In this document: positions 1 to 46,586 of the stretch, in pieces
Layout of the letters: every line of letters starts with the position of its first letter
Position numbering within the stretch: position 1 is the stretch's first letter
Source: Muribaculaceae bacterium
Lineage (GTDB): Bacteria > Bacteroidota > Bacteroidia > Bacteroidales > G3-4614
DNA: 46,586 nucleotides
Assembly: GCA_017546805.1 (NCBI GenBank)
Contig: JAFYRT010000044.1
Span: 1-46,586, forward strand
Direction of reading: 5' to 3'
Program-made: the position numbers and the translations under genes
Notes under the pieces: generated by a model
What the model was told of the DNA's origin: nothing
The model's input: the letters and a program-made list of their open reading frames with translations, nothing else
Databases searched by the model: none

Positions 1-164
1 CTCGAACAGTCCTCACACTTTATCCTGCAAACTTCAGGGCTTTCACTCTGTTTTATAATGGTGCGATTTATTTTTTTAATATTACTCTGACTCAAATACG
101 TCTTTATTTCTCTTTTTGATTTTTATCGGACAGCAATAATTTTTATATTACTATATAAATAAGC
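1..164. other. window-edge noncoding stretch, nothing recognised
   Basis: I see no open frame with family resemblance, no strong hairpin and no TAnnTTTG box in this stretch until the one just upstream of the first gene. It may be the intergenic space after a gene lying outside the window. Confidence 0.4.
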
Positions 165-172
165 TATATTTG
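165..172 (+). promoter_or_regulatory. Bacteroidota -7 promoter box (TATATTTG) for the HAD gene
   Basis: TATATTTG matches the Bacteroidota sigma-ABfr -7 consensus TAnnTTTG. It overlaps the TTG at 170 that a naive gene call would use as start, so translation must begin downstream, at the ATG at 203. No clear -33 TTTG is present at the usual distance. Confidence 0.6.
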
Positions 173-202
173 CATATCAATAATTTAATCACAATTCTTA
201 AA

Positions 203-826
203 ATGGTTTTACCAAGCAATATTAAAGCGGTTTTATTCGATATGGACGGTGTTATTTTTGACACTGAGGATTTATATACAGATTTTTGGAAGAGAGAGCT
301 GTTCTGCTACCTTCCCGATGACCCCGATATATTTGACAAAGTAAAAGGCTCTACACTCAATGACATTCTTACTCGATACTTTAAAGAGGATGAGGTTAGA
401 GAGAAGGTTGTTGCGGCAATAGACCATTTTGAAACAACCATGCCTTTTATATATATACGTGGCTACGAAAGCTATTTCAAAAGCATTAAAGAGAAAGGAT
501 ATAAATGTGCCGTTGTAACAAGTTCAAATGACAAGAAGATGGCAAATGTTTTTAAAACATATCCGACATTTAAAAACCAATACGATACTATTATCACAGC
601 AGATGATATTACTCTTTCAAAGCCCAATCCTCAATGTTTTCTACTTGCCGCAGAACGATTGGGAGTAAAACCTGAAGAGTGTGCTGTTTTTGAGGACTCA
701 ATTCATGGACTCAATGCCGCACGTGCAGCAGGTATGTATGTTGTTGGTGTAGCAACTTCAAACCCATACGATGTGGTTAAGGCAATGAGTGATGTAATAA
801 TCAATGATTTTGAAGATACTTTATGA
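203..826 (+). CDS. HAD-superfamily phosphatase (beta-phosphoglucomutase-like, subfamily IA)
   Basis: The 207-residue protein carries all four HAD motifs: nucleophile D13 and acid/base D15 in LFDMDGVIFD, T106/S107 in VVTSS, K140 in TLSKPNP, and E164/D165 in VFEDSIHG. The region between motifs I and II (about 20-95) is a helical C1 cap as in phosphoglucomutase-like phosphatases. The substrate is probably a small sugar or nucleotide phosphate but cannot be read from sequence. I chose the ATG at 203, because the in-frame TTG at 170 lies inside the -7 promoter box. The stop overlaps the next gene by ATGA, so the pair is probably translationally coupled, hinting at a link to glycan metabolism. Confidence 0.85.
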   Translation: MVLPSNIKAVLFDMDGVIFDTEDLYTDFWKRELFCYLPDDPDIFDKVKGSTLNDILTRYFKEDEVREKVVAAIDHFETTMPFIYIRGYESYFKSIKEKGYKCAVVTSSNDKKMANVFKTYPTFKNQYDTIITADDITLSKPNPQCFLLAAERLGVKPEECAVFEDSIHGLNAARAAGMYVVGVATSNPYDVVKAMSDVIINDFEDTL

Positions 827-1788
827 TAGAGACATTTTTATATAAGTTGAATAGCGGGAAAAATTCGAAACTAAAATATTTTCTATCGAATTACCTGCAA
901 CTGTTAATACCCAATTCTCTATATAGAATAAGAAGAAAATATGTTATAAACAAATGCAAAAAGAGAGAAGATTGGGAATATATAAAAAGCAGGGTTGATT
1001 ATTATAATAAACTATCCGAGAAATCGACATTGCCTGAATCATCGCAAAAAATAAAAGAGCATAAAATAGGCAAGCAAAAGGTATATTTCTTTGATTCATT
1101 TTGTTATATCAGATGGTTTAATAAAGAACTTAAATGGAGTTTCCTTCCTGGAGATATAATACACGTTCCCGAAGTTCCTACAATAGTAAAGAGTCGTCCA
1201 TTGGTTGAGAATAATCAAAATTCAATAATTTTGAAATTAGACAAAGTAAGACACTTTATTTTTGTCAATGATAAAAAACAATTCTCTGAGAAAAAGGATA
1301 TTGCCATTTTTAGAGGTAAAGTAGCAGGAAAGGATAACAGAATTTTGTTTATGAATAAGTTTGCCGATAATCCTATGTTTGATGTTGGCGACGTAAGTAA
1401 GCAAATTACAAATCCCAAATGGAAGAGTGGGAAGAAAACCATTGCCGACCATCTCGACTACAAATTCATAATGGCTCTTGAGGGAAACGATGTAGCAAGC
1501 AATTTAAAATGGGTTATGTCCTCTAATTCAATTGCCGTAATGCCACGTCCAACTTGCGAAACTTGGTTTATGGAGGGCAAACTAATTCCCAACTACCACT
1601 ACATTGAAGTTAAGGATGATTTCTCTGACCTTGAAGAGCGATTAAGATATTACATCGAACATCAAGACGAAGCAGAAAAGATTATTGAGAATGCCCATAA
1701 CTATATAAAAGCATTCAAAGACAAAAAGAGAGAAAAACTAATTTCTCTACTTGTACTCGATAAATACTTCAAATTGACAAACGAATAA
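823..1788 (+). CDS. glycosyltransferase family 90 (LpsA/CAP10-like)
   Basis: A 321-residue protein resembling the lipopolysaccharide A protein / CAP10 group of GT90 enzymes, which add a sugar (often xylose or glucose) to surface glycans using a nucleotide sugar. Recognisable parts are the FRGK segment at about 163-166 followed by an Arg in DNRILF, and the C-terminal block at about 212-236 (YKFIMALEGND then SNLKWVMSSNS) that binds donor sugar in this family, then TWFMEGKLIPNYHY. No signal peptide or membrane segment is evident, so it is probably cytoplasmic and acts in LPS core or capsule assembly. It starts on the ATGA overlapping the HAD stop. Acceptor and donor are unknown. Confidence 0.82.
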   Translation: MIETFLYKLNSGKNSKLKYFLSNYLQLLIPNSLYRIRRKYVINKCKKREDWEYIKSRVDYYNKLSEKSTLPESSQKIKEHKIGKQKVYFFDSFCYIRWFNKELKWSFLPGDIIHVPEVPTIVKSRPLVENNQNSIILKLDKVRHFIFVNDKKQFSEKKDIAIFRGKVAGKDNRILFMNKFADNPMFDVGDVSKQITNPKWKSGKKTIADHLDYKFIMALEGNDVASNLKWVMSSNSIAVMPRPTCETWFMEGKLIPNYHYIEVKDDFSDLEERLRYYIEHQDEAEKIIENAHNYIKAFKDKKREKLISLLVLDKYFKLTNE

Positions 1789-1808
1789 TTATATTTTATA
1801 AACGTAAA

Positions 1809-1837
1809 AGAGGGAGATTTGCAACAAATCTCCCTCT
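1809..1837. terminator. bidirectional hairpin terminator
   Basis: A perfect 13-bp stem (arms 1809-1821 and 1825-1837) closes on the 3-nt loop CAA, between the convergent GT90 and carB genes. It lacks a long U-tract on either strand, but position and stem strength suit a shared terminator. Confidence 0.7.
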
Positions 1838-1861
1838 CGCTTTATGTAAGCTGTTTATCTA

Positions 1862-4800
1862 CTATTTATACTCATCCCAAGACAAGATTCCTACCTCGTC
1901 GATTGGTTTATTGATAAATGCATTGATATATGCTGTTGCAAGACGTGCATTTGTCAATAGAGGAATGTTGTGGTCAATTGCAGAACGACGTATGCGGTAA
2001 CCGTTAGTCAACTCACGTTTAGTATGGTTCTTTGGTATGTTAACAACCAAGTCGATAGCGTGATTTGAAAGAAGGTCAAGAATGTTCTCTCCCTCCTCGT
2101 CGGGCCAACATACAGGATATGCTTTAACACCGTTTGAGTTAAGGAATACAGATGTTCCCTCTGTTGCATATATTTTGTATCCGTTATCTGCCAATACTTT
2201 GCATGAATCCAATAAATCAACTTTACCACGAGCATCACCTGATGATACCAACACAGCTTTTGATTTATCGGGTACTCTGTGACCTACAGATATCATAGCA
2301 TTCAACAACGCCTCATCAAAGTCAGCTCCGATACATCCAACCTCTCCTGTTGATGACATATCTACTCCTAATACAGGGTCAGCTTTGTGCAAACGAGCAA
2401 ATGAGAATTGAGATGCTTTGATACCAATGTAATCGATATCGAATGTTGATGTATCTGCTTTCTCAACAGGCTCGCCCAACATAATGCGAGTGGCTGTTTC
2501 GATGAAGTTGCGTTTCAATATTTTTGATACGAATGGGAAACTGCGTGATGCACGTAGGTTACACTCAATTACTTTTACATCGTTGTTTTTAGCCAAATAT
2601 TGAATATTGAAAGGTCCTGAGATGTTTAACTCTTTTGCAATCTTCTTGCTTATACGTTTGATGCGGCGAACTGTCTCCATGTAGATTTTTTGTGCAGGGA
2701 AAACAAGTGTTGCATCTCCTGAGTGAACTCCTGCAAACTCGATGTGCTCTGAAATTGCGTACTCAATAACCTCTCCGTTGCGAGCTACTGCATCGAACTC
2801 AATCTCTTTAGCATTTTGCAAGAACTCTGACACCACTACGGGGAACTCTTTTGATACTTTTGCTGCAGCACCAAGGAACTCATACATTGAGTCGTGGTCG
2901 TAGCAAACATTCATTGCAGCACCTGACAATACGTAGCTTGGACGAATCAATACAGGGAATCCAACCTCCTCTACGAATTTGTCGATATCCTCAAAGCTTG
3001 TAAGCTCTTTCCAGCGTGGTTGGTCGATACCAAGAGAGTCAAGCATTGCAGAGAATTTATGACGGTTCTCAGCACGGTCGATTGAGATAGGAGATGTTCC
3101 CAATACAGGCACTTGACGACGATATAGTTTCATTGCCAAGTTGTTTGGAATTTGACCTCCCACTGATACGATAACTCCACGAGGTGACTCAAGGTCGATA
3201 ACGTCCAATACACGCTCGAAACTCAACTCATCAAAGTATAGTTTATCGCACATATCGTAGTCTGTCGATACAGTCTCTGGGTTGTAATTAATCATAATTG
3301 ATTTGTAACCCAAGTTGCGACATGTATTAACTGCGTTTACTGAACACCAGTCGAACTCAACCGAGCTACCGATACGATATGCTCCGGAACCCAATACTAC
3401 AATGTTTTTACCTGAATTGTAATCGTAACGTATTTGGTGAGCATCTACTCCGTATGTTACATATAGATAGTTTGTCAACTCGGGATATTCCGAAGCAACT
3501 GTGTTGATACGACATACTTTAGGAGTAATGTTCAAGCTCTTACGATACTCTCTCAAACGGATTATATCTGATTCGAATCCTGCTTCTGGATTCTCAACAT
3601 AACGTACAATTTGGAAGTCGCTAAATCCTAAACGTTTTGCCTCTGCCAATACATCTGCTGGCAACTCCTCAATGCGATTATATTTTGACAATACCAATGT
3701 ATAGTCATATATGTTTTTCAAACGAGACAAGAACCATGGGTCGATTTTTGTCAACTCCTCGATACGCTCTACACTATATCCCTCCTCGAATGCTTTTGCA
3801 ATTGCAAAGATACGAAGGTCTGTTGGGTGTGATAGAGAGTAGTCAAGATCGTCAAACGCAATGTCGCGGTTTCCTACGAATCCGTGCATTCCTTGACCAA
3901 TCATACGAAGACCTTTTTGGATAATCTCCTCAAAGCTCTTACCAATTGACATAATCTCACCAACTGATTTCATTGCAGAACCAATCTCACGGTCAACACC
4001 TGCAAATTTAGTCAAGTCCCAACGAGGAATCTTAACAATCATATAATCAACCGATGGTGCTACGTATGCCGAGTTTGGAGTTCCCATTTCACCGATTTGG
4101 TCAAGTGAGTAACCCAAAGCCAATTTAGCTGCAACAAATGCCAAAGGATAACCTGATGCTTTAGAAGCCAATGCCGAGCTACGGCTCAAACGAGCATTAA
4201 TCTCGATGATACGATAGTCGTTAGTTACAGCATTGAATGCATATTGAATGTTACACTCTCCTACAATACCGATGTGACGAACAACTTTCTTGGCAATGTC
4301 TTGCAACATTGTAATTTGCTCCTCAGAAAGCGATACGATAGGAGCAACTACGATACTCTCTCCTGTGTGGATACCAAGTGGGTCGAAGTTCTCCATTGGA
4401 ACTACAGTAAAGCAGTGGTCGTTCTTATCGCGAATAACCTCAAACTCTATCTCTTTCCAACCTTTCAATGACTCCTCAACAAGAATTTGTTTTGAGTGAG
4501 CAAGTGCGCTCTCGCAAAGAGTTCTGAATTCCTCTTCGTTGTTACAGATTCCCGAACCCAATCCTCCAAGAGCATATGCCGAACGTACCATTACGGGGAA
4601 ACCAATACGGTGAGCAACCTCAATTGCATCTTCCATTGTCTCTACCGCTTGTGATACGGGAGTTTTTGCTGAAATTTCGTCAAGTTTTTTAACGAACAAG
4701 TCGCGGTCCTCAGTAATCATGATTGCCTCAACCGATGTTCCTAAAACTTTAACTCCATATTTTTCAAGAGTTCCGTTTAGGTATAGCTCGGTTCCACAGT

Positions 4801-5083
4801 TCAATGCTGTTTGACCACCGAAAGCCAAAAGAATACCATCGGGACGCTCTTTTTGAATTACTTTCTCTACAAAGTCAGGAGTGATGGGAAGGAAATATAC
4901 TTTATCTGCCACTCCCTCTGAAGTTTGTATAGTCGCGATATTGGGGTTAATCAAAACTGTCGAAATTCCCTCCTCTCGCAATGCTTTTAACGCTTGTGAT
5001 CCAGAGTAATCAAACTCGCCGGCTTGTCCAATCTTTAAGGCTCCTGAGCCAAGCAACAATACTTTTTTCATTTTCATCTCCAT
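1862..5083 (-). CDS. carB: carbamoyl-phosphate synthase large subunit
   Basis: The 1073-residue product is full length for CarB and makes carbamoyl phosphate from bicarbonate, ammonia (from glutamine via CarA) and two ATP, for pyrimidine and arginine synthesis. Two duplicated ATP-grasp halves are visible: the N-terminal half begins VLLLGSGALKIGQAGEFDYS, and the second begins near residue 565 with VLGSGAYRIGSSVEFDW. ARLSRSSALASKASGYPLAF closes the first half and NLRASRSFPFVSK the second. The last ~130 residues form the MGS-like allosteric domain (KAVLVSSGDARGKVDLL). No carA is next to it in this window. Downstream it converges on GT90; upstream it is divergent from glnA across a 320-bp gap containing a structured leader. 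The first ATG was kept, though MKKVLLLG three codons in is an equally good start. Confidence 0.97.
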   Translation of the reverse strand: MEMKMKKVLLLGSGALKIGQAGEFDYSGSQALKALREEGISTVLINPNIATIQTSEGVADKVYFLPITPDFVEKVIQKERPDGILLAFGGQTALNCGTELYLNGTLEKYGVKVLGTSVEAIMITEDRDLFVKKLDEISAKTPVSQAVETMEDAIEVAHRIGFPVMVRSAYALGGLGSGICNNEEEFRTLCESALAHSKQILVEESLKGWKEIEFEVIRDKNDHCFTVVPMENFDPLGIHTGESIVVAPIVSLSEEQITMLQDIAKKVVRHIGIVGECNIQYAFNAVTNDYRIIEINARLSRSSALASKASGYPLAFVAAKLALGYSLDQIGEMGTPNSAYVAPSVDYMIVKIPRWDLTKFAGVDREIGSAMKSVGEIMSIGKSFEEIIQKGLRMIGQGMHGFVGNRDIAFDDLDYSLSHPTDLRIFAIAKAFEEGYSVERIEELTKIDPWFLSRLKNIYDYTLVLSKYNRIEELPADVLAEAKRLGFSDFQIVRYVENPEAGFESDIIRLREYRKSLNITPKVCRINTVASEYPELTNYLYVTYGVDAHQIRYDYNSGKNIVVLGSGAYRIGSSVEFDWCSVNAVNTCRNLGYKSIMINYNPETVSTDYDMCDKLYFDELSFERVLDVIDLESPRGVIVSVGGQIPNNLAMKLYRRQVPVLGTSPISIDRAENRHKFSAMLDSLGIDQPRWKELTSFEDIDKFVEEVGFPVLIRPSYVLSGAAMNVCYDHDSMYEFLGAAAKVSKEFPVVVSEFLQNAKEIEFDAVARNGEVIEYAISEHIEFAGVHSGDATLVFPAQKIYMETVRRIKRISKKIAKELNISGPFNIQYLAKNNDVKVIECNLRASRSFPFVSKILKRNFIETATRIMLGEPVEKADTSTFDIDYIGIKASQFSFARLHKADPVLGVDMSSTGEVGCIGADFDEALLNAMISVGHRVPDKSKAVLVSSGDARGKVDLLDSCKVLADNGYKIYATEGTSVFLNSNGVKAYPVCWPDEEGENILDLLSNHAIDLVVNIPKNHTKRELTNGYRIRRSAIDHNIPLLTNARLATAYINAFINKPIDEVGILSWDEYK

Positions 5084-5123
5084 AGGTAAATATTTTTCTA
5101 ATGTTTATTTCTTTCGTTTGGGC

Positions 5124-5161
5124 AAAAAAAATACCGACACCTCGGTTAAAGAGGACGCCGG
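5124..5161 (-). terminator. intrinsic terminator inside the carB leader (candidate attenuator)
   Basis: Read on the minus strand, CCGGCG (5161-5156), one bulged base (5155) and CCTC (5154-5151) pair across a 7-nt loop with GAGG (5143-5140) and TGTCGG (5139-5134; two G-U pairs). TAT and then eight T (5131-5124) follow. This is a factor-independent terminator lying between the carB promoter and start codon, about 40 bp before the ATG. Confidence 0.75.
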
Positions 5162-5173
5162 TTTACTTCTGTT

Positions 5174-5203
5174 TCGGTTACATATTTTAGTAAAGTTAAC
5201 CGA
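5174..5203 (-). promoter_or_regulatory. alternative-pairing element in the carB leader
   Basis: On the minus strand TCGGTTA (5203-5197) pairs perfectly with TAACCGA (5180-5174). The same element extended to TCGGTTAA (5203-5196) is also perfectly complementary to TTAACCGA (5149-5142), which forms the loop and 3' arm base of the downstream terminator. The two pairings are mutually exclusive, the classic antiterminator arrangement. I recognise no PyrR-binding or other named motif here. Confidence 0.55.
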
Positions 5204-5223
5204 CGGTCTTTTTTCACCGATTG

Positions 5224-5231
5224 CAAAGATA
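5224..5231 (-). promoter_or_regulatory. -7 promoter box (TATCTTTG) for carB
   Basis: TATCTTTG on the minus strand fits the TAnnTTTG consensus. Transcription would start near 5219, giving a leader of roughly 135 nt that contains the alternative hairpins and the terminator. No good -33 TTG is seen at 19-21 bp. Confidence 0.6.
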
Positions 5232-5345
5232 ACAATAATCTATGAAAGAATCCATATTATTTATAGTCTATTTTACAAAAAAATTACACTTTTTATTTTT
5301 TACAAAAAGTTTAGGTTCCATTTATAAGTTTTATAGCTTTAAATA

Positions 5346-5376
5346 GTTGATATTAGAACACTTTTTTTTACCTTTG
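5346..5376 (+). promoter_or_regulatory. promoter for glnA (-33 GTTG, -7 TACCTTTG)
   Basis: GTTG at 5346-5349 is separated by 19 bp from TACCTTTG at 5369-5376, the spacing expected for the Bacteroidota housekeeping sigma factor. The start codon of glnA lies 27 bp further on. Apart from this promoter and the carB leader, the 320-bp divergent gap (5084-5403) shows no gene. Confidence 0.65.
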
Positions 5377-5403
5377 TCGCTTTCAAAAATAAGAGATTAG
5401 GAT

Positions 5404-7593
5404 ATGCCAACATCTTTAAGATTCAGAGTTATAGAAAATGCGTTCTTGAAACGCCCCGTTGAGGTTAAACTTCCCGATGAACGTCCATCGGAATATTTTG
5501 GAAAATATGTATTCAACCGCGCAAAAATGCAACAGTTTTTACCACAAGATATATACGAGAAACTTACTAACTCTATTGATAACGACACGCCTATTAATCG
5601 CGATATTGCTGATGCAGTAGCAGAAGGAATGAAAAAATGGGCAATCAGTATGGGTGCTACGCACTACACACACTGGTTTCACCCACTGACCGAAGGTACT
5701 GCAGAGAAACACGATGCCTTTGTTGAATTGGACAAAGACGGCAATATGATTGAGCGTTTAAGCGGTAAGTTGCTTATACAACAAGAACCCGATGCTTCGA
5801 GTTTCCCCAATGGTGGTATAAGAAACACATTTGAGGCTCGCGGATACTCTGCTTGGGACCCATCTTCTCCTGCATTTATTGTTGATGATACATTGTGTAT
5901 CCCAACTGTGTTTATTGCATATACAGGAGAGTCGTTGGACTACAAAGCTCCTCTTTTGAAAGCTCTTCACGCAGTTGACAAAGCAGCTGTTGAAGTTTGC
6001 AAATATTTTAATCCTGAAGTAAAAAAGGTTATAGCATATTTGGGTTGGGAACAAGAGTTTTTCTTGGTTGACGAGGGATTGTATGCCGCTCGTCCCGATT
6101 TGCTTTTGACAGGACGCACCCTTATGGGACACGAAAGTTCAAAGAACCAACAATTGGACGACCACTATTTCGGTGCTATCCCCTCTCGTGTAATTGAGTT
6201 TATGAAGGAGGTTGAGATTGAGTGTTTGAAACTTGGTATTCCTTTGAAGACTCGCCACAACGAGGCCGCTCCAAATCAGTTTGAGTTTGCTCCAATTTTT
6301 GAGGAGTGCAATCTTGCAAACGACCACAACCTATTAATGATGGCTACTATGCGTAAAGTTGCACGAAACCATGGTTTTAGAGTATTATTGCACGAAAAAC
6401 CTTTCAAAGGGGTTAATGGTTCGGGTAAACACAATAACTGGTCGCTTGGAACAGACAACGGCATTATGCTAATGTCTCCCGGCAAAACTAAAAACGACAA
6501 TCTTCGCTTTATTACATTCATTGTAAATGTTATTAAAGCTGTTTATAAATACAACGGATTACTTAAAGCAAGTATATCTTCGGCAACCAATGCTCACCGT
6601 TTGGGTGCGGCAGAGGCTCCTCCTGCAATTATCTCAATCTTCCTTGGTTCACACTTAACTAAAGTGTTGCAACACATCGGTAGTGAGGATTTGGATAACT
6701 TGGAGGCATCATCAAAACAAGGTATAAACTTGGATATTCCACAAATACCCGAACTTTTGATTGACAATACCGACCGCAACAGAACATCACCTTTTGCATT
6801 TACAGGAAACCGTTTTGAGTTCCGTGCCATTGGAGCAGAGGCAAACTGCGCATCGGCGATGATTGCACTTAACTCGGCAGTTGCAAAACAACTTAACGAC
6901 TTTAAACGCGATGTTGACGAGAAGATAGCAATGGGAATAGACCAACAAAATGCTATTCTTTCGGTTCTTGGAGAGTATGTTAAAGAGAGCATGGATATCT
7001 GCTTTGACGGTAACGGATATAGCGATGAGTGGAAACAAGAGGCTGCTCGCCGAGGTTTGGATTGCGAAACAAGCGTTCCTCTAATATTCGATAACTATAT
7101 GACAAAAGAGACAATCGAGATGTTCTCTGAAACAGGAGTTATGACCGTAAAAGAGTTGGAGGCTCGCAACGAGGTTAAGTGGGAAACATACACTAAAAAG
7201 ATTCAAATTGAGGCTCGTGTACTTGGCGACTTGGCTAAAAACCATGTTATACCAACAGCAACAAAATATCAAAGCGAACTTATTGAAAACGCATATAAAT
7301 TAAAACTTCTATTCTCTGCTGAAAAAGCAGAAAAACTTTGTGGTAAGGAGTTGGATACTATCGAAGATATAGGCACAAGAGTTGAGGCTATCAAAACATT
7401 TGTTGATGATATGATTGCCGCTCGTAAAGAGGCCAACAAGATTGAGGATATGCGTGAACGTGCCATTGCATACCATGATACCGTTTCGCCTTATTTCCAA
7501 AAAATCAGAGCAAACATCGACCGCTTGGAGTTGGTAGTTGACGACAAAATGTGGACACTGCCAAAATACAGAGAGTTGTTGTTTATAAGATAG
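5404..7593 (+). CDS. glnA: glutamine synthetase type III
   Basis: A 729-residue glutamine synthetase of the long type III (GlnN) family, about 250 residues longer than type I, catalysing ATP-dependent ligation of ammonia to glutamate. Visible signatures are HYTHWFHPLTEGTAEKHDAF at 87-106, GWEQEFF (metal-binding Glu) at 214-220, RHNEAAPNQFEFAP at about 284-297, HEKPFKGVNGSGKHNNWSL at 330-348 and NRTSPFAFTGNRFEFRAIG further on. The type III group lacks the adenylylation loop of type I. It stands alone with its own promoter and a downstream hairpin. Being divergent from carB, a major glutamine consumer, the two could be co-regulated, but no shared operator was recognised. Confidence 0.96.
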   Translation: MPTSLRFRVIENAFLKRPVEVKLPDERPSEYFGKYVFNRAKMQQFLPQDIYEKLTNSIDNDTPINRDIADAVAEGMKKWAISMGATHYTHWFHPLTEGTAEKHDAFVELDKDGNMIERLSGKLLIQQEPDASSFPNGGIRNTFEARGYSAWDPSSPAFIVDDTLCIPTVFIAYTGESLDYKAPLLKALHAVDKAAVEVCKYFNPEVKKVIAYLGWEQEFFLVDEGLYAARPDLLLTGRTLMGHESSKNQQLDDHYFGAIPSRVIEFMKEVEIECLKLGIPLKTRHNEAAPNQFEFAPIFEECNLANDHNLLMMATMRKVARNHGFRVLLHEKPFKGVNGSGKHNNWSLGTDNGIMLMSPGKTKNDNLRFITFIVNVIKAVYKYNGLLKASISSATNAHRLGAAEAPPAIISIFLGSHLTKVLQHIGSEDLDNLEASSKQGINLDIPQIPELLIDNTDRNRTSPFAFTGNRFEFRAIGAEANCASAMIALNSAVAKQLNDFKRDVDEKIAMGIDQQNAILSVLGEYVKESMDICFDGNGYSDEWKQEAARRGLDCETSVPLIFDNYMTKETIEMFSETGVMTVKELEARNEVKWETYTKKIQIEARVLGDLAKNHVIPTATKYQSELIENAYKLKLLFSAEKAEKLCGKELDTIEDIGTRVEAIKTFVDDMIAARKEANKIEDMRERAIAYHDTVSPYFQKIRANIDRLELVVDDKMWTLPKYRELLFIR

Positions 7594-7641
7594 TTGTTAG
7601 TTGTCGGCTACGCCGCCCTACGGGTAGTTGTTAGTTGTTAG
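7594..7641. repeat. short interspersed repeat, copy 1 (TTGTCGGCTA module)
   Basis: The core TTGTCGGCTAnnGCCGCCCTA (7601 onward), followed by CGGGTAGTTGTTAG, reappears at 17711 in another intergenic region with only a few differences. A CGGC/GCCG mini-hairpin sits in its centre. It begins directly after the glnA stop codon. Confidence 0.6.
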
Positions 7642-7701
7642 AGATATTAGGCTAATTAGTCTAATTGGTTATATAAGAACACGTGTACCTACTTTTACAA
7701 A

Positions 7702-7738
7702 GAAAATCTCTACCGAAAAAATATCGGCAGAGATTTTC
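7702..7738. terminator. hairpin terminator between convergent glnA and FISUMP gene
   Basis: GAAAATCTCT (7702-7711) pairs with AGAGATTTTC (7729-7738), and an inner CCGA/TCGG pair extends the stem around an A-rich loop. It lies between two genes that face each other and can serve both. The remainder of 7742-7828 holds AATTTCTAATT-type repeats and nothing coding. Confidence 0.6.
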
Positions 7739-7828
7739 ACTATTTGAGTTACTTTTAAATTCTAAAAAGGCAGAACTTTATTTACATTCCTAATTTCTAA
7801 TTCCTAATTTCTAATTGGAGCGAAGCGA

Positions 7829-8010
7829 CTAAGGGCATACTGCACGGACAGATTGCCCGTAGCAACGGTAGCTGTAGCGCCAATCTACGTAGCCCGGACT
7901 GAAGTTCACGTTGCAAGCGTAGTAGCTGCTGAGCGTGCTGAGCGAACTCGACCAGAAGTTGCCGAAACTGCCCGCATTGTAGAGATCGTCGTAGCCGCGA
8001 TAGCCCGTAG
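7829..8010 (-). other. candidate DGR variable region within the FISUMP gene
   Basis: This 3' segment is visibly GC-richer than its surroundings and full of NNC codons (AGC, TAC, TGC, CGC, CTC) interleaved with unchanged AAC, as expected if AAC codons of a template had their adenines randomised. The last ~30 bp (coding ...GGGCAATCTGTCCGTGC) would be the constant, GC-rich end. No reverse transcriptase or template repeat is present in the window, so this is inference from composition. Confidence 0.45.
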
Positions 8011-8698
8011 CAGGAAGAAATATGGAGTTTCCGTTCTTTTTGCTTGTTACTTTATAGCCTTTTACTCCGTTTTGTGTGGTCCAGGTCCAAGTACAGTTTG
8101 AGGTATTGCGTAATTCATCTTGCTCCGCGCTTGTCGGCATTCGCCATTTGCCTCCCCAATTTACTCGCGCTGCATCGTCTGATAGTTCAAGTGTGGTTTT
8201 ATTATCTACTGTGCCAGCACTTGATTTTGTACAATATTTGGTCACTATTTTAGATCCATATTTGTAGGTATCCCAGTCGTAATAATCTTTTGGTTGAGTC
8301 TCGCCCCATGCAAAGTAATCGCCATACTCCTCGGGTGATGTTGCTCCCACATTGCAGGTTGCCCATTTTACTGATAAGCCGAGATCTACGTATTCAGGTG
8401 TAAATTCTGCAAAATTGGCTACATACTCTGTGTTTGCTGTTATTGTTGCTGTGTAGGGGTTTTCTACAGATACCTCTTCTCCGTTTACGGTCCAATTGAC
8501 AAAGTTGTAGCCTTCGTTAGGTGTTGCGGTGAGCGTTACTTGTCCATTAGGAGCCACTTGTGTTTTATTTGCTGTGGCGGTTCCGCCTTCGCCTGAGATT
8601 ACACTTACTTTTTTGTCATTTGAGCATGAAGTAAACATTAGTGCAAACGGTACGACAAGCATACTTATGATGCTTAAATAATTCTTTAAGTGTTTCAT
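7829..8698 (-). CDS. FISUMP-domain surface lipoprotein, possible DGR variable protein
   Basis: A 289-residue lipoprotein: a lipobox (FTSC) puts the lipidated Cys at residue 25. It is followed by an InlB-B-like / Bacteroidetes repeat module at about 31-96 (GEGGTATANKTQVAPNGQVT, then NEGYNFVNWTVNG) and a FISUMP domain (Fib_succ_major) at about 104-289 beginning YVDLGLSVKWATCNVGA. FISUMP resembles the C-type-lectin/FGE-like folds used as binding scaffolds. The final ~50 codons change composition: 31 of 50 codons from GGC of ATGYRG to the final GGG end in C, with eight TAC against one TAT. This is unlike the AT-rich start of the gene. The end, GQSVRAVCP, also resembles variable proteins of diversity-generating retroelements. 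Likely exposed on the cell surface; ligand unknown. Confidence 0.85.
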   Translation of the reverse strand: MKHLKNYLSIISMLVVPFALMFTSCSNDKKVSVISGEGGTATANKTQVAPNGQVTLTATPNEGYNFVNWTVNGEEVSVENPYTATITANTEYVANFAEFTPEYVDLGLSVKWATCNVGATSPEEYGDYFAWGETQPKDYYDWDTYKYGSKIVTKYCTKSSAGTVDNKTTLELSDDAARVNWGGKWRMPTSAEQDELRNTSNCTWTWTTQNGVKGYKVTSKKNGNSIFLPATGYRGYDDLYNAGSFGNFWSSSLSTLSSYYACNVNFSPGYVDWRYSYRCYGQSVRAVCP

Positions 8699-8742
8699 AT
8701 TGGTTTTTATTTTATGTTTTAATATTTTTATTTAGGTAAAGA

Positions 8743-8772
8743 CAAATGTAGTTGTTTTTGTTTGTTTAACAA
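8743..8772 (-). promoter_or_regulatory. promoter of the FISUMP lipoprotein gene
   Basis: Minus strand TTG (8772-8770), 19 bp, then TACATTTG (8750-8743): good match to the Bacteroidota consensus. The leader would be about 40 nt. Confidence 0.65.
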
Positions 8773-8810
8773 TTTTTTTAGTTAAAAAAAGATAACTAAG
8801 ATGAGTAAAA

Positions 8811-8851
8811 ATTCATTTCTAATTGTGGCGTAGCCACGAACTAATTTCTAA
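8811..8851. repeat. AATTTCTAATT module with perfect GTGGC-GTA-GCCAC hairpin
   Basis: GTGGC (8825-8829) and GCCAC (8833-8837) form a perfect stem around GTA, flanked on both sides by TTTCTAATT. The flanks match those at 7790-7816, so this looks like another small interspersed element. Confidence 0.45.
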
Positions 8852-9871
8852 TTATCTAATAACTCTCTTAACCTTTCCCGAATAGGTCTCAACAAACATT
8901 GAGAGGAATTTTATCTGTTTGGGTGATTTGTGCTTTGGCAAAGCCTCTTTGAGTTGCATCAAGAGGCTTTGTTGTTTTTCTTGGCTCCACTCCTCACCTT
9001 CTATTACAAGGGTGCAGATTTCGCCCCAAAGAGTATCGGGCGTGCCGATTACATAGAAACGTTCTTTGATGTATGGTGCAATTAGTTTTTCAACTTCCTC
9101 AGGGAATATTTTTACTCCACCTGAATTTATTACATTATCAAATCGTCCTCGCCAAATGAAGTGTGTTGTGTCTATTAAATCGACCACATCATTTGTTACT
9201 ACCTCTTTTATTGAGAGGTGTGGAACATCTATTTTAAGGCATCCTCTTTCGTCTTGCGAGAAGGTTACTCCGGGTAGTGCAAAATAGCTTTCATCTGCTC
9301 CAACTTTGCGAAGTGCAATGTGCGAAAGGGTTTCGGTCATGCCATAAGTTGCATAGGCATTGAGTGATGTTTCTGCTAAACGTTTTTCTGTCACGGCATC
9401 AAGTGGCGCACCTCCTATTATCAGGTTCTCTATTTTTGAGAGTTGAGCAAGCGAAGCACTATTATTTAAAATATTTATCACTTGCGATGGCACCATTGCA
9501 GATAGTGTTATATTACTTTGTAATGGTTGATTAAGCGGGTTTGATGAAGGAGACTGTTCAATCATCTCTGCCCCTGCCTCCAACCAACGTACTATCATCA
9601 TTTTGCCTGCTATATAGTTTGGAGATAGCGACAAAAGAAATGTTGAGCTTTTATCGATATTAAAGAAACGGTTTGTCATCTGTGCCGATGCCCGCATATC
9701 GCTTTTTAGGAGTTGTATGGTTTTGGGCACGCCTGTTGAGCCTGATGTTTGTGCTGTCATATATAGACCATCATCAAACCAATCAGATAGAAAGTTTGCA
9801 AATTCAGGTGTTACCACCTCTCTTAATTCTGCAAGTGTTGTTACTCGTTTTCCGTTTATCTTAAACTCCAT
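8852..9871 (-). CDS. menE: o-succinylbenzoate-CoA ligase
   Basis: A 339-residue short-form member of the adenylate-forming (ANL) family that activates o-succinylbenzoate to its CoA thioester in menaquinone synthesis. Visible motifs are the phosphate-binding loop TSGSTGVPKT at 42-51, YGMTETLSHIA near 175, and the hinge WRGRFDNVINSGGVKIFPEE near 245. It lacks the longer N-terminal region of general acyl-CoA synthetases, as expected for Bacteroidota MenE. It is the last gene of the rimO-men train, separated from menC by a single base, so it is almost certainly co-transcribed. Confidence 0.93.
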   Translation of the reverse strand: MEFKINGKRVTTLAELREVVTPEFANFLSDWFDDGLYMTAQTSGSTGVPKTIQLLKSDMRASAQMTNRFFNIDKSSTFLLSLSPNYIAGKMMIVRWLEAGAEMIEQSPSSNPLNQPLQSNITLSAMVPSQVINILNNSASLAQLSKIENLIIGGAPLDAVTEKRLAETSLNAYATYGMTETLSHIALRKVGADESYFALPGVTFSQDERGCLKIDVPHLSIKEVVTNDVVDLIDTTHFIWRGRFDNVINSGGVKIFPEEVEKLIAPYIKERFYVIGTPDTLWGEICTLVIEGEEWSQEKQQSLLMQLKEALPKHKSPKQIKFLSMFVETYSGKVKRVIR

Positions 9872-9872
9872 T

Positions 9873-10910
9873 TTAAATTAGAGATAAATCCCACTTTTGA
9901 TTTGGTGCGTGATATAGTTTCTCTCCCTCAATGAATAGAGGGGAAGGAATATTGTTTGTATAAAGTTGTCCTGTTCCCAATCCTTGTGGCATTGTTATAG
10001 GTTTTGTCGATACCCATTGAGCAATGGCATTTAACCCTACGTTTGACTCCAATGCCGATGTTGCCCACCAACCAATACTTCGTTCTTCGGCAAGGGAAAT
10101 CCATTCATCGGAAGATATAAATCCTCCTACCAACGATGGTTTTAGTATTATATATTGTGGTTTTATGACATTCAACATCTCCTCTTTTGACTCTCTTTCA
10201 ACAACTCCAATCAACTCCTCATCCAATGCTATTGGTATTGGCGATATGTTACAAATATCTGCCATTGCTTTGTAGTTACCTTGCTTTATGGGTTGCTCTA
10301 TTGAGTGAATACCAAAGCGAGATAGTTGCTCCAATTTTTGCATGGCATTATCGGGAGAGAATGCTCCGTTTGCATCTAATCGCAACTCCAATATATCTTG
10401 AGGAAAACGGTTACGGATTGAAGTTATCAGCTCTAATTCCGAAGGGAAATCTATACCGCCTATTTTTAGTTTCAAGCAGTTAAATCCTTGTGAGAGTTTT
10501 TGAGATATTCTCTCTGCCATCTCCTCTTTGTTACCCATCCAAATGAGTCCGTTTATACGTATTCCCTCCTCACCTCGGGTAAAGGTAGTGTCATGGAGCA
10601 TACATCTGCCACCGCTTTTTAAATCGGCTATGGCTGTTTCAATGCCAAAAAGAATTGAACTCCATGATTTAAGTTCCGAGAAGTTGAGTGCGTTGATATT
10701 TTTGCATACCTCTTGAAGTTTTGCTTCATAATCGGGGCAATCTTCGGCACTCAATCCACGGAAAAGAGATGCCTCTCCCAATCCATAAAGTGTGGGATTT
10801 TTTTCGTCCCACACCTTTATGAAATAGGTCTCTTTTTTAAGCAGGGTATTTCGTGATGTTATTGCAGCCTGCTTAAATATCAGGTCATATCTCTTGTATT
10901 CTGCCTTCAT
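9873..10910 (-). CDS. menC: o-succinylbenzoate synthase (enolase superfamily)
   Basis: A 345-residue enolase-superfamily enzyme that dehydrates SHCHC to o-succinylbenzoate. The catalytic set is intact: KLKIGG gives K147 and K149; metal ligands are D179 (LRLDANG), E205 (IEQP) and D230 (ALDEE); the second base is K257 (ILKPS). The start codon overlaps the menB stop by one base (TAATG), and menE follows after one base. Some members of this group also racemise N-acyl amino acids, but the men context settles the role. Confidence 0.94.
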   Translation of the reverse strand: MKAEYKRYDLIFKQAAITSRNTLLKKETYFIKVWDEKNPTLYGLGEASLFRGLSAEDCPDYEAKLQEVCKNINALNFSELKSWSSILFGIETAIADLKSGGRCMLHDTTFTRGEEGIRINGLIWMGNKEEMAERISQKLSQGFNCLKLKIGGIDFPSELELITSIRNRFPQDILELRLDANGAFSPDNAMQKLEQLSRFGIHSIEQPIKQGNYKAMADICNISPIPIALDEELIGVVERESKEEMLNVIKPQYIILKPSLVGGFISSDEWISLAEERSIGWWATSALESNVGLNAIAQWVSTKPITMPQGLGTGQLYTNNIPSPLFIEGEKLYHAPNQKWDLSLI

Positions 10911-11731
10911 TATGGAAATTTAGGGAATTTCTTGAAGTCGGGATCGCGTTTTTCAAGGAATGCTTTTTTACCCTCTTGTGCCTCCTCCATTAAGTAGAAC
11001 ATCATGGTTGCATCTCCTGCAAACTCCATCAATCCGTGTTGTCCGTCAAGTTCGGCATTAAGGGCACGTTTAATCATACGTATTGCCATGGGTGAGCGTT
11101 GCAAGATTGTTTCGCACCACTCCACTGTCTCGTCTTCCAATCGTTCGAATGGCACCACTTTATTTACCAATCCCATATCCTCTGCCTCTTTGGCGGTGTA
11201 TTGACGGCACAAGAACCATATCTCGCGAGCTTTCTTTTGTCCTACGCTGCGAGCAAGGTATGACGAACCGAAACCTCCGTCAAAACTTCCAACTTTAGGT
11301 CCTGTTTGTCCGAAGCGTGCATTCTCCGATGCTATTGTCAAGTCGCAAACTACATGCAATACATGCCCTCCTCCAATTGCATATCCGTTTACCATTGCTA
11401 TAACAGGTTTTGGTAGTGAACGTATTGCCTTATGCAAATCCAATACATTCAAACGGGGTACTCCATCTTTTCCGATATAACCACCCAATCCTTTTACATT
11501 TTGGTCTCCACCCGAGCAGAATGCTTTGTCTCCTGCTCCTGTAAGAATAACAACTCCAATATCGGCACGTTGGCGACAGATTGAAATTGCATCCAACATC
11601 TCATCATTAGTTTGCGGACGAAAGGCATTATATACTTTTGGACGATTTATGGTTATTTTTGCAATTGAATTGTAGTACTCGAATTTTATATCCTCATACT
11701 CCTTGATTGTTGTCCATTCGCGTGTTTGCAT
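10910..11731 (-). CDS. menB: 1,4-dihydroxy-2-naphthoyl-CoA synthase
   Basis: A 273-residue crotonase-fold enzyme that closes the second ring of the menaquinone headgroup from o-succinylbenzoyl-CoA. Typical MenB segments are visible: [17 protein letters not shown] near 30-46, [11 protein letters not shown] near 80-90, [20 protein letters not shown] near 115-135, and [20 protein letters not shown], which is diagnostic for MenB over general enoyl-CoA hydratases. It starts six bases after the menD stop and shares one base with the menC start. Confidence 0.96.
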
Positions 11732-11736
11732 ATCTT

Positions 11737-13407
11737 TTATGATTTAAAATAGTTTCGTAATATTATATCGTTTTGGGTTCGTGGTGTTACCACTTCCATT
11801 ATTGCTCGGTTTGGCGAAGCATAGAATTTAGGTAATAGAGTTTTTAACTCCTCCTCTGTTGTTGCCGAATAGAAATCGAATGAATAGGTCTCGGCAAGTT
11901 GCTTTACCTTTACATCTGTTACACACTCAAAATAGCGTTCCAATTCGGGGAGTGCTGCCGTTCCCGGTAAGAAGCGGAATATTCCTCCTCCTCCGTTTTT
12001 CATTACTATGATTTTTAAATTGGATGGTATATCTGCTATTGAAAGAGCATTTGAATCGTATTGAAATCCCATATCTCCTGTTATCAGCAACACCATATTT
12101 TCTGTTCCATAGGCAGCTCCTACGGCTGTTGATGTTGAACCGTCTATTCCGCTTACTCCTCGGTTTGATGTAGACTTAAGGCAACTATAGTTATCAAACA
12201 ATTGTGCATAACGTATTGGTGTTCCGTTTGAGAGTTGGAGATATGTATCTGACGGAATTGATGGCAATATCAGCGAGAATGCCTTCATATCGCTCCACCC
12301 TACAGACGCTACATATTCACGTTTTTTATCTGCCGCTGTTTGCGCCAAATCGTGCCACATTTTATTGTATGCAGAGTCGTTTGGCATAACCTTATCTGCC
12401 ACCAAACTAAATAGTGACGATGCAGTGATATCTATCTGCCAAGTAAGAGCAGAGAAGGTATCAATCTTCCAACTGCACTCGCTTATATGTATATGCTCTT
12501 TGGGCTTATATGCTCTCAAGAGCGTCTTTATCATCTTTGAAACAAGCGAACCTCCGAATGTTATCAATAGTTCCGGTGCGACTTCAGCTCGGTTATCGTC
12601 GGTTAGTTGCGTAAGAGTTCTGTCAATTGTTGTAATTGCTCCGCTTACATTGATGTTTGATATTGTCTCTGTCAACAACACCACTTGTGGCAACTCAACC
12701 AATTTTGCCAATGCCCTATCTAACTCCTCATTTGGTTCGGCAAATGATGCCAAAAGCATCACTTTTTTATATCGAGAGAGTTTTTCAATCAACTCTTTTT
12801 GTTCGTCACTGCTTATCGCTTTTTGTGTTGGAGTTTGCTTGGGTAGCTCTATGTTTAAAGACTCAACAGGAGATAATCCTGCAAGAGGTTCTCTTAATGG
12901 CACATTTATGTGAACAGGTCCGAAATCGGGAGTTAAGGCTTCTGATATTGCTTTATCTACAAGTTGAATTGTTTTTATCTCATCTGCCCTCTCTTTTATT
13001 TCGGTAGGTAGTGTACACGAATATTTTATATAGTTTGCATAGACATTGTTTTGCCTAATGGTTTGACTATCGTTTTGGTCAATTACTTCAGGTTCGCGGT
13101 CGGCAGTTATAACAACCAAAGGAACATTTCTATAATATGCCTCTGCTATGGCAGGAGCATAATTGAGTACTGCTGTTCCAGATGTACACACCAATGCTAC
13201 AGGTTTCCCTATTTGAGCCGACAAGCCCAATGCAACAAAGGCGGCACTACGCTCATCTATTACAATCTGCGAGGTAAAGTGATTATCGCGAGCCACTCCT
13301 ATTATTATGGGCGTATTGCGAGAACCGGGAGAGATTACAAAATTCTCCACTCCTCGTTTCTTTAATATATCTAAAAGTATTCTGACCTGTTTTTTATCCG
13401 TTGTCAT
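11737..13407 (-). CDS. menD: SEPHCHC synthase (thiamine-diphosphate enzyme)
   Basis: Joins isochorismate and the succinic semialdehyde-TPP anion derived from 2-oxoglutarate. Visible are [12 protein letters not shown] near the N terminus, [12 protein letters not shown] (catalytic-Glu region), [18 protein letters not shown], and the TPP motif [13 protein letters not shown] near 445. An upstream in-frame ATG at 13479 would add 24 residues lying inside menF that look unlike MenD. I chose 13407 ([15 protein letters not shown]), which gives 556 residues, normal for the family, and starts seven bases after the menF stop. Confidence 0.95.
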
Positions 13408-13414
13408 TTGAGAT

Positions 13415-14461
13415 TTACTCTTTAATGGTTTTGAGCAAGGTTTGTGCCTTATGCTCGGTTTCATTCCACTCCAAGTCAACTTGCGATTGAGAGGTTAATC
13501 CTCCGCCCACATATAGTTGAACTCTGTTTGGAAATATCTCCATACTTCGCAAATTTACAAATAAACTGAATGTGTTGTTCTTTTCTACCCCACCTAAATA
13601 TCCGGAATAGTATCTTCGAGGGCGTTTTTCTGCCTCTTTTATGGCAATCATAGCCTCATTAAGTGGCATTCCTGCCACCGCAGGGGTTGGGTGAAGAAGA
13701 TTTATAAGTTGTTGTGATGTGCTGTTATCGACTCCGTTTGCCGATATTATATTGCATAGATGCTCTACGGGACCTGCTGTTTTTACAAAACGAGGAGATA
13801 TATTTACGTTTAACCCTATGCTGTTAAACTTATCTGTTATATACTCTGCAACTATTTGTTGTTCTCGCTCCTCTTTAGGAGTAAAATCTCGAGCTTCATC
13901 TACTCGGCGTGTTGCAGCCAAAGCCATTGTTGTTACCGAGTCTCCATCATACTCCAAGAGTTTTTCGGGAGTTGCTCCAATCCATGTTGCAATTTCTGGA
14001 ACAGAGAATATATATACATATGCTTGAGGATAGCTGTTACAAAGTGACACAAACCACTCTGCTGCTCTATTTCGAGCATCAACCTCAACACCTATGGTAC
14101 GCGATAAAACCGCCTTTTGATATTTTCCAAAAACCATATCCGAAATGAGTTTTTGAGCTGAAGTCTCATATTGAGAAAACTCTATTTCGATATTCTCCTT
14201 TGGGAAACTTACATCACGTTTTTCAACGTTAAGAGGAAAGTTATTTAGTGTGTATTCTTGTTTTATGAATAATTGAGGTGTTTGTTCTGTTATGGTAAAG
14301 GGATATACCACAAAACCTTTTTCTCCTGATTTTTGAGGCATAAGAGAGGATAGTTGCAGACCAAACACTACATCTTCATTTGGTTTGCGATAGGCATAGA
14401 ATGGCAGATTATTTTCCATTGCCACCCTTATTGCATCCTCTATTTTTACCTGCCTTGTCAT
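13415..14461 (-). CDS. menF: isochorismate synthase
   Basis: A 348-residue chorismate-binding enzyme that isomerises chorismate to isochorismate, the entry step to menaquinone. C-terminal hallmarks are TAGPVEHLCNIISA, LLHPTPAVAGMP, EKRPRRYYSGYLGG and LYVGGGLTSQSQVDLEWNET, containing the Mg-binding glutamates. The N-terminal third is shorter than in E. coli MenF (about 430 residues), which is usual in Bacteroidota. It sits six bases after rimO and seven before menD. A salicylate or siderophore role is unlikely because complete men genes follow. Confidence 0.93.
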   Translation of the reverse strand: MTRQVKIEDAIRVAMENNLPFYAYRKPNEDVVFGLQLSSLMPQKSGEKGFVVYPFTITEQTPQLFIKQEYTLNNFPLNVEKRDVSFPKENIEIEFSQYETSAQKLISDMVFGKYQKAVLSRTIGVEVDARNRAAEWFVSLCNSYPQAYVYIFSVPEIATWIGATPEKLLEYDGDSVTTMALAATRRVDEARDFTPKEEREQQIVAEYITDKFNSIGLNVNISPRFVKTAGPVEHLCNIISANGVDNSTSQQLINLLHPTPAVAGMPLNEAMIAIKEAEKRPRRYYSGYLGGVEKNNTFSLFVNLRSMEIFPNRVQLYVGGGLTSQSQVDLEWNETEHKAQTLLKTIKE

Positions 14462-14467
14462 GGCATT

Positions 14468-15763
14468 TTATTCTACCGAACCGAATAGCTCGTAGTTTGA
14501 AGATGAATCAATTTTTACAGTATAGAACTCCCCTATTTGAAGTGTTTTATCTTTCGAAATCAAAACCTCGGGATCTACCTCGGGTGAGTCGAATTGAGTG
14601 CGACCTATGTAGTAATCGGGTTCCTCTCGGTCAATTATCACCTTCATATCTGTACCCTCTTTAGCTGCATTTATCTCGGCAGAAATCTCTGCTTGAAGTG
14701 CCATCAATCTATCCAATCGCTCTTGCTTAACATCTTCGGGGATGTCATCGGTATAGTTCTCGGCAGAGTATGTTCCCTCCTCCTCTGAATAGGTAAATGC
14801 TCCCATACGTTCGAATTTGGCAAACTTGACAAACTCCATAAGTTCGGCAAAATCCTCTTCGGTCTCACCGGGAAAACCTACCATTAGAGTTGTTCTTAAA
14901 TGTATTCCGGGAACTTCGCGACGAATGCGTTCGATAAGAGTGTATGTTTGCTCTTTTGTCACATTACGATGCATACGACTCAACATATTGTTGCTGACGT
15001 GCTGTAATGCAATATCGAGATATTTGCACACCTTTTCGTTTTGTGCCATAACAGGCAACAAATCGTATGGGAAGTGTGCGGGATAGGCATAATGTAGTCT
15101 TATCCACTCAATGCCCTCTATTTTTGAAAGTTCCTCAACTAACTTTGGTAGCTGGTACGATTTATATATGTCTAATCCGTAATAGGTAAGATCTTGTGCT
15201 ATAAGTTGCAACTCCTTCACTCCCATTTGGGCAAGACCTCGAGCTTCGTCAACCAAATCTTCGATTGGTCGCGACTTGTATTTTCCTGTGATGATAGGTA
15301 TTGCACAATAAGCACATGTACGGTTGCAGCCTTCTGATATTTTCAAATAGGCATAATGCGATGGTGTTGTTAATTCTCTGCTGTTGGCAAGAGCTTCGTT
15401 ATACTCTCCTCCAACCTCTTTAACGATATTCTCCCAATCGAACTTACCAAAGAATCCGTCAACCTCGGGTATCTCCTCAATAAGCTCGGGAGCATAACGT
15501 TGAGAAAGACATCCCATTACATAGAGTCGTTTTATCTTTCTCTCTTTTTTTGCTTGGCAAAAATCAAGAATCATATTTATTGATTCCTCCTTTGCATCGC
15601 CAATAAAACCGCATGTGTTTATAATAACCACCTCTCCTTTTACATCGTCAGAGTCGTGATATACATCATATCCAATCTCTTTAAACTGTTTTATAAGTTT
15701 CTCTGAATCTACAAGATTCTTTGAACAACCGAGTGTTATTATGTCAATGCGATTCTTTTGCAT
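14468..15763 (-). CDS. rimO: ribosomal protein S12 methylthiotransferase
   Basis: A 431-residue radical-SAM enzyme that methylthiolates the conserved Asp of S12. The N-terminal UPF0004 domain provides cluster cysteines C13 (TLGCSKNLVDS), C51 and C85; the radical-SAM CxxxCxxC is C146/C150/C153 (EGCNRTCAYC). A TRAM domain ends the protein (KVIIDREEPDYYIGRTQFDS). The LGCSKN start and the substrate-side segments fit RimO better than the tRNA enzyme MiaB. It begins six bases after ftsY and six before menF. Confidence 0.95.
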   Translation of the reverse strand: MQKNRIDIITLGCSKNLVDSEKLIKQFKEIGYDVYHDSDDVKGEVVIINTCGFIGDAKEESINMILDFCQAKKERKIKRLYVMGCLSQRYAPELIEEIPEVDGFFGKFDWENIVKEVGGEYNEALANSRELTTPSHYAYLKISEGCNRTCAYCAIPIITGKYKSRPIEDLVDEARGLAQMGVKELQLIAQDLTYYGLDIYKSYQLPKLVEELSKIEGIEWIRLHYAYPAHFPYDLLPVMAQNEKVCKYLDIALQHVSNNMLSRMHRNVTKEQTYTLIERIRREVPGIHLRTTLMVGFPGETEEDFAELMEFVKFAKFERMGAFTYSEEEGTYSAENYTDDIPEDVKQERLDRLMALQAEISAEINAAKEGTDMKVIIDREEPDYYIGRTQFDSPEVDPEVLISKDKTLQIGEFYTVKIDSSSNYELFGSVE

Positions 15764-15769
15764 ACTACG

Positions 15770-16729
15770 TTACTCTTTTGAACTAAATAGAGAATCAACA
15801 AATTCTTTACGATTGAAAGGTTGTAGATCTTCAATACCCTCGCCTAATCCGATGTATTTTACAGGTATTTTGAATTGGTCTGAAATTCCAATTACAACTC
15901 CACCTTTTGCAGTTCCATCCAATTTAGTTACAGCAAGAGCGTTAATCTCTGTTGCTGCCATAAATTGTTTAGCTTGTTCAAAGGCGTTTTGACCTGTTGA
16001 GCCATCTAATACAAGTAGAATCTCATCGGGAGCTCCCGGAACAACTTTATCCATTACTCTGCGGATTTTTGAAAGCTCATTCATCAAACCAACCTTGTTA
16101 TGAAGGCGACCTGCTGTGTCGATTATTACAACATCTGCATCGTTTGCTTTTGCAGATGACAATGTATCAAATGCAACGGATGCAGGATCGCTTCCCATTT
16201 GTTGTTTAACAACGGGAACTCCTACACGCTCGCCCCAAATATCCAATTGCTCAACTGCTGCTGCACGGAATGTATCGGCAGCTCCAAGATATACTTTCTT
16301 ACCGCTTTTCTTGAATTGGTATGCCAACTTACCAATAGTTGTTGTTTTACCTACTCCATTTACACCTACAACCATAATTACGTATGGATGACGATCGGAT
16401 GGCACATCAAATCCATTTCCGTCCGTTGTTGAATTTTCTGTCAAAAGAGAGACTATCTCTTCACGCAAAATTCCTTGCAACTCCGATGACGAAAGATATT
16501 TATCTCTCGCAACACGTTTTTGAATACGCTCAATGATACGCAGTGTTGTTTCTATACCTACGTCAGAGGTTATAAGTACCTCCTCTAAATCATCAAGCAA
16601 ATCATCGTCAACTGTGCTTCGTCCTGCAACTATATGTGCTAGTTTAGAAAAGACTCCTGTTTTGGTCTTCTCCAAGCCTTTATCCAATGTCTCTTTCTCT
16701 TTTTTAGAAAAGAAATCAAAAAATCCCAT
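15770..16729 (-). CDS. ftsY: signal recognition particle receptor
   Basis: A 319-residue SRP GTPase that receives Ffh-ribosome complexes at the inner membrane. The N and G domains are complete: GVNGVGKTTTIGKLA (P-loop), ADTFRAAAVEQL, DTAGR, TKLDGTAKGG and GLGEGIEDLQPF. The long acidic A domain of E. coli FtsY is absent, and the protein begins with the short amphipathic membrane-targeting stretch MGFFDFFSKKEK. An in-frame ATG at 16777 would add 16 residues (TPTAFCHKYNKR...) overlapping the terminator hairpin upstream; I therefore chose 16729. Its partner ffh is also in this window, at 39.4 kb. Confidence 0.96.
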   Translation of the reverse strand: MGFFDFFSKKEKETLDKGLEKTKTGVFSKLAHIVAGRSTVDDDLLDDLEEVLITSDVGIETTLRIIERIQKRVARDKYLSSSELQGILREEIVSLLTENSTTDGNGFDVPSDRHPYVIMVVGVNGVGKTTTIGKLAYQFKKSGKKVYLGAADTFRAAAVEQLDIWGERVGVPVVKQQMGSDPASVAFDTLSSAKANDADVVIIDTAGRLHNKVGLMNELSKIRRVMDKVVPGAPDEILLVLDGSTGQNAFEQAKQFMAATEINALAVTKLDGTAKGGVVIGISDQFKIPVKYIGLGEGIEDLQPFNRKEFVDSLFSSKE

Positions 16730-16750
16730 ACGTTTGTTGTATTTATGACA

Positions 16751-16787
16751 AAAGGCTGTCGGGGTGTTTAGCACCACAACAGCCTTT
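16751..16787 (-). terminator. hairpin after the rpmB-rpmG-DUF4295 genes
   Basis: AAAGGCTGT (16751-16759) pairs with ACAGCCTTT (16779-16787), with an inner GGTG/CACC pair around a short loop. On the minus strand it ends in TTTTG, a weak U-tract, so it may only partly stop transcription into ftsY. No separate promoter for ftsY was recognised. Confidence 0.6.
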
Positions 16788-16806
16788 CTGTTTTATTGTA
16801 GATAAC

Positions 16807-16959
16807 TTATTTTGCAAGTTTCTCGTTTACTTTCTCGTTTGGTACCATCTCCTCTTCGAAGATATATGCACCTGTTTTAGGAGACTTTACCATTCTGATT
16901 ACTTTTGAGTAGGTACGTCCCTCACCTTTTTGCAATGATGCGACTGTTTTCTTTGCCAT
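16807..16959 (-). CDS. DUF4295 small protein (ribosomal-operon associated)
   Basis: A 50-residue, Lys-rich protein starting MAKKTVASLQKGEGRTYSKV and ending NEKVNEKLAK. It is read from the genomic sequence between rpmG and ftsY, starting seven bases after the rpmG stop. DUF4295 is a Bacteroidota-specific family always found at this place, and its basic N terminus and operon suggest a ribosome-linked role, but the function is not established. It would be missed by length filters of 60 codons. Confidence 0.88.
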   Translation of the reverse strand: MAKKTVASLQKGEGRTYSKVIRMVKSPKTGAYIFEEEMVPNEKVNEKLAK

Positions 16960-16966
16960 ATCTTAA

Positions 16967-17155
16967 TTATTTTATCTCTTTATGAACTGTTACACGTTTT
17001 AAGATAGGATTGTATTTTTTAAGTTCCAACCTCTCGGTGGTATTCTTACGGTTCTTTGTAGTAATGTAACGTGAAGTACCGGGCATACCGCTTTCTTTAT
17101 GCTCTGTACACTCAAGTATTACTTGAACTCTGTTACCTTTAGCTTTCTTTGCCAT
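16967..17155 (-). CDS. rpmG: 50S ribosomal protein L33
   Basis: A 62-residue L33: [20 protein letters not shown], then the family core [20 protein letters not shown] and [12 protein letters not shown]. It has only one Cys (C16), so the zinc-ribbon of the four-cysteine form is absent. It lies 22 bp after rpmB and seven before the DUF4295 start, in the conserved rpmB-rpmG-DUF4295 order. Confidence 0.97.
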
Positions 17156-17177
17156 ATCTGTTTCTCACTTTTTAAAA

Positions 17178-17411
17178 TTAAATAAAACCTTTTTGGGCAG
17201 CTTGTTTCAACGCTGCATCAAGACCAATTTTGTTGATTAGACGAAGGCCTGCAGCAGATACGTTTAGATCAATCCAACAATCTTGCTCAACCCAGTAAAA
17301 CTTCTTTGTAAACAAGTTGACATTGAATCTTCTCTTTGTACGTCTTTTAGAGTGAGATACGTTATTGCCAACCAACGCTTGCTTTCCGGTAATTTGACAA
17401 ATTTTTGACAT
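17178..17411 (-). CDS. rpmB: 50S ribosomal protein L28
   Basis: A 77-residue L28 beginning [20 protein letters not shown] with the basic [19 protein letters not shown] core and C-terminal [11 protein letters not shown]. It is the first gene of the leftward ribosomal cluster and is preceded by an unusually long leader (about 220 nt) from the -7 box at 17642. Confidence 0.97.
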
Positions 17412-17551
17412 CTTATTATACTGTTTTTATATTAATTTCAACACCTATTCAAAACAGAGTGCAAAATAAATAAATTTTATTCACTTCTCCAAATTTTAAC
17501 ACGACAAATTGCAAGACAGTACAAATTTTGCCTGCAAATTGGTAAAAATCA

Positions 17552-17581
17552 AAGTGTTTAGTAAGCATCATTCAAACACTT
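17552..17581 (-). promoter_or_regulatory. hairpin in the long rpmB leader
   Basis: AAGTGTTT (17552-17559) and AAACACTT (17574-17581) form a perfect 8-bp stem with a 14-nt loop; on the minus strand TTTGATTTTTACC follows. It lies midway between the promoter and the L28 start and could be an autoregulatory or terminator-like element. No known r-protein leader was recognised. Confidence 0.35.
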
Positions 17582-17641
17582 CGATGAATAAATTATTGAT
17601 TTTTTACCCTCTGAACTATATTCGGATATTGTTTTCGGGTG

Positions 17642-17649
17642 CAAAGATA
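17642..17649 (-). promoter_or_regulatory. -7 promoter box (TATCTTTG) for rpmB operon
   Basis: Perfect TAnnTTTG match on the minus strand. It is the only such box between rpmB and the next gene, so the messenger would carry about 220 nt before L28. No clear -33 element. Confidence 0.55.
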
Positions 17650-17710
17650 CAACTTTTTGTCGTAATAATATAATTTTTAGCTATATTTATTCTGTTAAAA
17701 TTAAGATGAG

Positions 17711-17765
17711 TTGTCGGCTAAAGCCGCCCTACGGGCAGTTGTTAGTTTTTAGTTGTTAGTTATCG
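17711..17765. repeat. short interspersed repeat, copy 2 (TTGTCGGCTA module)
   Basis: Second copy of the element at 7594: TTGTCGGCTAAAGCCGCCCT then ACGGGCAGTTGTTAG, with extra AGTTGTTAG units. Here the central stem is CGGCT/AGCCG. The 487-bp gap 17412-17898 otherwise holds the rpmB leader and promoter and terminator hairpins; no gene is seen. Confidence 0.6.
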
Positions 17766-17830
17766 AGTATACACCCATTGCAACAACACACAAGCAAATA
17801 GTGTCAATTGAATCATTAGAGCAAAAAGAA

Positions 17831-17880
17831 CTCTCCCTACCAGATAGGGTTTGAGTAAAAAAAGCCCCACTGAGAGGGTT
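17831..17880 (-). terminator. two weak tandem hairpins after the LamG-like gene
   Basis: CCCTA (17835-17839) pairs with TAGGG (17845-17849), and a short CCC/GGG hairpin (17865-17878) precedes seven T on the minus strand (17863-17857). Together they can end transcription of the leftward dus/LamG genes. Confidence 0.4.
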
Positions 17881-17898
17881 AGAGTAAGAATTTAACCT

Positions 17899-19026
17899 CT
17901 ACTTAATCACTTTTATTACTTCTGAATCTACTTTTACCATTATCACACCCTTAATGGTTGAAGGCAATGCTATTTGAGTAGATGTTGCACCATTTGCATT
18001 AACTGAAGTTATAACTTTACCCATTGCATCATAAACCACTACCGAATTTATGCCTTCTGCATTTTCAATATTCAACATTTCGTTTGATACAAATACTTTG
18101 GTGTTAGGAGTATCTGCAATACTCTCCTCAACTCCCTGAATGACAGATTCGGGGTTAACACCCTCTCCAAATACAAATGGTTGTATTTCAGTTCCTACAG
18201 ACAGGTTGCTACTTGTCAATATTTTATATATAGCAGATTTTACAGACCCATTATCTGCAAGCATAAAGCCATCAGCGTCAGTTGTGCATCCATCTTCAAA
18301 ATCCCAATATCCAAGCAATGACGCATCGTTTAATAATGGTGCTGTCATACTCTCAATAATCTCGGCTTGAGATAATGCTTTGTTGTAAAATTGTACTTTA
18401 TCAATATACGCATTCAGTGAAGAGCGATTATATGCCGGACCTCCTATCATAATTATATATTCATTATGCCATGCAAAAAGGTTTTTTGATGAAAAAAAAG
18501 ATTTGAATTTTAATATTAATTCTCCGTTTATATATAACTCCATTTCAGGTTTACTTGTATAGTAAGATTGGAATGTAACATAAACCCAATTATTCGGAAC
18601 AAAATGATATGTTTTTTCTCTGGTATAAGGAGTTGCTTGAGAAGCTCCATCTTCTCTCACACTTATTAATAACTCATTATCTTTCCAAACTTTTCCAAAA
18701 TCATCAACTCCATATTCTTGAATTGTTGAAAAAATATATCCCCAATCACACAAAGGATAACCTCCTCCTTTATTAAAAGCTGCATTATAATTCGGGTTTC
18801 TTATATTAATAAATTGCGTACCTCCTTCTGCATGATTTAGCTCTTTTATATTCACCCAAAAAGATAGAGTAAATGGTGATTTATTATTGAAATTTAGTTG
18901 GTCAGCTGGTATACCAAAGGCATATTCTTCTAAGTCAATACCTCGAGAGTTATTATCGTTTGCTCTAACTAAAGATAAGGATAATATAAGGGATAATATT
19001 ACAAAATAGAATTTATATTTTTTCAT
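17899..19026 (-). CDS. secreted LamG-like (concanavalin-type) protein with T9SS-type tail
   Basis: A 375-residue secreted protein. Residues 1-22 are a signal peptide ending LVRAN. Residues about 35-215 look like a LamG/jelly-roll lectin domain: FTLSFWVN, WVYVTFQSYY, MELYINGELILKF, AYIDKVQFYNKALSQAEI, then GYWDFEDG. The last ~65 residues (VFVSNEMLNIENAEG, VVVYDAMGKVI, TIKGVIMVKV) have the pattern of C-terminal sorting domains used by type IX secretion. Likely ligand class is carbohydrate, not proven. It follows dus by 27 bp on the same strand and may be read from the dus promoter. Confidence 0.75.
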   Translation of the reverse strand: MKKYKFYFVILSLILSLSLVRANDNNSRGIDLEEYAFGIPADQLNFNNKSPFTLSFWVNIKELNHAEGGTQFINIRNPNYNAAFNKGGGYPLCDWGYIFSTIQEYGVDDFGKVWKDNELLISVREDGASQATPYTREKTYHFVPNNWVYVTFQSYYTSKPEMELYINGELILKFKSFFSSKNLFAWHNEYIIMIGGPAYNRSSLNAYIDKVQFYNKALSQAEIIESMTAPLLNDASLLGYWDFEDGCTTDADGFMLADNGSVKSAIYKILTSSNLSVGTEIQPFVFGEGVNPESVIQGVEESIADTPNTKVFVSNEMLNIENAEGINSVVVYDAMGKVITSVNANGATSTQIALPSTIKGVIMVKVDSEVIKVIK

Positions 19027-19053
19027 GGCTACAATAGGCTATGTATAACAGTA

Positions 19054-19983
19054 TTAATAATTTGACAACGCAACGTTTACATTCATCATATATTTTTCTA
19101 TTGTTGAAGATTTAAGTATTGCCTTTTTCTCCTTCTTTATCATATCGGGGAGTAGGTATTCCCAATATGGTTTCATTTTGCTTAGGAATTGGGTATTCCC
19201 AAGCAGACGTGGAGATAACTCTTCATACATCTTATCGTGCATAGTACGAACGAGGGTCGCTTTCTCTTGATGTGTAAACTCTCTATCCTCTTTATACTCT
19301 ACCGCTAATGCGGGATTGGCAAGCAATCCTCGCCCCAACATCACTCCATCTAAGTTTGGGAAACGCTCTCCTATTTGCTTTATATCTGAAAGAGTTAATA
19401 TATCTCCATTGTATATTACAGGATGCTTGCACTCGCCATAAAATTCGGCAAACGCATCTATATCTACACTCTTTTTATATTGCTCTACGCCTAATCGTGA
19501 ATGCATTGTCACACTACACAACGGAGCATCATTCAGTATAGGCATCAACTCCCTCCACTCATCTTTACTCTCCCACCCCAATCGCATTTTTACCGAGAAC
19601 TTAATATCACTACACTTTTCAATCTCACGCATAAGAGCAGAAACCATATCGGGATATGGCAATATCCCAGCCCCTCGTTTACGTTTTGCCTGAAGTATGA
19701 ATGAACACCCCATATTTATATCCACTCTGTAGTATCCTTCGGTTCTTATTAATTCAAGAAGAGGTTGCATCTCATCGGGCGAGGATGCTATTATCTGTGG
19801 CACAAGAGATGATACTGTATTGTTTTTTCGTTCTACGTCTCGAATATCTTTTGAACGTATCTCGTTACGCTCGTAACGCAAAAAGGGTGTGTAGTAAGTA
19901 TCTACTCCACCAAATACCGAAGAGTGCAAGTTGCGCCATACTGCCTCGGTGTATCCTTGTAAGGGTGCTGAATATATTTTCAT
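19054..19983 (-). CDS. dus: tRNA-dihydrouridine synthase
   Basis: A 309-residue flavoenzyme that reduces uridine in tRNA D-loops. FMN-barrel signatures are SAPLQGYT at the start, VDINMGCSF with catalytic C93, KRGAGIL, FSVKMRLGW, VIYNGDI and DGVMLGRGLLANP. The residue after the catalytic Cys is Ser rather than the common Pro, and the usual HGRT segment is MHSRLG, as in divergent Bacteroidota Dus proteins. The start codon lies only five bases after the -7 box, so the mRNA is probably leaderless. Confidence 0.88.
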   Translation of the reverse strand: MKIYSAPLQGYTEAVWRNLHSSVFGGVDTYYTPFLRYERNEIRSKDIRDVERKNNTVSSLVPQIIASSPDEMQPLLELIRTEGYYRVDINMGCSFILQAKRKRGAGILPYPDMVSALMREIEKCSDIKFSVKMRLGWESKDEWRELMPILNDAPLCSVTMHSRLGVEQYKKSVDIDAFAEFYGECKHPVIYNGDILTLSDIKQIGERFPNLDGVMLGRGLLANPALAVEYKEDREFTHQEKATLVRTMHDKMYEELSPRLLGNTQFLSKMKPYWEYLLPDMIKKEKKAILKSSTIEKYMMNVNVALSNY

Positions 19984-19988
19984 AGTAG

Positions 19989-19996
19989 CAAAGATA
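19989..19996 (-). promoter_or_regulatory. -7 promoter box (TATCTTTG) for dus, implying a leaderless mRNA
   Basis: Minus strand TATCTTTG followed by CTACT and then the ATG. Since transcription starts about four to seven bases after this box, the transcript should begin at or within two bases of the start codon. Confidence 0.55.
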
Positions 19997-20016
19997 GGTT
20001 ATTTTTGAATATTTAG

Positions 20017-20024
20017 TAACTTTG
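20017..20024 (+). promoter_or_regulatory. -7 promoter box (TAACTTTG) for the kinase/MurU operon
   Basis: TAACTTTG fits TAnnTTTG and sits 22 bp before the ATG at 20047. The divergent dus box is only 20 bp away, so RNA polymerase bound at one is likely to exclude the other. Confidence 0.55.
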
Positions 20025-20046
20025 TAGAAACAACTTCTTACTTGAA

Positions 20047-21468
20047 ATGGAAATTTTAAAAGAGTTATATAAAACCGAGAGAGGCGAATATCCTAAAACC
20101 ATTACCAAATTATCAGGGGATGGTTCGAACAGATGTTATTACAGATTGTCTTCCGAAGATATTTCATATATTGGCGTTGCAGGTGTTTCAAAAGAAGAAA
20201 ACTCTGCTTTTATAACAATTGCAAATACTTTTAATGAGTGTGGTATTGATGCCCCCAAAATTATCGGGGTGAGCCAAGATATGATGCACTACATTCAAGA
20301 GGATTTGGGTGATGACTCGCTTTTTACCATTCTTAAAGAGAGCAGAGAGTGTGGAGTTTTTAGCGAAGATGATAGCGAAAAACTTTGCCGAGTTATGGGG
20401 TTGCTTGCCGATATTCAATTTAAGGTTGGCGAGAAGTTAAATTTTGATATTTGTTACCCTATTGCTGAATTTGACAAGACCTCTGTTTTTTGGGATTTGA
20501 ACTACTTTAAGTATTGTTTTTTAAAGAACACCAGCATTGAAATTGACGAACCTCGTTTGGAAGTGGAGTTTTCTATACTTTGCGACATACTTTTGGAGGA
20601 GAACGACAATACATTCTTATATAGGGATTTTCAGTCGCGTAACGTTATGTGGCATAACGACAAACCATATTTTATAGATTTTCAAGGTGGCAGACGCGGT
20701 CCTATATATTATGACGTGGCTTCGTTTGTTGGACAGACTCGAGCTAAATATAGCGAGGAGATATACAAAAAGATGATTGATGCATATTTGGAATCTCTAT
20801 CTAAATACAAATGTATTGACAAAGAGTGTTTTATTGAGCGATTAAACATATTCAGAGTTTTCCGTTTGCTACAAACTTTGGGCGCTTATGGATACAGAGG
20901 TTTGTTTGAACACAAAAAGGCTTTTATCGACCCAATTCCTTTAACTCTTGCCCAGCTATACAATTCATTAGAGAATTGCAACATTGAATTACCATACCTA
21001 AAAAGCACCATTAATGAGATTAAGGAGTTGCCTCGATTTAAAAGCGACGATTACAAAGGTCTGACAGTTGATATTATGAGCTTCTCATTCCACAGAGGTA
21101 TTCCTGACGACTATTCGGGCAATGGCGGTGGCTTTGTTTTTGATTGCAGAGCTATTCACAATCCGGGGAGATATGCAGAGTACAAAAAGCTTAATGGCAT
21201 GGATGCTCCCGTTATTGAGTTTTTGGAACGAGAAAGTAATATTGCCGAGTTTTTAGACAGCGCATACTATATGGTTGACAATATGGTCGACACATATATG
21301 AAACGTGGTTTTACCCATATTCAAATTTGTTGTGGATGCACAGGGGGGCAACACCGTTCGGTTTATAGCGCAGAGCATATTGCAAGGCATATTGCAGAGA
21401 AGTTTGGTGTTAGAGTTAATGTTAACCATATTATGTTGAACCGCTCATATACCATACAAGAGAGATGA
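20047..21468 (+). CDS. AmgK-like sugar kinase fused to a RapZ C-terminal domain
   Basis: A 473-residue fusion. Residues 1-310 are an aminoglycoside-phosphotransferase-fold kinase of the AmgK/COG3178 kind: SGDGSNRCYYRL near 23-34, catalytic loop LYRDFQSRNVMW (D194, N199), metal-binding DFQGGRRGPIYYDVASFVGQ from D211. AmgK phosphorylates the anomeric carbon of MurNAc or GlcNAc. Residues about 338-473 match the C-terminal domain of RapZ, including FSFHRGIPDDY, FDCRAIHNPGRY (366-376) and CGCTGGQHRSV (429-439), the loops that bind glucosamine-6-phosphate in E. coli RapZ. The N-terminal nucleotide-binding half of RapZ is absent and the basic RNA-binding tail is weak. The stop overlaps the next start (ATGA), coupling it to a MurU-like enzyme. 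I infer a recycling kinase with an amino-sugar sensor; this function is not shown. Confidence 0.85.
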   Translation: MEILKELYKTERGEYPKTITKLSGDGSNRCYYRLSSEDISYIGVAGVSKEENSAFITIANTFNECGIDAPKIIGVSQDMMHYIQEDLGDDSLFTILKESRECGVFSEDDSEKLCRVMGLLADIQFKVGEKLNFDICYPIAEFDKTSVFWDLNYFKYCFLKNTSIEIDEPRLEVEFSILCDILLEENDNTFLYRDFQSRNVMWHNDKPYFIDFQGGRRGPIYYDVASFVGQTRAKYSEEIYKKMIDAYLESLSKYKCIDKECFIERLNIFRVFRLLQTLGAYGYRGLFEHKKAFIDPIPLTLAQLYNSLENCNIELPYLKSTINEIKELPRFKSDDYKGLTVDIMSFSFHRGIPDDYSGNGGGFVFDCRAIHNPGRYAEYKKLNGMDAPVIEFLERESNIAEFLDSAYYMVDNMVDTYMKRGFTHIQICCGCTGGQHRSVYSAEHIARHIAEKFGVRVNVNHIMLNRSYTIQER

Positions 21469-22205
21469 ATGCTATTATCTTAGCGGCAGGACTTGGTACT
21501 CGTTTGCGACCCCTTACCGACAACACCCCAAAGGCTTTGGTTGAGATTGGTGGCAAGACAATGCTTGAATACCAAATTTTGAAACTTAAAAAGGCCGGAT
21601 TCAACAACATTGTTATAAACATACACTATTTTGGCGAGCAGATTATCGAGTTTCTTGAAAGGAACAACAACTTTGGTTTGAATATTAAAATTTCGGACGA
21701 AAGGGATTTGCTTTTAGATACAGGTGGAGGTATTGCAAAAGCGGGTAAATTGTTCGATAACGATACTCCAATTCTTGTTCATAACGTGGATATTTTTACA
21801 AATATAGACTTAAAGATGGTTTATGATGAAGGGGCAAAATACGACGTTATGCTCGTTACCGAAAAGCCTCGGTCAAACAGAGTCTTATATTTTAACAACA
21901 ATGTTTTGTGCGGTTGGAGAAACAAGAACACCGAAGAGACTATTTTAACCACACAGAAGTACTCGATAAACCCCAACGACGAACGTGCTTTTATGGGAAT
22001 ACATGTTTTGAACCCCAGAACAATAAATTTAATGAACAACTACAAAGAGGAATTCCCTCTTATACCATTCTATTTGAATGCTTCTAAAAACAGGGAGTTG
22101 AATATTGGTGAACTATTCTGCGGTAGCGACACTGTAAGAATTGATGCAGGAAAACCCGAGGTCCTTGATGCTTGTAAAGAGCTAATAGAAAAGTTCTATT
22201 TATAA
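21465..22205 (+). CDS. murU: MurU-like sugar-1-phosphate nucleotidyltransferase
   Basis: A 246-residue nucleotidyltransferase. The N-terminal signature LAAGLGTRLRPLTDNTPKAL binds NTP, followed by LDTGGGIAKAG and LVHNVDIFTN (metal Asp), as in MurU, the uridylyltransferase for MurNAc-alpha-1-phosphate. The short length without a left-handed helix tail excludes GlmU and favours MurU over full-length RmlA. It overlaps the kinase stop by four bases, reproducing the AmgK-MurU pair that returns MurNAc to UDP-MurNAc without passing through de novo MurA/MurB. Substrate assignment rests on this pairing, so a GlcNAc-1-P or other hexose-1-P role is possible. Confidence 0.78.
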   Translation: MNAIILAAGLGTRLRPLTDNTPKALVEIGGKTMLEYQILKLKKAGFNNIVINIHYFGEQIIEFLERNNNFGLNIKISDERDLLLDTGGGIAKAGKLFDNDTPILVHNVDIFTNIDLKMVYDEGAKYDVMLVTEKPRSNRVLYFNNNVLCGWRNKNTEETILTTQKYSINPNDERAFMGIHVLNPRTINLMNNYKEEFPLIPFYLNASKNRELNIGELFCGSDTVRIDAGKPEVLDACKELIEKFYL

Positions 22206-22230
22206 CATTGGATATATAACACAATAAAGA

Positions 22231-22395
22231 AGAGGGTGACCCAAAAGGAAAACGGGTCACCCTCTCTTGTCTAAGGGTTGAATAAAAAGAGCTATTTTTA
22301 GGCTTGCTAAGACTCCAAAACCGCAGTTTACTAATCGCAAATGAGGATTTTAGAGACAAGCATAACGACAAAAGTGCCTTTTTAGTCAGCCTCTT
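22231..22395 (+). repeat. 164-bp interspersed repeat, copy A
   Basis: Starts with a 12-bp stem (22231-22242 with 22254-22265) and contains a second imperfect hairpin anchored by CTCCAAAA (22313-22320). Compared with copies B and C this copy has changes that weaken the second hairpin. It lies between convergent murU and the BspA-like gene. Confidence 0.9.
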
Positions 22396-22416
22396 CTCTG
22401 CTTATTACACATTATA

Positions 22417-24993
22417 TCATAAAACAACCTTTACCACATCGTTATTTGCTTTAACAAGATATACTCCTTTAGGAAGATTGCCAACATCAAACGTATCATC
22501 TGCTGTTATGACGTGAGTTAATACAATAGCTCCTTTTAGGTTATATACTGTCACTTGGATTGGTTCTGATACTCCGCTTACAACAAGTGCTCCTCCGCTT
22601 ATAAATACATTTGGTTTTCCCTCTTTAAAACTATCCTCCACTCCGGTAAAATCGACCTCGATGAAGTTTGTAAATTGATTCCATTCTGCTGCTTGTTGAT
22701 ACAATGACAATGAACCCATTGGAATATATACAGGAATATCCCTTTTTGCCCATGTGAAATTACCATAATCCGCAACAGGAGGTTGAGAGGCGTAAGAGAT
22801 TATTTGTTGTATTTTGTTTGAGAGGAGTAATGCATTAGGTTCTAAAATCTCAACTGAAGGACCTATTTCAAGATGAGTAAGAGAATCACACAACACAAAT
22901 GCACCGTATCCTAACCTTTTTGTTGCATATGGTATTGATAAAGATTTTATTCTGATATTATAAAAAGCATACATTTCAATTGACTCTGTTGCCTTTGGTA
23001 TATTAACATCTGACAAAGAGGTACAATCATAAAATATTCTCTCAGGTATTACTTTTATTCCTTCAGATAATTTTACTTTCTTCAATGATGAACAAGAACA
23101 AAATATTCTCTCTCCCAAGGTTTTTATAGAATTTGGCATTTCTATACTTTCCAAAGCAGAGCACATATAAAAACAACTTTCGCCTATCTCTGTTAATCCG
23201 TCACATAGTTTTACTGTTTGCAGATTTTGACATTGATAGAATGCAAATTTTTGAAGGCTTGTAACACCTTCCGGTAATTCAAGTGCTTTTAATTTGTTAC
23301 AAGCATAAAATGCATATTCACCAACCTCTCCATTCAATTTTGAGATTGTAATATTTTCCAAATTTCCACATTCTGCAAATATTGCGTATGGTAATGATGT
23401 GTTTATATTTATATCAGCATCTGTTAATGAAGAACATTGTGCAAATGCATAATCGCCTATATAATTTATATTCTCCCCAAGAGATATACTTTTTAATGAA
23501 GACGCACTAAATGCATATTTCCCTATAGTATCTAAAGATGTTGGTAATACTACAGTCTCTATTGATGAACATTTAGAAAATACTCGATCTGCAATTTTTG
23601 TAACGCCTTCAGGTATTTCTATATTTGTTACCAACTGATTATTCAAATAGAAATTTTTAGAATATGTCAAAGGATTACTTCCTTCATTTACAATTTGCAT
23701 ATTACACCATTGTGCCAAATCTTTTATATACACTGCTTGTAATTGATTGGCATTTGCAAATGCAGAATTCAAGATTTTTTTAACACCTAATCCTATATGT
23801 AGTTCACTCAATGAGTCACAATTTGCAAATACATTCTCCTCTATCTCTGTAAGAGAATCTCCTATTACAACTGTTTTTAAACTCTTACAATAGTTAAATG
23901 CTTTATACCCTATTGATGTAACACTATTGGGGATAACAAGGTTTGATATTTTACTACAATCTTTAAAGGCTGATTCTCCAATTTTTTCCAACGTACTTGG
24001 AAACTCAACTCCTTTCAATTCAGAACATCCCAAGAATGCAGATGAGCCAATCTTTGTCAATCCTTCATTAAATGTAAATTCACTTAATGAAGAACAATAT
24101 GCAAAAGCAGTACTTGCCACCTCTGTTATTGTTGGCGACACATATATTTGTTTTAAAGATGTACAACTATTGAACAAATCTGTTGAAAAACGAGTAAGAT
24201 TTCCACTATAATTAATTGTTTGGAGTGATGTACATCCGTGAAATACTCCATCTTCAAAAGACTCAATCTCTCCAAAAGTTAAAGTTTGTAGTGAAGTACA
24301 CCCTTTAAATGCATTCTTATTTACTATTTTAACCGATGCAGGGATTGTTACGTTTTTTAATGCTTTGCTATTCGAAAATGCAGAACCCTCTATTGTAGTT
24401 ACAGAATCAGGGATAACTATTGTCTCCAATGAATTACAAACAGAAAACGCCCCTTCTGAAATTGACTTAAGTGAGTTACTTAAAACAACCTCTTTTAATG
24501 CTGAACATTTATTAAAGACATATGATCCCATGCTTATTACATTGTTCGGGATGTTTATGCTTTTTAATAAAGGCATAGATGAAAATGCTTTGCTCACTAT
24601 ATACTTTACGGATGTAGGTATTATTATATTTTCAACCGAATCGCATTCAGCAAAAGCAGAAGAGCCAATTCTTGTTATGGAGTTAGGCATATTTACCACT
24701 TTTAAATAGTCATTGTCTTTAAATGCGTCGGATGAAATTTCTGTTACATCATATTCCTTTCCTTGATATGTAACTTTCTCAGGTATATTTATTTCGCCTT
24801 CATATGAGGCATATGAATTATAACTACGAAAGGTTACTCCTACCGCTTTACCATTGGATGATGATAGTATTTTATAGTAAATCCATTTTCCATCACTATT
24901 TTGCACTGCAAAATCATGTGCTTTAACTGCACCAACAAAGAAGATTATCATAGATATGAAAATCTTGATTTTTAAGAAGTAAGAGTGTTTCAT
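22417..24993 (-). CDS. BspA-like leucine-rich-repeat surface protein with T9SS-type tail
   Basis: An 858-residue secreted protein: signal peptide in residues 1-25 (ends AVKAH), then more than twenty 23-residue LRR_5 (BspA/Treponema-type) repeats with the pattern FxxCxSLxxIxIPxSVTxIGxxAF, and a C-terminal domain of about 70 residues (VFISGGALVVSGV, VTVYNLKGAIV, PKGVYLVKANNDVVKVV) typical of type IX secretion. BspA-family proteins bind host matrix, other bacteria or glycans. The repeats are broken near residue 435 by AQWCNMQIVNEGSNPLTYSK, a segment also common in this family. The promoter has an eight-base G tract next to it, so expression may be phase-variable. Confidence 0.88.
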   Translation of the reverse strand: MKHSYFLKIKIFISMIIFFVGAVKAHDFAVQNSDGKWIYYKILSSSNGKAVGVTFRSYNSYASYEGEINIPEKVTYQGKEYDVTEISSDAFKDNDYLKVVNMPNSITRIGSSAFAECDSVENIIIPTSVKYIVSKAFSSMPLLKSINIPNNVISMGSYVFNKCSALKEVVLSNSLKSISEGAFSVCNSLETIVIPDSVTTIEGSAFSNSKALKNVTIPASVKIVNKNAFKGCTSLQTLTFGEIESFEDGVFHGCTSLQTINYSGNLTRFSTDLFNSCTSLKQIYVSPTITEVASTAFAYCSSLSEFTFNEGLTKIGSSAFLGCSELKGVEFPSTLEKIGESAFKDCSKISNLVIPNSVTSIGYKAFNYCKSLKTVVIGDSLTEIEENVFANCDSLSELHIGLGVKKILNSAFANANQLQAVYIKDLAQWCNMQIVNEGSNPLTYSKNFYLNNQLVTNIEIPEGVTKIADRVFSKCSSIETVVLPTSLDTIGKYAFSASSLKSISLGENINYIGDYAFAQCSSLTDADININTSLPYAIFAECGNLENITISKLNGEVGEYAFYACNKLKALELPEGVTSLQKFAFYQCQNLQTVKLCDGLTEIGESCFYMCSALESIEMPNSIKTLGERIFCSCSSLKKVKLSEGIKVIPERIFYDCTSLSDVNIPKATESIEMYAFYNIRIKSLSIPYATKRLGYGAFVLCDSLTHLEIGPSVEILEPNALLLSNKIQQIISYASQPPVADYGNFTWAKRDIPVYIPMGSLSLYQQAAEWNQFTNFIEVDFTGVEDSFKEGKPNVFISGGALVVSGVSEPIQVTVYNLKGAIVLTHVITADDTFDVGNLPKGVYLVKANNDVVKVVL

Positions 24994-25061
24994 ATCAATT
25001 TAAATTTATAGGTTAATAATTTTTTTTCATAAAGAGTAAAGTTGTTTATACTCTCATTCGC

Positions 25062-25069
25062 AAATTTAT
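25062..25069 (-). promoter_or_regulatory. -7 promoter box (TAAATTTG) for the BspA-like gene
   Basis: TAAATTTG on the minus strand, with a possible -33 TTG at 25090-25088 (18-bp spacing). The leader is about 65 nt. Confidence 0.5.
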
Positions 25070-25099
25070 AAAATATTTTTAATTACACAATCACTTTCA

Positions 25100-25107
25100 C
25101 CCCCCCC
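25100..25107 (-). repeat. eight-base G homopolymer upstream of the BspA-like promoter
   Basis: On the minus strand GGGGGGGG lies 30 bp upstream of the -7 box and about 9 bp upstream of the candidate -33. Such G tracts stand out in this AT-rich genome and are prone to slipped-strand length changes. Confidence 0.6.
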
Positions 25108-25165
25108 AGTGTTAATATTTGTTAACACAATAAAAACATACTGATTTTTAAATAATTAAAAATAA

Positions 25166-25209
25166 AAAAGTAGCCAGAATTATCATTAAATTTAATTCTT
25201 GCTACTTTT
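25166..25209 (-). terminator. strong intrinsic terminator for the tsaD-M48-cinA operon
   Basis: AAAAGTAGC (25166-25174) pairs with GCTACTTTT (25201-25209), and AGAATTA/TAATTCT continues the stem after one mismatch. On the minus strand TTTTTTATTTTT follows. Confidence 0.85.
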
Positions 25210-25233
25210 CTTAAAGTATTGATATAAAAAACT

Positions 25234-26475
25234 TTACTCTTTTATGAATTTTATCATATTAAAGAGAGCCAAATCGATAAAACGCTCTATATTTCGCGCC
25301 CTACTTGCCGATGGTATTGTTACCAGCAACGAATGAGTCTTTCCTTTACAATATAAGCCTATAGCTATTGTTCCAACAGGCTTTTGTTTACTGCCTCCCG
25401 TTGGTCCTGCTATTCCCGAAGTGGCAATTGCACAATCGGTTTTCATCTTCTCTGCTACTCCTTTTGCCATCTGCTCCACAACTTGAGTACTTACCACTCC
25501 ATACTCCTTTATGATCTCCTCATCTACTGACAGCAAATTTATTTTTATACTGTTGTCATAAGCTACCACCGACCCCATAAAGTTTGCCGATGCTCCAGAG
25601 ATTGATGTTATCTTTGACGCCACCCCTCCCCCTGTGCAACTTTCTGCTGTTGATATGGTGTAATTTCTCTCTTGCAACTCTTTTAAAAGAATCTCTTCGA
25701 GTGTTGCATCATCGTAACTTATAATATTCTCTTTTAGCAACTCATCCAATTTACGTGTTGCTTCATACATATCGCAATAGAGGGCATCGCTATCTGTTCC
25801 TCGCGCCGTAAGTCTCAGCCTTATTATGTTTGGTTTTGGCAGGTATGCCAATTTTATTGTTGATGGCAATGATGCTTCATAATCGGTAAGATAGATTGCC
25901 AATTTTGACTCGGTAAACCCTGTGACTATTCGTGTTGAGTGAAAAATCCTGTCATCGGTTGCACATCGCTCAAACATTGGCAGGACAGAATCGTCGATAA
26001 GCTTTTGCAACTCATATGGTACCCCAGGCAACGATATTAGGATTTTGCCTTCTCGCTTAAACATCATTCCTGGTGCTGTTCCTACTACATTAGGCAAGAC
26101 CTTACAACAATCGGGAACCATTGCTTGAGAACGTGTCAAATGATTCATCTCTTTTCCCAATTTCGCAAAGAGAGCATCGTTATTATCCTGCGTTGCTTGA
26201 GAAAAAACCATTTTTCCACCAAATATTTTACACAGAGTGATTTTTGTGATATCGTCATTGGTTGGACCTAATCCACCTGTTACAATTACCGCATCTGCTC
26301 GTTGCATAGACTCCTCTACGGCAGATATTATCTCCTCCTCTCGGTCGCGAATAACAGTGGTACGCATTACCTCTACTCCAACAGGATTCAACTTGCGAGC
26401 AATATATCCCGAGTTGGTGTCGGTGACCTGACCTATCAACAATTCATCTCCTATGACGATTATCTCACACTTCAT
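25234..26475 (-). CDS. cinA: CinA-family protein (nicotinamide-nucleotide amidase)
   Basis: A 413-residue two-domain CinA. The N-terminal MoCF-like domain starts IIVIGDELLIGQVTDTNSGY and has VTGGLGPTNDDITK; the C-terminal domain has the STAESCTGG active site and SGIAGPTGGSKQKPVGT, associated with NMN deamidation in pyridine-nucleotide recycling. It begins two bases after the M48 stop, as the last gene of the tsaD operon. In Bacteroides, as I recall, cinA is usually followed directly by rpmB; here an eight-kb block separates them. Confidence 0.95.
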   Translation of the reverse strand: MKCEIIVIGDELLIGQVTDTNSGYIARKLNPVGVEVMRTTVIRDREEEIISAVEESMQRADAVIVTGGLGPTNDDITKITLCKIFGGKMVFSQATQDNNDALFAKLGKEMNHLTRSQAMVPDCCKVLPNVVGTAPGMMFKREGKILISLPGVPYELQKLIDDSVLPMFERCATDDRIFHSTRIVTGFTESKLAIYLTDYEASLPSTIKLAYLPKPNIIRLRLTARGTDSDALYCDMYEATRKLDELLKENIISYDDATLEEILLKELQERNYTISTAESCTGGGVASKITSISGASANFMGSVVAYDNSIKINLLSVDEEIIKEYGVVSTQVVEQMAKGVAEKMKTDCAIATSGIAGPTGGSKQKPVGTIAIGLYCKGKTHSLLVTIPSASRARNIERFIDLALFNMIKFIKE

Positions 26476-26477
26476 AT

Positions 26478-27713
26478 CTAATCTTTTTTTATGGCTTTGA
26501 TTCGTTGTAACAAGGTTGGATGAGAATAGTGAAACTTAACATAGAGTTTGTCGGGTGTTAAGTTACTTAACGATTTAACCGATATCTTCTTTAGTGCCGA
26601 TATTAGATCCTCACCCAATCCATATTTTGCAGCAAAATTGTCCGCTTCGTATTCTGCTTTTCGCGAAATACTATGCATAAATAATCCTGTTAGCAAATCT
26701 ATTGGAGTGTATAGGATTCCGAATGCTATTACTGAAACTGCAAACGCCGGGTGCATCAATCCCATTGCTTCTGCCATTGTATTGCTTGTCAGGGTAAGCG
26801 ACAATACATACAACTGAACAAGCATTGCAAATCCTGCTATTATGAAATTCTTTAGCGTATGACGTTTTTTATAGTGTCCTATTTCATGAGCTAATACAGC
26901 TACAATCTCTTGTGTTGTCAACTCGTCAATAAGTGTATCGAAAAGGACTATTCTCTTCTTTTTTCCCATGCCCGAAAAATATGCATTGGCTTTGGTTGAG
27001 CGTTTTGAACCGTCTATTACATAGATATTGGTTATCTCAAACCCTGCCTTCTCAGCAAATTTTTCTATTTCATCTCGTAACTCGCCCTCTTGCAATGGTG
27101 TTTGCTTATTGAACAATGGCACTATTATTTGTGAGTAGAAGAGGTTCATTAATAGCGACACTGATATTGAAACTAAAAATGCTGCCCACCAGAAGTTTGT
27201 CTCCAAAAGTGTATACAACCAAACTATCAACGATAGCAATCCTCCGCCTAATATGGCTGCAATCATTATGGATTTGAGTTTATCGGTTATAAATGTTTTG
27301 GGAGTTGTTTTATTAAATCCAAAACGTTCCTCTATTACGAAAGTATCATAAATTTCAAATGGCAGCATCAATATTCCATACGAAAGGAACAATACTCCAA
27401 AGAATAGAAGCGTTACTCCTATTGTGTTGGTGGTTATTGTTAGACAATAGTTATATACGCCACCAAATATTTGAGTTGACAGCAGTGCTATCATCAATAT
27501 TGTGGTAAAGGTTGATGTTATAAGAGAAAAACGGTTATTTGTTCTGAAATAGCTTTGTTGCTTGGCATACTTATCTGCATCGTACAGTCCCTCCAATTGC
27601 GGAGGCATTTGGGGCGTTGCTGCTTTTCTGTTACGGTATGACAACCACTCCGACAGCAGATACTCTGCTATCACTATTGCCACTATTATAATTAAAAGTG
27701 TTGTGCTGCTCAT
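26478..27713 (-). CDS. M48-family membrane metalloprotease (Ste24/CAAX protease type)
   Basis: A 411-residue integral membrane protease. The zinc motif HEIGH is at 276-280 and the third ligand Glu is in the EYEADNFAAKYG segment near 355. Several hydrophobic segments are visible (about 4-20, 66-83, 98-118, 150-170, 175-200, plus two after the zinc motif), and the N-terminal M48_N region places it with Ste24 rather than HtpX. Bacterial members take part in membrane protein quality control; a prenyl-protein substrate is not expected. It is four bases after tsaD and two before cinA. Confidence 0.9.
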   Translation of the reverse strand: MSSTTLLIIIVAIVIAEYLLSEWLSYRNRKAATPQMPPQLEGLYDADKYAKQQSYFRTNNRFSLITSTFTTILMIALLSTQIFGGVYNYCLTITTNTIGVTLLFFGVLFLSYGILMLPFEIYDTFVIEERFGFNKTTPKTFITDKLKSIMIAAILGGGLLSLIVWLYTLLETNFWWAAFLVSISVSLLMNLFYSQIIVPLFNKQTPLQEGELRDEIEKFAEKAGFEITNIYVIDGSKRSTKANAYFSGMGKKKRIVLFDTLIDELTTQEIVAVLAHEIGHYKKRHTLKNFIIAGFAMLVQLYVLSLTLTSNTMAEAMGLMHPAFAVSVIAFGILYTPIDLLTGLFMHSISRKAEYEADNFAAKYGLGEDLISALKKISVKSLSNLTPDKLYVKFHYSHPTLLQRIKAIKKD

Positions 27714-27717
27714 CGGA

Positions 27718-28737
27718 CTATATCTCTACTCGTGAAAATGATGGTGCATCTATATCACAAAATTCGCCATCAAGGTATTTATAGTATCCTGTTATGGCAA
27801 CCATTGCTGCATTATCGGTTGTATATGAAAATTTTGGCAAATGTATTTTCCAACCATACTTCTCGGCATGTTGCATAAATGCACCTCTTACTGCAGAGTT
27901 TGCAGATACTCCTCCTGCAACAGCAACCTCTTTTATTCCTGTCTGCTTAACAGCTTTACGAAGTTTGTCCATCAATATCTCCACTATGGTGTATTGCAAT
28001 GATGCAGCCAAATCGTACTTGTTTTTTTCAATAAAATCAGCATCTTTTGCCAATTCATCGCGTAAAAGATAGAGGAACGATGTCTTTAATCCGCTGAAAC
28101 TGTAATTAAGTTCAGGGATATGAGGTTTATTGAAAGTGAATTTTTTGGGATCTCCCTCTTTTGCCATTTTATCGATTATCGGACCTCCAGGATAACCCAA
28201 TCCCATTACTTTTGCACATTTATCAAATGCTTCGCCTGCCGCATCATCTATGGTTTGACCTATAACCTCCATTTTGTTATATGCTTCAACCTTTATTATT
28301 TGAGAGTTTCCTCCTGATACCAATAAGCACAAAAATGGATATTTAGGTGCTGTATCTTGGTTCGGCTCATCTTTTATAAAGTGTGCCAATACATGTGCTT
28401 GTAGGTGATTCACGTCGACAAGCGGTATTTGTTGAGATAATGCAAAGCCTTTCGCAAAAGAGTTTCCAACCAATAGAGAACCCATTAATCCTGGTCCTCG
28501 GGTAAATGCTACAGCAGATATATCCTCTTTTTTTAATCCGCTACGTTTTATGGCTTCAGAAACCACAGGTACTATATTTTGTTGATGTGCTCTAGATGCC
28601 AACTCCGGAACTACTCCTCCAAACGATTCGTGAACCGCCTGACTTGCTATAACATTTGACAACAATACTCCATCGCGAATTACTGCAGCAGAAGTGTCGT
28701 CACAAGATGATTCTATGCCTAATATTGTTATACTCAT
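27718..28737 (-). CDS. tsaD: tRNA N6-threonylcarbamoyladenosine transferase
   Basis: A 339-residue TsaD (formerly gcp), which transfers threonylcarbamoyl to A37 of ANN-decoding tRNAs with TsaB, TsaE and TsaC. Hallmarks are GIESSCDDTSAAV at the start, metal ligands H111 and H115 in HLQAHVLAH, LLVSGGNSQI, GEAFDKCAKVMGLGYPGGP and VAGGVSANSAVR, then TDNAAMVA with the third ligand Asp. It leads the leftward operon with M48 and cinA and is divergent from TamB. Confidence 0.97.
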   Translation of the reverse strand: MSITILGIESSCDDTSAAVIRDGVLLSNVIASQAVHESFGGVVPELASRAHQQNIVPVVSEAIKRSGLKKEDISAVAFTRGPGLMGSLLVGNSFAKGFALSQQIPLVDVNHLQAHVLAHFIKDEPNQDTAPKYPFLCLLVSGGNSQIIKVEAYNKMEVIGQTIDDAAGEAFDKCAKVMGLGYPGGPIIDKMAKEGDPKKFTFNKPHIPELNYSFSGLKTSFLYLLRDELAKDADFIEKNKYDLAASLQYTIVEILMDKLRKAVKQTGIKEVAVAGGVSANSAVRGAFMQHAEKYGWKIHLPKFSYTTDNAAMVAITGYYKYLDGEFCDIDAPSFSRVEI

Positions 28738-28760
28738 GTCTAATATTTAAAATATGCCTA

Positions 28761-28768
28761 CAAATTTA
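28761..28768 (-). promoter_or_regulatory. -7 promoter box (TAAATTTG) for tsaD
   Basis: Minus-strand TAAATTTG, 23 bases before the tsaD ATG. The TamB box on the other strand is an identical TAAATTTG 44 bp away. Confidence 0.55.
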
Positions 28769-28811
28769 CGCATTTAAGGGAAATTATTGCTTATATTTTA
28801 ATTGAAAATCT

Positions 28812-28819
28812 TAAATTTG
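28812..28819 (+). promoter_or_regulatory. -7 promoter box (TAAATTTG) for tamB
   Basis: TAAATTTG on the plus strand; TTG at 28787-28789 may be the -33 element (22-bp spacing). The GTG start of the next gene lies 26 bases downstream, and no ATG is available there. Confidence 0.5.
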
Positions 28820-28844
28820 TGTTTTAATAGCAATTTATTTTTTT

Positions 28845-31800
28845 GTGAAGTTACTCTCTTATATACGCAGATTTTTTATTTGGACTCTACTCCTATTTGT
28901 AGCAGTCTACTATCTGATGTATATTTTACTGAGTATCAATGTTGTTCAAAGCAACATTGCTCAATTTGCAGAGAAACATCTCTCCTCTTTCTTGGAGACT
29001 GATGTTAAAATTGAAAAAATCAAAATATCTCCTTTTAATAAAGCTTCATTGGTTGATATTGTCATCTATGACCAAAAAAGCGACACTCTATTCTATGCCG
29101 ACAAGGTAAACACTTCAATTAGGTTATACGATCTTATTGACAAAAAAATAACATTAAACTCTGTTACTCTTTACAATTTTTGCATTAATACCGACAAAGA
29201 AAATATTGGCGATGATATTAATGCTAAATTTTTGATAGATAAGTTTAAACCTAAAAGAGATAGAAAAAGAACTATTCCTAAAATATCTATCAATACTCTT
29301 CTTTTACAGAATGGAACTTTAAGATATGATATATTAAACGCACCATATAAAGGAGAAAACATTTTTGACAAGAATCATATTTCGATTAACGACATTCTTT
29401 TAAATGCTTCGGTAAAAGGATTCACCACAGACTCTATAAACGTAAATTTACGAACGCTGAGATTTGTCGAGAAATCGGGATTCAAAATTAAAGACATCTC
29501 TTTTAAACTTATAGGAAATGAGAAATCCATAAAACTTAAGAATTTCTCTTTACTATCGAAACAGAGTAAGATTTTTATCAAAGAGAATAAAATCACTATG
29601 CCCGATGGCATGGAGATGAGTGATTTTATGGATATGGCCGAATTTGATTGCGGAATTGACAATGGCTCTATTGTTATGTCAGATTTTGCACCCTTTGTCC
29701 CTATTCTAAAGGATTTTAATACACCAACTACCATTAATTGCAAAATAACAGGCTCTGCCAACCATCTTATGTTGGATACTTTAGGTATTAACTATGACAA
29801 CGGTGGTTTGACCGCTTCGGGTTATGGCTCAATTGATAATATTTTCCCTGACCCTAAAAATGCCTTCTTGTTCGGAAACATGAGCAATTTATCCATTACA
29901 TCGAAATCTGTTGTAAAGATATTGAATGATGTTGGTATAAATTTAAAAGATTATACTCTTATCCATAACATAGGAAAACTTTCGTTTAACGGAGAGATTT
30001 CGGGCTTTGTTTCTAAACTTGTCACATACGGAAAAATTAAAAGTAACATAGGAAACATCAGCGCCGATGTATCGTTGGAGAGTGATAATGGATTTAAATT
30101 CAACGGAGGAATTAAAAGTAACAATTTGAAGATAGACAAACTCATTCCCGACAAGGGGCTCGGAGATGTTGCTTTTGACTTGAAACTTGACGGAAAACAT
30201 TCTAAATTACTAAACAAAGGCAAGGTTAAAGGAGAAATTGCTCTTTTCGAGTACAACAATTATAAATATAATAACATTGCCATTGATGCTTGGTATAACA
30301 ATAAAGAGTACAACGGTTCGCTGTCATTAAATGATTCAAATATTGTTCTAAACTTAAATGGAATGATGAATCTGGGAGCGAAACGAAAAGAATTTGCTCT
30401 AAACATTAAAGGAGACAATATCAGACTAAACGATATCAATCTGACAAAAAAATATGAAGGTTCGGTTTTGAGTTTTGATATTGATGCAAACTTCAAAGGC
30501 GACAGAATTGACAATGCTGATGGTATTGCCGAAATAAAAAATCTATCATTCAAAAACAATGGCGAGGAGTTTACCATGCAAGGTGCATACATTGAGGCTA
30601 ACAATTCAAATGCGCCACAATATATTGCTCTTAATTCCGATATTATTGCCGGAAATATTATTGGAGACTATAAATTCAGTTCTCTAAAGAATAGTTTGCT
30701 TGGTGTGATGTCGGAGGTTATGCCTTCGTTTATTGACAAAGTTTTAGCGTTTGAAAATCATAATAGTTTTGAATTTGAATTTTCTATTCCCGACACAGAA
30801 AATCTGACCAAAACATTTGAACTTCCGTTTATGTTTAATAACACTAGCTACATTAACGGATACTATAACGACTCTATCGGAAGGTTTAGTGTCATAACAG
30901 ATATTCCTGCCTTTTCAATGGGTAAAATATTTTTAGGGAACAGTAATATTAGTGTTGAAAAATTTGGGTCTGCTGTTCAAGCAGGTATAAGAACTACTCA
31001 CATTACTCCAAAAGGAATTGGCACCGAATGGGACATTGAGGCTATTGCACTAAACGATAGTTGTAGTCTTAATATTGATTGGAGCAACACAAAAAACAAG
31101 AAAGTATTCAGTGGCAATTTTTCAACCACATCGCATTTTATTTCAAGTGAAGACGGAAATCTCATAGACATGATTATAAACCCCTCTTACGTTATAATTA
31201 GTGATAGTATTTGGGATATTTCTCATTCAAACATACACGCACAAGGCAAAGAGATTACAATTCACGACTTTGAGATTAATCATAACGGACAATTTCTGAA
31301 AATAGATGGAGATATAAGTCCTGACAAGGATAAGGACCTAAATATAAGTCTTAAAGAGATTGACCTCTCGTTTATCTTTGACGTATTAAACCGTAAAAAC
31401 ATTGTATTTGGTGGTGAAGCAACAGGCGACATAAATATAAGCAATATTTATAGTGGCGGTATGCCCATTATGAAAACAAATGGATTGTTTGTTAAAGATT
31501 TTTCGTATAACCGCAGCATTTTTGGAGATTTAAATGTTGAAAGCAAATGGGACGACATAGAAAAGGCCATATGCTTTGATGGTGATGTTTCGCAACCTGA
31601 CATTAAGACCTCGAAGGTTATTGGAAAGATTATGCCAACAAGAGATTCTCTCTATTTCTATATCGATGCACATAAATTAAGTATAGACTTTTTACAACCC
31701 TTTACCCAAAAAATTATGTCGGGGGTTACAGGAAAAGCCACTGGAGTGGTTGAATTCTTTGGTAGATTCAAAGCTCTCAATGTTGTTTCTAATGCATATG

Positions 31801-33377
31801 CCGAAAACTTCAGTTTTGGTATTGATTATCTGAATACCCGATTTTTTGTTACCGACAGTGTTAAATTAGATAGGAATGGTGTTTGGTTAAACAATGTTAC
31901 GGTAAAAGATAGCGAGGGACATACAGGTAAAGTCAACATGGCTCTGAGATATAAAAACTTTAGAAATATGACATACGATATTTCAATGTTTGATATGTCA
32001 AATTTCTTGGTTTTCAATGTTACCGAGAAGATGAACCCCGTATATTATGGTACAGTTTATGGTACAGGTAGTGGAAGAATTTGGGGTGACGCGGAAAATA
32101 CAACAATAGATGTAAACATGATTACAAATCCTAACTCTAACTTTACATTCGTACTTCGTGACGAAGAGGATGCCGGAGATTACGGATTTATAACTTTTGT
32201 TGATAAAGACGCTGTTGAAATTAAAGATGTTGAGGTTGTAACCGAACGTCCTTGGGAGAAATATAGCAATATTAAGTTACCTGAGAAGAAGCACAAACTT
32301 GCCATTAACTTACAAATTGATGCTACTCGAGATGCCATGATGCGAATGGTTATAGACCCTAATACCAACGACCAAATCAAGGCTTGGGGAGAAGGTGGTG
32401 TAAGGGTTGCTTTTGAGACAGGTCAGGACCTCAAGATTTTTGGTAGCTACACTGCTGAAAAAGGTAGTTATAGTTTGAATTTACAAGACCTTATCTCAAA
32501 AGATTTTGTTGTTGACAACGGTAGTACCATCACTTTTACAGGCGACCCAATGAAAGCAGATTTGAATATTAATGCCCACTATAATGTTCAAGCAAATCTG
32601 TTAGACCTTGACGAAAGTTTTGCTCACGAAAACGAGCTTAACAGAACCACTGTACCTGTTCATACAACTCTGAATTTAACAGGTAATCTACAAAAACCTG
32701 AATTTACTTTTGATTTGAAATTCCCTACCCTTTCTCAAAACATATACCGCCGAGTGAAAACAATCATAAACTCTGAGGATATGATGAACCGTCAGGTTAT
32801 ATATCTTCTTGCATTGAATAAATTCTACACTCCGGAATATATGAGCGTTAGTGAAAGGCATAATAATGAATTGGCAGCTGTTGCCTCTTCTGCCCTATCT
32901 TCTCAGTTGAATAATATTTTGGGACAAATAAGCGATAAATTTAATATCGGTACTAATTTCAGGAGCGACAAAGGTGATTTTACAGACTTGGAGTTTGATG
33001 TTGTTCTTACATCTCAACTTTTAAACAACCGCCTTATATTCAATGGTAACCTTGGATACCGCGATAAATCAGTTAGCAACAGCAGTTTTATCGGGGACTT
33101 TGATTTGGAGTATTTGATTAATAAATCGGGTACATTCCGTCTTAAAGCCTATAACCACTACAACGATAAGAACTACTATATTAAATCGGCATTGACAACT
33201 CAAGGTGTTGGACTTATGTTCAAGAAAGATTTCAATAAAACGTCTGAGATATTCAAACGTAATCCCGATGATGTTGCATACGAAAAAGCACAACGCGACA
33301 AACGCAAAAAACGTAGGGAAGAGCGAAAAAACAAGAATAACGATACCTCTATTGAGGAGTCTGAAAGTAAGGAATAA
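28845..33377 (+). CDS. tamB: TamB-family translocation and assembly module protein
   Basis: A 1510-residue AsmA-like protein. An N-terminal signal anchor (about 9-30, FFIWTLLLFVAVYYLMYILL) is followed by a long beta-rich stalk predicted to span the periplasm, with repeated strand-turn units, and a C-terminal TamB (DUF490) domain from roughly 1090 to 1440 (IWGDAENTTIDVN, FGSYTAEKGSYSLNL, FTGDPMKADLNINAHY). The family moves lipids or helps insert outer-membrane proteins together with a BamA/TamA-like partner. Translation starts at GTG (28845), since it gives a proper anchor and follows the promoter. It ends in a highly charged tail (KKRREERKNKN then SIEESESKE). Confidence 0.88.
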   Translation: MKLLSYIRRFFIWTLLLFVAVYYLMYILLSINVVQSNIAQFAEKHLSSFLETDVKIEKIKISPFNKASLVDIVIYDQKSDTLFYADKVNTSIRLYDLIDKKITLNSVTLYNFCINTDKENIGDDINAKFLIDKFKPKRDRKRTIPKISINTLLLQNGTLRYDILNAPYKGENIFDKNHISINDILLNASVKGFTTDSINVNLRTLRFVEKSGFKIKDISFKLIGNEKSIKLKNFSLLSKQSKIFIKENKITMPDGMEMSDFMDMAEFDCGIDNGSIVMSDFAPFVPILKDFNTPTTINCKITGSANHLMLDTLGINYDNGGLTASGYGSIDNIFPDPKNAFLFGNMSNLSITSKSVVKILNDVGINLKDYTLIHNIGKLSFNGEISGFVSKLVTYGKIKSNIGNISADVSLESDNGFKFNGGIKSNNLKIDKLIPDKGLGDVAFDLKLDGKHSKLLNKGKVKGEIALFEYNNYKYNNIAIDAWYNNKEYNGSLSLNDSNIVLNLNGMMNLGAKRKEFALNIKGDNIRLNDINLTKKYEGSVLSFDIDANFKGDRIDNADGIAEIKNLSFKNNGEEFTMQGAYIEANNSNAPQYIALNSDIIAGNIIGDYKFSSLKNSLLGVMSEVMPSFIDKVLAFENHNSFEFEFSIPDTENLTKTFELPFMFNNTSYINGYYNDSIGRFSVITDIPAFSMGKIFLGNSNISVEKFGSAVQAGIRTTHITPKGIGTEWDIEAIALNDSCSLNIDWSNTKNKKVFSGNFSTTSHFISSEDGNLIDMIINPSYVIISDSIWDISHSNIHAQGKEITIHDFEINHNGQFLKIDGDISPDKDKDLNISLKEIDLSFIFDVLNRKNIVFGGEATGDINISNIYSGGMPIMKTNGLFVKDFSYNRSIFGDLNVESKWDDIEKAICFDGDVSQPDIKTSKVIGKIMPTRDSLYFYIDAHKLSIDFLQPFTQKIMSGVTGKATGVVEFFGRFKALNVVSNAYAENFSFGIDYLNTRFFVTDSVKLDRNGVWLNNVTVKDSEGHTGKVNMALRYKNFRNMTYDISMFDMSNFLVFNVTEKMNPVYYGTVYGTGSGRIWGDAENTTIDVNMITNPNSNFTFVLRDEEDAGDYGFITFVDKDAVEIKDVEVVTERPWEKYSNIKLPEKKHKLAINLQIDATRDAMMRMVIDPNTNDQIKAWGEGGVRVAFETGQDLKIFGSYTAEKGSYSLNLQDLISKDFVVDNGSTITFTGDPMKADLNINAHYNVQANLLDLDESFAHENELNRTTVPVHTTLNLTGNLQKPEFTFDLKFPTLSQNIYRRVKTIINSEDMMNRQVIYLLALNKFYTPEYMSVSERHNNELAAVASSALSSQLNNILGQISDKFNIGTNFRSDKGDFTDLEFDVVLTSQLLNNRLIFNGNLGYRDKSVSNSSFIGDFDLEYLINKSGTFRLKAYNHYNDKNYYIKSALTTQGVGLMFKKDFNKTSEIFKRNPDDVAYEKAQRDKRKKRREERKNKNNDTSIEESESKE

Positions 33378-33394
33378 TATATTTAGGCATAACA

Positions 33395-33558
33395 AGAGGG
33401 TGACCCAAAAGGAAACGGGTCACCCTCTCTTGTCTATGGGTTGAATAAAAAGAGCTATTTTTAGGTTTGTGAAGACTCCAAAACCGCAGTTTACTAATCG
33501 TAAATGAGGATTTTGGAGACAAGCATAACGACAAAAGAGCCTTTTTAGTCAGCCTCTT
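33395..33558 (+). repeat. 164-bp interspersed repeat, copy B
   Basis: First stem 33395-33406 with 33417-33428; second hairpin CTCCAAAA (33476-33483) with TTTTGGAG (33511-33518), inner TTTAC/GTAAA. Nearly identical to copies A and C. It starts 18 bp after the tamB stop and ends 24 bp before the acyl-CoA ligase stop. Confidence 0.9.
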
Positions 33559-33581
33559 TTATTGTTTTGTCAACTATGATA

Positions 33582-35486
33582 CTATTTCAAAGCATCAATA
33601 TTTTGTTGATTATCCAATGTTTTTCCCTCTGCTGTATACATATATTTTATACGAGCATCGTAGGCTTTTTCAATTTTACCTCTAACCATCTTCATTGTAC
33701 TGTTAATCATCTGATTTTGCTCAGTAAATGGTTCTGCCAATACAGCAAAACAAGATGGCAACCAACGCTCGGGGAATTGACCTTCAAACTCTCCGCCTTT
33801 TTTGAATTTGTTTACTGCTTTTTCAATTCTGCGAAGTGCTGCAATGCGTCCCTCCTCTGTATCTAATGTCAAACCATCTTCTGCCAAACGACGTTTTAAT
33901 TGCTCTTTATTTGGCACAATCAACGCTGTTGTGTATGCACTCTGGTTGTTATACAACATTACTTGATCAATATATGGAGAGTGTTCTACCAACGACTCTT
34001 CAATTCCTTCCGGGCTATATTTCTCTCCATCGCTTGATATCAATAGACTTTTGAAACGACCTTTTACATAAAGCAATCCCTCTTTTGTCATATATCCAAG
34101 GTCTCCTGTGTAAAGATATCCGTCACGAACGGTCTCTGCAGTTGATTCAGGATTTTTCCAGTATCCTGCCATTACATTCTCTCCTTTTACAACAATCTCA
34201 CCCATTTCGCCAAGAGGCAACTCTTTTCCTTCGCTATCGCAGATTTTCAATTCAATGGGTTGTACAAGTTTTCCTGATGAACCAAAACGATATAGTTCGG
34301 GACCATTAGAAGATATTACAGGTGTTGCTTCAGACAATCCATATCCTTGGAACATTGGGATTCCTACTCCTACATAGAATTTTTGCAAATCCTTATCAAG
34401 TAGAGCTCCTCCTCCAATAAAGAATCTTAGATTGCCTCCAAAGTTTGCTCGTACTTTTGAGAATATTATTTTGTCAAACAAAGCAACAAGTGGTTTTAGC
34501 AAATATCTTAAACCTTTGTTGTCAAGATTGCTATCACCATAATAGATTTGTGTTATCTTCATTCCATATTTGAAGAGTTTCCATGTTAATGTACCCTTCG
34601 CTCTGATTCCTTGCTCAATGTTCTTTTTAAATGTTTTCGCCAAGGCAGGTACACTTAATATGAAGTGAGGTTTTACCTCTCGGATATTCAATGGTATGTT
34701 TTTCAATGTCTCCAATGGATTACGTCCAACTTGTACGGTTGCAACAGTTGCTCCTCTTGACATCATTATATAGAATCCTACCACATGTGCAAAACAGTGG
34801 TCAAGTGGCAATATAATCAACGTTCTCCAAGTTTGATCAATACCTACCAATGTTAACGATTGCTCTACGTTTGCTGTGTAGTTTCTGTGTGTCAAAACCA
34901 CACCTTTGGGATCGGCTGTTGTTCCGCTGGTGTAGGTTATTGTCGCATAGTCATCGTTTACAATTGAGTCTGCCACCTCTTTAAATTCTTCAATTGTGTG
35001 AGTTGCCAAATATTGGTCTCCCATCTCCAACACCTCTTGCAATGCAATCTCTTTTGATTGATAACTCTCTTGTGCATCAAAAACAATTACTTTTTCTACA
35101 GCAGGAAGTTGATCAATTATCAGACGAATCTTTTTTAATTGATTGCCCGATACCATTATATATTTAACATCGCCATGTATCAAACGGAACAAAAGGTCGT
35201 TGCTTTCCTCTAATTTAATTGACAAAGGAACATTTATTGCTCCTGCATAGAACATTGCCAACTCTCCAATTATCCACATGTTGCGTCCTTCGCTCAACAA
35301 TGCCATTGTATCGCCTTTTTTAACGCCCAATGCTCTTAATCCTGCTCCAAGACGATACACTTGCTCTTTTACCTCTGCATATGTTGTTGGAGTAAACTCT
35401 TTTCCTGTTTTTTCTAATAGAAATGTGTTGTTTGAGTACTTATTTACCGATTCCTCAAACAAATCTACCAATGTTTTCTTTATCAT
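33582..35486 (-). CDS. long-chain fatty-acid-CoA ligase (AMP-forming)
   Basis: A 634-residue ANL-family enzyme. Motifs: TYTSGTTADPKGVVLTHRN near 188-206, LPLDHCFAHVVGFY, GYGLSEATPVISSNG near 385-399, LYTGDLGYM near 460 and LKSLLISSDGEKYSPEGIE. The LPLDHCFAH and FIGGGALLD segments fit the long-chain/very-long-chain FadD15-like group. It activates fatty acids, exogenous or recycled from lipids. A hairpin separates it from the upstream DUF4270 gene, and no promoter box was recognised, so regulation is unclear. Confidence 0.9.
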   Translation of the reverse strand: MIKKTLVDLFEESVNKYSNNTFLLEKTGKEFTPTTYAEVKEQVYRLGAGLRALGVKKGDTMALLSEGRNMWIIGELAMFYAGAINVPLSIKLEESNDLLFRLIHGDVKYIMVSGNQLKKIRLIIDQLPAVEKVIVFDAQESYQSKEIALQEVLEMGDQYLATHTIEEFKEVADSIVNDDYATITYTSGTTADPKGVVLTHRNYTANVEQSLTLVGIDQTWRTLIILPLDHCFAHVVGFYIMMSRGATVATVQVGRNPLETLKNIPLNIREVKPHFILSVPALAKTFKKNIEQGIRAKGTLTWKLFKYGMKITQIYYGDSNLDNKGLRYLLKPLVALFDKIIFSKVRANFGGNLRFFIGGGALLDKDLQKFYVGVGIPMFQGYGLSEATPVISSNGPELYRFGSSGKLVQPIELKICDSEGKELPLGEMGEIVVKGENVMAGYWKNPESTAETVRDGYLYTGDLGYMTKEGLLYVKGRFKSLLISSDGEKYSPEGIEESLVEHSPYIDQVMLYNNQSAYTTALIVPNKEQLKRRLAEDGLTLDTEEGRIAALRRIEKAVNKFKKGGEFEGQFPERWLPSCFAVLAEPFTEQNQMINSTMKMVRGKIEKAYDARIKYMYTAEGKTLDNQQNIDALK

Positions 35487-35502
35487 AATCTATATATATT
35501 AA

Positions 35503-35525
35503 AGGGAGGTATTTATCCCCTCCCT
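35503..35525 (-). terminator. hairpin between DUF4270 gene and acyl-CoA ligase gene
   Basis: On the minus strand AGGGAGG (35525-35519) pairs with CCTCCCT (35509-35503) and is followed by TTAATATA. It fits a weak terminator or processing hairpin just ahead of the ligase start. Confidence 0.5.
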
Positions 35526-35534
35526 CCTATTTTC

Positions 35535-37001
35535 CTAATATGTTTTTGTACTGTATACAAACCTTATATCTATATTCTTAGTATCAATTTGCGCGAACTT
35601 TGGCGCTTGCAAATATGGATATACTGCAGTTATTGTTCCTTCTGCATCTGTTGAAACACCTACTGGGACAAGTATCATTTGTGAATCTACGGCATAAGCA
35701 TCAGCCTCTCCATTATTGGGATCATTCTTTATGATATTTGTTATGTATGCCTGTATATTGCCAAAATCATAAGTGCGTAATGATGAACTGTATGTTGCCA
35801 AAAAGAAGTTCGTCTTATCAGGTAACATTTTGTCATAGAAGAATATATCGGGAGTTACATGTTTCAATTTATTATCAACATATATGTTCCCGTCTGCACG
35901 CATCAATAAAAGATATGGTGGAGGTGTTATCTCATACTCATTATTCGCTGTAAAATATACAGGAAGTTTCAATGTAACAGAGTTGAGCAATCCCATAACT
36001 CCGGGCTTATCAACAGAAGACTTAAACTTCTTTATTATATCGTCTACAGGTAATGTAATTCTTGCATTGTAACCCAAGGGGGTTGTCAATATGGGTTTTG
36101 AAGCATCTGCAATTGTTGTCACCTCATCAGCCCACTCCACACTCATATGGTTCACCGATTCCACCTCGTTTGTCGATACAAATATTGATGTAGTCTTCTT
36201 TATCTCTTTTTTTACGCCATCCACCTCTGCTACGTTTCCGTAAACATTATATACATAACTTCTGTGATATATATCAACAGAGGTTGTATACACTCTTATT
36301 ATGGCACCTCCTCCGTAATTGTGAGTTATATATATTCCGGGGAGATAATCGACCAACTCTTTATCAGAGGGGTATTGTGTAAAGCTTTTATACAATTTAA
36401 AGAAATCTTCTGCCCACTCTTTTGATGTTAGTCCGTTTCTTGAAATGGGAAGAATTACGGTTACTGTGTCTGCTGTTACATTGGTCGGGGTAGATGTAAA
36501 CACCTTTTCTCCCAATTTTATTTTATAATCGCAAAAATCATCGGGATTCAAATTGGTATAAACCATTTCGCCGCTTATTGAACTTAATGTTTTGTTCATT
36601 TGATATGCAGCTACCTGCATTGGTGCTCTATCGTCACCTGTTGTTTGGTTTACCAAGAACTTGATTGTTATTGCCATAGAGTCCAACATTCCTGATTTTA
36701 CCAATGTTGTATCAAAGGCAGCTATGTATCTCAACTCTGTGAGATAATCACTCTTAATCTCTCCGAATTTTGGGATTTTTATATCTCCCAACATGTGATA
36801 TTGCGCTCTGTTTACAGCATAATTCACTAAGGTTGAATATAAAGAATCCGATTCCGCTGAGTAATGCAGCGAAGAATCGGAATGTATCTCTATGTCTGTA
36901 TAACCTTCCTCTAAAGAAGAGCCTATCTCCTCATTATTTTCATGACACGATGCCACAAAAACAGAAATGGTCAACAGAAACAGATATAATATTTTTTTCA
37001 T
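35535..37001 (-). CDS. DUF4270 lipoprotein
   Basis: A 488-residue putative outer-membrane lipoprotein: lipobox VASC with Cys19, then a DUF4270 domain extending over most of the chain (GDIKIPKFGEIKSDYLTEL, SMAITIKF, YLPGIYITHNYGGG, RITLPVDDI). The function of DUF4270 is unknown. It starts six bases after the stop of the GT5-like gene, so the two are co-transcribed; the same pairing next to panC recurs in Bacteroidota, as I recall. Confidence 0.85.
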   Translation of the reverse strand: MKKILYLFLLTISVFVASCHENNEEIGSSLEEGYTDIEIHSDSSLHYSAESDSLYSTLVNYAVNRAQYHMLGDIKIPKFGEIKSDYLTELRYIAAFDTTLVKSGMLDSMAITIKFLVNQTTGDDRAPMQVAAYQMNKTLSSISGEMVYTNLNPDDFCDYKIKLGEKVFTSTPTNVTADTVTVILPISRNGLTSKEWAEDFFKLYKSFTQYPSDKELVDYLPGIYITHNYGGGAIIRVYTTSVDIYHRSYVYNVYGNVAEVDGVKKEIKKTTSIFVSTNEVESVNHMSVEWADEVTTIADASKPILTTPLGYNARITLPVDDIIKKFKSSVDKPGVMGLLNSVTLKLPVYFTANNEYEITPPPYLLLMRADGNIYVDNKLKHVTPDIFFYDKMLPDKTNFFLATYSSSLRTYDFGNIQAYITNIIKNDPNNGEADAYAVDSQMILVPVGVSTDAEGTITAVYPYLQAPKFAQIDTKNIDIRFVYSTKTY

Positions 37002-37007
37002 AAATTA

Positions 37008-37820
37008 CTATTTAGAGAGAATTTGATCGTACAATTCGCTGTACGCTCCTATCATATCTTCTTTGTTATATGGAAGATACATTTTGTTCATACTCTTTGC
37101 ATACTCTCCTATTGATGCGTCAGAGTTTTCTGATGCTGAAGCAACAGCATCAGAATATGTAGCAGCCAATTTTAATACCTCATTGTGGTTAAATTCCGTA
37201 TTGGAATCTATTCCCAATTCCGAAATATCGATTCCGTCCATTGACAATTTTTCTACCAATTTACTGCTCCAGGGAGTTGTAAACTCATTGGCATAATCTG
37301 AATATACAATTTTTGTGTCGCGATATATTGGATCGTCGCTGTAATTTTTCTTTATATATAATGGCATCAAAGCTGTCAAACTTCCATGACAATGTATCAC
37401 ATCAGGAACCCAGCCCATTTTTCTTACTGTTTCGATAACTCCTCTTGCCATGAATATTGCACGTTCGTCGTTATCGTCATACTCTACGCCTTTTTCGTCT
37501 GCCATTACTCCACGTTGTAAGAAGTAATCTTCATTTACCAAAAAGAACACTTGAATACGAGTTGATGGCATCGAAGCCACTTTTATTATCAATGGATGAT
37601 CTGTATCATCGATTATGATATTTACACCTGATAATCGTTGAACTTCGTGTAATTGATTTCTTCTTTCGTTAACAACCCCATAACGAGGCATAAAAGTACG
37701 AGGTTCGCAACCCTTTTCTTGCAATTTCAATAATAAATTACGTGTCTGATCCGACATCTCAGATGAGGGTAAATAGGGATATACTTCTTGTGCTACTATT
37801 AGTACTCTTTTTTTCTCCAT
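37008..37820 (-). CDS. stand-alone GT5 (glycogen/starch synthase) N-terminal domain
   Basis: A 270-residue protein corresponding only to the N-terminal Rossmann half of GT5 glycogen synthases: VLIVAQEVYPYLPSSEMSDQ replaces the usual SECAPFAKTGGLADV, and PDVIHCHGSLTALMPLYIKK matches the HCHDWQTAL segment. The ADP-glucose-binding KTGG motif and the entire C-terminal catalytic half are missing, so glycogen synthase activity is improbable. The gene is not a recent break: the chain ends cleanly and DUF4270 follows after six bases. It may bind a glucan or act as a regulator; unproven. Confidence 0.78.
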   Translation of the reverse strand: MEKKRVLIVAQEVYPYLPSSEMSDQTRNLLLKLQEKGCEPRTFMPRYGVVNERRNQLHEVQRLSGVNIIIDDTDHPLIIKVASMPSTRIQVFFLVNEDYFLQRGVMADEKGVEYDDNDERAIFMARGVIETVRKMGWVPDVIHCHGSLTALMPLYIKKNYSDDPIYRDTKIVYSDYANEFTTPWSSKLVEKLSMDGIDISELGIDSNTEFNHNEVLKLAATYSDAVASASENSDASIGEYAKSMNKMYLPYNKEDMIGAYSELYDQILSK

Positions 37821-37865
37821 TATGCTGTTTTTATTTTATAATTTAGCTATTTATTTTTCCGACTG

Positions 37866-37873
37866 CAAAGATA
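37866..37873 (-). promoter_or_regulatory. -7 promoter box (TATCTTTG) for the GT5-like/DUF4270 operon
   Basis: Minus-strand TATCTTTG about 45 bases before the ATG. A TTTG at 37900-37897 is a possible -33, but the 23-bp spacing is long. Confidence 0.5.
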
Positions 37874-38041
37874 ATACTTTTTTTTTGCGAAATCACCAAA
37901 TTTATAGACGTTTTATTTCTAAAATTGTTTAAAAGCCCATTTCTTTTTAACAAGAGAGAAGAAAATTTGTTTTTTTGAGATTTTTACATCCGTACTGATA
38001 ATATTTTAGCATATAAATTATTTTTAATGTTTTTATTTGCT

Positions 38042-38049
38042 TAATTTTG
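38042..38049 (+). promoter_or_regulatory. -7 promoter box (TAATTTTG) for panC-panD
   Basis: TAATTTTG overlaps the TTG at 38047 that begins the longest frame, so the panC start must be further down (ATG at 38065 or 38074). The leader is about 10 nt for the 38065 start. Confidence 0.55.
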
Positions 38050-38064
38050 CATAGTTTTTTAATA

Positions 38065-38922
38065 ATGGATGCAATGAGAGTTATTGCTAAAATAGACGAA
38101 CTTAAAAAAGTTATAGCTGAATATAAAAACAACGGCAAAAGCGTGGGACTTGTTCCAACTATGGGAGCACTCCACGACGGACATATTTCATTGGTAAAAA
38201 GATGTTTAAACGAGAACGAATGTTGTATTGTTTCCATCTTTGTAAACCCAACTCAATTTAACGATAAAAACGACCTTAAGCACTACCCCAGAACTCCCAA
38301 AGAGGATTGCGAGTTGTTGGAGAGTGTTGGTTGCACAATAGTATTTGCCCCCGAAGTGGAAGAAATGTATCCCGAAGAGGATACTCGCATCTTTAACTTA
38401 GGAAGCGTAGCAGAGGTTATGGAGGGCAAATTCCGCCCCGGACACTTCAATGGAGTTGCTCAAATTGTAAGCAAATTATTCTATGCCGTAGAACCCCACA
38501 AAGCATATTTTGGGGAGAAGGACTTCCAACAAATTGCTATTATCAGAGCAATGGAGAGAGAGATAAATACGGGTGTTGAAATCATCAATGTTCCCATTGT
38601 CAGAGAGAGCGATGGTTTGGCCATGAGTAGTCGCAACAGACGCTTAACCGAGAATCAAAGAAAAAACGCTCCTAAAATATGGGAAACTCTTTCTAAAAGT
38701 TATACCTTTGCACAAAATCACACAGTTGAGGAGACTATAAATTTTGTTGTTGACACTTTGAATAAAGTTCCTGAATTCAAAGTTGAGTACTACGAGATTG
38801 TTGATGCAGATACACTACAACCAATAAGGGATTGGAACAGCGCCAAAAAAGCTGTTGGCTGCATTGCCACTTTCTGCGGAGAAATTAGACTTATTGATAA
38901 TATTACTTATAGCGTAAAATAA
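38065..38922 (+). CDS. panC: pantothenate synthetase
   Basis: Condenses pantoate with beta-alanine using ATP. The 285-residue protein has [14 protein letters not shown] (ATP-binding, near 33-46), [32 protein letters not shown] and the KMSKS-like AMSSRNRRL. The start was placed at ATG 38065 because the longer TTG-initiated frame overlaps the -7 box; ATG 38074 ([11 protein letters not shown]) is an equally plausible start. panD, supplying beta-alanine, follows nine bases later. Confidence 0.96.
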
Positions 38923-38931
38923 TAAAAAAGA

Positions 38932-39279
38932 ATGTTGGTAGAAATTCTTAAATCTAAAATACATAGAGCTACCGTAACCGAGGCTAACTTAAATTATATT
39001 GGTAGCATTACTATTGACGAGGCTTTAATGAACGCTGCGGGAATTATGGAAAACGAGCGCGTTCATATTGTAAACAATAACAATGGTGCGAGATTTTCGA
39101 CATACGTTATTAAAGGAGAAAATAATTCGGGAGTTGTTTGTCTTAATGGTGCTGCAGCTCGTCTTGTTCAACCGGGCGACGTGGTTATTATTATGGCTTA
39201 TGCAATGATGAGCCAAGAAGAAGCTATGGAGTTTAAACCAAAAGTTGTATTTCCAGAGGCGAAAACAAATAAAATTTAG
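38932..39279 (+). CDS. panD: aspartate 1-decarboxylase proenzyme
   Basis: A 115-residue pyruvoyl enzyme making beta-alanine from aspartate. The self-cleavage site is G24-S25 in [11 protein letters not shown]9 and H11 of [14 protein letters not shown] and the YVI and [20 protein letters not shown] segments match the family. The length is typical (about 115-126). It lies nine bases after panC and ends before an intrinsic terminator, closing a two-gene pantothenate operon. Confidence 0.97.
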
Positions 39280-39307
39280 TAATTAGAATACTAAAAAACA
39301 GATATGC

Positions 39308-39329
39308 AAAAAGGGGGCAAGCCCTTTTT
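39308..39329 (+). terminator. intrinsic terminator after panC-panD
   Basis: AAAAAGGG (39308-39315) pairs with CCCTTTTT (39322-39329) around a six-base loop; the T-run forms the end of the stem. It separates panD from ffh. Confidence 0.75.
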
Positions 39330-39373
39330 GTTATTTATAAATGTCAAGTAATTATAATTTAACAATTTAATAT

Positions 39374-40696
39374 ATGTTTGAAAATTTAAGTGAACGCTTA
39401 GAGAGATCTTTTAAAATATTAAAAGGAGAAGGTAAAATCACCGAGATAAACGTAGCGGAAACTTTAAAGGACGTTCGCAAAGCACTTTTGGACGCAGACG
39501 TAAACTTTAAAGTTGCCAAGCAATTTACCGACAAGGTTAAAGAGAAGGCATTAGGAATGAACGTACTTACTGCCGTTAAACCTGGTCAACTTATGGTTAA
39601 GTTGGTTCATGACGAACTTGCCGAACTAATGGGTGGAACTGCTGCAGACTTTAACGTTTCGGGTAATCCTGCAATTATTCTTATGGCAGGATTGCAAGGT
39701 TCGGGTAAAACCACCTTCTCTGGCAAACTTGCCAATATGCTTAAAACCAAAAAGAGCAAACGTCCTCTATTGGTTGCATGCGACGTTTATCGTCCTGCCG
39801 CAATTGAGCAACTAAAAGTTTTAGGAGAACAAATAGGTGTTCCTGTATATTTTGAAGAAGATAGCAAAAACCCTGTCACTATCGCACAAAACGCAATTGC
39901 ACAAGCCAAACGTAACGGTAACGACATAGTAATTGTGGATACAGCAGGTCGCTTGGCTGTTGACGAGGAGATGATGAACGAGATTGAGGCTGTAAAAAAC
40001 GGCATCAACCCAAATGAAATTTTATTCGTTGTTGACTCAATGACAGGTCAAGATGCCGTTAACACGGCAAAAGAGTTTAACGAAAGACTTGACTTCTCTG
40101 GTGTTGTTCTTACCAAACTTGACGGAGATACTCGTGGTGGTGCTGCTCTTTCAATCAGAACTGTTGTAAACAAACCTATCAAGTTTGTTGGTACAGGCGA
40201 AAAGATGGAGGCTTTGGACGTATTCCACCCCGAGCGTATGGCAGACCGTATTTTGGGAATGGGAGACATTGTATCGTTCGTTGAGAGAGCTCAAGAACAA
40301 TATGACGAAGAAGAGGCTCGCAGACTTCAAAAGAAGATTGCTAAAAACCAATTCGACTTCAACGATTTCCTTGCCCAAATTCAACAAATCAAAAAAATGG
40401 GTAACCTTAAAGAGCTTGCATCAATGATTCCAGGCGTTGGGAAAGCCCTAAAAGATGTTGATATTAAAGACGACGCATTCAAAAGCATTGAGGCGATGAT
40501 TGGCTCTATGACTCCAAAAGAGAGAAGCAATCCTGACTTAATAAACAGCAGCCGTCGTCAAAGAATTGCTAAAGGTAGCGGTGTTCCCCTTCAAGAGGTT
40601 AACCGAGTTTTGAAGCAATTTGAGACTACTCGCAAAATGATGCACAAAATCAGTAAAAACCCTATGCAGGCAATGCGTAACATTAAAAGAAGATAA
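39374..40696 (+). CDS. ffh: signal recognition particle protein Ffh
   Basis: A 440-residue SRP54 homologue that binds 4.5S RNA and signal peptides and docks with FtsY. The NG domain has [15 protein letters not shown] (P-loop 106-114), [32 protein letters not shown] and [20 protein letters not shown]; the Met-rich M domain follows from about 300, with [20 protein letters not shown] and [19 protein letters not shown], the RNA-binding helix-turn-helix. No TAnnTTTG box was recognised in the 44 bp after the panD terminator. folD begins two bases after its stop. Confidence 0.98.
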
Positions 40697-40698
40697 TT

Positions 40699-41577
40699 AT
40701 GCAACTTATAGACGGCAAGGCTGTTGCAGCCGAAATAAAAAAAGAGATAGCTAAAGAGGTTGAAGAGATTGTTAAGGCCGGAGGTAAAACTCCTCACCTT
40801 GCAGCAATTCTTGTTGGACACGATGGTGGTAGCGAAACATATGTTGCCCACAAAGTTAAAGCTTGTGGAGAGTGTGGTTTTAAATCAACTCTTATCCGTT
40901 TTGAAGACGATATTACAGAAGAGCAACTTCTTCAAGAGGTAGAACGCTTGAATAACGACGACGATGTTGACGGATTTATTGTTCAACTTCCATTACCTAA
41001 ACACATTTCAGAGCAACGCGTAATTGAGGCTATCGACTACCGTAAGGATGTTGACGGATTCCACCCAATTAACGTAGGTAGAATGTCAATTGGTCTACCC
41101 TGCTTTGTTTCTGCTACTCCTGCAGGTATTATGGAGCTATTGAAACGATACAACATAGATACTCAAGGTAAAAACTGCGTTGTTTTGGGACGTAGCAATA
41201 TCGTAGGTAAACCTGTTGCTACCCTTATGATGCAAAAAGGAAACCCAGGAAATGCCACTGTAACTGTTTGTCACAGCCGTTCAGAGAACTTAAAAGAGAT
41301 TTGTAAAGGTGCAGACATAATCATTGCAGCTCTTGGTTCTCCTGAATTTGTTACAGCAGATATGGTTAAAGATGGAGCTGTAATTGTTGACGTTGGCACA
41401 ACTCGCGTTCCTTCTGACAAAACAAAAACAGGATTCAAACTAACAGGAGACGTTAAATTTGACGAGGTAGCCGATAAATGTTCTTACATCACTCCTGTTC
41501 CCGGAGGAGTTGGTCCAATGACAATTGTATCGCTTATGCGCAACACTCTTCTTGCAGGTAAAAAATGCATATACTAA
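40699..41577 (+). CDS. folD: bifunctional methylene-THF dehydrogenase/cyclohydrolase
   Basis: A 292-residue FolD interconverting 5,10-methylene-THF and 10-formyl-THF. The catalytic Y48xxxK52 pair is in [51 protein letters not shown] (dinucleotide binding) and [14 protein letters not shown] are all present. The usual PCTPxG segment reads [11 protein letters not shown]. Translational coupling to ffh is likely, as two bases separate them. Downstream comes copy C of the 164-bp repeat. Confidence 0.97.
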
Positions 41578-41598
41578 TTTTCTGCAATAAAATAGAAC

Positions 41599-41762
41599 AG
41601 AGGGTAACCCAAAGGGAAACGGGTTACCCTCTCTTGTCTAAGGGTTGAATAAAAAGAACTATTTTTAGGCTTGCGAAGACTCCAAAACCGCAGTTTACTA
41701 ATCGTAAATGAGGATTTTGGAGACAAGCATAACGACAAAAGAGCCTTTTTAGTCAACCTCTT
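41599..41762 (+). repeat. 164-bp interspersed repeat, copy C
   Basis: First stem 41599-41610 with 41621-41632; here the eighth pair is A-T instead of G-C as in copies A and B, with both partners changed. Second hairpin CTCCAAAA (41680-41687) with TTTTGGAG (41715-41722). Located between the tandem genes folD and capA-like, downstream of the former. Confidence 0.9.
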
Positions 41763-41773
41763 AATATATATAA

Positions 41774-41805
41774 TTTGTAAGATAGCAGGCAATAAACTAT
41801 TTTTG
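41774..41805 (+). promoter_or_regulatory. promoter of the CapA-like gene (TTTG-N20-TATTTTTG)
   Basis: TTTG (41774-41777), 20-bp spacer and TATTTTTG (41798-41805): both elements fit the Bacteroidota consensus. The ATG is only five bases after the -7 box, so the transcript is expected to be leaderless or nearly so. Confidence 0.75.
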
Positions 41806-41810
41806 TTGAT

Positions 41811-42935
41811 ATGAATAAAGTTATATTCTATATTATCTGCATCATAACTTCCATTTCATCAGCAAATGCGCAGACCATATCTCTGCTTTTTGCGGGTGAT
41901 GCCATGCAACATCAAGCGCAACTTGACGATGCAAAGAGAGGAGATGACTTTTTCTTTTACAACAACAACTTCGATATTATTAAAGACGAAATTTCATCGG
42001 CAGATATAGCTGTTGTAAATTTTGAAACGACATTAGGAGGAGCTCCCTATAGCGGATACCCCGCTTTCTGCTCACCTGACGAATTTGCAGTAGCCCTTCA
42101 AAAGTGCGGTTTTGATATATTTTTAACTGCAAACAACCACTGCCTTGACAGGGGAAGTAAAGGCATTTTCAGAACAATAGATCTTTTGGACTCTCTTAAA
42201 ATAAAACATCTTGGAACTTACAAGAGCAAACAAGAAAGGGAGACTCAATTCCCCATGATTGTAAGAAAGGGTGATATAAAGATTGGCATGCTGAATTACA
42301 CATATGGCACTAATGGCATAATTGCCAAGCAAGGAGCCATAATAGATTATATTGATACCACTCTAATTAAACGAGATATTGCTTTTTGTAATATTAAAGG
42401 TACCGATATAATTATAGCAAATATTCATTGGGGTGACGAATACCAACTCACCCCTAATATTCATCAAAAGAGACTATCTGATTGGTTACATAAAAATGGA
42501 ATAAGAGTTGTTATTGGCTCTCATCCTCACGTTATCCAACCAATTGAAGCTAAAACAGACAGTTGTGGCAACATAGAATATCTGACCGTATACTCATTAG
42601 GAAACTTTATTTCCAACATGAGAACCCAAATGACAAAAGGTGCGATAATATTCAGAATGAACCTCGTAAAAGAGAACGACTCTATTAGAATTGCAAATCC
42701 TAAATATGCAAAGATATTCACCCAACGTCCGGATATAGTAAAAGGAGAGCCTTATAAGATATTACCATGTGACAGTTCCTACATTAAGAACAATATAAAA
42801 AGCATAAAATTAAAAAGCGACATGCTTATTTTTAGCGAAGAGACGGATAAATTATTCAAAAAGCACAATAAAGGTAAAATTTATGAATATTTTTTCTATA
42901 AAATTAGCCCAGATTCTTGCATAAACAAAAAATAA
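41811..42935 (+). CDS. CapA-family (PGA_cap) metallophosphatase-like secreted protein
   Basis: A 374-residue exported protein, signal peptide residues 1-20 ending SANA. Metallophosphatase-like motifs are present: LLFAGDAMQHQ, VVNFETTLGGAPYSGYPAF, LTANNHCLDRGSKGI, ANIHWGDEYQLTPN, VVIGSHPHVIQPIE and VYSLGNFIS. The family is named for poly-gamma-glutamate capsule synthesis in Bacillus, but members without capB/capC neighbours, like this one, are common and may act on other polymers in the cell envelope. No other capsule genes lie nearby. Confidence 0.86.
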   Translation: MNKVIFYIICIITSISSANAQTISLLFAGDAMQHQAQLDDAKRGDDFFFYNNNFDIIKDEISSADIAVVNFETTLGGAPYSGYPAFCSPDEFAVALQKCGFDIFLTANNHCLDRGSKGIFRTIDLLDSLKIKHLGTYKSKQERETQFPMIVRKGDIKIGMLNYTYGTNGIIAKQGAIIDYIDTTLIKRDIAFCNIKGTDIIIANIHWGDEYQLTPNIHQKRLSDWLHKNGIRVVIGSHPHVIQPIEAKTDSCGNIEYLTVYSLGNFISNMRTQMTKGAIIFRMNLVKENDSIRIANPKYAKIFTQRPDIVKGEPYKILPCDSSYIKNNIKSIKLKSDMLIFSEETDKLFKKHNKGKIYEYFFYKISPDSCINKK

Positions 42936-42962
42936 GCATTACCTTTGCAACGCAAAACAAAT

Positions 42963-43039
<77 letters not shown>

Positions 43040-43040
<1 letters not shown>

Positions 43041-43069
43041 AAAGCTGTACGAAAGTACAGCTTTTTTTT
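43040..43069 (+). terminator. intrinsic terminator of tRNA-His
   Basis: AAAAGCTGTAC and GTACAGCTTTT form an 11-bp stem around GAAA, followed by a T-run to 43069. Confidence 0.9.
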
Positions 43070-43184
43070 GTTATTTGGTGGCTCTCACAGAAAAGTTATC
43101 TCACAAACAAGAGAGGTCGGCACACGCAAACAAGTTGCGTTATTACCTCCGTTTGTTTCGATCAATTTTTACTCCGTAAAAAAG

Positions 43185-43234
43185 TCGAGCCCCATTATTC
43201 ACCCTAAAAGCTGTACTAATGTACAGCTTTTTTT
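43185..43234 (+). repeat. partial second copy of the tRNA-His 3' end plus its terminator
   Basis: Positions 43185-43216 repeat 43019-43050 (T-arm, acceptor 3' strand and terminator arm) exactly 166 bp downstream with a single C-to-T change at the end of CCA. The terminator stem is complete again (43206-43216 with 43221-43231), with loop TAAT instead of GAAA. The 5' two-thirds of the tRNA is missing. The intervening 43070-43184 has no recognisable gene. Confidence 0.85.
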
Positions 43235-43279
43235 ATCTCCTTCTCTCATCCAAGAAACATCTTAAGCCCTTCAAGACAA

Positions 43280-43334
43280 AACTAATTAGCCCAATTAGTC
43301 TTATTAGTCAAATTGGTCTTATTAGACTAATTTT
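43280..43334. repeat. CTAATT/AATTAG short-repeat cluster
   Basis: Tandem and inverted units of AATTAGTCT and AGACTAATT (for example 43293-43301 with 43324-43332). A related string, GCTAATTAGTCTAATTGG, lies at 7651-7668. Beyond it, 43335-43496 is AT-rich without visible genes. Confidence 0.45.
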
Positions 43335-43496
43335 ATTTATTTTCCGTGAACATTTTTATTCATCTAATTGTTAAATAATATATTATTTATGTTAACATTT
43401 AACACCATGCGAAATAATATATTTTTATATTTAGCTGATATTTAAATAATTAGTATGTATTATTTATTTTTTCGATACAATGTTTTATAAAATCTG

Positions 43497-43528
43497 TTTG
43501 ACAAGTGAAATTAATTGCAATATATTTG
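43497..43528 (+). promoter_or_regulatory. promoter of the peroxiredoxin gene (TTTG-N20-TATATTTG)
   Basis: TTTG (43497-43500), 20 bp, TATATTTG (43521-43528): the best consensus match in the window. Transcription should start near 43534, ruling out the longer frame that begins at ATG 43480. Confidence 0.8.
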
Positions 43529-43578
43529 CATCAGAAAACAAAATCAAACAGATTATTAACAATAAAAAAACAGATATT

Positions 43579-44295
43579 ATGGAAACTAAAAATTCAGAAA
43601 ACAGAAACTTTATGCCTCGTATAGGCGACGTTGCTCCTTCATTCACTGCAATGACTACTCAAGGTGAAATTAACTTCCCTTCTGACTACAAAGGTAAATG
43701 GAAAATACTTTTTAGCCACCCTGCAGATTTTACACCTGTATGTACTTCGGAGTTTATGACATTTGCAAGTATGGCAGAGGAGTTTGAAGCTCTTAACACT
43801 CAACTTGTAGGATTGTCGGTTGACGGTATTCACAGCCACATTGCTTGGTTGAGAACAATTAAAGAGAAAATCAACTGGAAAGGAATGGAGGGTGTAGAGG
43901 TAAAATTCCCTTTGATTGTTGATATCTCAATGAAAGTGGCTTCACTTTACGGAATGATTCAACCCGGTGAGAGCGAAACTTCAGCCGTAAGAGCGGTATT
44001 CTTCATCGATCCTAACGATAAGATTAGAACAATCATGTACTACCCTCTTGCTCTTGGTAGAAACTTTGACGAGATTAAACGCGTAATCATAGCTCTACAA
44101 ACTGCCGATAACTTCAGCGTAGCACTACCAGCCGATTGGCGTCCGGGCGAAGAGGTTATTGTACCACCAGCAGGCTCATGCGGTGTTGCAAAAGACAGAA
44201 TGAGCGGAAGCGATGATACTCTTCACTGCTACGATTGGTTCTTCTGCACAAAGAAAATCTCTAAAGAAGAAGTTGAAAGTAAATTGGGAAAATAA
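43579..44295 (+). CDS. peroxiredoxin (Prx6 / archaeal-type 2-Cys)
   Basis: A 238-residue peroxidase that reduces hydrogen peroxide and organic peroxides. The peroxidatic Cys is C55 in HPADFTPVCTSEF. The extended C terminus carries C201, C217 and C223; the six-residue spacing of the last pair is that of the archaeal hexadecameric Prx (Aeropyrum ApTPx C207/C213). This points to a Prx6-group enzyme with C-terminal resolving cysteines rather than classical AhpC. The frame is open from 43480, but that start precedes the promoter, so I use ATG 43579 (METKNSENRNFMPRIGDVAP). A single-gene unit with its own terminator. Confidence 0.92.
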   Translation: METKNSENRNFMPRIGDVAPSFTAMTTQGEINFPSDYKGKWKILFSHPADFTPVCTSEFMTFASMAEEFEALNTQLVGLSVDGIHSHIAWLRTIKEKINWKGMEGVEVKFPLIVDISMKVASLYGMIQPGESETSAVRAVFFIDPNDKIRTIMYYPLALGRNFDEIKRVIIALQTADNFSVALPADWRPGEEVIVPPAGSCGVAKDRMSGSDDTLHCYDWFFCTKKISKEEVESKLGK

Positions 44296-44325
44296 CCATA
44301 ATAGAACTATATAATACCAAACGAG

Positions 44326-44356
44326 AAAGGGTTGCATTTTGAAGTGCAACCCTTTT
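44326..44356. terminator. terminator after the peroxiredoxin gene (shared by convergent genes)
   Basis: AAAGGGTTGCA (44326-44336) pairs with TGCAACCCTTT (44345-44355) around an eight-base loop; it works on either strand and separates the convergent peroxiredoxin and DUF4988 genes. Confidence 0.85.
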
Positions 44357-44384
44357 ATTTAGATATTACAAATTATTAAATCTA

Positions 44385-46463
44385 TTAATATCCAGGTGTT
44401 GGTTTTGCCTCCGGCTCAAAGTCAACAGATGAGTTGTTTGTATCTTGGTAAACAACACGGTTGCCAACAATCTTAGCTACTTTACGAGTGAATCCCATTC
44501 CGTTGTACATAGCTGAAGTATAAAGCATACCTGCATCAACTTGTGAAGGAAGAGCAATAGTTCTTTGAGTCTCTGTTGGAGATACAACATTAATCGCATC
44601 TTGAATATCTTTGTATCTGATCATCAAGTATGGGTTAACGTCAGTACCCTCTGGTTTAGCCACCCAGTTAGCCTCGTTGTTAACGTCACAGTAAGTCTCG
44701 ATGTTGTCAACTTTAGCCAATACAAGACCTGCACCGAATGCTGGAAGAACACCGAAGTTTATAGATTGAAGTCCGGGTTTAGCAACGATAGTTAGATTAG
44801 GAACGTCTGGGTTAGCAACATAAGTTGATTTGTACTCAGTGATATCGATTTCATAGTCTGCTTTGCTCAAGTCGACAGTGTTAGGATTAACCTCAATCTC
44901 TTCAGTTGCAGGATCATCACTCATGATAGTGTGGTTTTGAGCTTGGAAAGCGATAACCACACTTTTACCTGGAGCCAAAGGATATTTTTTACCCGATCCA
45001 TCACTAACAAAACCTGCAACGTATGAAGAAACAGCAACAGCTTCCATCTCCTCAGGAGTAGTACCCCATAATACAGTTTTTGTGTTAGCTGCAATCTCAG
45101 TACGAGCGATTAAGCAGTTGTCAAGGTATTGAGTAAATGCTGAGTTGTTGTAAATTTCAACGAATTGGTCATACATATAGTTTTTGTTAGCAGGAGTTTT
45201 ACACATAGCTGAGTAGAACTCTTTGATAATTAATTGAGGAGTAGATGTAATATATTCTGTTTCTATGGCTGCTGTTTGCGCTTTATCTACAAGCACTATA
45301 GTAGAACCACAAATTTCACCCTCATTTATTGACATAGTTACAGTAACCTCATATTCGCCTTCTGAAATCTCCACTGTTTTATATACTCCCTCTGAAATCT
45401 CGGATAATTCAAAAACTCCAAGAGAATTTACCGCTTTAACTGATACATCAGTTACATCACTCCAGTTAACTAAATCTGGCAATATAACTTGCACTGTTAA
45501 TGAGTAGAGATTAGAAATTAAAAGAAATTTTTCGGAAGTTATCTCTATCTTATTATCCTGTGCATCTTTTGTGCTTATCACCAATGTACAATACTCTTCA
45601 TAGAATCCAAATTCTCCTATATGTTTTATTGTAAGTTTATATCGTCCTTTTAGCTTTTCTCCTTTATCATTTACAGAGTTTTCCAAACTTACTATTTCAT
45701 AGTTTGGCGAAGGGTTTGCATAACTCTCTGCATAGCTTTTTAGCATACCTGTTTCTAATTGATTTATTACTATATCCTCTTTTGTTATTTTTGCATTTGA
45801 TGGGTTTACGAAAAACTCTATCTCTGCTGTTCCACCCTCTTCTGATATAAGAAACTCTTCTTTTAACAGAACTATGCTTGTCGGATAATTTAAGGCTTGA
45901 CCGAAGTTATATTGTTTGCCGCTTGACATGGTTATGCTTACCATTCCTCTTTCGCTATCCTCAACAATTGAAGTTATTTGATTGTCAGGGTTTGCACTAT
46001 ATGGAGTTGGCAATATTGTTATAGGATTGCTTTTGTCTTCAACGTAGGTTATTATCTCGTACTTGCCTTCGCTATTTACTTGCACCTCAACAGAAACTCC
46101 ATTAGCTCCATCTATTCCTTTTGCAGATATTGTATTTCCATTTGCATCTGTTATTGGGGTATATGTTTTTCCGTTGTCATACGAAACAGTCCAATTGCAA
46201 TTGTTGTCTATTTTTACATATGGTGTTATTCCATCAACTCCATCTTTGCCATTGATACCGTTTTGTAGGGTTATTGCAGAATTATCTGAGAATGTAATTT
46301 TCCATCCTCCTACGCCTGTTGTAATAGGTTCTACTCCGCTTACTATTTTACCACCTTCATACGCATCTTTTAGTTTATCAACTGAAGTTTTGAGACTTGA
46401 CACATCCTCTTTTAGTCTATCAATCTCAGGTCCAAAATCTTCAGTACAAGATGTTATACTCAT
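44385..46463 (-). CDS. DUF4988/DUF4876 surface protein, signal peptide missing
   Basis: A 692-residue protein beginning MSITSCTEDFGPEIDRLKED, that is, the end of a lipobox (ITSC) with no hydrophobic stretch before it. A coiled coil (about 12-35) and a DUF4988/PL29-N-terminal region follow (VSGVEPITTGVGGWKITFSD, NGINGKDGVDGITPYVKI), then Ig-like sheet domains and a DUF4876 region from about 410 (LIIKEFYSAMCKTPANKNYM). An in-frame TAA lies at 46491-46493, only nine codons upstream, with no start codon between, and no promoter box is present. The gene is probably 5'-truncated or rearranged; if not, translation must use an unusual start. Normal relatives are outer-membrane lipoproteins of polysaccharide-use or adhesion loci. 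Confidence 0.75.
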   Translation of the reverse strand: MSITSCTEDFGPEIDRLKEDVSSLKTSVDKLKDAYEGGKIVSGVEPITTGVGGWKITFSDNSAITLQNGINGKDGVDGITPYVKIDNNCNWTVSYDNGKTYTPITDANGNTISAKGIDGANGVSVEVQVNSEGKYEIITYVEDKSNPITILPTPYSANPDNQITSIVEDSERGMVSITMSSGKQYNFGQALNYPTSIVLLKEEFLISEEGGTAEIEFFVNPSNAKITKEDIVINQLETGMLKSYAESYANPSPNYEIVSLENSVNDKGEKLKGRYKLTIKHIGEFGFYEEYCTLVISTKDAQDNKIEITSEKFLLISNLYSLTVQVILPDLVNWSDVTDVSVKAVNSLGVFELSEISEGVYKTVEISEGEYEVTVTMSINEGEICGSTIVLVDKAQTAAIETEYITSTPQLIIKEFYSAMCKTPANKNYMYDQFVEIYNNSAFTQYLDNCLIARTEIAANTKTVLWGTTPEEMEAVAVSSYVAGFVSDGSGKKYPLAPGKSVVIAFQAQNHTIMSDDPATEEIEVNPNTVDLSKADYEIDITEYKSTYVANPDVPNLTIVAKPGLQSINFGVLPAFGAGLVLAKVDNIETYCDVNNEANWVAKPEGTDVNPYLMIRYKDIQDAINVVSPTETQRTIALPSQVDAGMLYTSAMYNGMGFTRKVAKIVGNRVVYQDTNNSSVDFEPEAKPTPGY

Positions 46464-46509
46464 ACCTGTAATTAGTCGACCCTTAAAAACTTAGAGATAT
46501 ACAATAATT

Positions 46510-46550
46510 AAGAGAAACATTATTCCCATATAGTGTTTCTCTTATTTTTT
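46510..46550 (+). terminator. rightward intrinsic terminator
   Basis: AAGAGAAACA (46510-46519) pairs with TGTTTCTCTT (46534-46543) and is followed by ATTTTTTTG. There is no rightward gene between it and the DUF4988 start, so the transcript it ends is not identifiable here. Confidence 0.65.
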
Positions 46551-46561
46551 TGATTAAGGCC

Positions 46562-46584
46562 AAAAGAGCTCTCATTGCTCTTTT
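46562..46584. terminator. second hairpin at window end
   Basis: AAAAGAGC (46562-46569) pairs with GCTCTTTT (46577-46584), loop TCTCATT. Probably a terminator of a gene beyond the window. Confidence 0.5.
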
Positions 46585-46586
46585 GA

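Follow-up and report, generated by a model that had tools for sequence, protein, structure and literature searches.

The contig analysed here, a 46,586-nt stretch of DNA from a Muribaculaceae bacterium (hereafter the window), encodes a large subunit of carbamoyl-phosphate synthase, and a hairpin followed by a run of T lies between the promoter and the start of this carB gene. The locus raises the question of whether the hairpin controls carB and, if so, how it could be switched and what it might sense. Its setting is as follows:

1862..5083, minus strand: carB, carbamoyl-phosphate synthase large subunit; an ORF with a TIGR01369 score of 1414.9 bits, placed by a tree in the clade of lone paralogues
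5404..7593, plus strand: glutamine synthetase gene, divergent from carB; an ORF named from its sequence
5224..5231, minus strand: -7 promoter box of the Bacteroidota type, TATCTTTG, recognized by sequence and conserved in congeners along with the 5' block that follows it

The glutamine synthetase is presumably of type III (GlnN). Since this neighboring gene is divergent, the terminator cannot belong to an upstream gene; with carB running from 5083 to 1862 on the minus strand and the glutamine synthetase gene beginning at 5404, the transcript of carB itself is the only one expected at the hairpin (5162-5133). Judging by the -7 box, carB transcription probably starts at about 5220. No carA was found in the genome of the window (G000; 96.6% complete), nor in those of the congeners G001, G002, G004, G005, and G006, the last of which is 99% complete. 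A CarB without CarA (1862-5083) raises the question of its source of ammonia; here its gene is divergent from that of a glutamine synthetase.

Folding and sequence comparison divide the leader into the following elements:

5204..5219, minus strand: P1, a 5'-terminal hairpin with an A-rich loop, CGGT (5219-5216) pairing with ACCG (5207-5204)
5198..5220, minus strand: 5' strand of the antiterminator, which is the entire 5' block TCGGTGAAAAAAGACCGTCGGTT; pairs with 5163-5142 and is kept in G001, G003, and G007
5174..5203, minus strand: P2, an anti-antiterminator hairpin, TCGGTTA (5203-5197) with TAACCGA (5180-5174); predicted in the OFF fold of G000
5142..5163, minus strand: 3' strand of the antiterminator, formed by the 5' arm and loop of the terminator; from folding and shuffle tests
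5133..5162, minus strand: intrinsic terminator hairpin of 11 bp with one bulge and a 7-nt loop, -15.7 kcal/mol
5124..5131, minus strand: U tract of the terminator, eight T, read from the sequence and separated from the hairpin by one A

The terminator reads ACCGGCG-t-CCTC / TTTAACC / GAGGTGTCGGT, and 5162-5156 pair with 5139-5133 and 5154-5151 with 5143-5140, leaving T5155 bulged. A preliminary description of this DNA, made from the sequence alone, had correctly placed a hairpin followed by eight T here, but gave its stem 10 bp where we count 11 pairs and one bulged T; its positions for the -7 box TATCTTTG (5231-5224), for TCGGTTAA (5203-5196), and for TAACCGA (5180-5174) all match the minus strand. 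As in other attenuators that use an intrinsic terminator, a GC-containing hairpin with a U tract stands between promoter and gene, and there is no co-directional gene upstream. The 97-nt leader as a whole folds with an energy of -27.4 kcal/mol (z of -2.56), which 4 of 200 shuffled sequences equaled.

When the 3' arm of the terminator is absent or held unpaired, the 5' block (5220-5198) folds onto 5163-5142. Its main partner is AACCGGCGTC (5163-5154) in the 5' arm of the terminator rather than the loop alone; since the loop pairs best with the extreme 5' end of the transcript, TCGGT at 5220-5216, the entire 5' block constitutes the antiterminator strand. The competitor proposed earlier, the loop-plus-arm segment TTAACCGA at 5149-5142, was thus right in position and outline, but the terminator's 5' arm competes more strongly. 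The pairing energy of the first 24 nt with the 5' arm plus loop was reached by only 9 and 8 of 1000 dinucleotide shuffles of the 5' and the 3' strand, respectively, in G000, and the same test gave 1 and 0 in G001, 9 and 1 in G007, and 13 and 0 in G003. Ensemble folding of lengthening transcripts yielded P2, then the antiterminator, then the terminator, in identical order in all four species, and in G000 the antiterminator phase spans transcript lengths of about 65-85. The two mutually exclusive folds that had been anticipated, one of them without the terminator, are present by computation and kept in three congeners. At equilibrium the full-length leader favors the terminator, so the ON state needs an active signal or kinetics. 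Once the antiterminator forms, a hairpin of 5 bp persists together with the U tract and might still terminate.

These results support the attenuator reading of the carB leader, which is probably a real and previously undescribed control element. We consider it likely that the leader is a cis-acting transcription attenuator with OFF and ON folds of its first 23 nt. RNA polymerase would start at about 5220. In the OFF state, the first 23 nt would fold as P1 and P2 and leave the 5' arm of the terminator free, so that the terminator (5162-5124, U tract included) would form; in the ON state, they would pair with the terminator's 5' arm and loop, and transcription would continue into carB. The anatomy, the mutual exclusion, and the folding order were obtained by computation; from them we infer termination in the cell, its regulation, and, as a best guess, a signal from pyrimidine or arginine metabolism that tips the balance between the folds. 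In congeners bearing carAB, an additional domain of ~100 nt would be the natural candidate for sensing. In the window, sensing would occur at most through the 5' hairpins or the speed of the polymerase, or there may be no response.

The comparison covered eight species of one genus, from G000 (the window) to G007. Four of them (G000, G001, G003, and G007) carry the leader with both arms conserved, and in the other four (G002, G004, G005, and G006) the leader is short and contains P1 alone. The terminator and TCGGTT accordingly co-occur, being both present in four congeners and both absent in four. Between G001 and the window, the 5' block and the terminator are nearly invariant, differing by single-base indels only, while fourfold sites of carB have an identity of 0.756 and the intervening stretch has diverged; the 34-nt spacer of the window leader shows no conservation between the two. 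A U tract follows the hairpin in each of the other carriers (9 nt in G001, 7 in G007, and 6 in G003), and the stem changes in these three species (A-U to G-U, G-U to A-U, and G-U to G-C) mostly preserve pairing. All eight species keep P1 fully paired, its closing pair being C-G, U-G, or U-A. P2 is predicted as 6 bp in G001, and in G003 and G007 its role is filled by a different partner, CGG-CUC/GAG-GCCG. The two-state logic is common to G001, G003, and G007 despite unrelated spacers, and all four leaders with a terminator hold a mutually exclusive, conserved antiterminator, although few of these sequences are independent. Covariation among relatives, which had been suggested as a check, was found in part: there are compensatory changes in P1 and in the additional domain of G003 and G007, but in the antiterminator/terminator core the changes are confined to one side of the pair and stay within the range of shuffles. 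Covariation of the core is compatible with the structure rather than decisive, the four sequences amounting in effect to two pairs.

In G003 and G007, the homologous leader precedes carAB; in G003, the contig ends ahead of carA, which opens another contig. Promoter, 5' block, and terminator are as in the window, with ~100 nt in addition. The consensus fold of the two leaders has 51 pairs, with three double compensatory changes and none broken. Fourfold sites of carA are only 50% identical between the two species, whereas hardly any difference is seen in the 5' block, the terminator, or a 49-nt block in the center. Within these carA leaders (locus L007, 1516-1694, in G007; locus L117, 288-463, in G003), the order is antiterminator strand, conserved structured domain GAGGCCGGGAAGTTCGGAATCCGTTTCGGAAGTTCTCAGGAA, terminator. 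The window leader lacks this structured domain, and Rfam returned no match to it. A conserved aptamer domain, which marks a metabolite riboswitch when it covaries across many species, is absent from the window, and the structured domain of G003 and G007 comes from two sequences. Tentatively, the carA leader of these species may represent an orphan class of riboswitch or protein-binding RNA for carbamoyl-phosphate synthesis within one genus of Bacteroidales, whose expression platform is shared with the paralogous lone carB, without the sensor domain in the lineage of the window.

Many Bacteroidales hold two carB paralogues, one adjoining carA and one alone; in some genomes (G065 and G110), the lone carB is the sole one. 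When 51 CarB proteins were placed in a maximum-likelihood tree, two deep clades emerged, lone and carAB. The lone clade holds, beside Muribaculaceae (SH-aLRT 100), CarB of the window, G001, G002, G004, G005, and G006, and the carAB clade holds that of G003 and G007. Simple loss of carA, by which carB would have inherited the carA leader from a carAB operon, was considered and is ruled out by these two deep clades. Since the leader stands before carAB in G003 and G007 and before a lone carB of the other clade elsewhere, a single attenuator module is shared by two car units, which points to selection on the leader itself. The module is specific to the car promoter and occurs in a single copy per genome. 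With eight genomes compared, duplication, transfer, and retention of the module during replacement of its gene are all conceivable. A switch kept at the car promoter through a change of the downstream paralogue would offer a directly testable case of regulatory module retention.

Lone carB genes of other Bacteroidales, including Bacteroides, Parabacteroides, and Paludibacteraceae-like genomes, also have a terminator, about 60-110 nt before carB, often of the form AATGCGTTA...TAACGCATT-T8 and often with the stem TGCGTT/AACGCA. E. coli pyrBI is laid out with a leader ORF that reaches the terminator and has a U-rich end. There, pyrL encodes a leader peptide, and pyrLBI is controlled by attenuation with a pause (PMC9291695). 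A similar layout was seen about 60-270 nt upstream of carB at loci L019-L093 (e.g., L047, L058, L066, and L075). Among non-redundant lone-carB leaders with a recognizable promoter, 30 of 33 have an ATG frame of 18 or more codons that opens no more than 70 nt from the start site and extends to the terminator, vs. 7.5 expected from shuffled leaders; the U content is 43% over the final 45 nt ahead of the terminator vs. 27% upstream. From their sequences, lone-carB leaders look like carriers of a pyrBI-like attenuator, different in design from the switch in the window, and the lone CarB may well be the enzyme under pyrimidine control. Such an attenuator would mean that a classic mechanism of E. 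coli also operates in a distant phylum, and it is perhaps a larger discovery than the switch of the window. In two lone-carB leaders (L069 and L076), the terminator is kept, the leader ORF is truncated, and the U-rich tract is missing, paralleling the possible loss of a sensor in the window. Terminators are found within 200 nt in 4 of 34 carA leaders, one of them that of G007 itself.

The abundance of this layout in lone-carB leaders makes it conceivable that the window leader, too, works by a translated leader peptide that couples the ribosome to RNA polymerase, so that under UTP shortage the ribosome blocks the terminator. An open GTG frame indeed runs from ~5216 to the terminator loop in the window. 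However, this frame ends early in G001 and its start codon is missing in G003 and G007, no ORF reaching the terminator is kept among the four carriers, and there is no U-rich pause tract ahead of the terminator; we regard coupling as very unlikely here. Conserved leader peptides were sought in the genus and rejected, as the frames of G000, G001, G003, and G007 are not homologous. A 17-codon frame common to G003 and G007 was likewise discarded: its fourfold sites are unchanged, compared with 50% identity in carA, indicating constraint at the nucleotide level rather than coding. It is also highly improbable that the inverted GGT-ACC repeats at the start site are a DNA operator that binds a repressor, the terminator-like hairpin being incidental. 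Most congeners do have GGT(N8)ACC where transcription starts, but the DNA palindrome is broken in G003 and G007 (ACT) and in G005 (GCC), which keep the RNA pair through G-U, and in all four carriers the hairpin has pair-preserving changes in its arms and is followed by 6-9 T. That an AT-rich leader with TCGGT/ACCG repeats merely yields apparent alternative folds by chance, without function, would fit the absence of the element from half of the congeners; given the shuffle tests, conservation against a neutral identity of 50%, and the same architecture at two paralogous loci, it is hardly credible.

A different possibility, which we hold to be unlikely but of some weight, is that the ~100-nt domain was the ancestral sensor and was lost in the lineage of the window. 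The terminator left behind would be leaky and constitutive, would do no more than lower carB expression, and would be headed for the loss seen in G002, G004, G005, and G006. The unconserved 34-nt spacer of G000 and G001 and the four congeners without a terminator agree with such decay, as does the fate of L069 and L076. On the other hand, G000 and G001 have retained the antiterminator strand and P2, for which a plain leaky terminator has no need, and either form may be ancestral.

Searches with covariance models of the attenuator leaders gave no convincing match beyond the genus: model R1 matched only G000, G003, and G007 among 247 Bacteroidales genomes, and model R2, among 295, matched G003 and G007 along with two borderline sequences (E about 0.03) taken as chance. 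The preliminary description had recognized no PyrR or known riboswitch motif, in agreement with Rfam, where no family matches the leader; sub-threshold Rfam matches were eukaryotic or unrelated and were also attributed to chance. In the literature found, with subscription papers and supplements outside the search, the switch is not described. The B. thetaiotaomicron transcriptome makes general mention of leader-peptide-like sORFs in long 5' UTRs (PMC7366714), and the texts of two further papers (PMC8040213; PMC2864571) do not mention carbamoyl-phosphate synthesis. Control of pyrimidine and arginine synthesis in Bacteroidota appears largely undescribed in searchable papers.

Among known systems, terminator/antiterminator attenuators such as the PyrR-dependent pyr leaders of Bacillus and riboswitch platforms have a comparable layout, in that antiterminator, anti-antiterminator, and terminator overlap within the 5' leader, upstream of a gene for pyrimidine or arginine precursors; in the window, however, the antiterminator strand is the extreme 5' end of the transcript, and Rfam finds no match. 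UTP-sensitive attenuation of E. coli pyrBI (pyrL) likewise places an intrinsic terminator between promoter and pyrimidine-pathway gene, and its analogue in other Bacteroidales precedes the same gene, the lone carB, but the window leader lacks a conserved ORF and a U-rich pause tract. Attenuation in Bacteroidota leaders is also known from the Bacteroid-trp RNA (RF01692), which serves different genes and which Rfam did not match here, and from Flavobacterium (PMC9723704), where it is peptide-based and concerns other genes. At promoter P1 of E. coli carAB, UTP-sensitive reiterative transcription (PMC6245113) also exerts pyrimidine control of car at the first transcribed bases, but involves no terminator, and the initially transcribed region of the window leader has no run of T. 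Inspection by eye of the pyrB leader in the window's genome revealed no comparable element; pyrB promoters of the genus (L104, L108, and L109) have in common a conserved AATAAGTCTGTTTTTTTTTATAGTTTTGTA stretch, around which the leader is variable.

Follow-up and report, generated by a model that had tools for sequence, protein, structure and literature searches.

A RapZ C-terminal domain fused to an AmgK-like kinase in Bacteroidota, and its possible role in amino-sugar 6-phosphate handling during cell-wall salvage

Architecture of the locus

The window, that is, the whole stretch of 46,586 nucleotides that was analysed, encodes on its forward strand a 473-residue protein in which an AmgK-like kinase continues into the C-terminal domain (CTD) of RapZ, followed by a MurU-like gene. 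The features of this locus are as follows.

20047..21468, + strand: fusion gene, AmgK-like kinase plus RapZ CTD, 473 aa (ORF, family matches, solved relatives, model with pLDDT 92)
20047..21036, + strand: kinase part, residues 1-330, APH fold, AmgK-like (Pfam and NCBIfam matches; solved chain 3csv)
20623..20643, + strand: kinase catalytic loop RDFQSRN, residues 193-199 (R193, D194, Q196, R198 and N199 invariant in 28 homologues)
20677..20685, + strand: DFQ motif, residues 211-213 (D211 and Q213 invariant in 28 homologues)
21058..21435, + strand: RapZ CTD, residues 338-463 (PF22740, E 6.4e-33; fold matches to E. coli RapZ structures)
21139..21168, + strand: first conserved CTD loop FDCRAIHNPG, residues 365-374 (G374 at the pocket position of E. 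coli RapZ H190)
21337..21360, + strand: phosphate-pocket loop C431-T-G-G-Q-H-R-S438 (invariance; modelled strand-loop-helix; pocket assignment from PMC5737377)
21465..21468, + strand: ATGA overlap between the fusion stop and the murU start (ORF coordinates)
21465..22205, + strand: MurU-like nucleotidyltransferase, 246 aa (ORF, family matches, homologue beside the kinase in many loci)

The kinase part matches the APH family (PF01636, E 2.6e-9) and the AmgK models NF045698 and NF045759 (E 1e-10 to 1e-11, at 44 and 41 bits far below the equivalog cut-offs of 500 and 550), and its closest solved chain is 3csv (E 2.6e-11). PF22740 covers residues 340-462, and the NCBIfam RapZ model is matched by the CTD half alone (model positions 145-275). 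These matches bear out what the initial annotation had read from the sequence, that is, an APH-fold kinase with a D194/N199 loop and a DFQ motif at 211, joined to a RapZ CTD with both conserved loops (FDCRAIHNPG and GCTGGQHRSV, the latter at 430-439); most positions of the four motifs are invariant among 28 homologues. The proposed overlap with a MurU-type gene was equally sound, since the ATGA lies at 21465 and the second gene matches the MurU model NF045761 with E 1.3e-37 (130 bits, under the equivalog cut-off of 250).

Modelling of the whole fusion (mean pLDDT 92) returned 3csv as the top fold match, with APH-family kinases leading the list and RapZ lower down. The CTD modelled alone (pLDDT 94.7) matches RapZ structure 5o5s with a TM score of 0.90 by target length. 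The genes around the pair appear unrelated to it; a Dus-type tRNA dihydrouridine synthase gene lies upstream on the opposite strand, and the other neighbours are surface-protein-like genes. One of the neighbouring ORFs, at 22417-24993 on the minus strand, encodes an 858-aa repetitive leucine-rich-repeat surface protein, BspA-like by eye. PADLOC gave no match to a defence system.

Distribution, split forms and public labels

Matches to the fusion were found in 130 of 149 Bacteroidales genomes, mostly over both domains, and a scan of public genomes yielded at least 591 confirmed relatives, of which the 80 listed include records from Acidobacteriaceae, Elusimicrobia, Calditrichaceae, Ignavibacteriales and Chitinophagales. 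Among these 80 loci, some of which are incomplete, a MurU homologue lies near the kinase in 51, and no other gene is common nearby. This distribution, with records of the same two-domain protein from many genera and from other phyla, and the Pfam matches rule out a chance or annotation artefact, while a contig or frame error is ruled out by the same ORF in a congener (76% identity) and in a Parabacteroides distasonis record. The kinase-CTD architecture is real, old and widespread, and it is the norm among gut-type Bacteroidales.

RapZ was not found above the family cut-off in the 70 sampled Bacteroidota genomes, where CTD matches occupy either ORFs of ~480-525 aa or short stand-alone ones of ~135 aa. 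At least seven genomes (G023, G045, G067, G099, G123, G160 and G179) encode the CTD as its own ORF directly downstream of that for the kinase, with the order kinase-CTD-MurU in G023, G160 and G179, the split loci where downstream DNA was checked. Mapped on the kinase tree, the split state requires six changes, two of them forced by well-supported branches. These separate ORFs suggest that the domain can function as a polypeptide of its own, encoded next to the kinase.

At least one public record of the fusion is mislabelled as RapZ. WP_005858754.1 (P. distasonis) carries the name 'RNase adapter RapZ', which is misleading because it scores 106 bits against the RapZ model (cut-off 244) and is matched in its CTD half alone.

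The domain was also seen in other settings. In G003, a 736-aa ORF (L178:1573-3783) carries a B3/4 domain N-terminal to kinase and CTD. Short stand-alone RapZ CTD genes devoid of the N-terminal half occur on Streptomyces and Planobispora plasmids (L137:4001-4483, L138:3956-4498, L140:2513-2896), the C-x5-R loop being retained in the two that were translated, and Nocardiopsis has similar partial matches. Finally, L115 (G096:C118, minus strand, 490-1854) encodes a RapZ CTD fused to GlmR/YvcK, a regulator that binds UDP-GlcNAc; its contig also codes for a divergent GlmS and may be contamination in G096.

Conservation of the CTD

When 104 fused CTDs were aligned with E. coli RapZ, the positions corresponding to E. 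coli D182, R184, N188, D202, C247, T248, G249, G250, H252, R253, S254 and H276 proved invariant or almost invariant. In fusion numbering, the (near-)invariant residues common to E. coli RapZ include C431, T432, G433, G434, H436, R437, S438, D366, R368, D386 and H461, and the loop cysteine (C431, equivalent to C247) is present in all 103 sequences with that column filled. In E. coli, a pocket formed by H190, T248, G249, H252 and R253 binds sulphate or malonate (PMC5737377), and the CTD binds GlcN6P with a KD of 10 nM, closely related metabolites being without its effect (PMC7073468). Of these five residues, whose conservation the sensor idea of the initial annotation calls for, four (T248, G249, H252 and R253) are kept, as is the nearby C247. 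The fifth, H190, has glycine in its place in 103 of the 104 fused CTDs, including the window protein (G374).

Features tied to RNA fared differently. The RNA contacts R238 and K251 of E. coli RapZ are replaced by F422 and Q435 in the window protein, which also lacks the basic C-terminal tail (contacts and tail as assigned in PMC9841335 and PMC7073468) and the N-terminal Walker/nucleotide-binding domain. This agrees with the earlier reading that both the nucleotide-binding half and the basic tail are missing. The alignment thus indicates that the fused CTD retained the phosphate loop and lost RNA features. Within the genus, the CTD is 87% identical between the window genome and a congener, versus 72% for the kinase, with dN/dS of about 0.08 versus 0.20 (synonymous sites being near saturation); at nonsynonymous sites, the CTD evolves ~3x more slowly.

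The pocket loop reads C-x2-G-x2-R-S and, in the model, its Cys ends a strand (424-431) and its Arg starts a helix (437-453). A loop of this kind between strand and helix is the arrangement found in cysteine phosphatases. The CTD model has no significant match among solved folds except E. coli RapZ structures, with dual-specificity phosphatases appearing at E about 1 only, so the likeness is local and may be coincidence. Among the papers of the library searched, none was found that proposes a cysteine-phosphatase loop for RapZ. Published work on the E. coli protein is nevertheless consistent with such a function (PMC9841335): (i) C247A and C247S abolish activity, unexpectedly for C247S, (ii) its authors suggested a catalytic role for the C247 thiol and (iii) a CTD crystal with GlcN6P showed density that is 'likely a chemically transformed product'. 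The inactivity of C247S and the probable alteration of GlcN6P fit a phosphatase; against this, RNA binding was reportedly lost in the pocket variants and those of C247, with no RNA pull-down (PMC9841335).

Amino-sugar metabolism in the genomes carrying the CTD

GlmS, MurQ and AnmK were not detected in the window genome or two congeners, and a separate full-length RapZ was likewise looked for elsewhere in the window genome and not found. All three genomes have NagB, MurA, MurB and GlmM-like genes, and NagA was seen in the window genome and one congener. A divergent NagB-like gene pair (271 and about 663 aa) lies at G000:C38:55281-57235 in the window genome, in which NagB run in reverse may make GlcN6P. 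The initial annotation had proposed that the fusion tunes the kinase by amino-sugar level and spares the cell RNA-based control of GlmS. The loss of RNA-binding features and the link to amino-sugar phosphates stand, but the second part is moot because the window genome and two congeners have no GlmS, whose absence also rules out a simple GlmS feedback in the window genome. The low dN/dS of the CTD suggests that it is in use in a genus devoid of this enzyme.

All three genomes encode a MurK-like kinase, which in the window genome (G000:C5:41020-41850) has Ser133-Pro134-Leu135 (numbering by ungapped alignment); these three residues have been linked to MurNAc specificity in the T. forsythia enzyme. 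Among the genomes sampled, 47 with kinase and CTD were compared with 10 in which the kinase has no fused or adjacent CTD. Within the former, AnmK occurs in 27, a MurK-like kinase in 38 and one or both in 45, whereas neither occurs in any of the 10 kinase-only genomes (Fisher p 1.5e-9; at family level 38/39 versus 0/7, p 1.5e-7; both ignore shared ancestry). Three of these ten come from one distant family, and G096 has its RapZ CTD elsewhere, in the GlmR fusion. The kinase tree permits 2-3 independent contrasts only, all in the predicted direction or uninformative, so the co-occurrence cannot reach significance on this basis. A phosphatase needed solely because of AnmK is too narrow an idea, as 20 of the 47 CTD genomes have no AnmK; widening it to AnmK or MurK-like kinases came after the AnmK result and is not an independent prediction. 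G167 and G179 have a CTD and neither kinase.

MurQ is missing at useful scores from 19 of 21 AnmK+ CTD+ Bacteroidales, weak matches being to the GlmS sugar-isomerase domain and similar, and eight of these 19 (G031, G032, G034, G045, G067, G079, G085 and G115) gave no MupP-like match at E<=1e-3. Distant HAD substitutes may have been missed, since the query was a single Pseudomonas MupP sequence. Many sampled Bacteroidota combine AnmK with AmgK/MurU and have neither MurQ nor a MupP-like protein, which leaves MurNAc-6-phosphate with no assigned exit. For T. forsythia, the AmgK/MurU route is stated in the discussion of one paper, which cites other work for it (PMC7670621). AnmK directly adjoins a gene that is MurF-like by eye in L185 (G001:C78) and L187 (G079:C38).

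What the CTD might do

Judged by its sequence, the protein would be an anomeric amino-sugar kinase of Bacteroidota cell-wall salvage that carries a RapZ CTD. The ligand or substrate of this domain is probably an amino-sugar 6-phosphate. Our preferred explanation, put forward tentatively, is that it is a MurNAc-6-phosphate phosphatase coupled to the kinase. It would (i) bind amino-sugar 6-phosphates, (ii) hydrolyse MurNAc-6-phosphate to MurNAc via its phosphatase-like Cys431/Arg437 loop and (iii) hand MurNAc to the kinase beside it (channelling); the kinase would phosphorylate MurNAc, perhaps GlcNAc, to the 1-phosphate, which MurU would turn into UDP-MurNAc. Hydrolysis by the CTD would thus stand in for the unrelated MupP, which performs this step in Pseudomonas. 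This explanation draws on the kinase-MurU pairing at many loci, the C-x2-G-x2-R-S loop and (near-)invariant D366, R368, D386 and H461, the E. coli results on C247 and GlcN6P, the CTD genes placed directly after the kinase (some in the order kinase-CTD-MurU), the tracking of AnmK or MurK-like kinases, the AnmK+ genomes with no MurQ or MupP-like match, the Ser-Pro-Leu MurK-like kinase of the AnmK- and MurQ-less window genome, and the stronger selection on the CTD than on the kinase. Pulling the other way are a fold that is not among known phosphatase folds, the fact that tight binding of GlcN6P, and not its hydrolysis, is what has been reported for E. coli RapZ-CTD (PMC7073468), the RNA-binding defect of the E. 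coli variants, other HAD phosphatases that could do the step, the two CTD genomes that have neither 6-kinase and the 2-3 evolutionary contrasts on which the co-occurrence rests. Furthermore, since the window genome has no AnmK, a phosphatase acting downstream of MurK would seem futile there, except if imported sugar is trapped by 6-phosphorylation or if the latter feeds an unrecognised route. One may speculate that G374, which stands where E. coli has H190, leaves space for the lactyl group of MurNAc-6-phosphate.

The same pocket could plausibly serve an allosteric sensor, in which the CTD would bind GlcN6P or MurNAc-6-phosphate and raise or lower kinase activity, possibly balancing the 6-phosphate branch (MurK/AnmK) against direct salvage to UDP-MurNAc. 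GlcN6P binding in E. coli with discrimination against related metabolites (PMC7073468), the invariant pocket loop, the fusion itself and the regulatory setting of the RapZ CTD-GlmR fusion on a GlmS contig all suit a sensor, and branch control fits the co-occurrence with 6-kinases equally well. Less easily accommodated are the absence of H190 from every aligned fusion (mostly with glycine there), the CTD being a separate polypeptide in several lineages, the AnmK+ MurQ- gap that a sensor leaves unfilled and the lack of GlmS in the window genus. A pure sensor is thus not the sole reading of these sequences, given the phosphatase-signature loop, the separate CTD genes and the tracking of 6-phosphate-forming kinases, and we lean towards the phosphatase. 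A purely structural role, in which the CTD dimerises the kinase or docks it to MurU and the pocket is a relic, is improbable: the RapZ CTD dimerises by itself in E. coli (PMC5737377, PMC7073468), but conservation across the 104 CTDs is among the highest at the pocket and C-x5-R residues, and the domain evolves more slowly than the kinase. An RNA-binding adaptor that regulates RNA as RapZ does, suggested by homology to an RNA-binding domain and by the 'RNase adapter RapZ' label, is very hard to reconcile with the altered RNA contacts and absent tail, and is the least credible role by far.

If the CTD acts as a MurNAc-6-phosphate phosphatase, a candidate for the exit of this sugar adjoins the next enzyme of the pathway in Bacteroidota with no MurQ or MupP-like protein; in the eight AnmK+ CTD+ genomes, that exit would be either the CTD or an unrecognised enzyme. 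Catalysis would also account for the odd E. coli results (an inactive C247S, and GlcN6P chemically altered in the crystal), and how RapZ arose as an RNA regulator could then be tested. It is a bolder and rather unlikely step to propose that the RapZ CTD family constitutes a novel phosphatase class that is cysteine-based and acts on amino-sugar 6-phosphates, used on AmgK as the MurNAc-6-phosphate phosphatase of Bacteroidota and turned into an RNA-linked sensor in E. coli. Should the CTD be a sensor, it would represent direct metabolite control of wall recycling with no RNA involved.

Comparison with known systems

The closest known relative of the kinase part is AmgK, the MurNAc/GlcNAc anomeric kinase of Pseudomonas and Caulobacter, with which it shares the APH fold, catalytic residues, MurU neighbour and model similarity, and from which it differs by sub-equivalog scores and the extra C-terminal RapZ domain. 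With RapZ of E. coli and YvcJ of B. subtilis, the fusion has in common a CTD with the GCTGGxHRSV loop and the D182/R184/N188/D202/H276 equivalents, but it lacks the Walker/nucleotide-binding half and the basic RNA tail and has Gly for H190. MupP, the MurNAc-6-phosphate phosphatase of Pseudomonas, catalyses the reaction proposed for the CTD, at the same place just before AmgK, but it is a HAD-family protein unrelated to the CTD in sequence. Cysteine phosphatases (PTP and low-molecular-weight PTP, C-x5-R) have the same C-x2-G-x2-R-S loop between strand and helix, and the corresponding loop binds an anion in E. coli RapZ, but the CTD fold has no significant match to theirs and the His that precedes the Cys in PTPs is absent from it. 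Finally, the RapZ CTD-GlmR (YvcK) fusion likewise places a RapZ CTD, without the RapZ N-terminal half, on an amino-sugar pathway protein, its partner being a UDP-GlcNAc-binding regulator whereas that in the window protein is a kinase.
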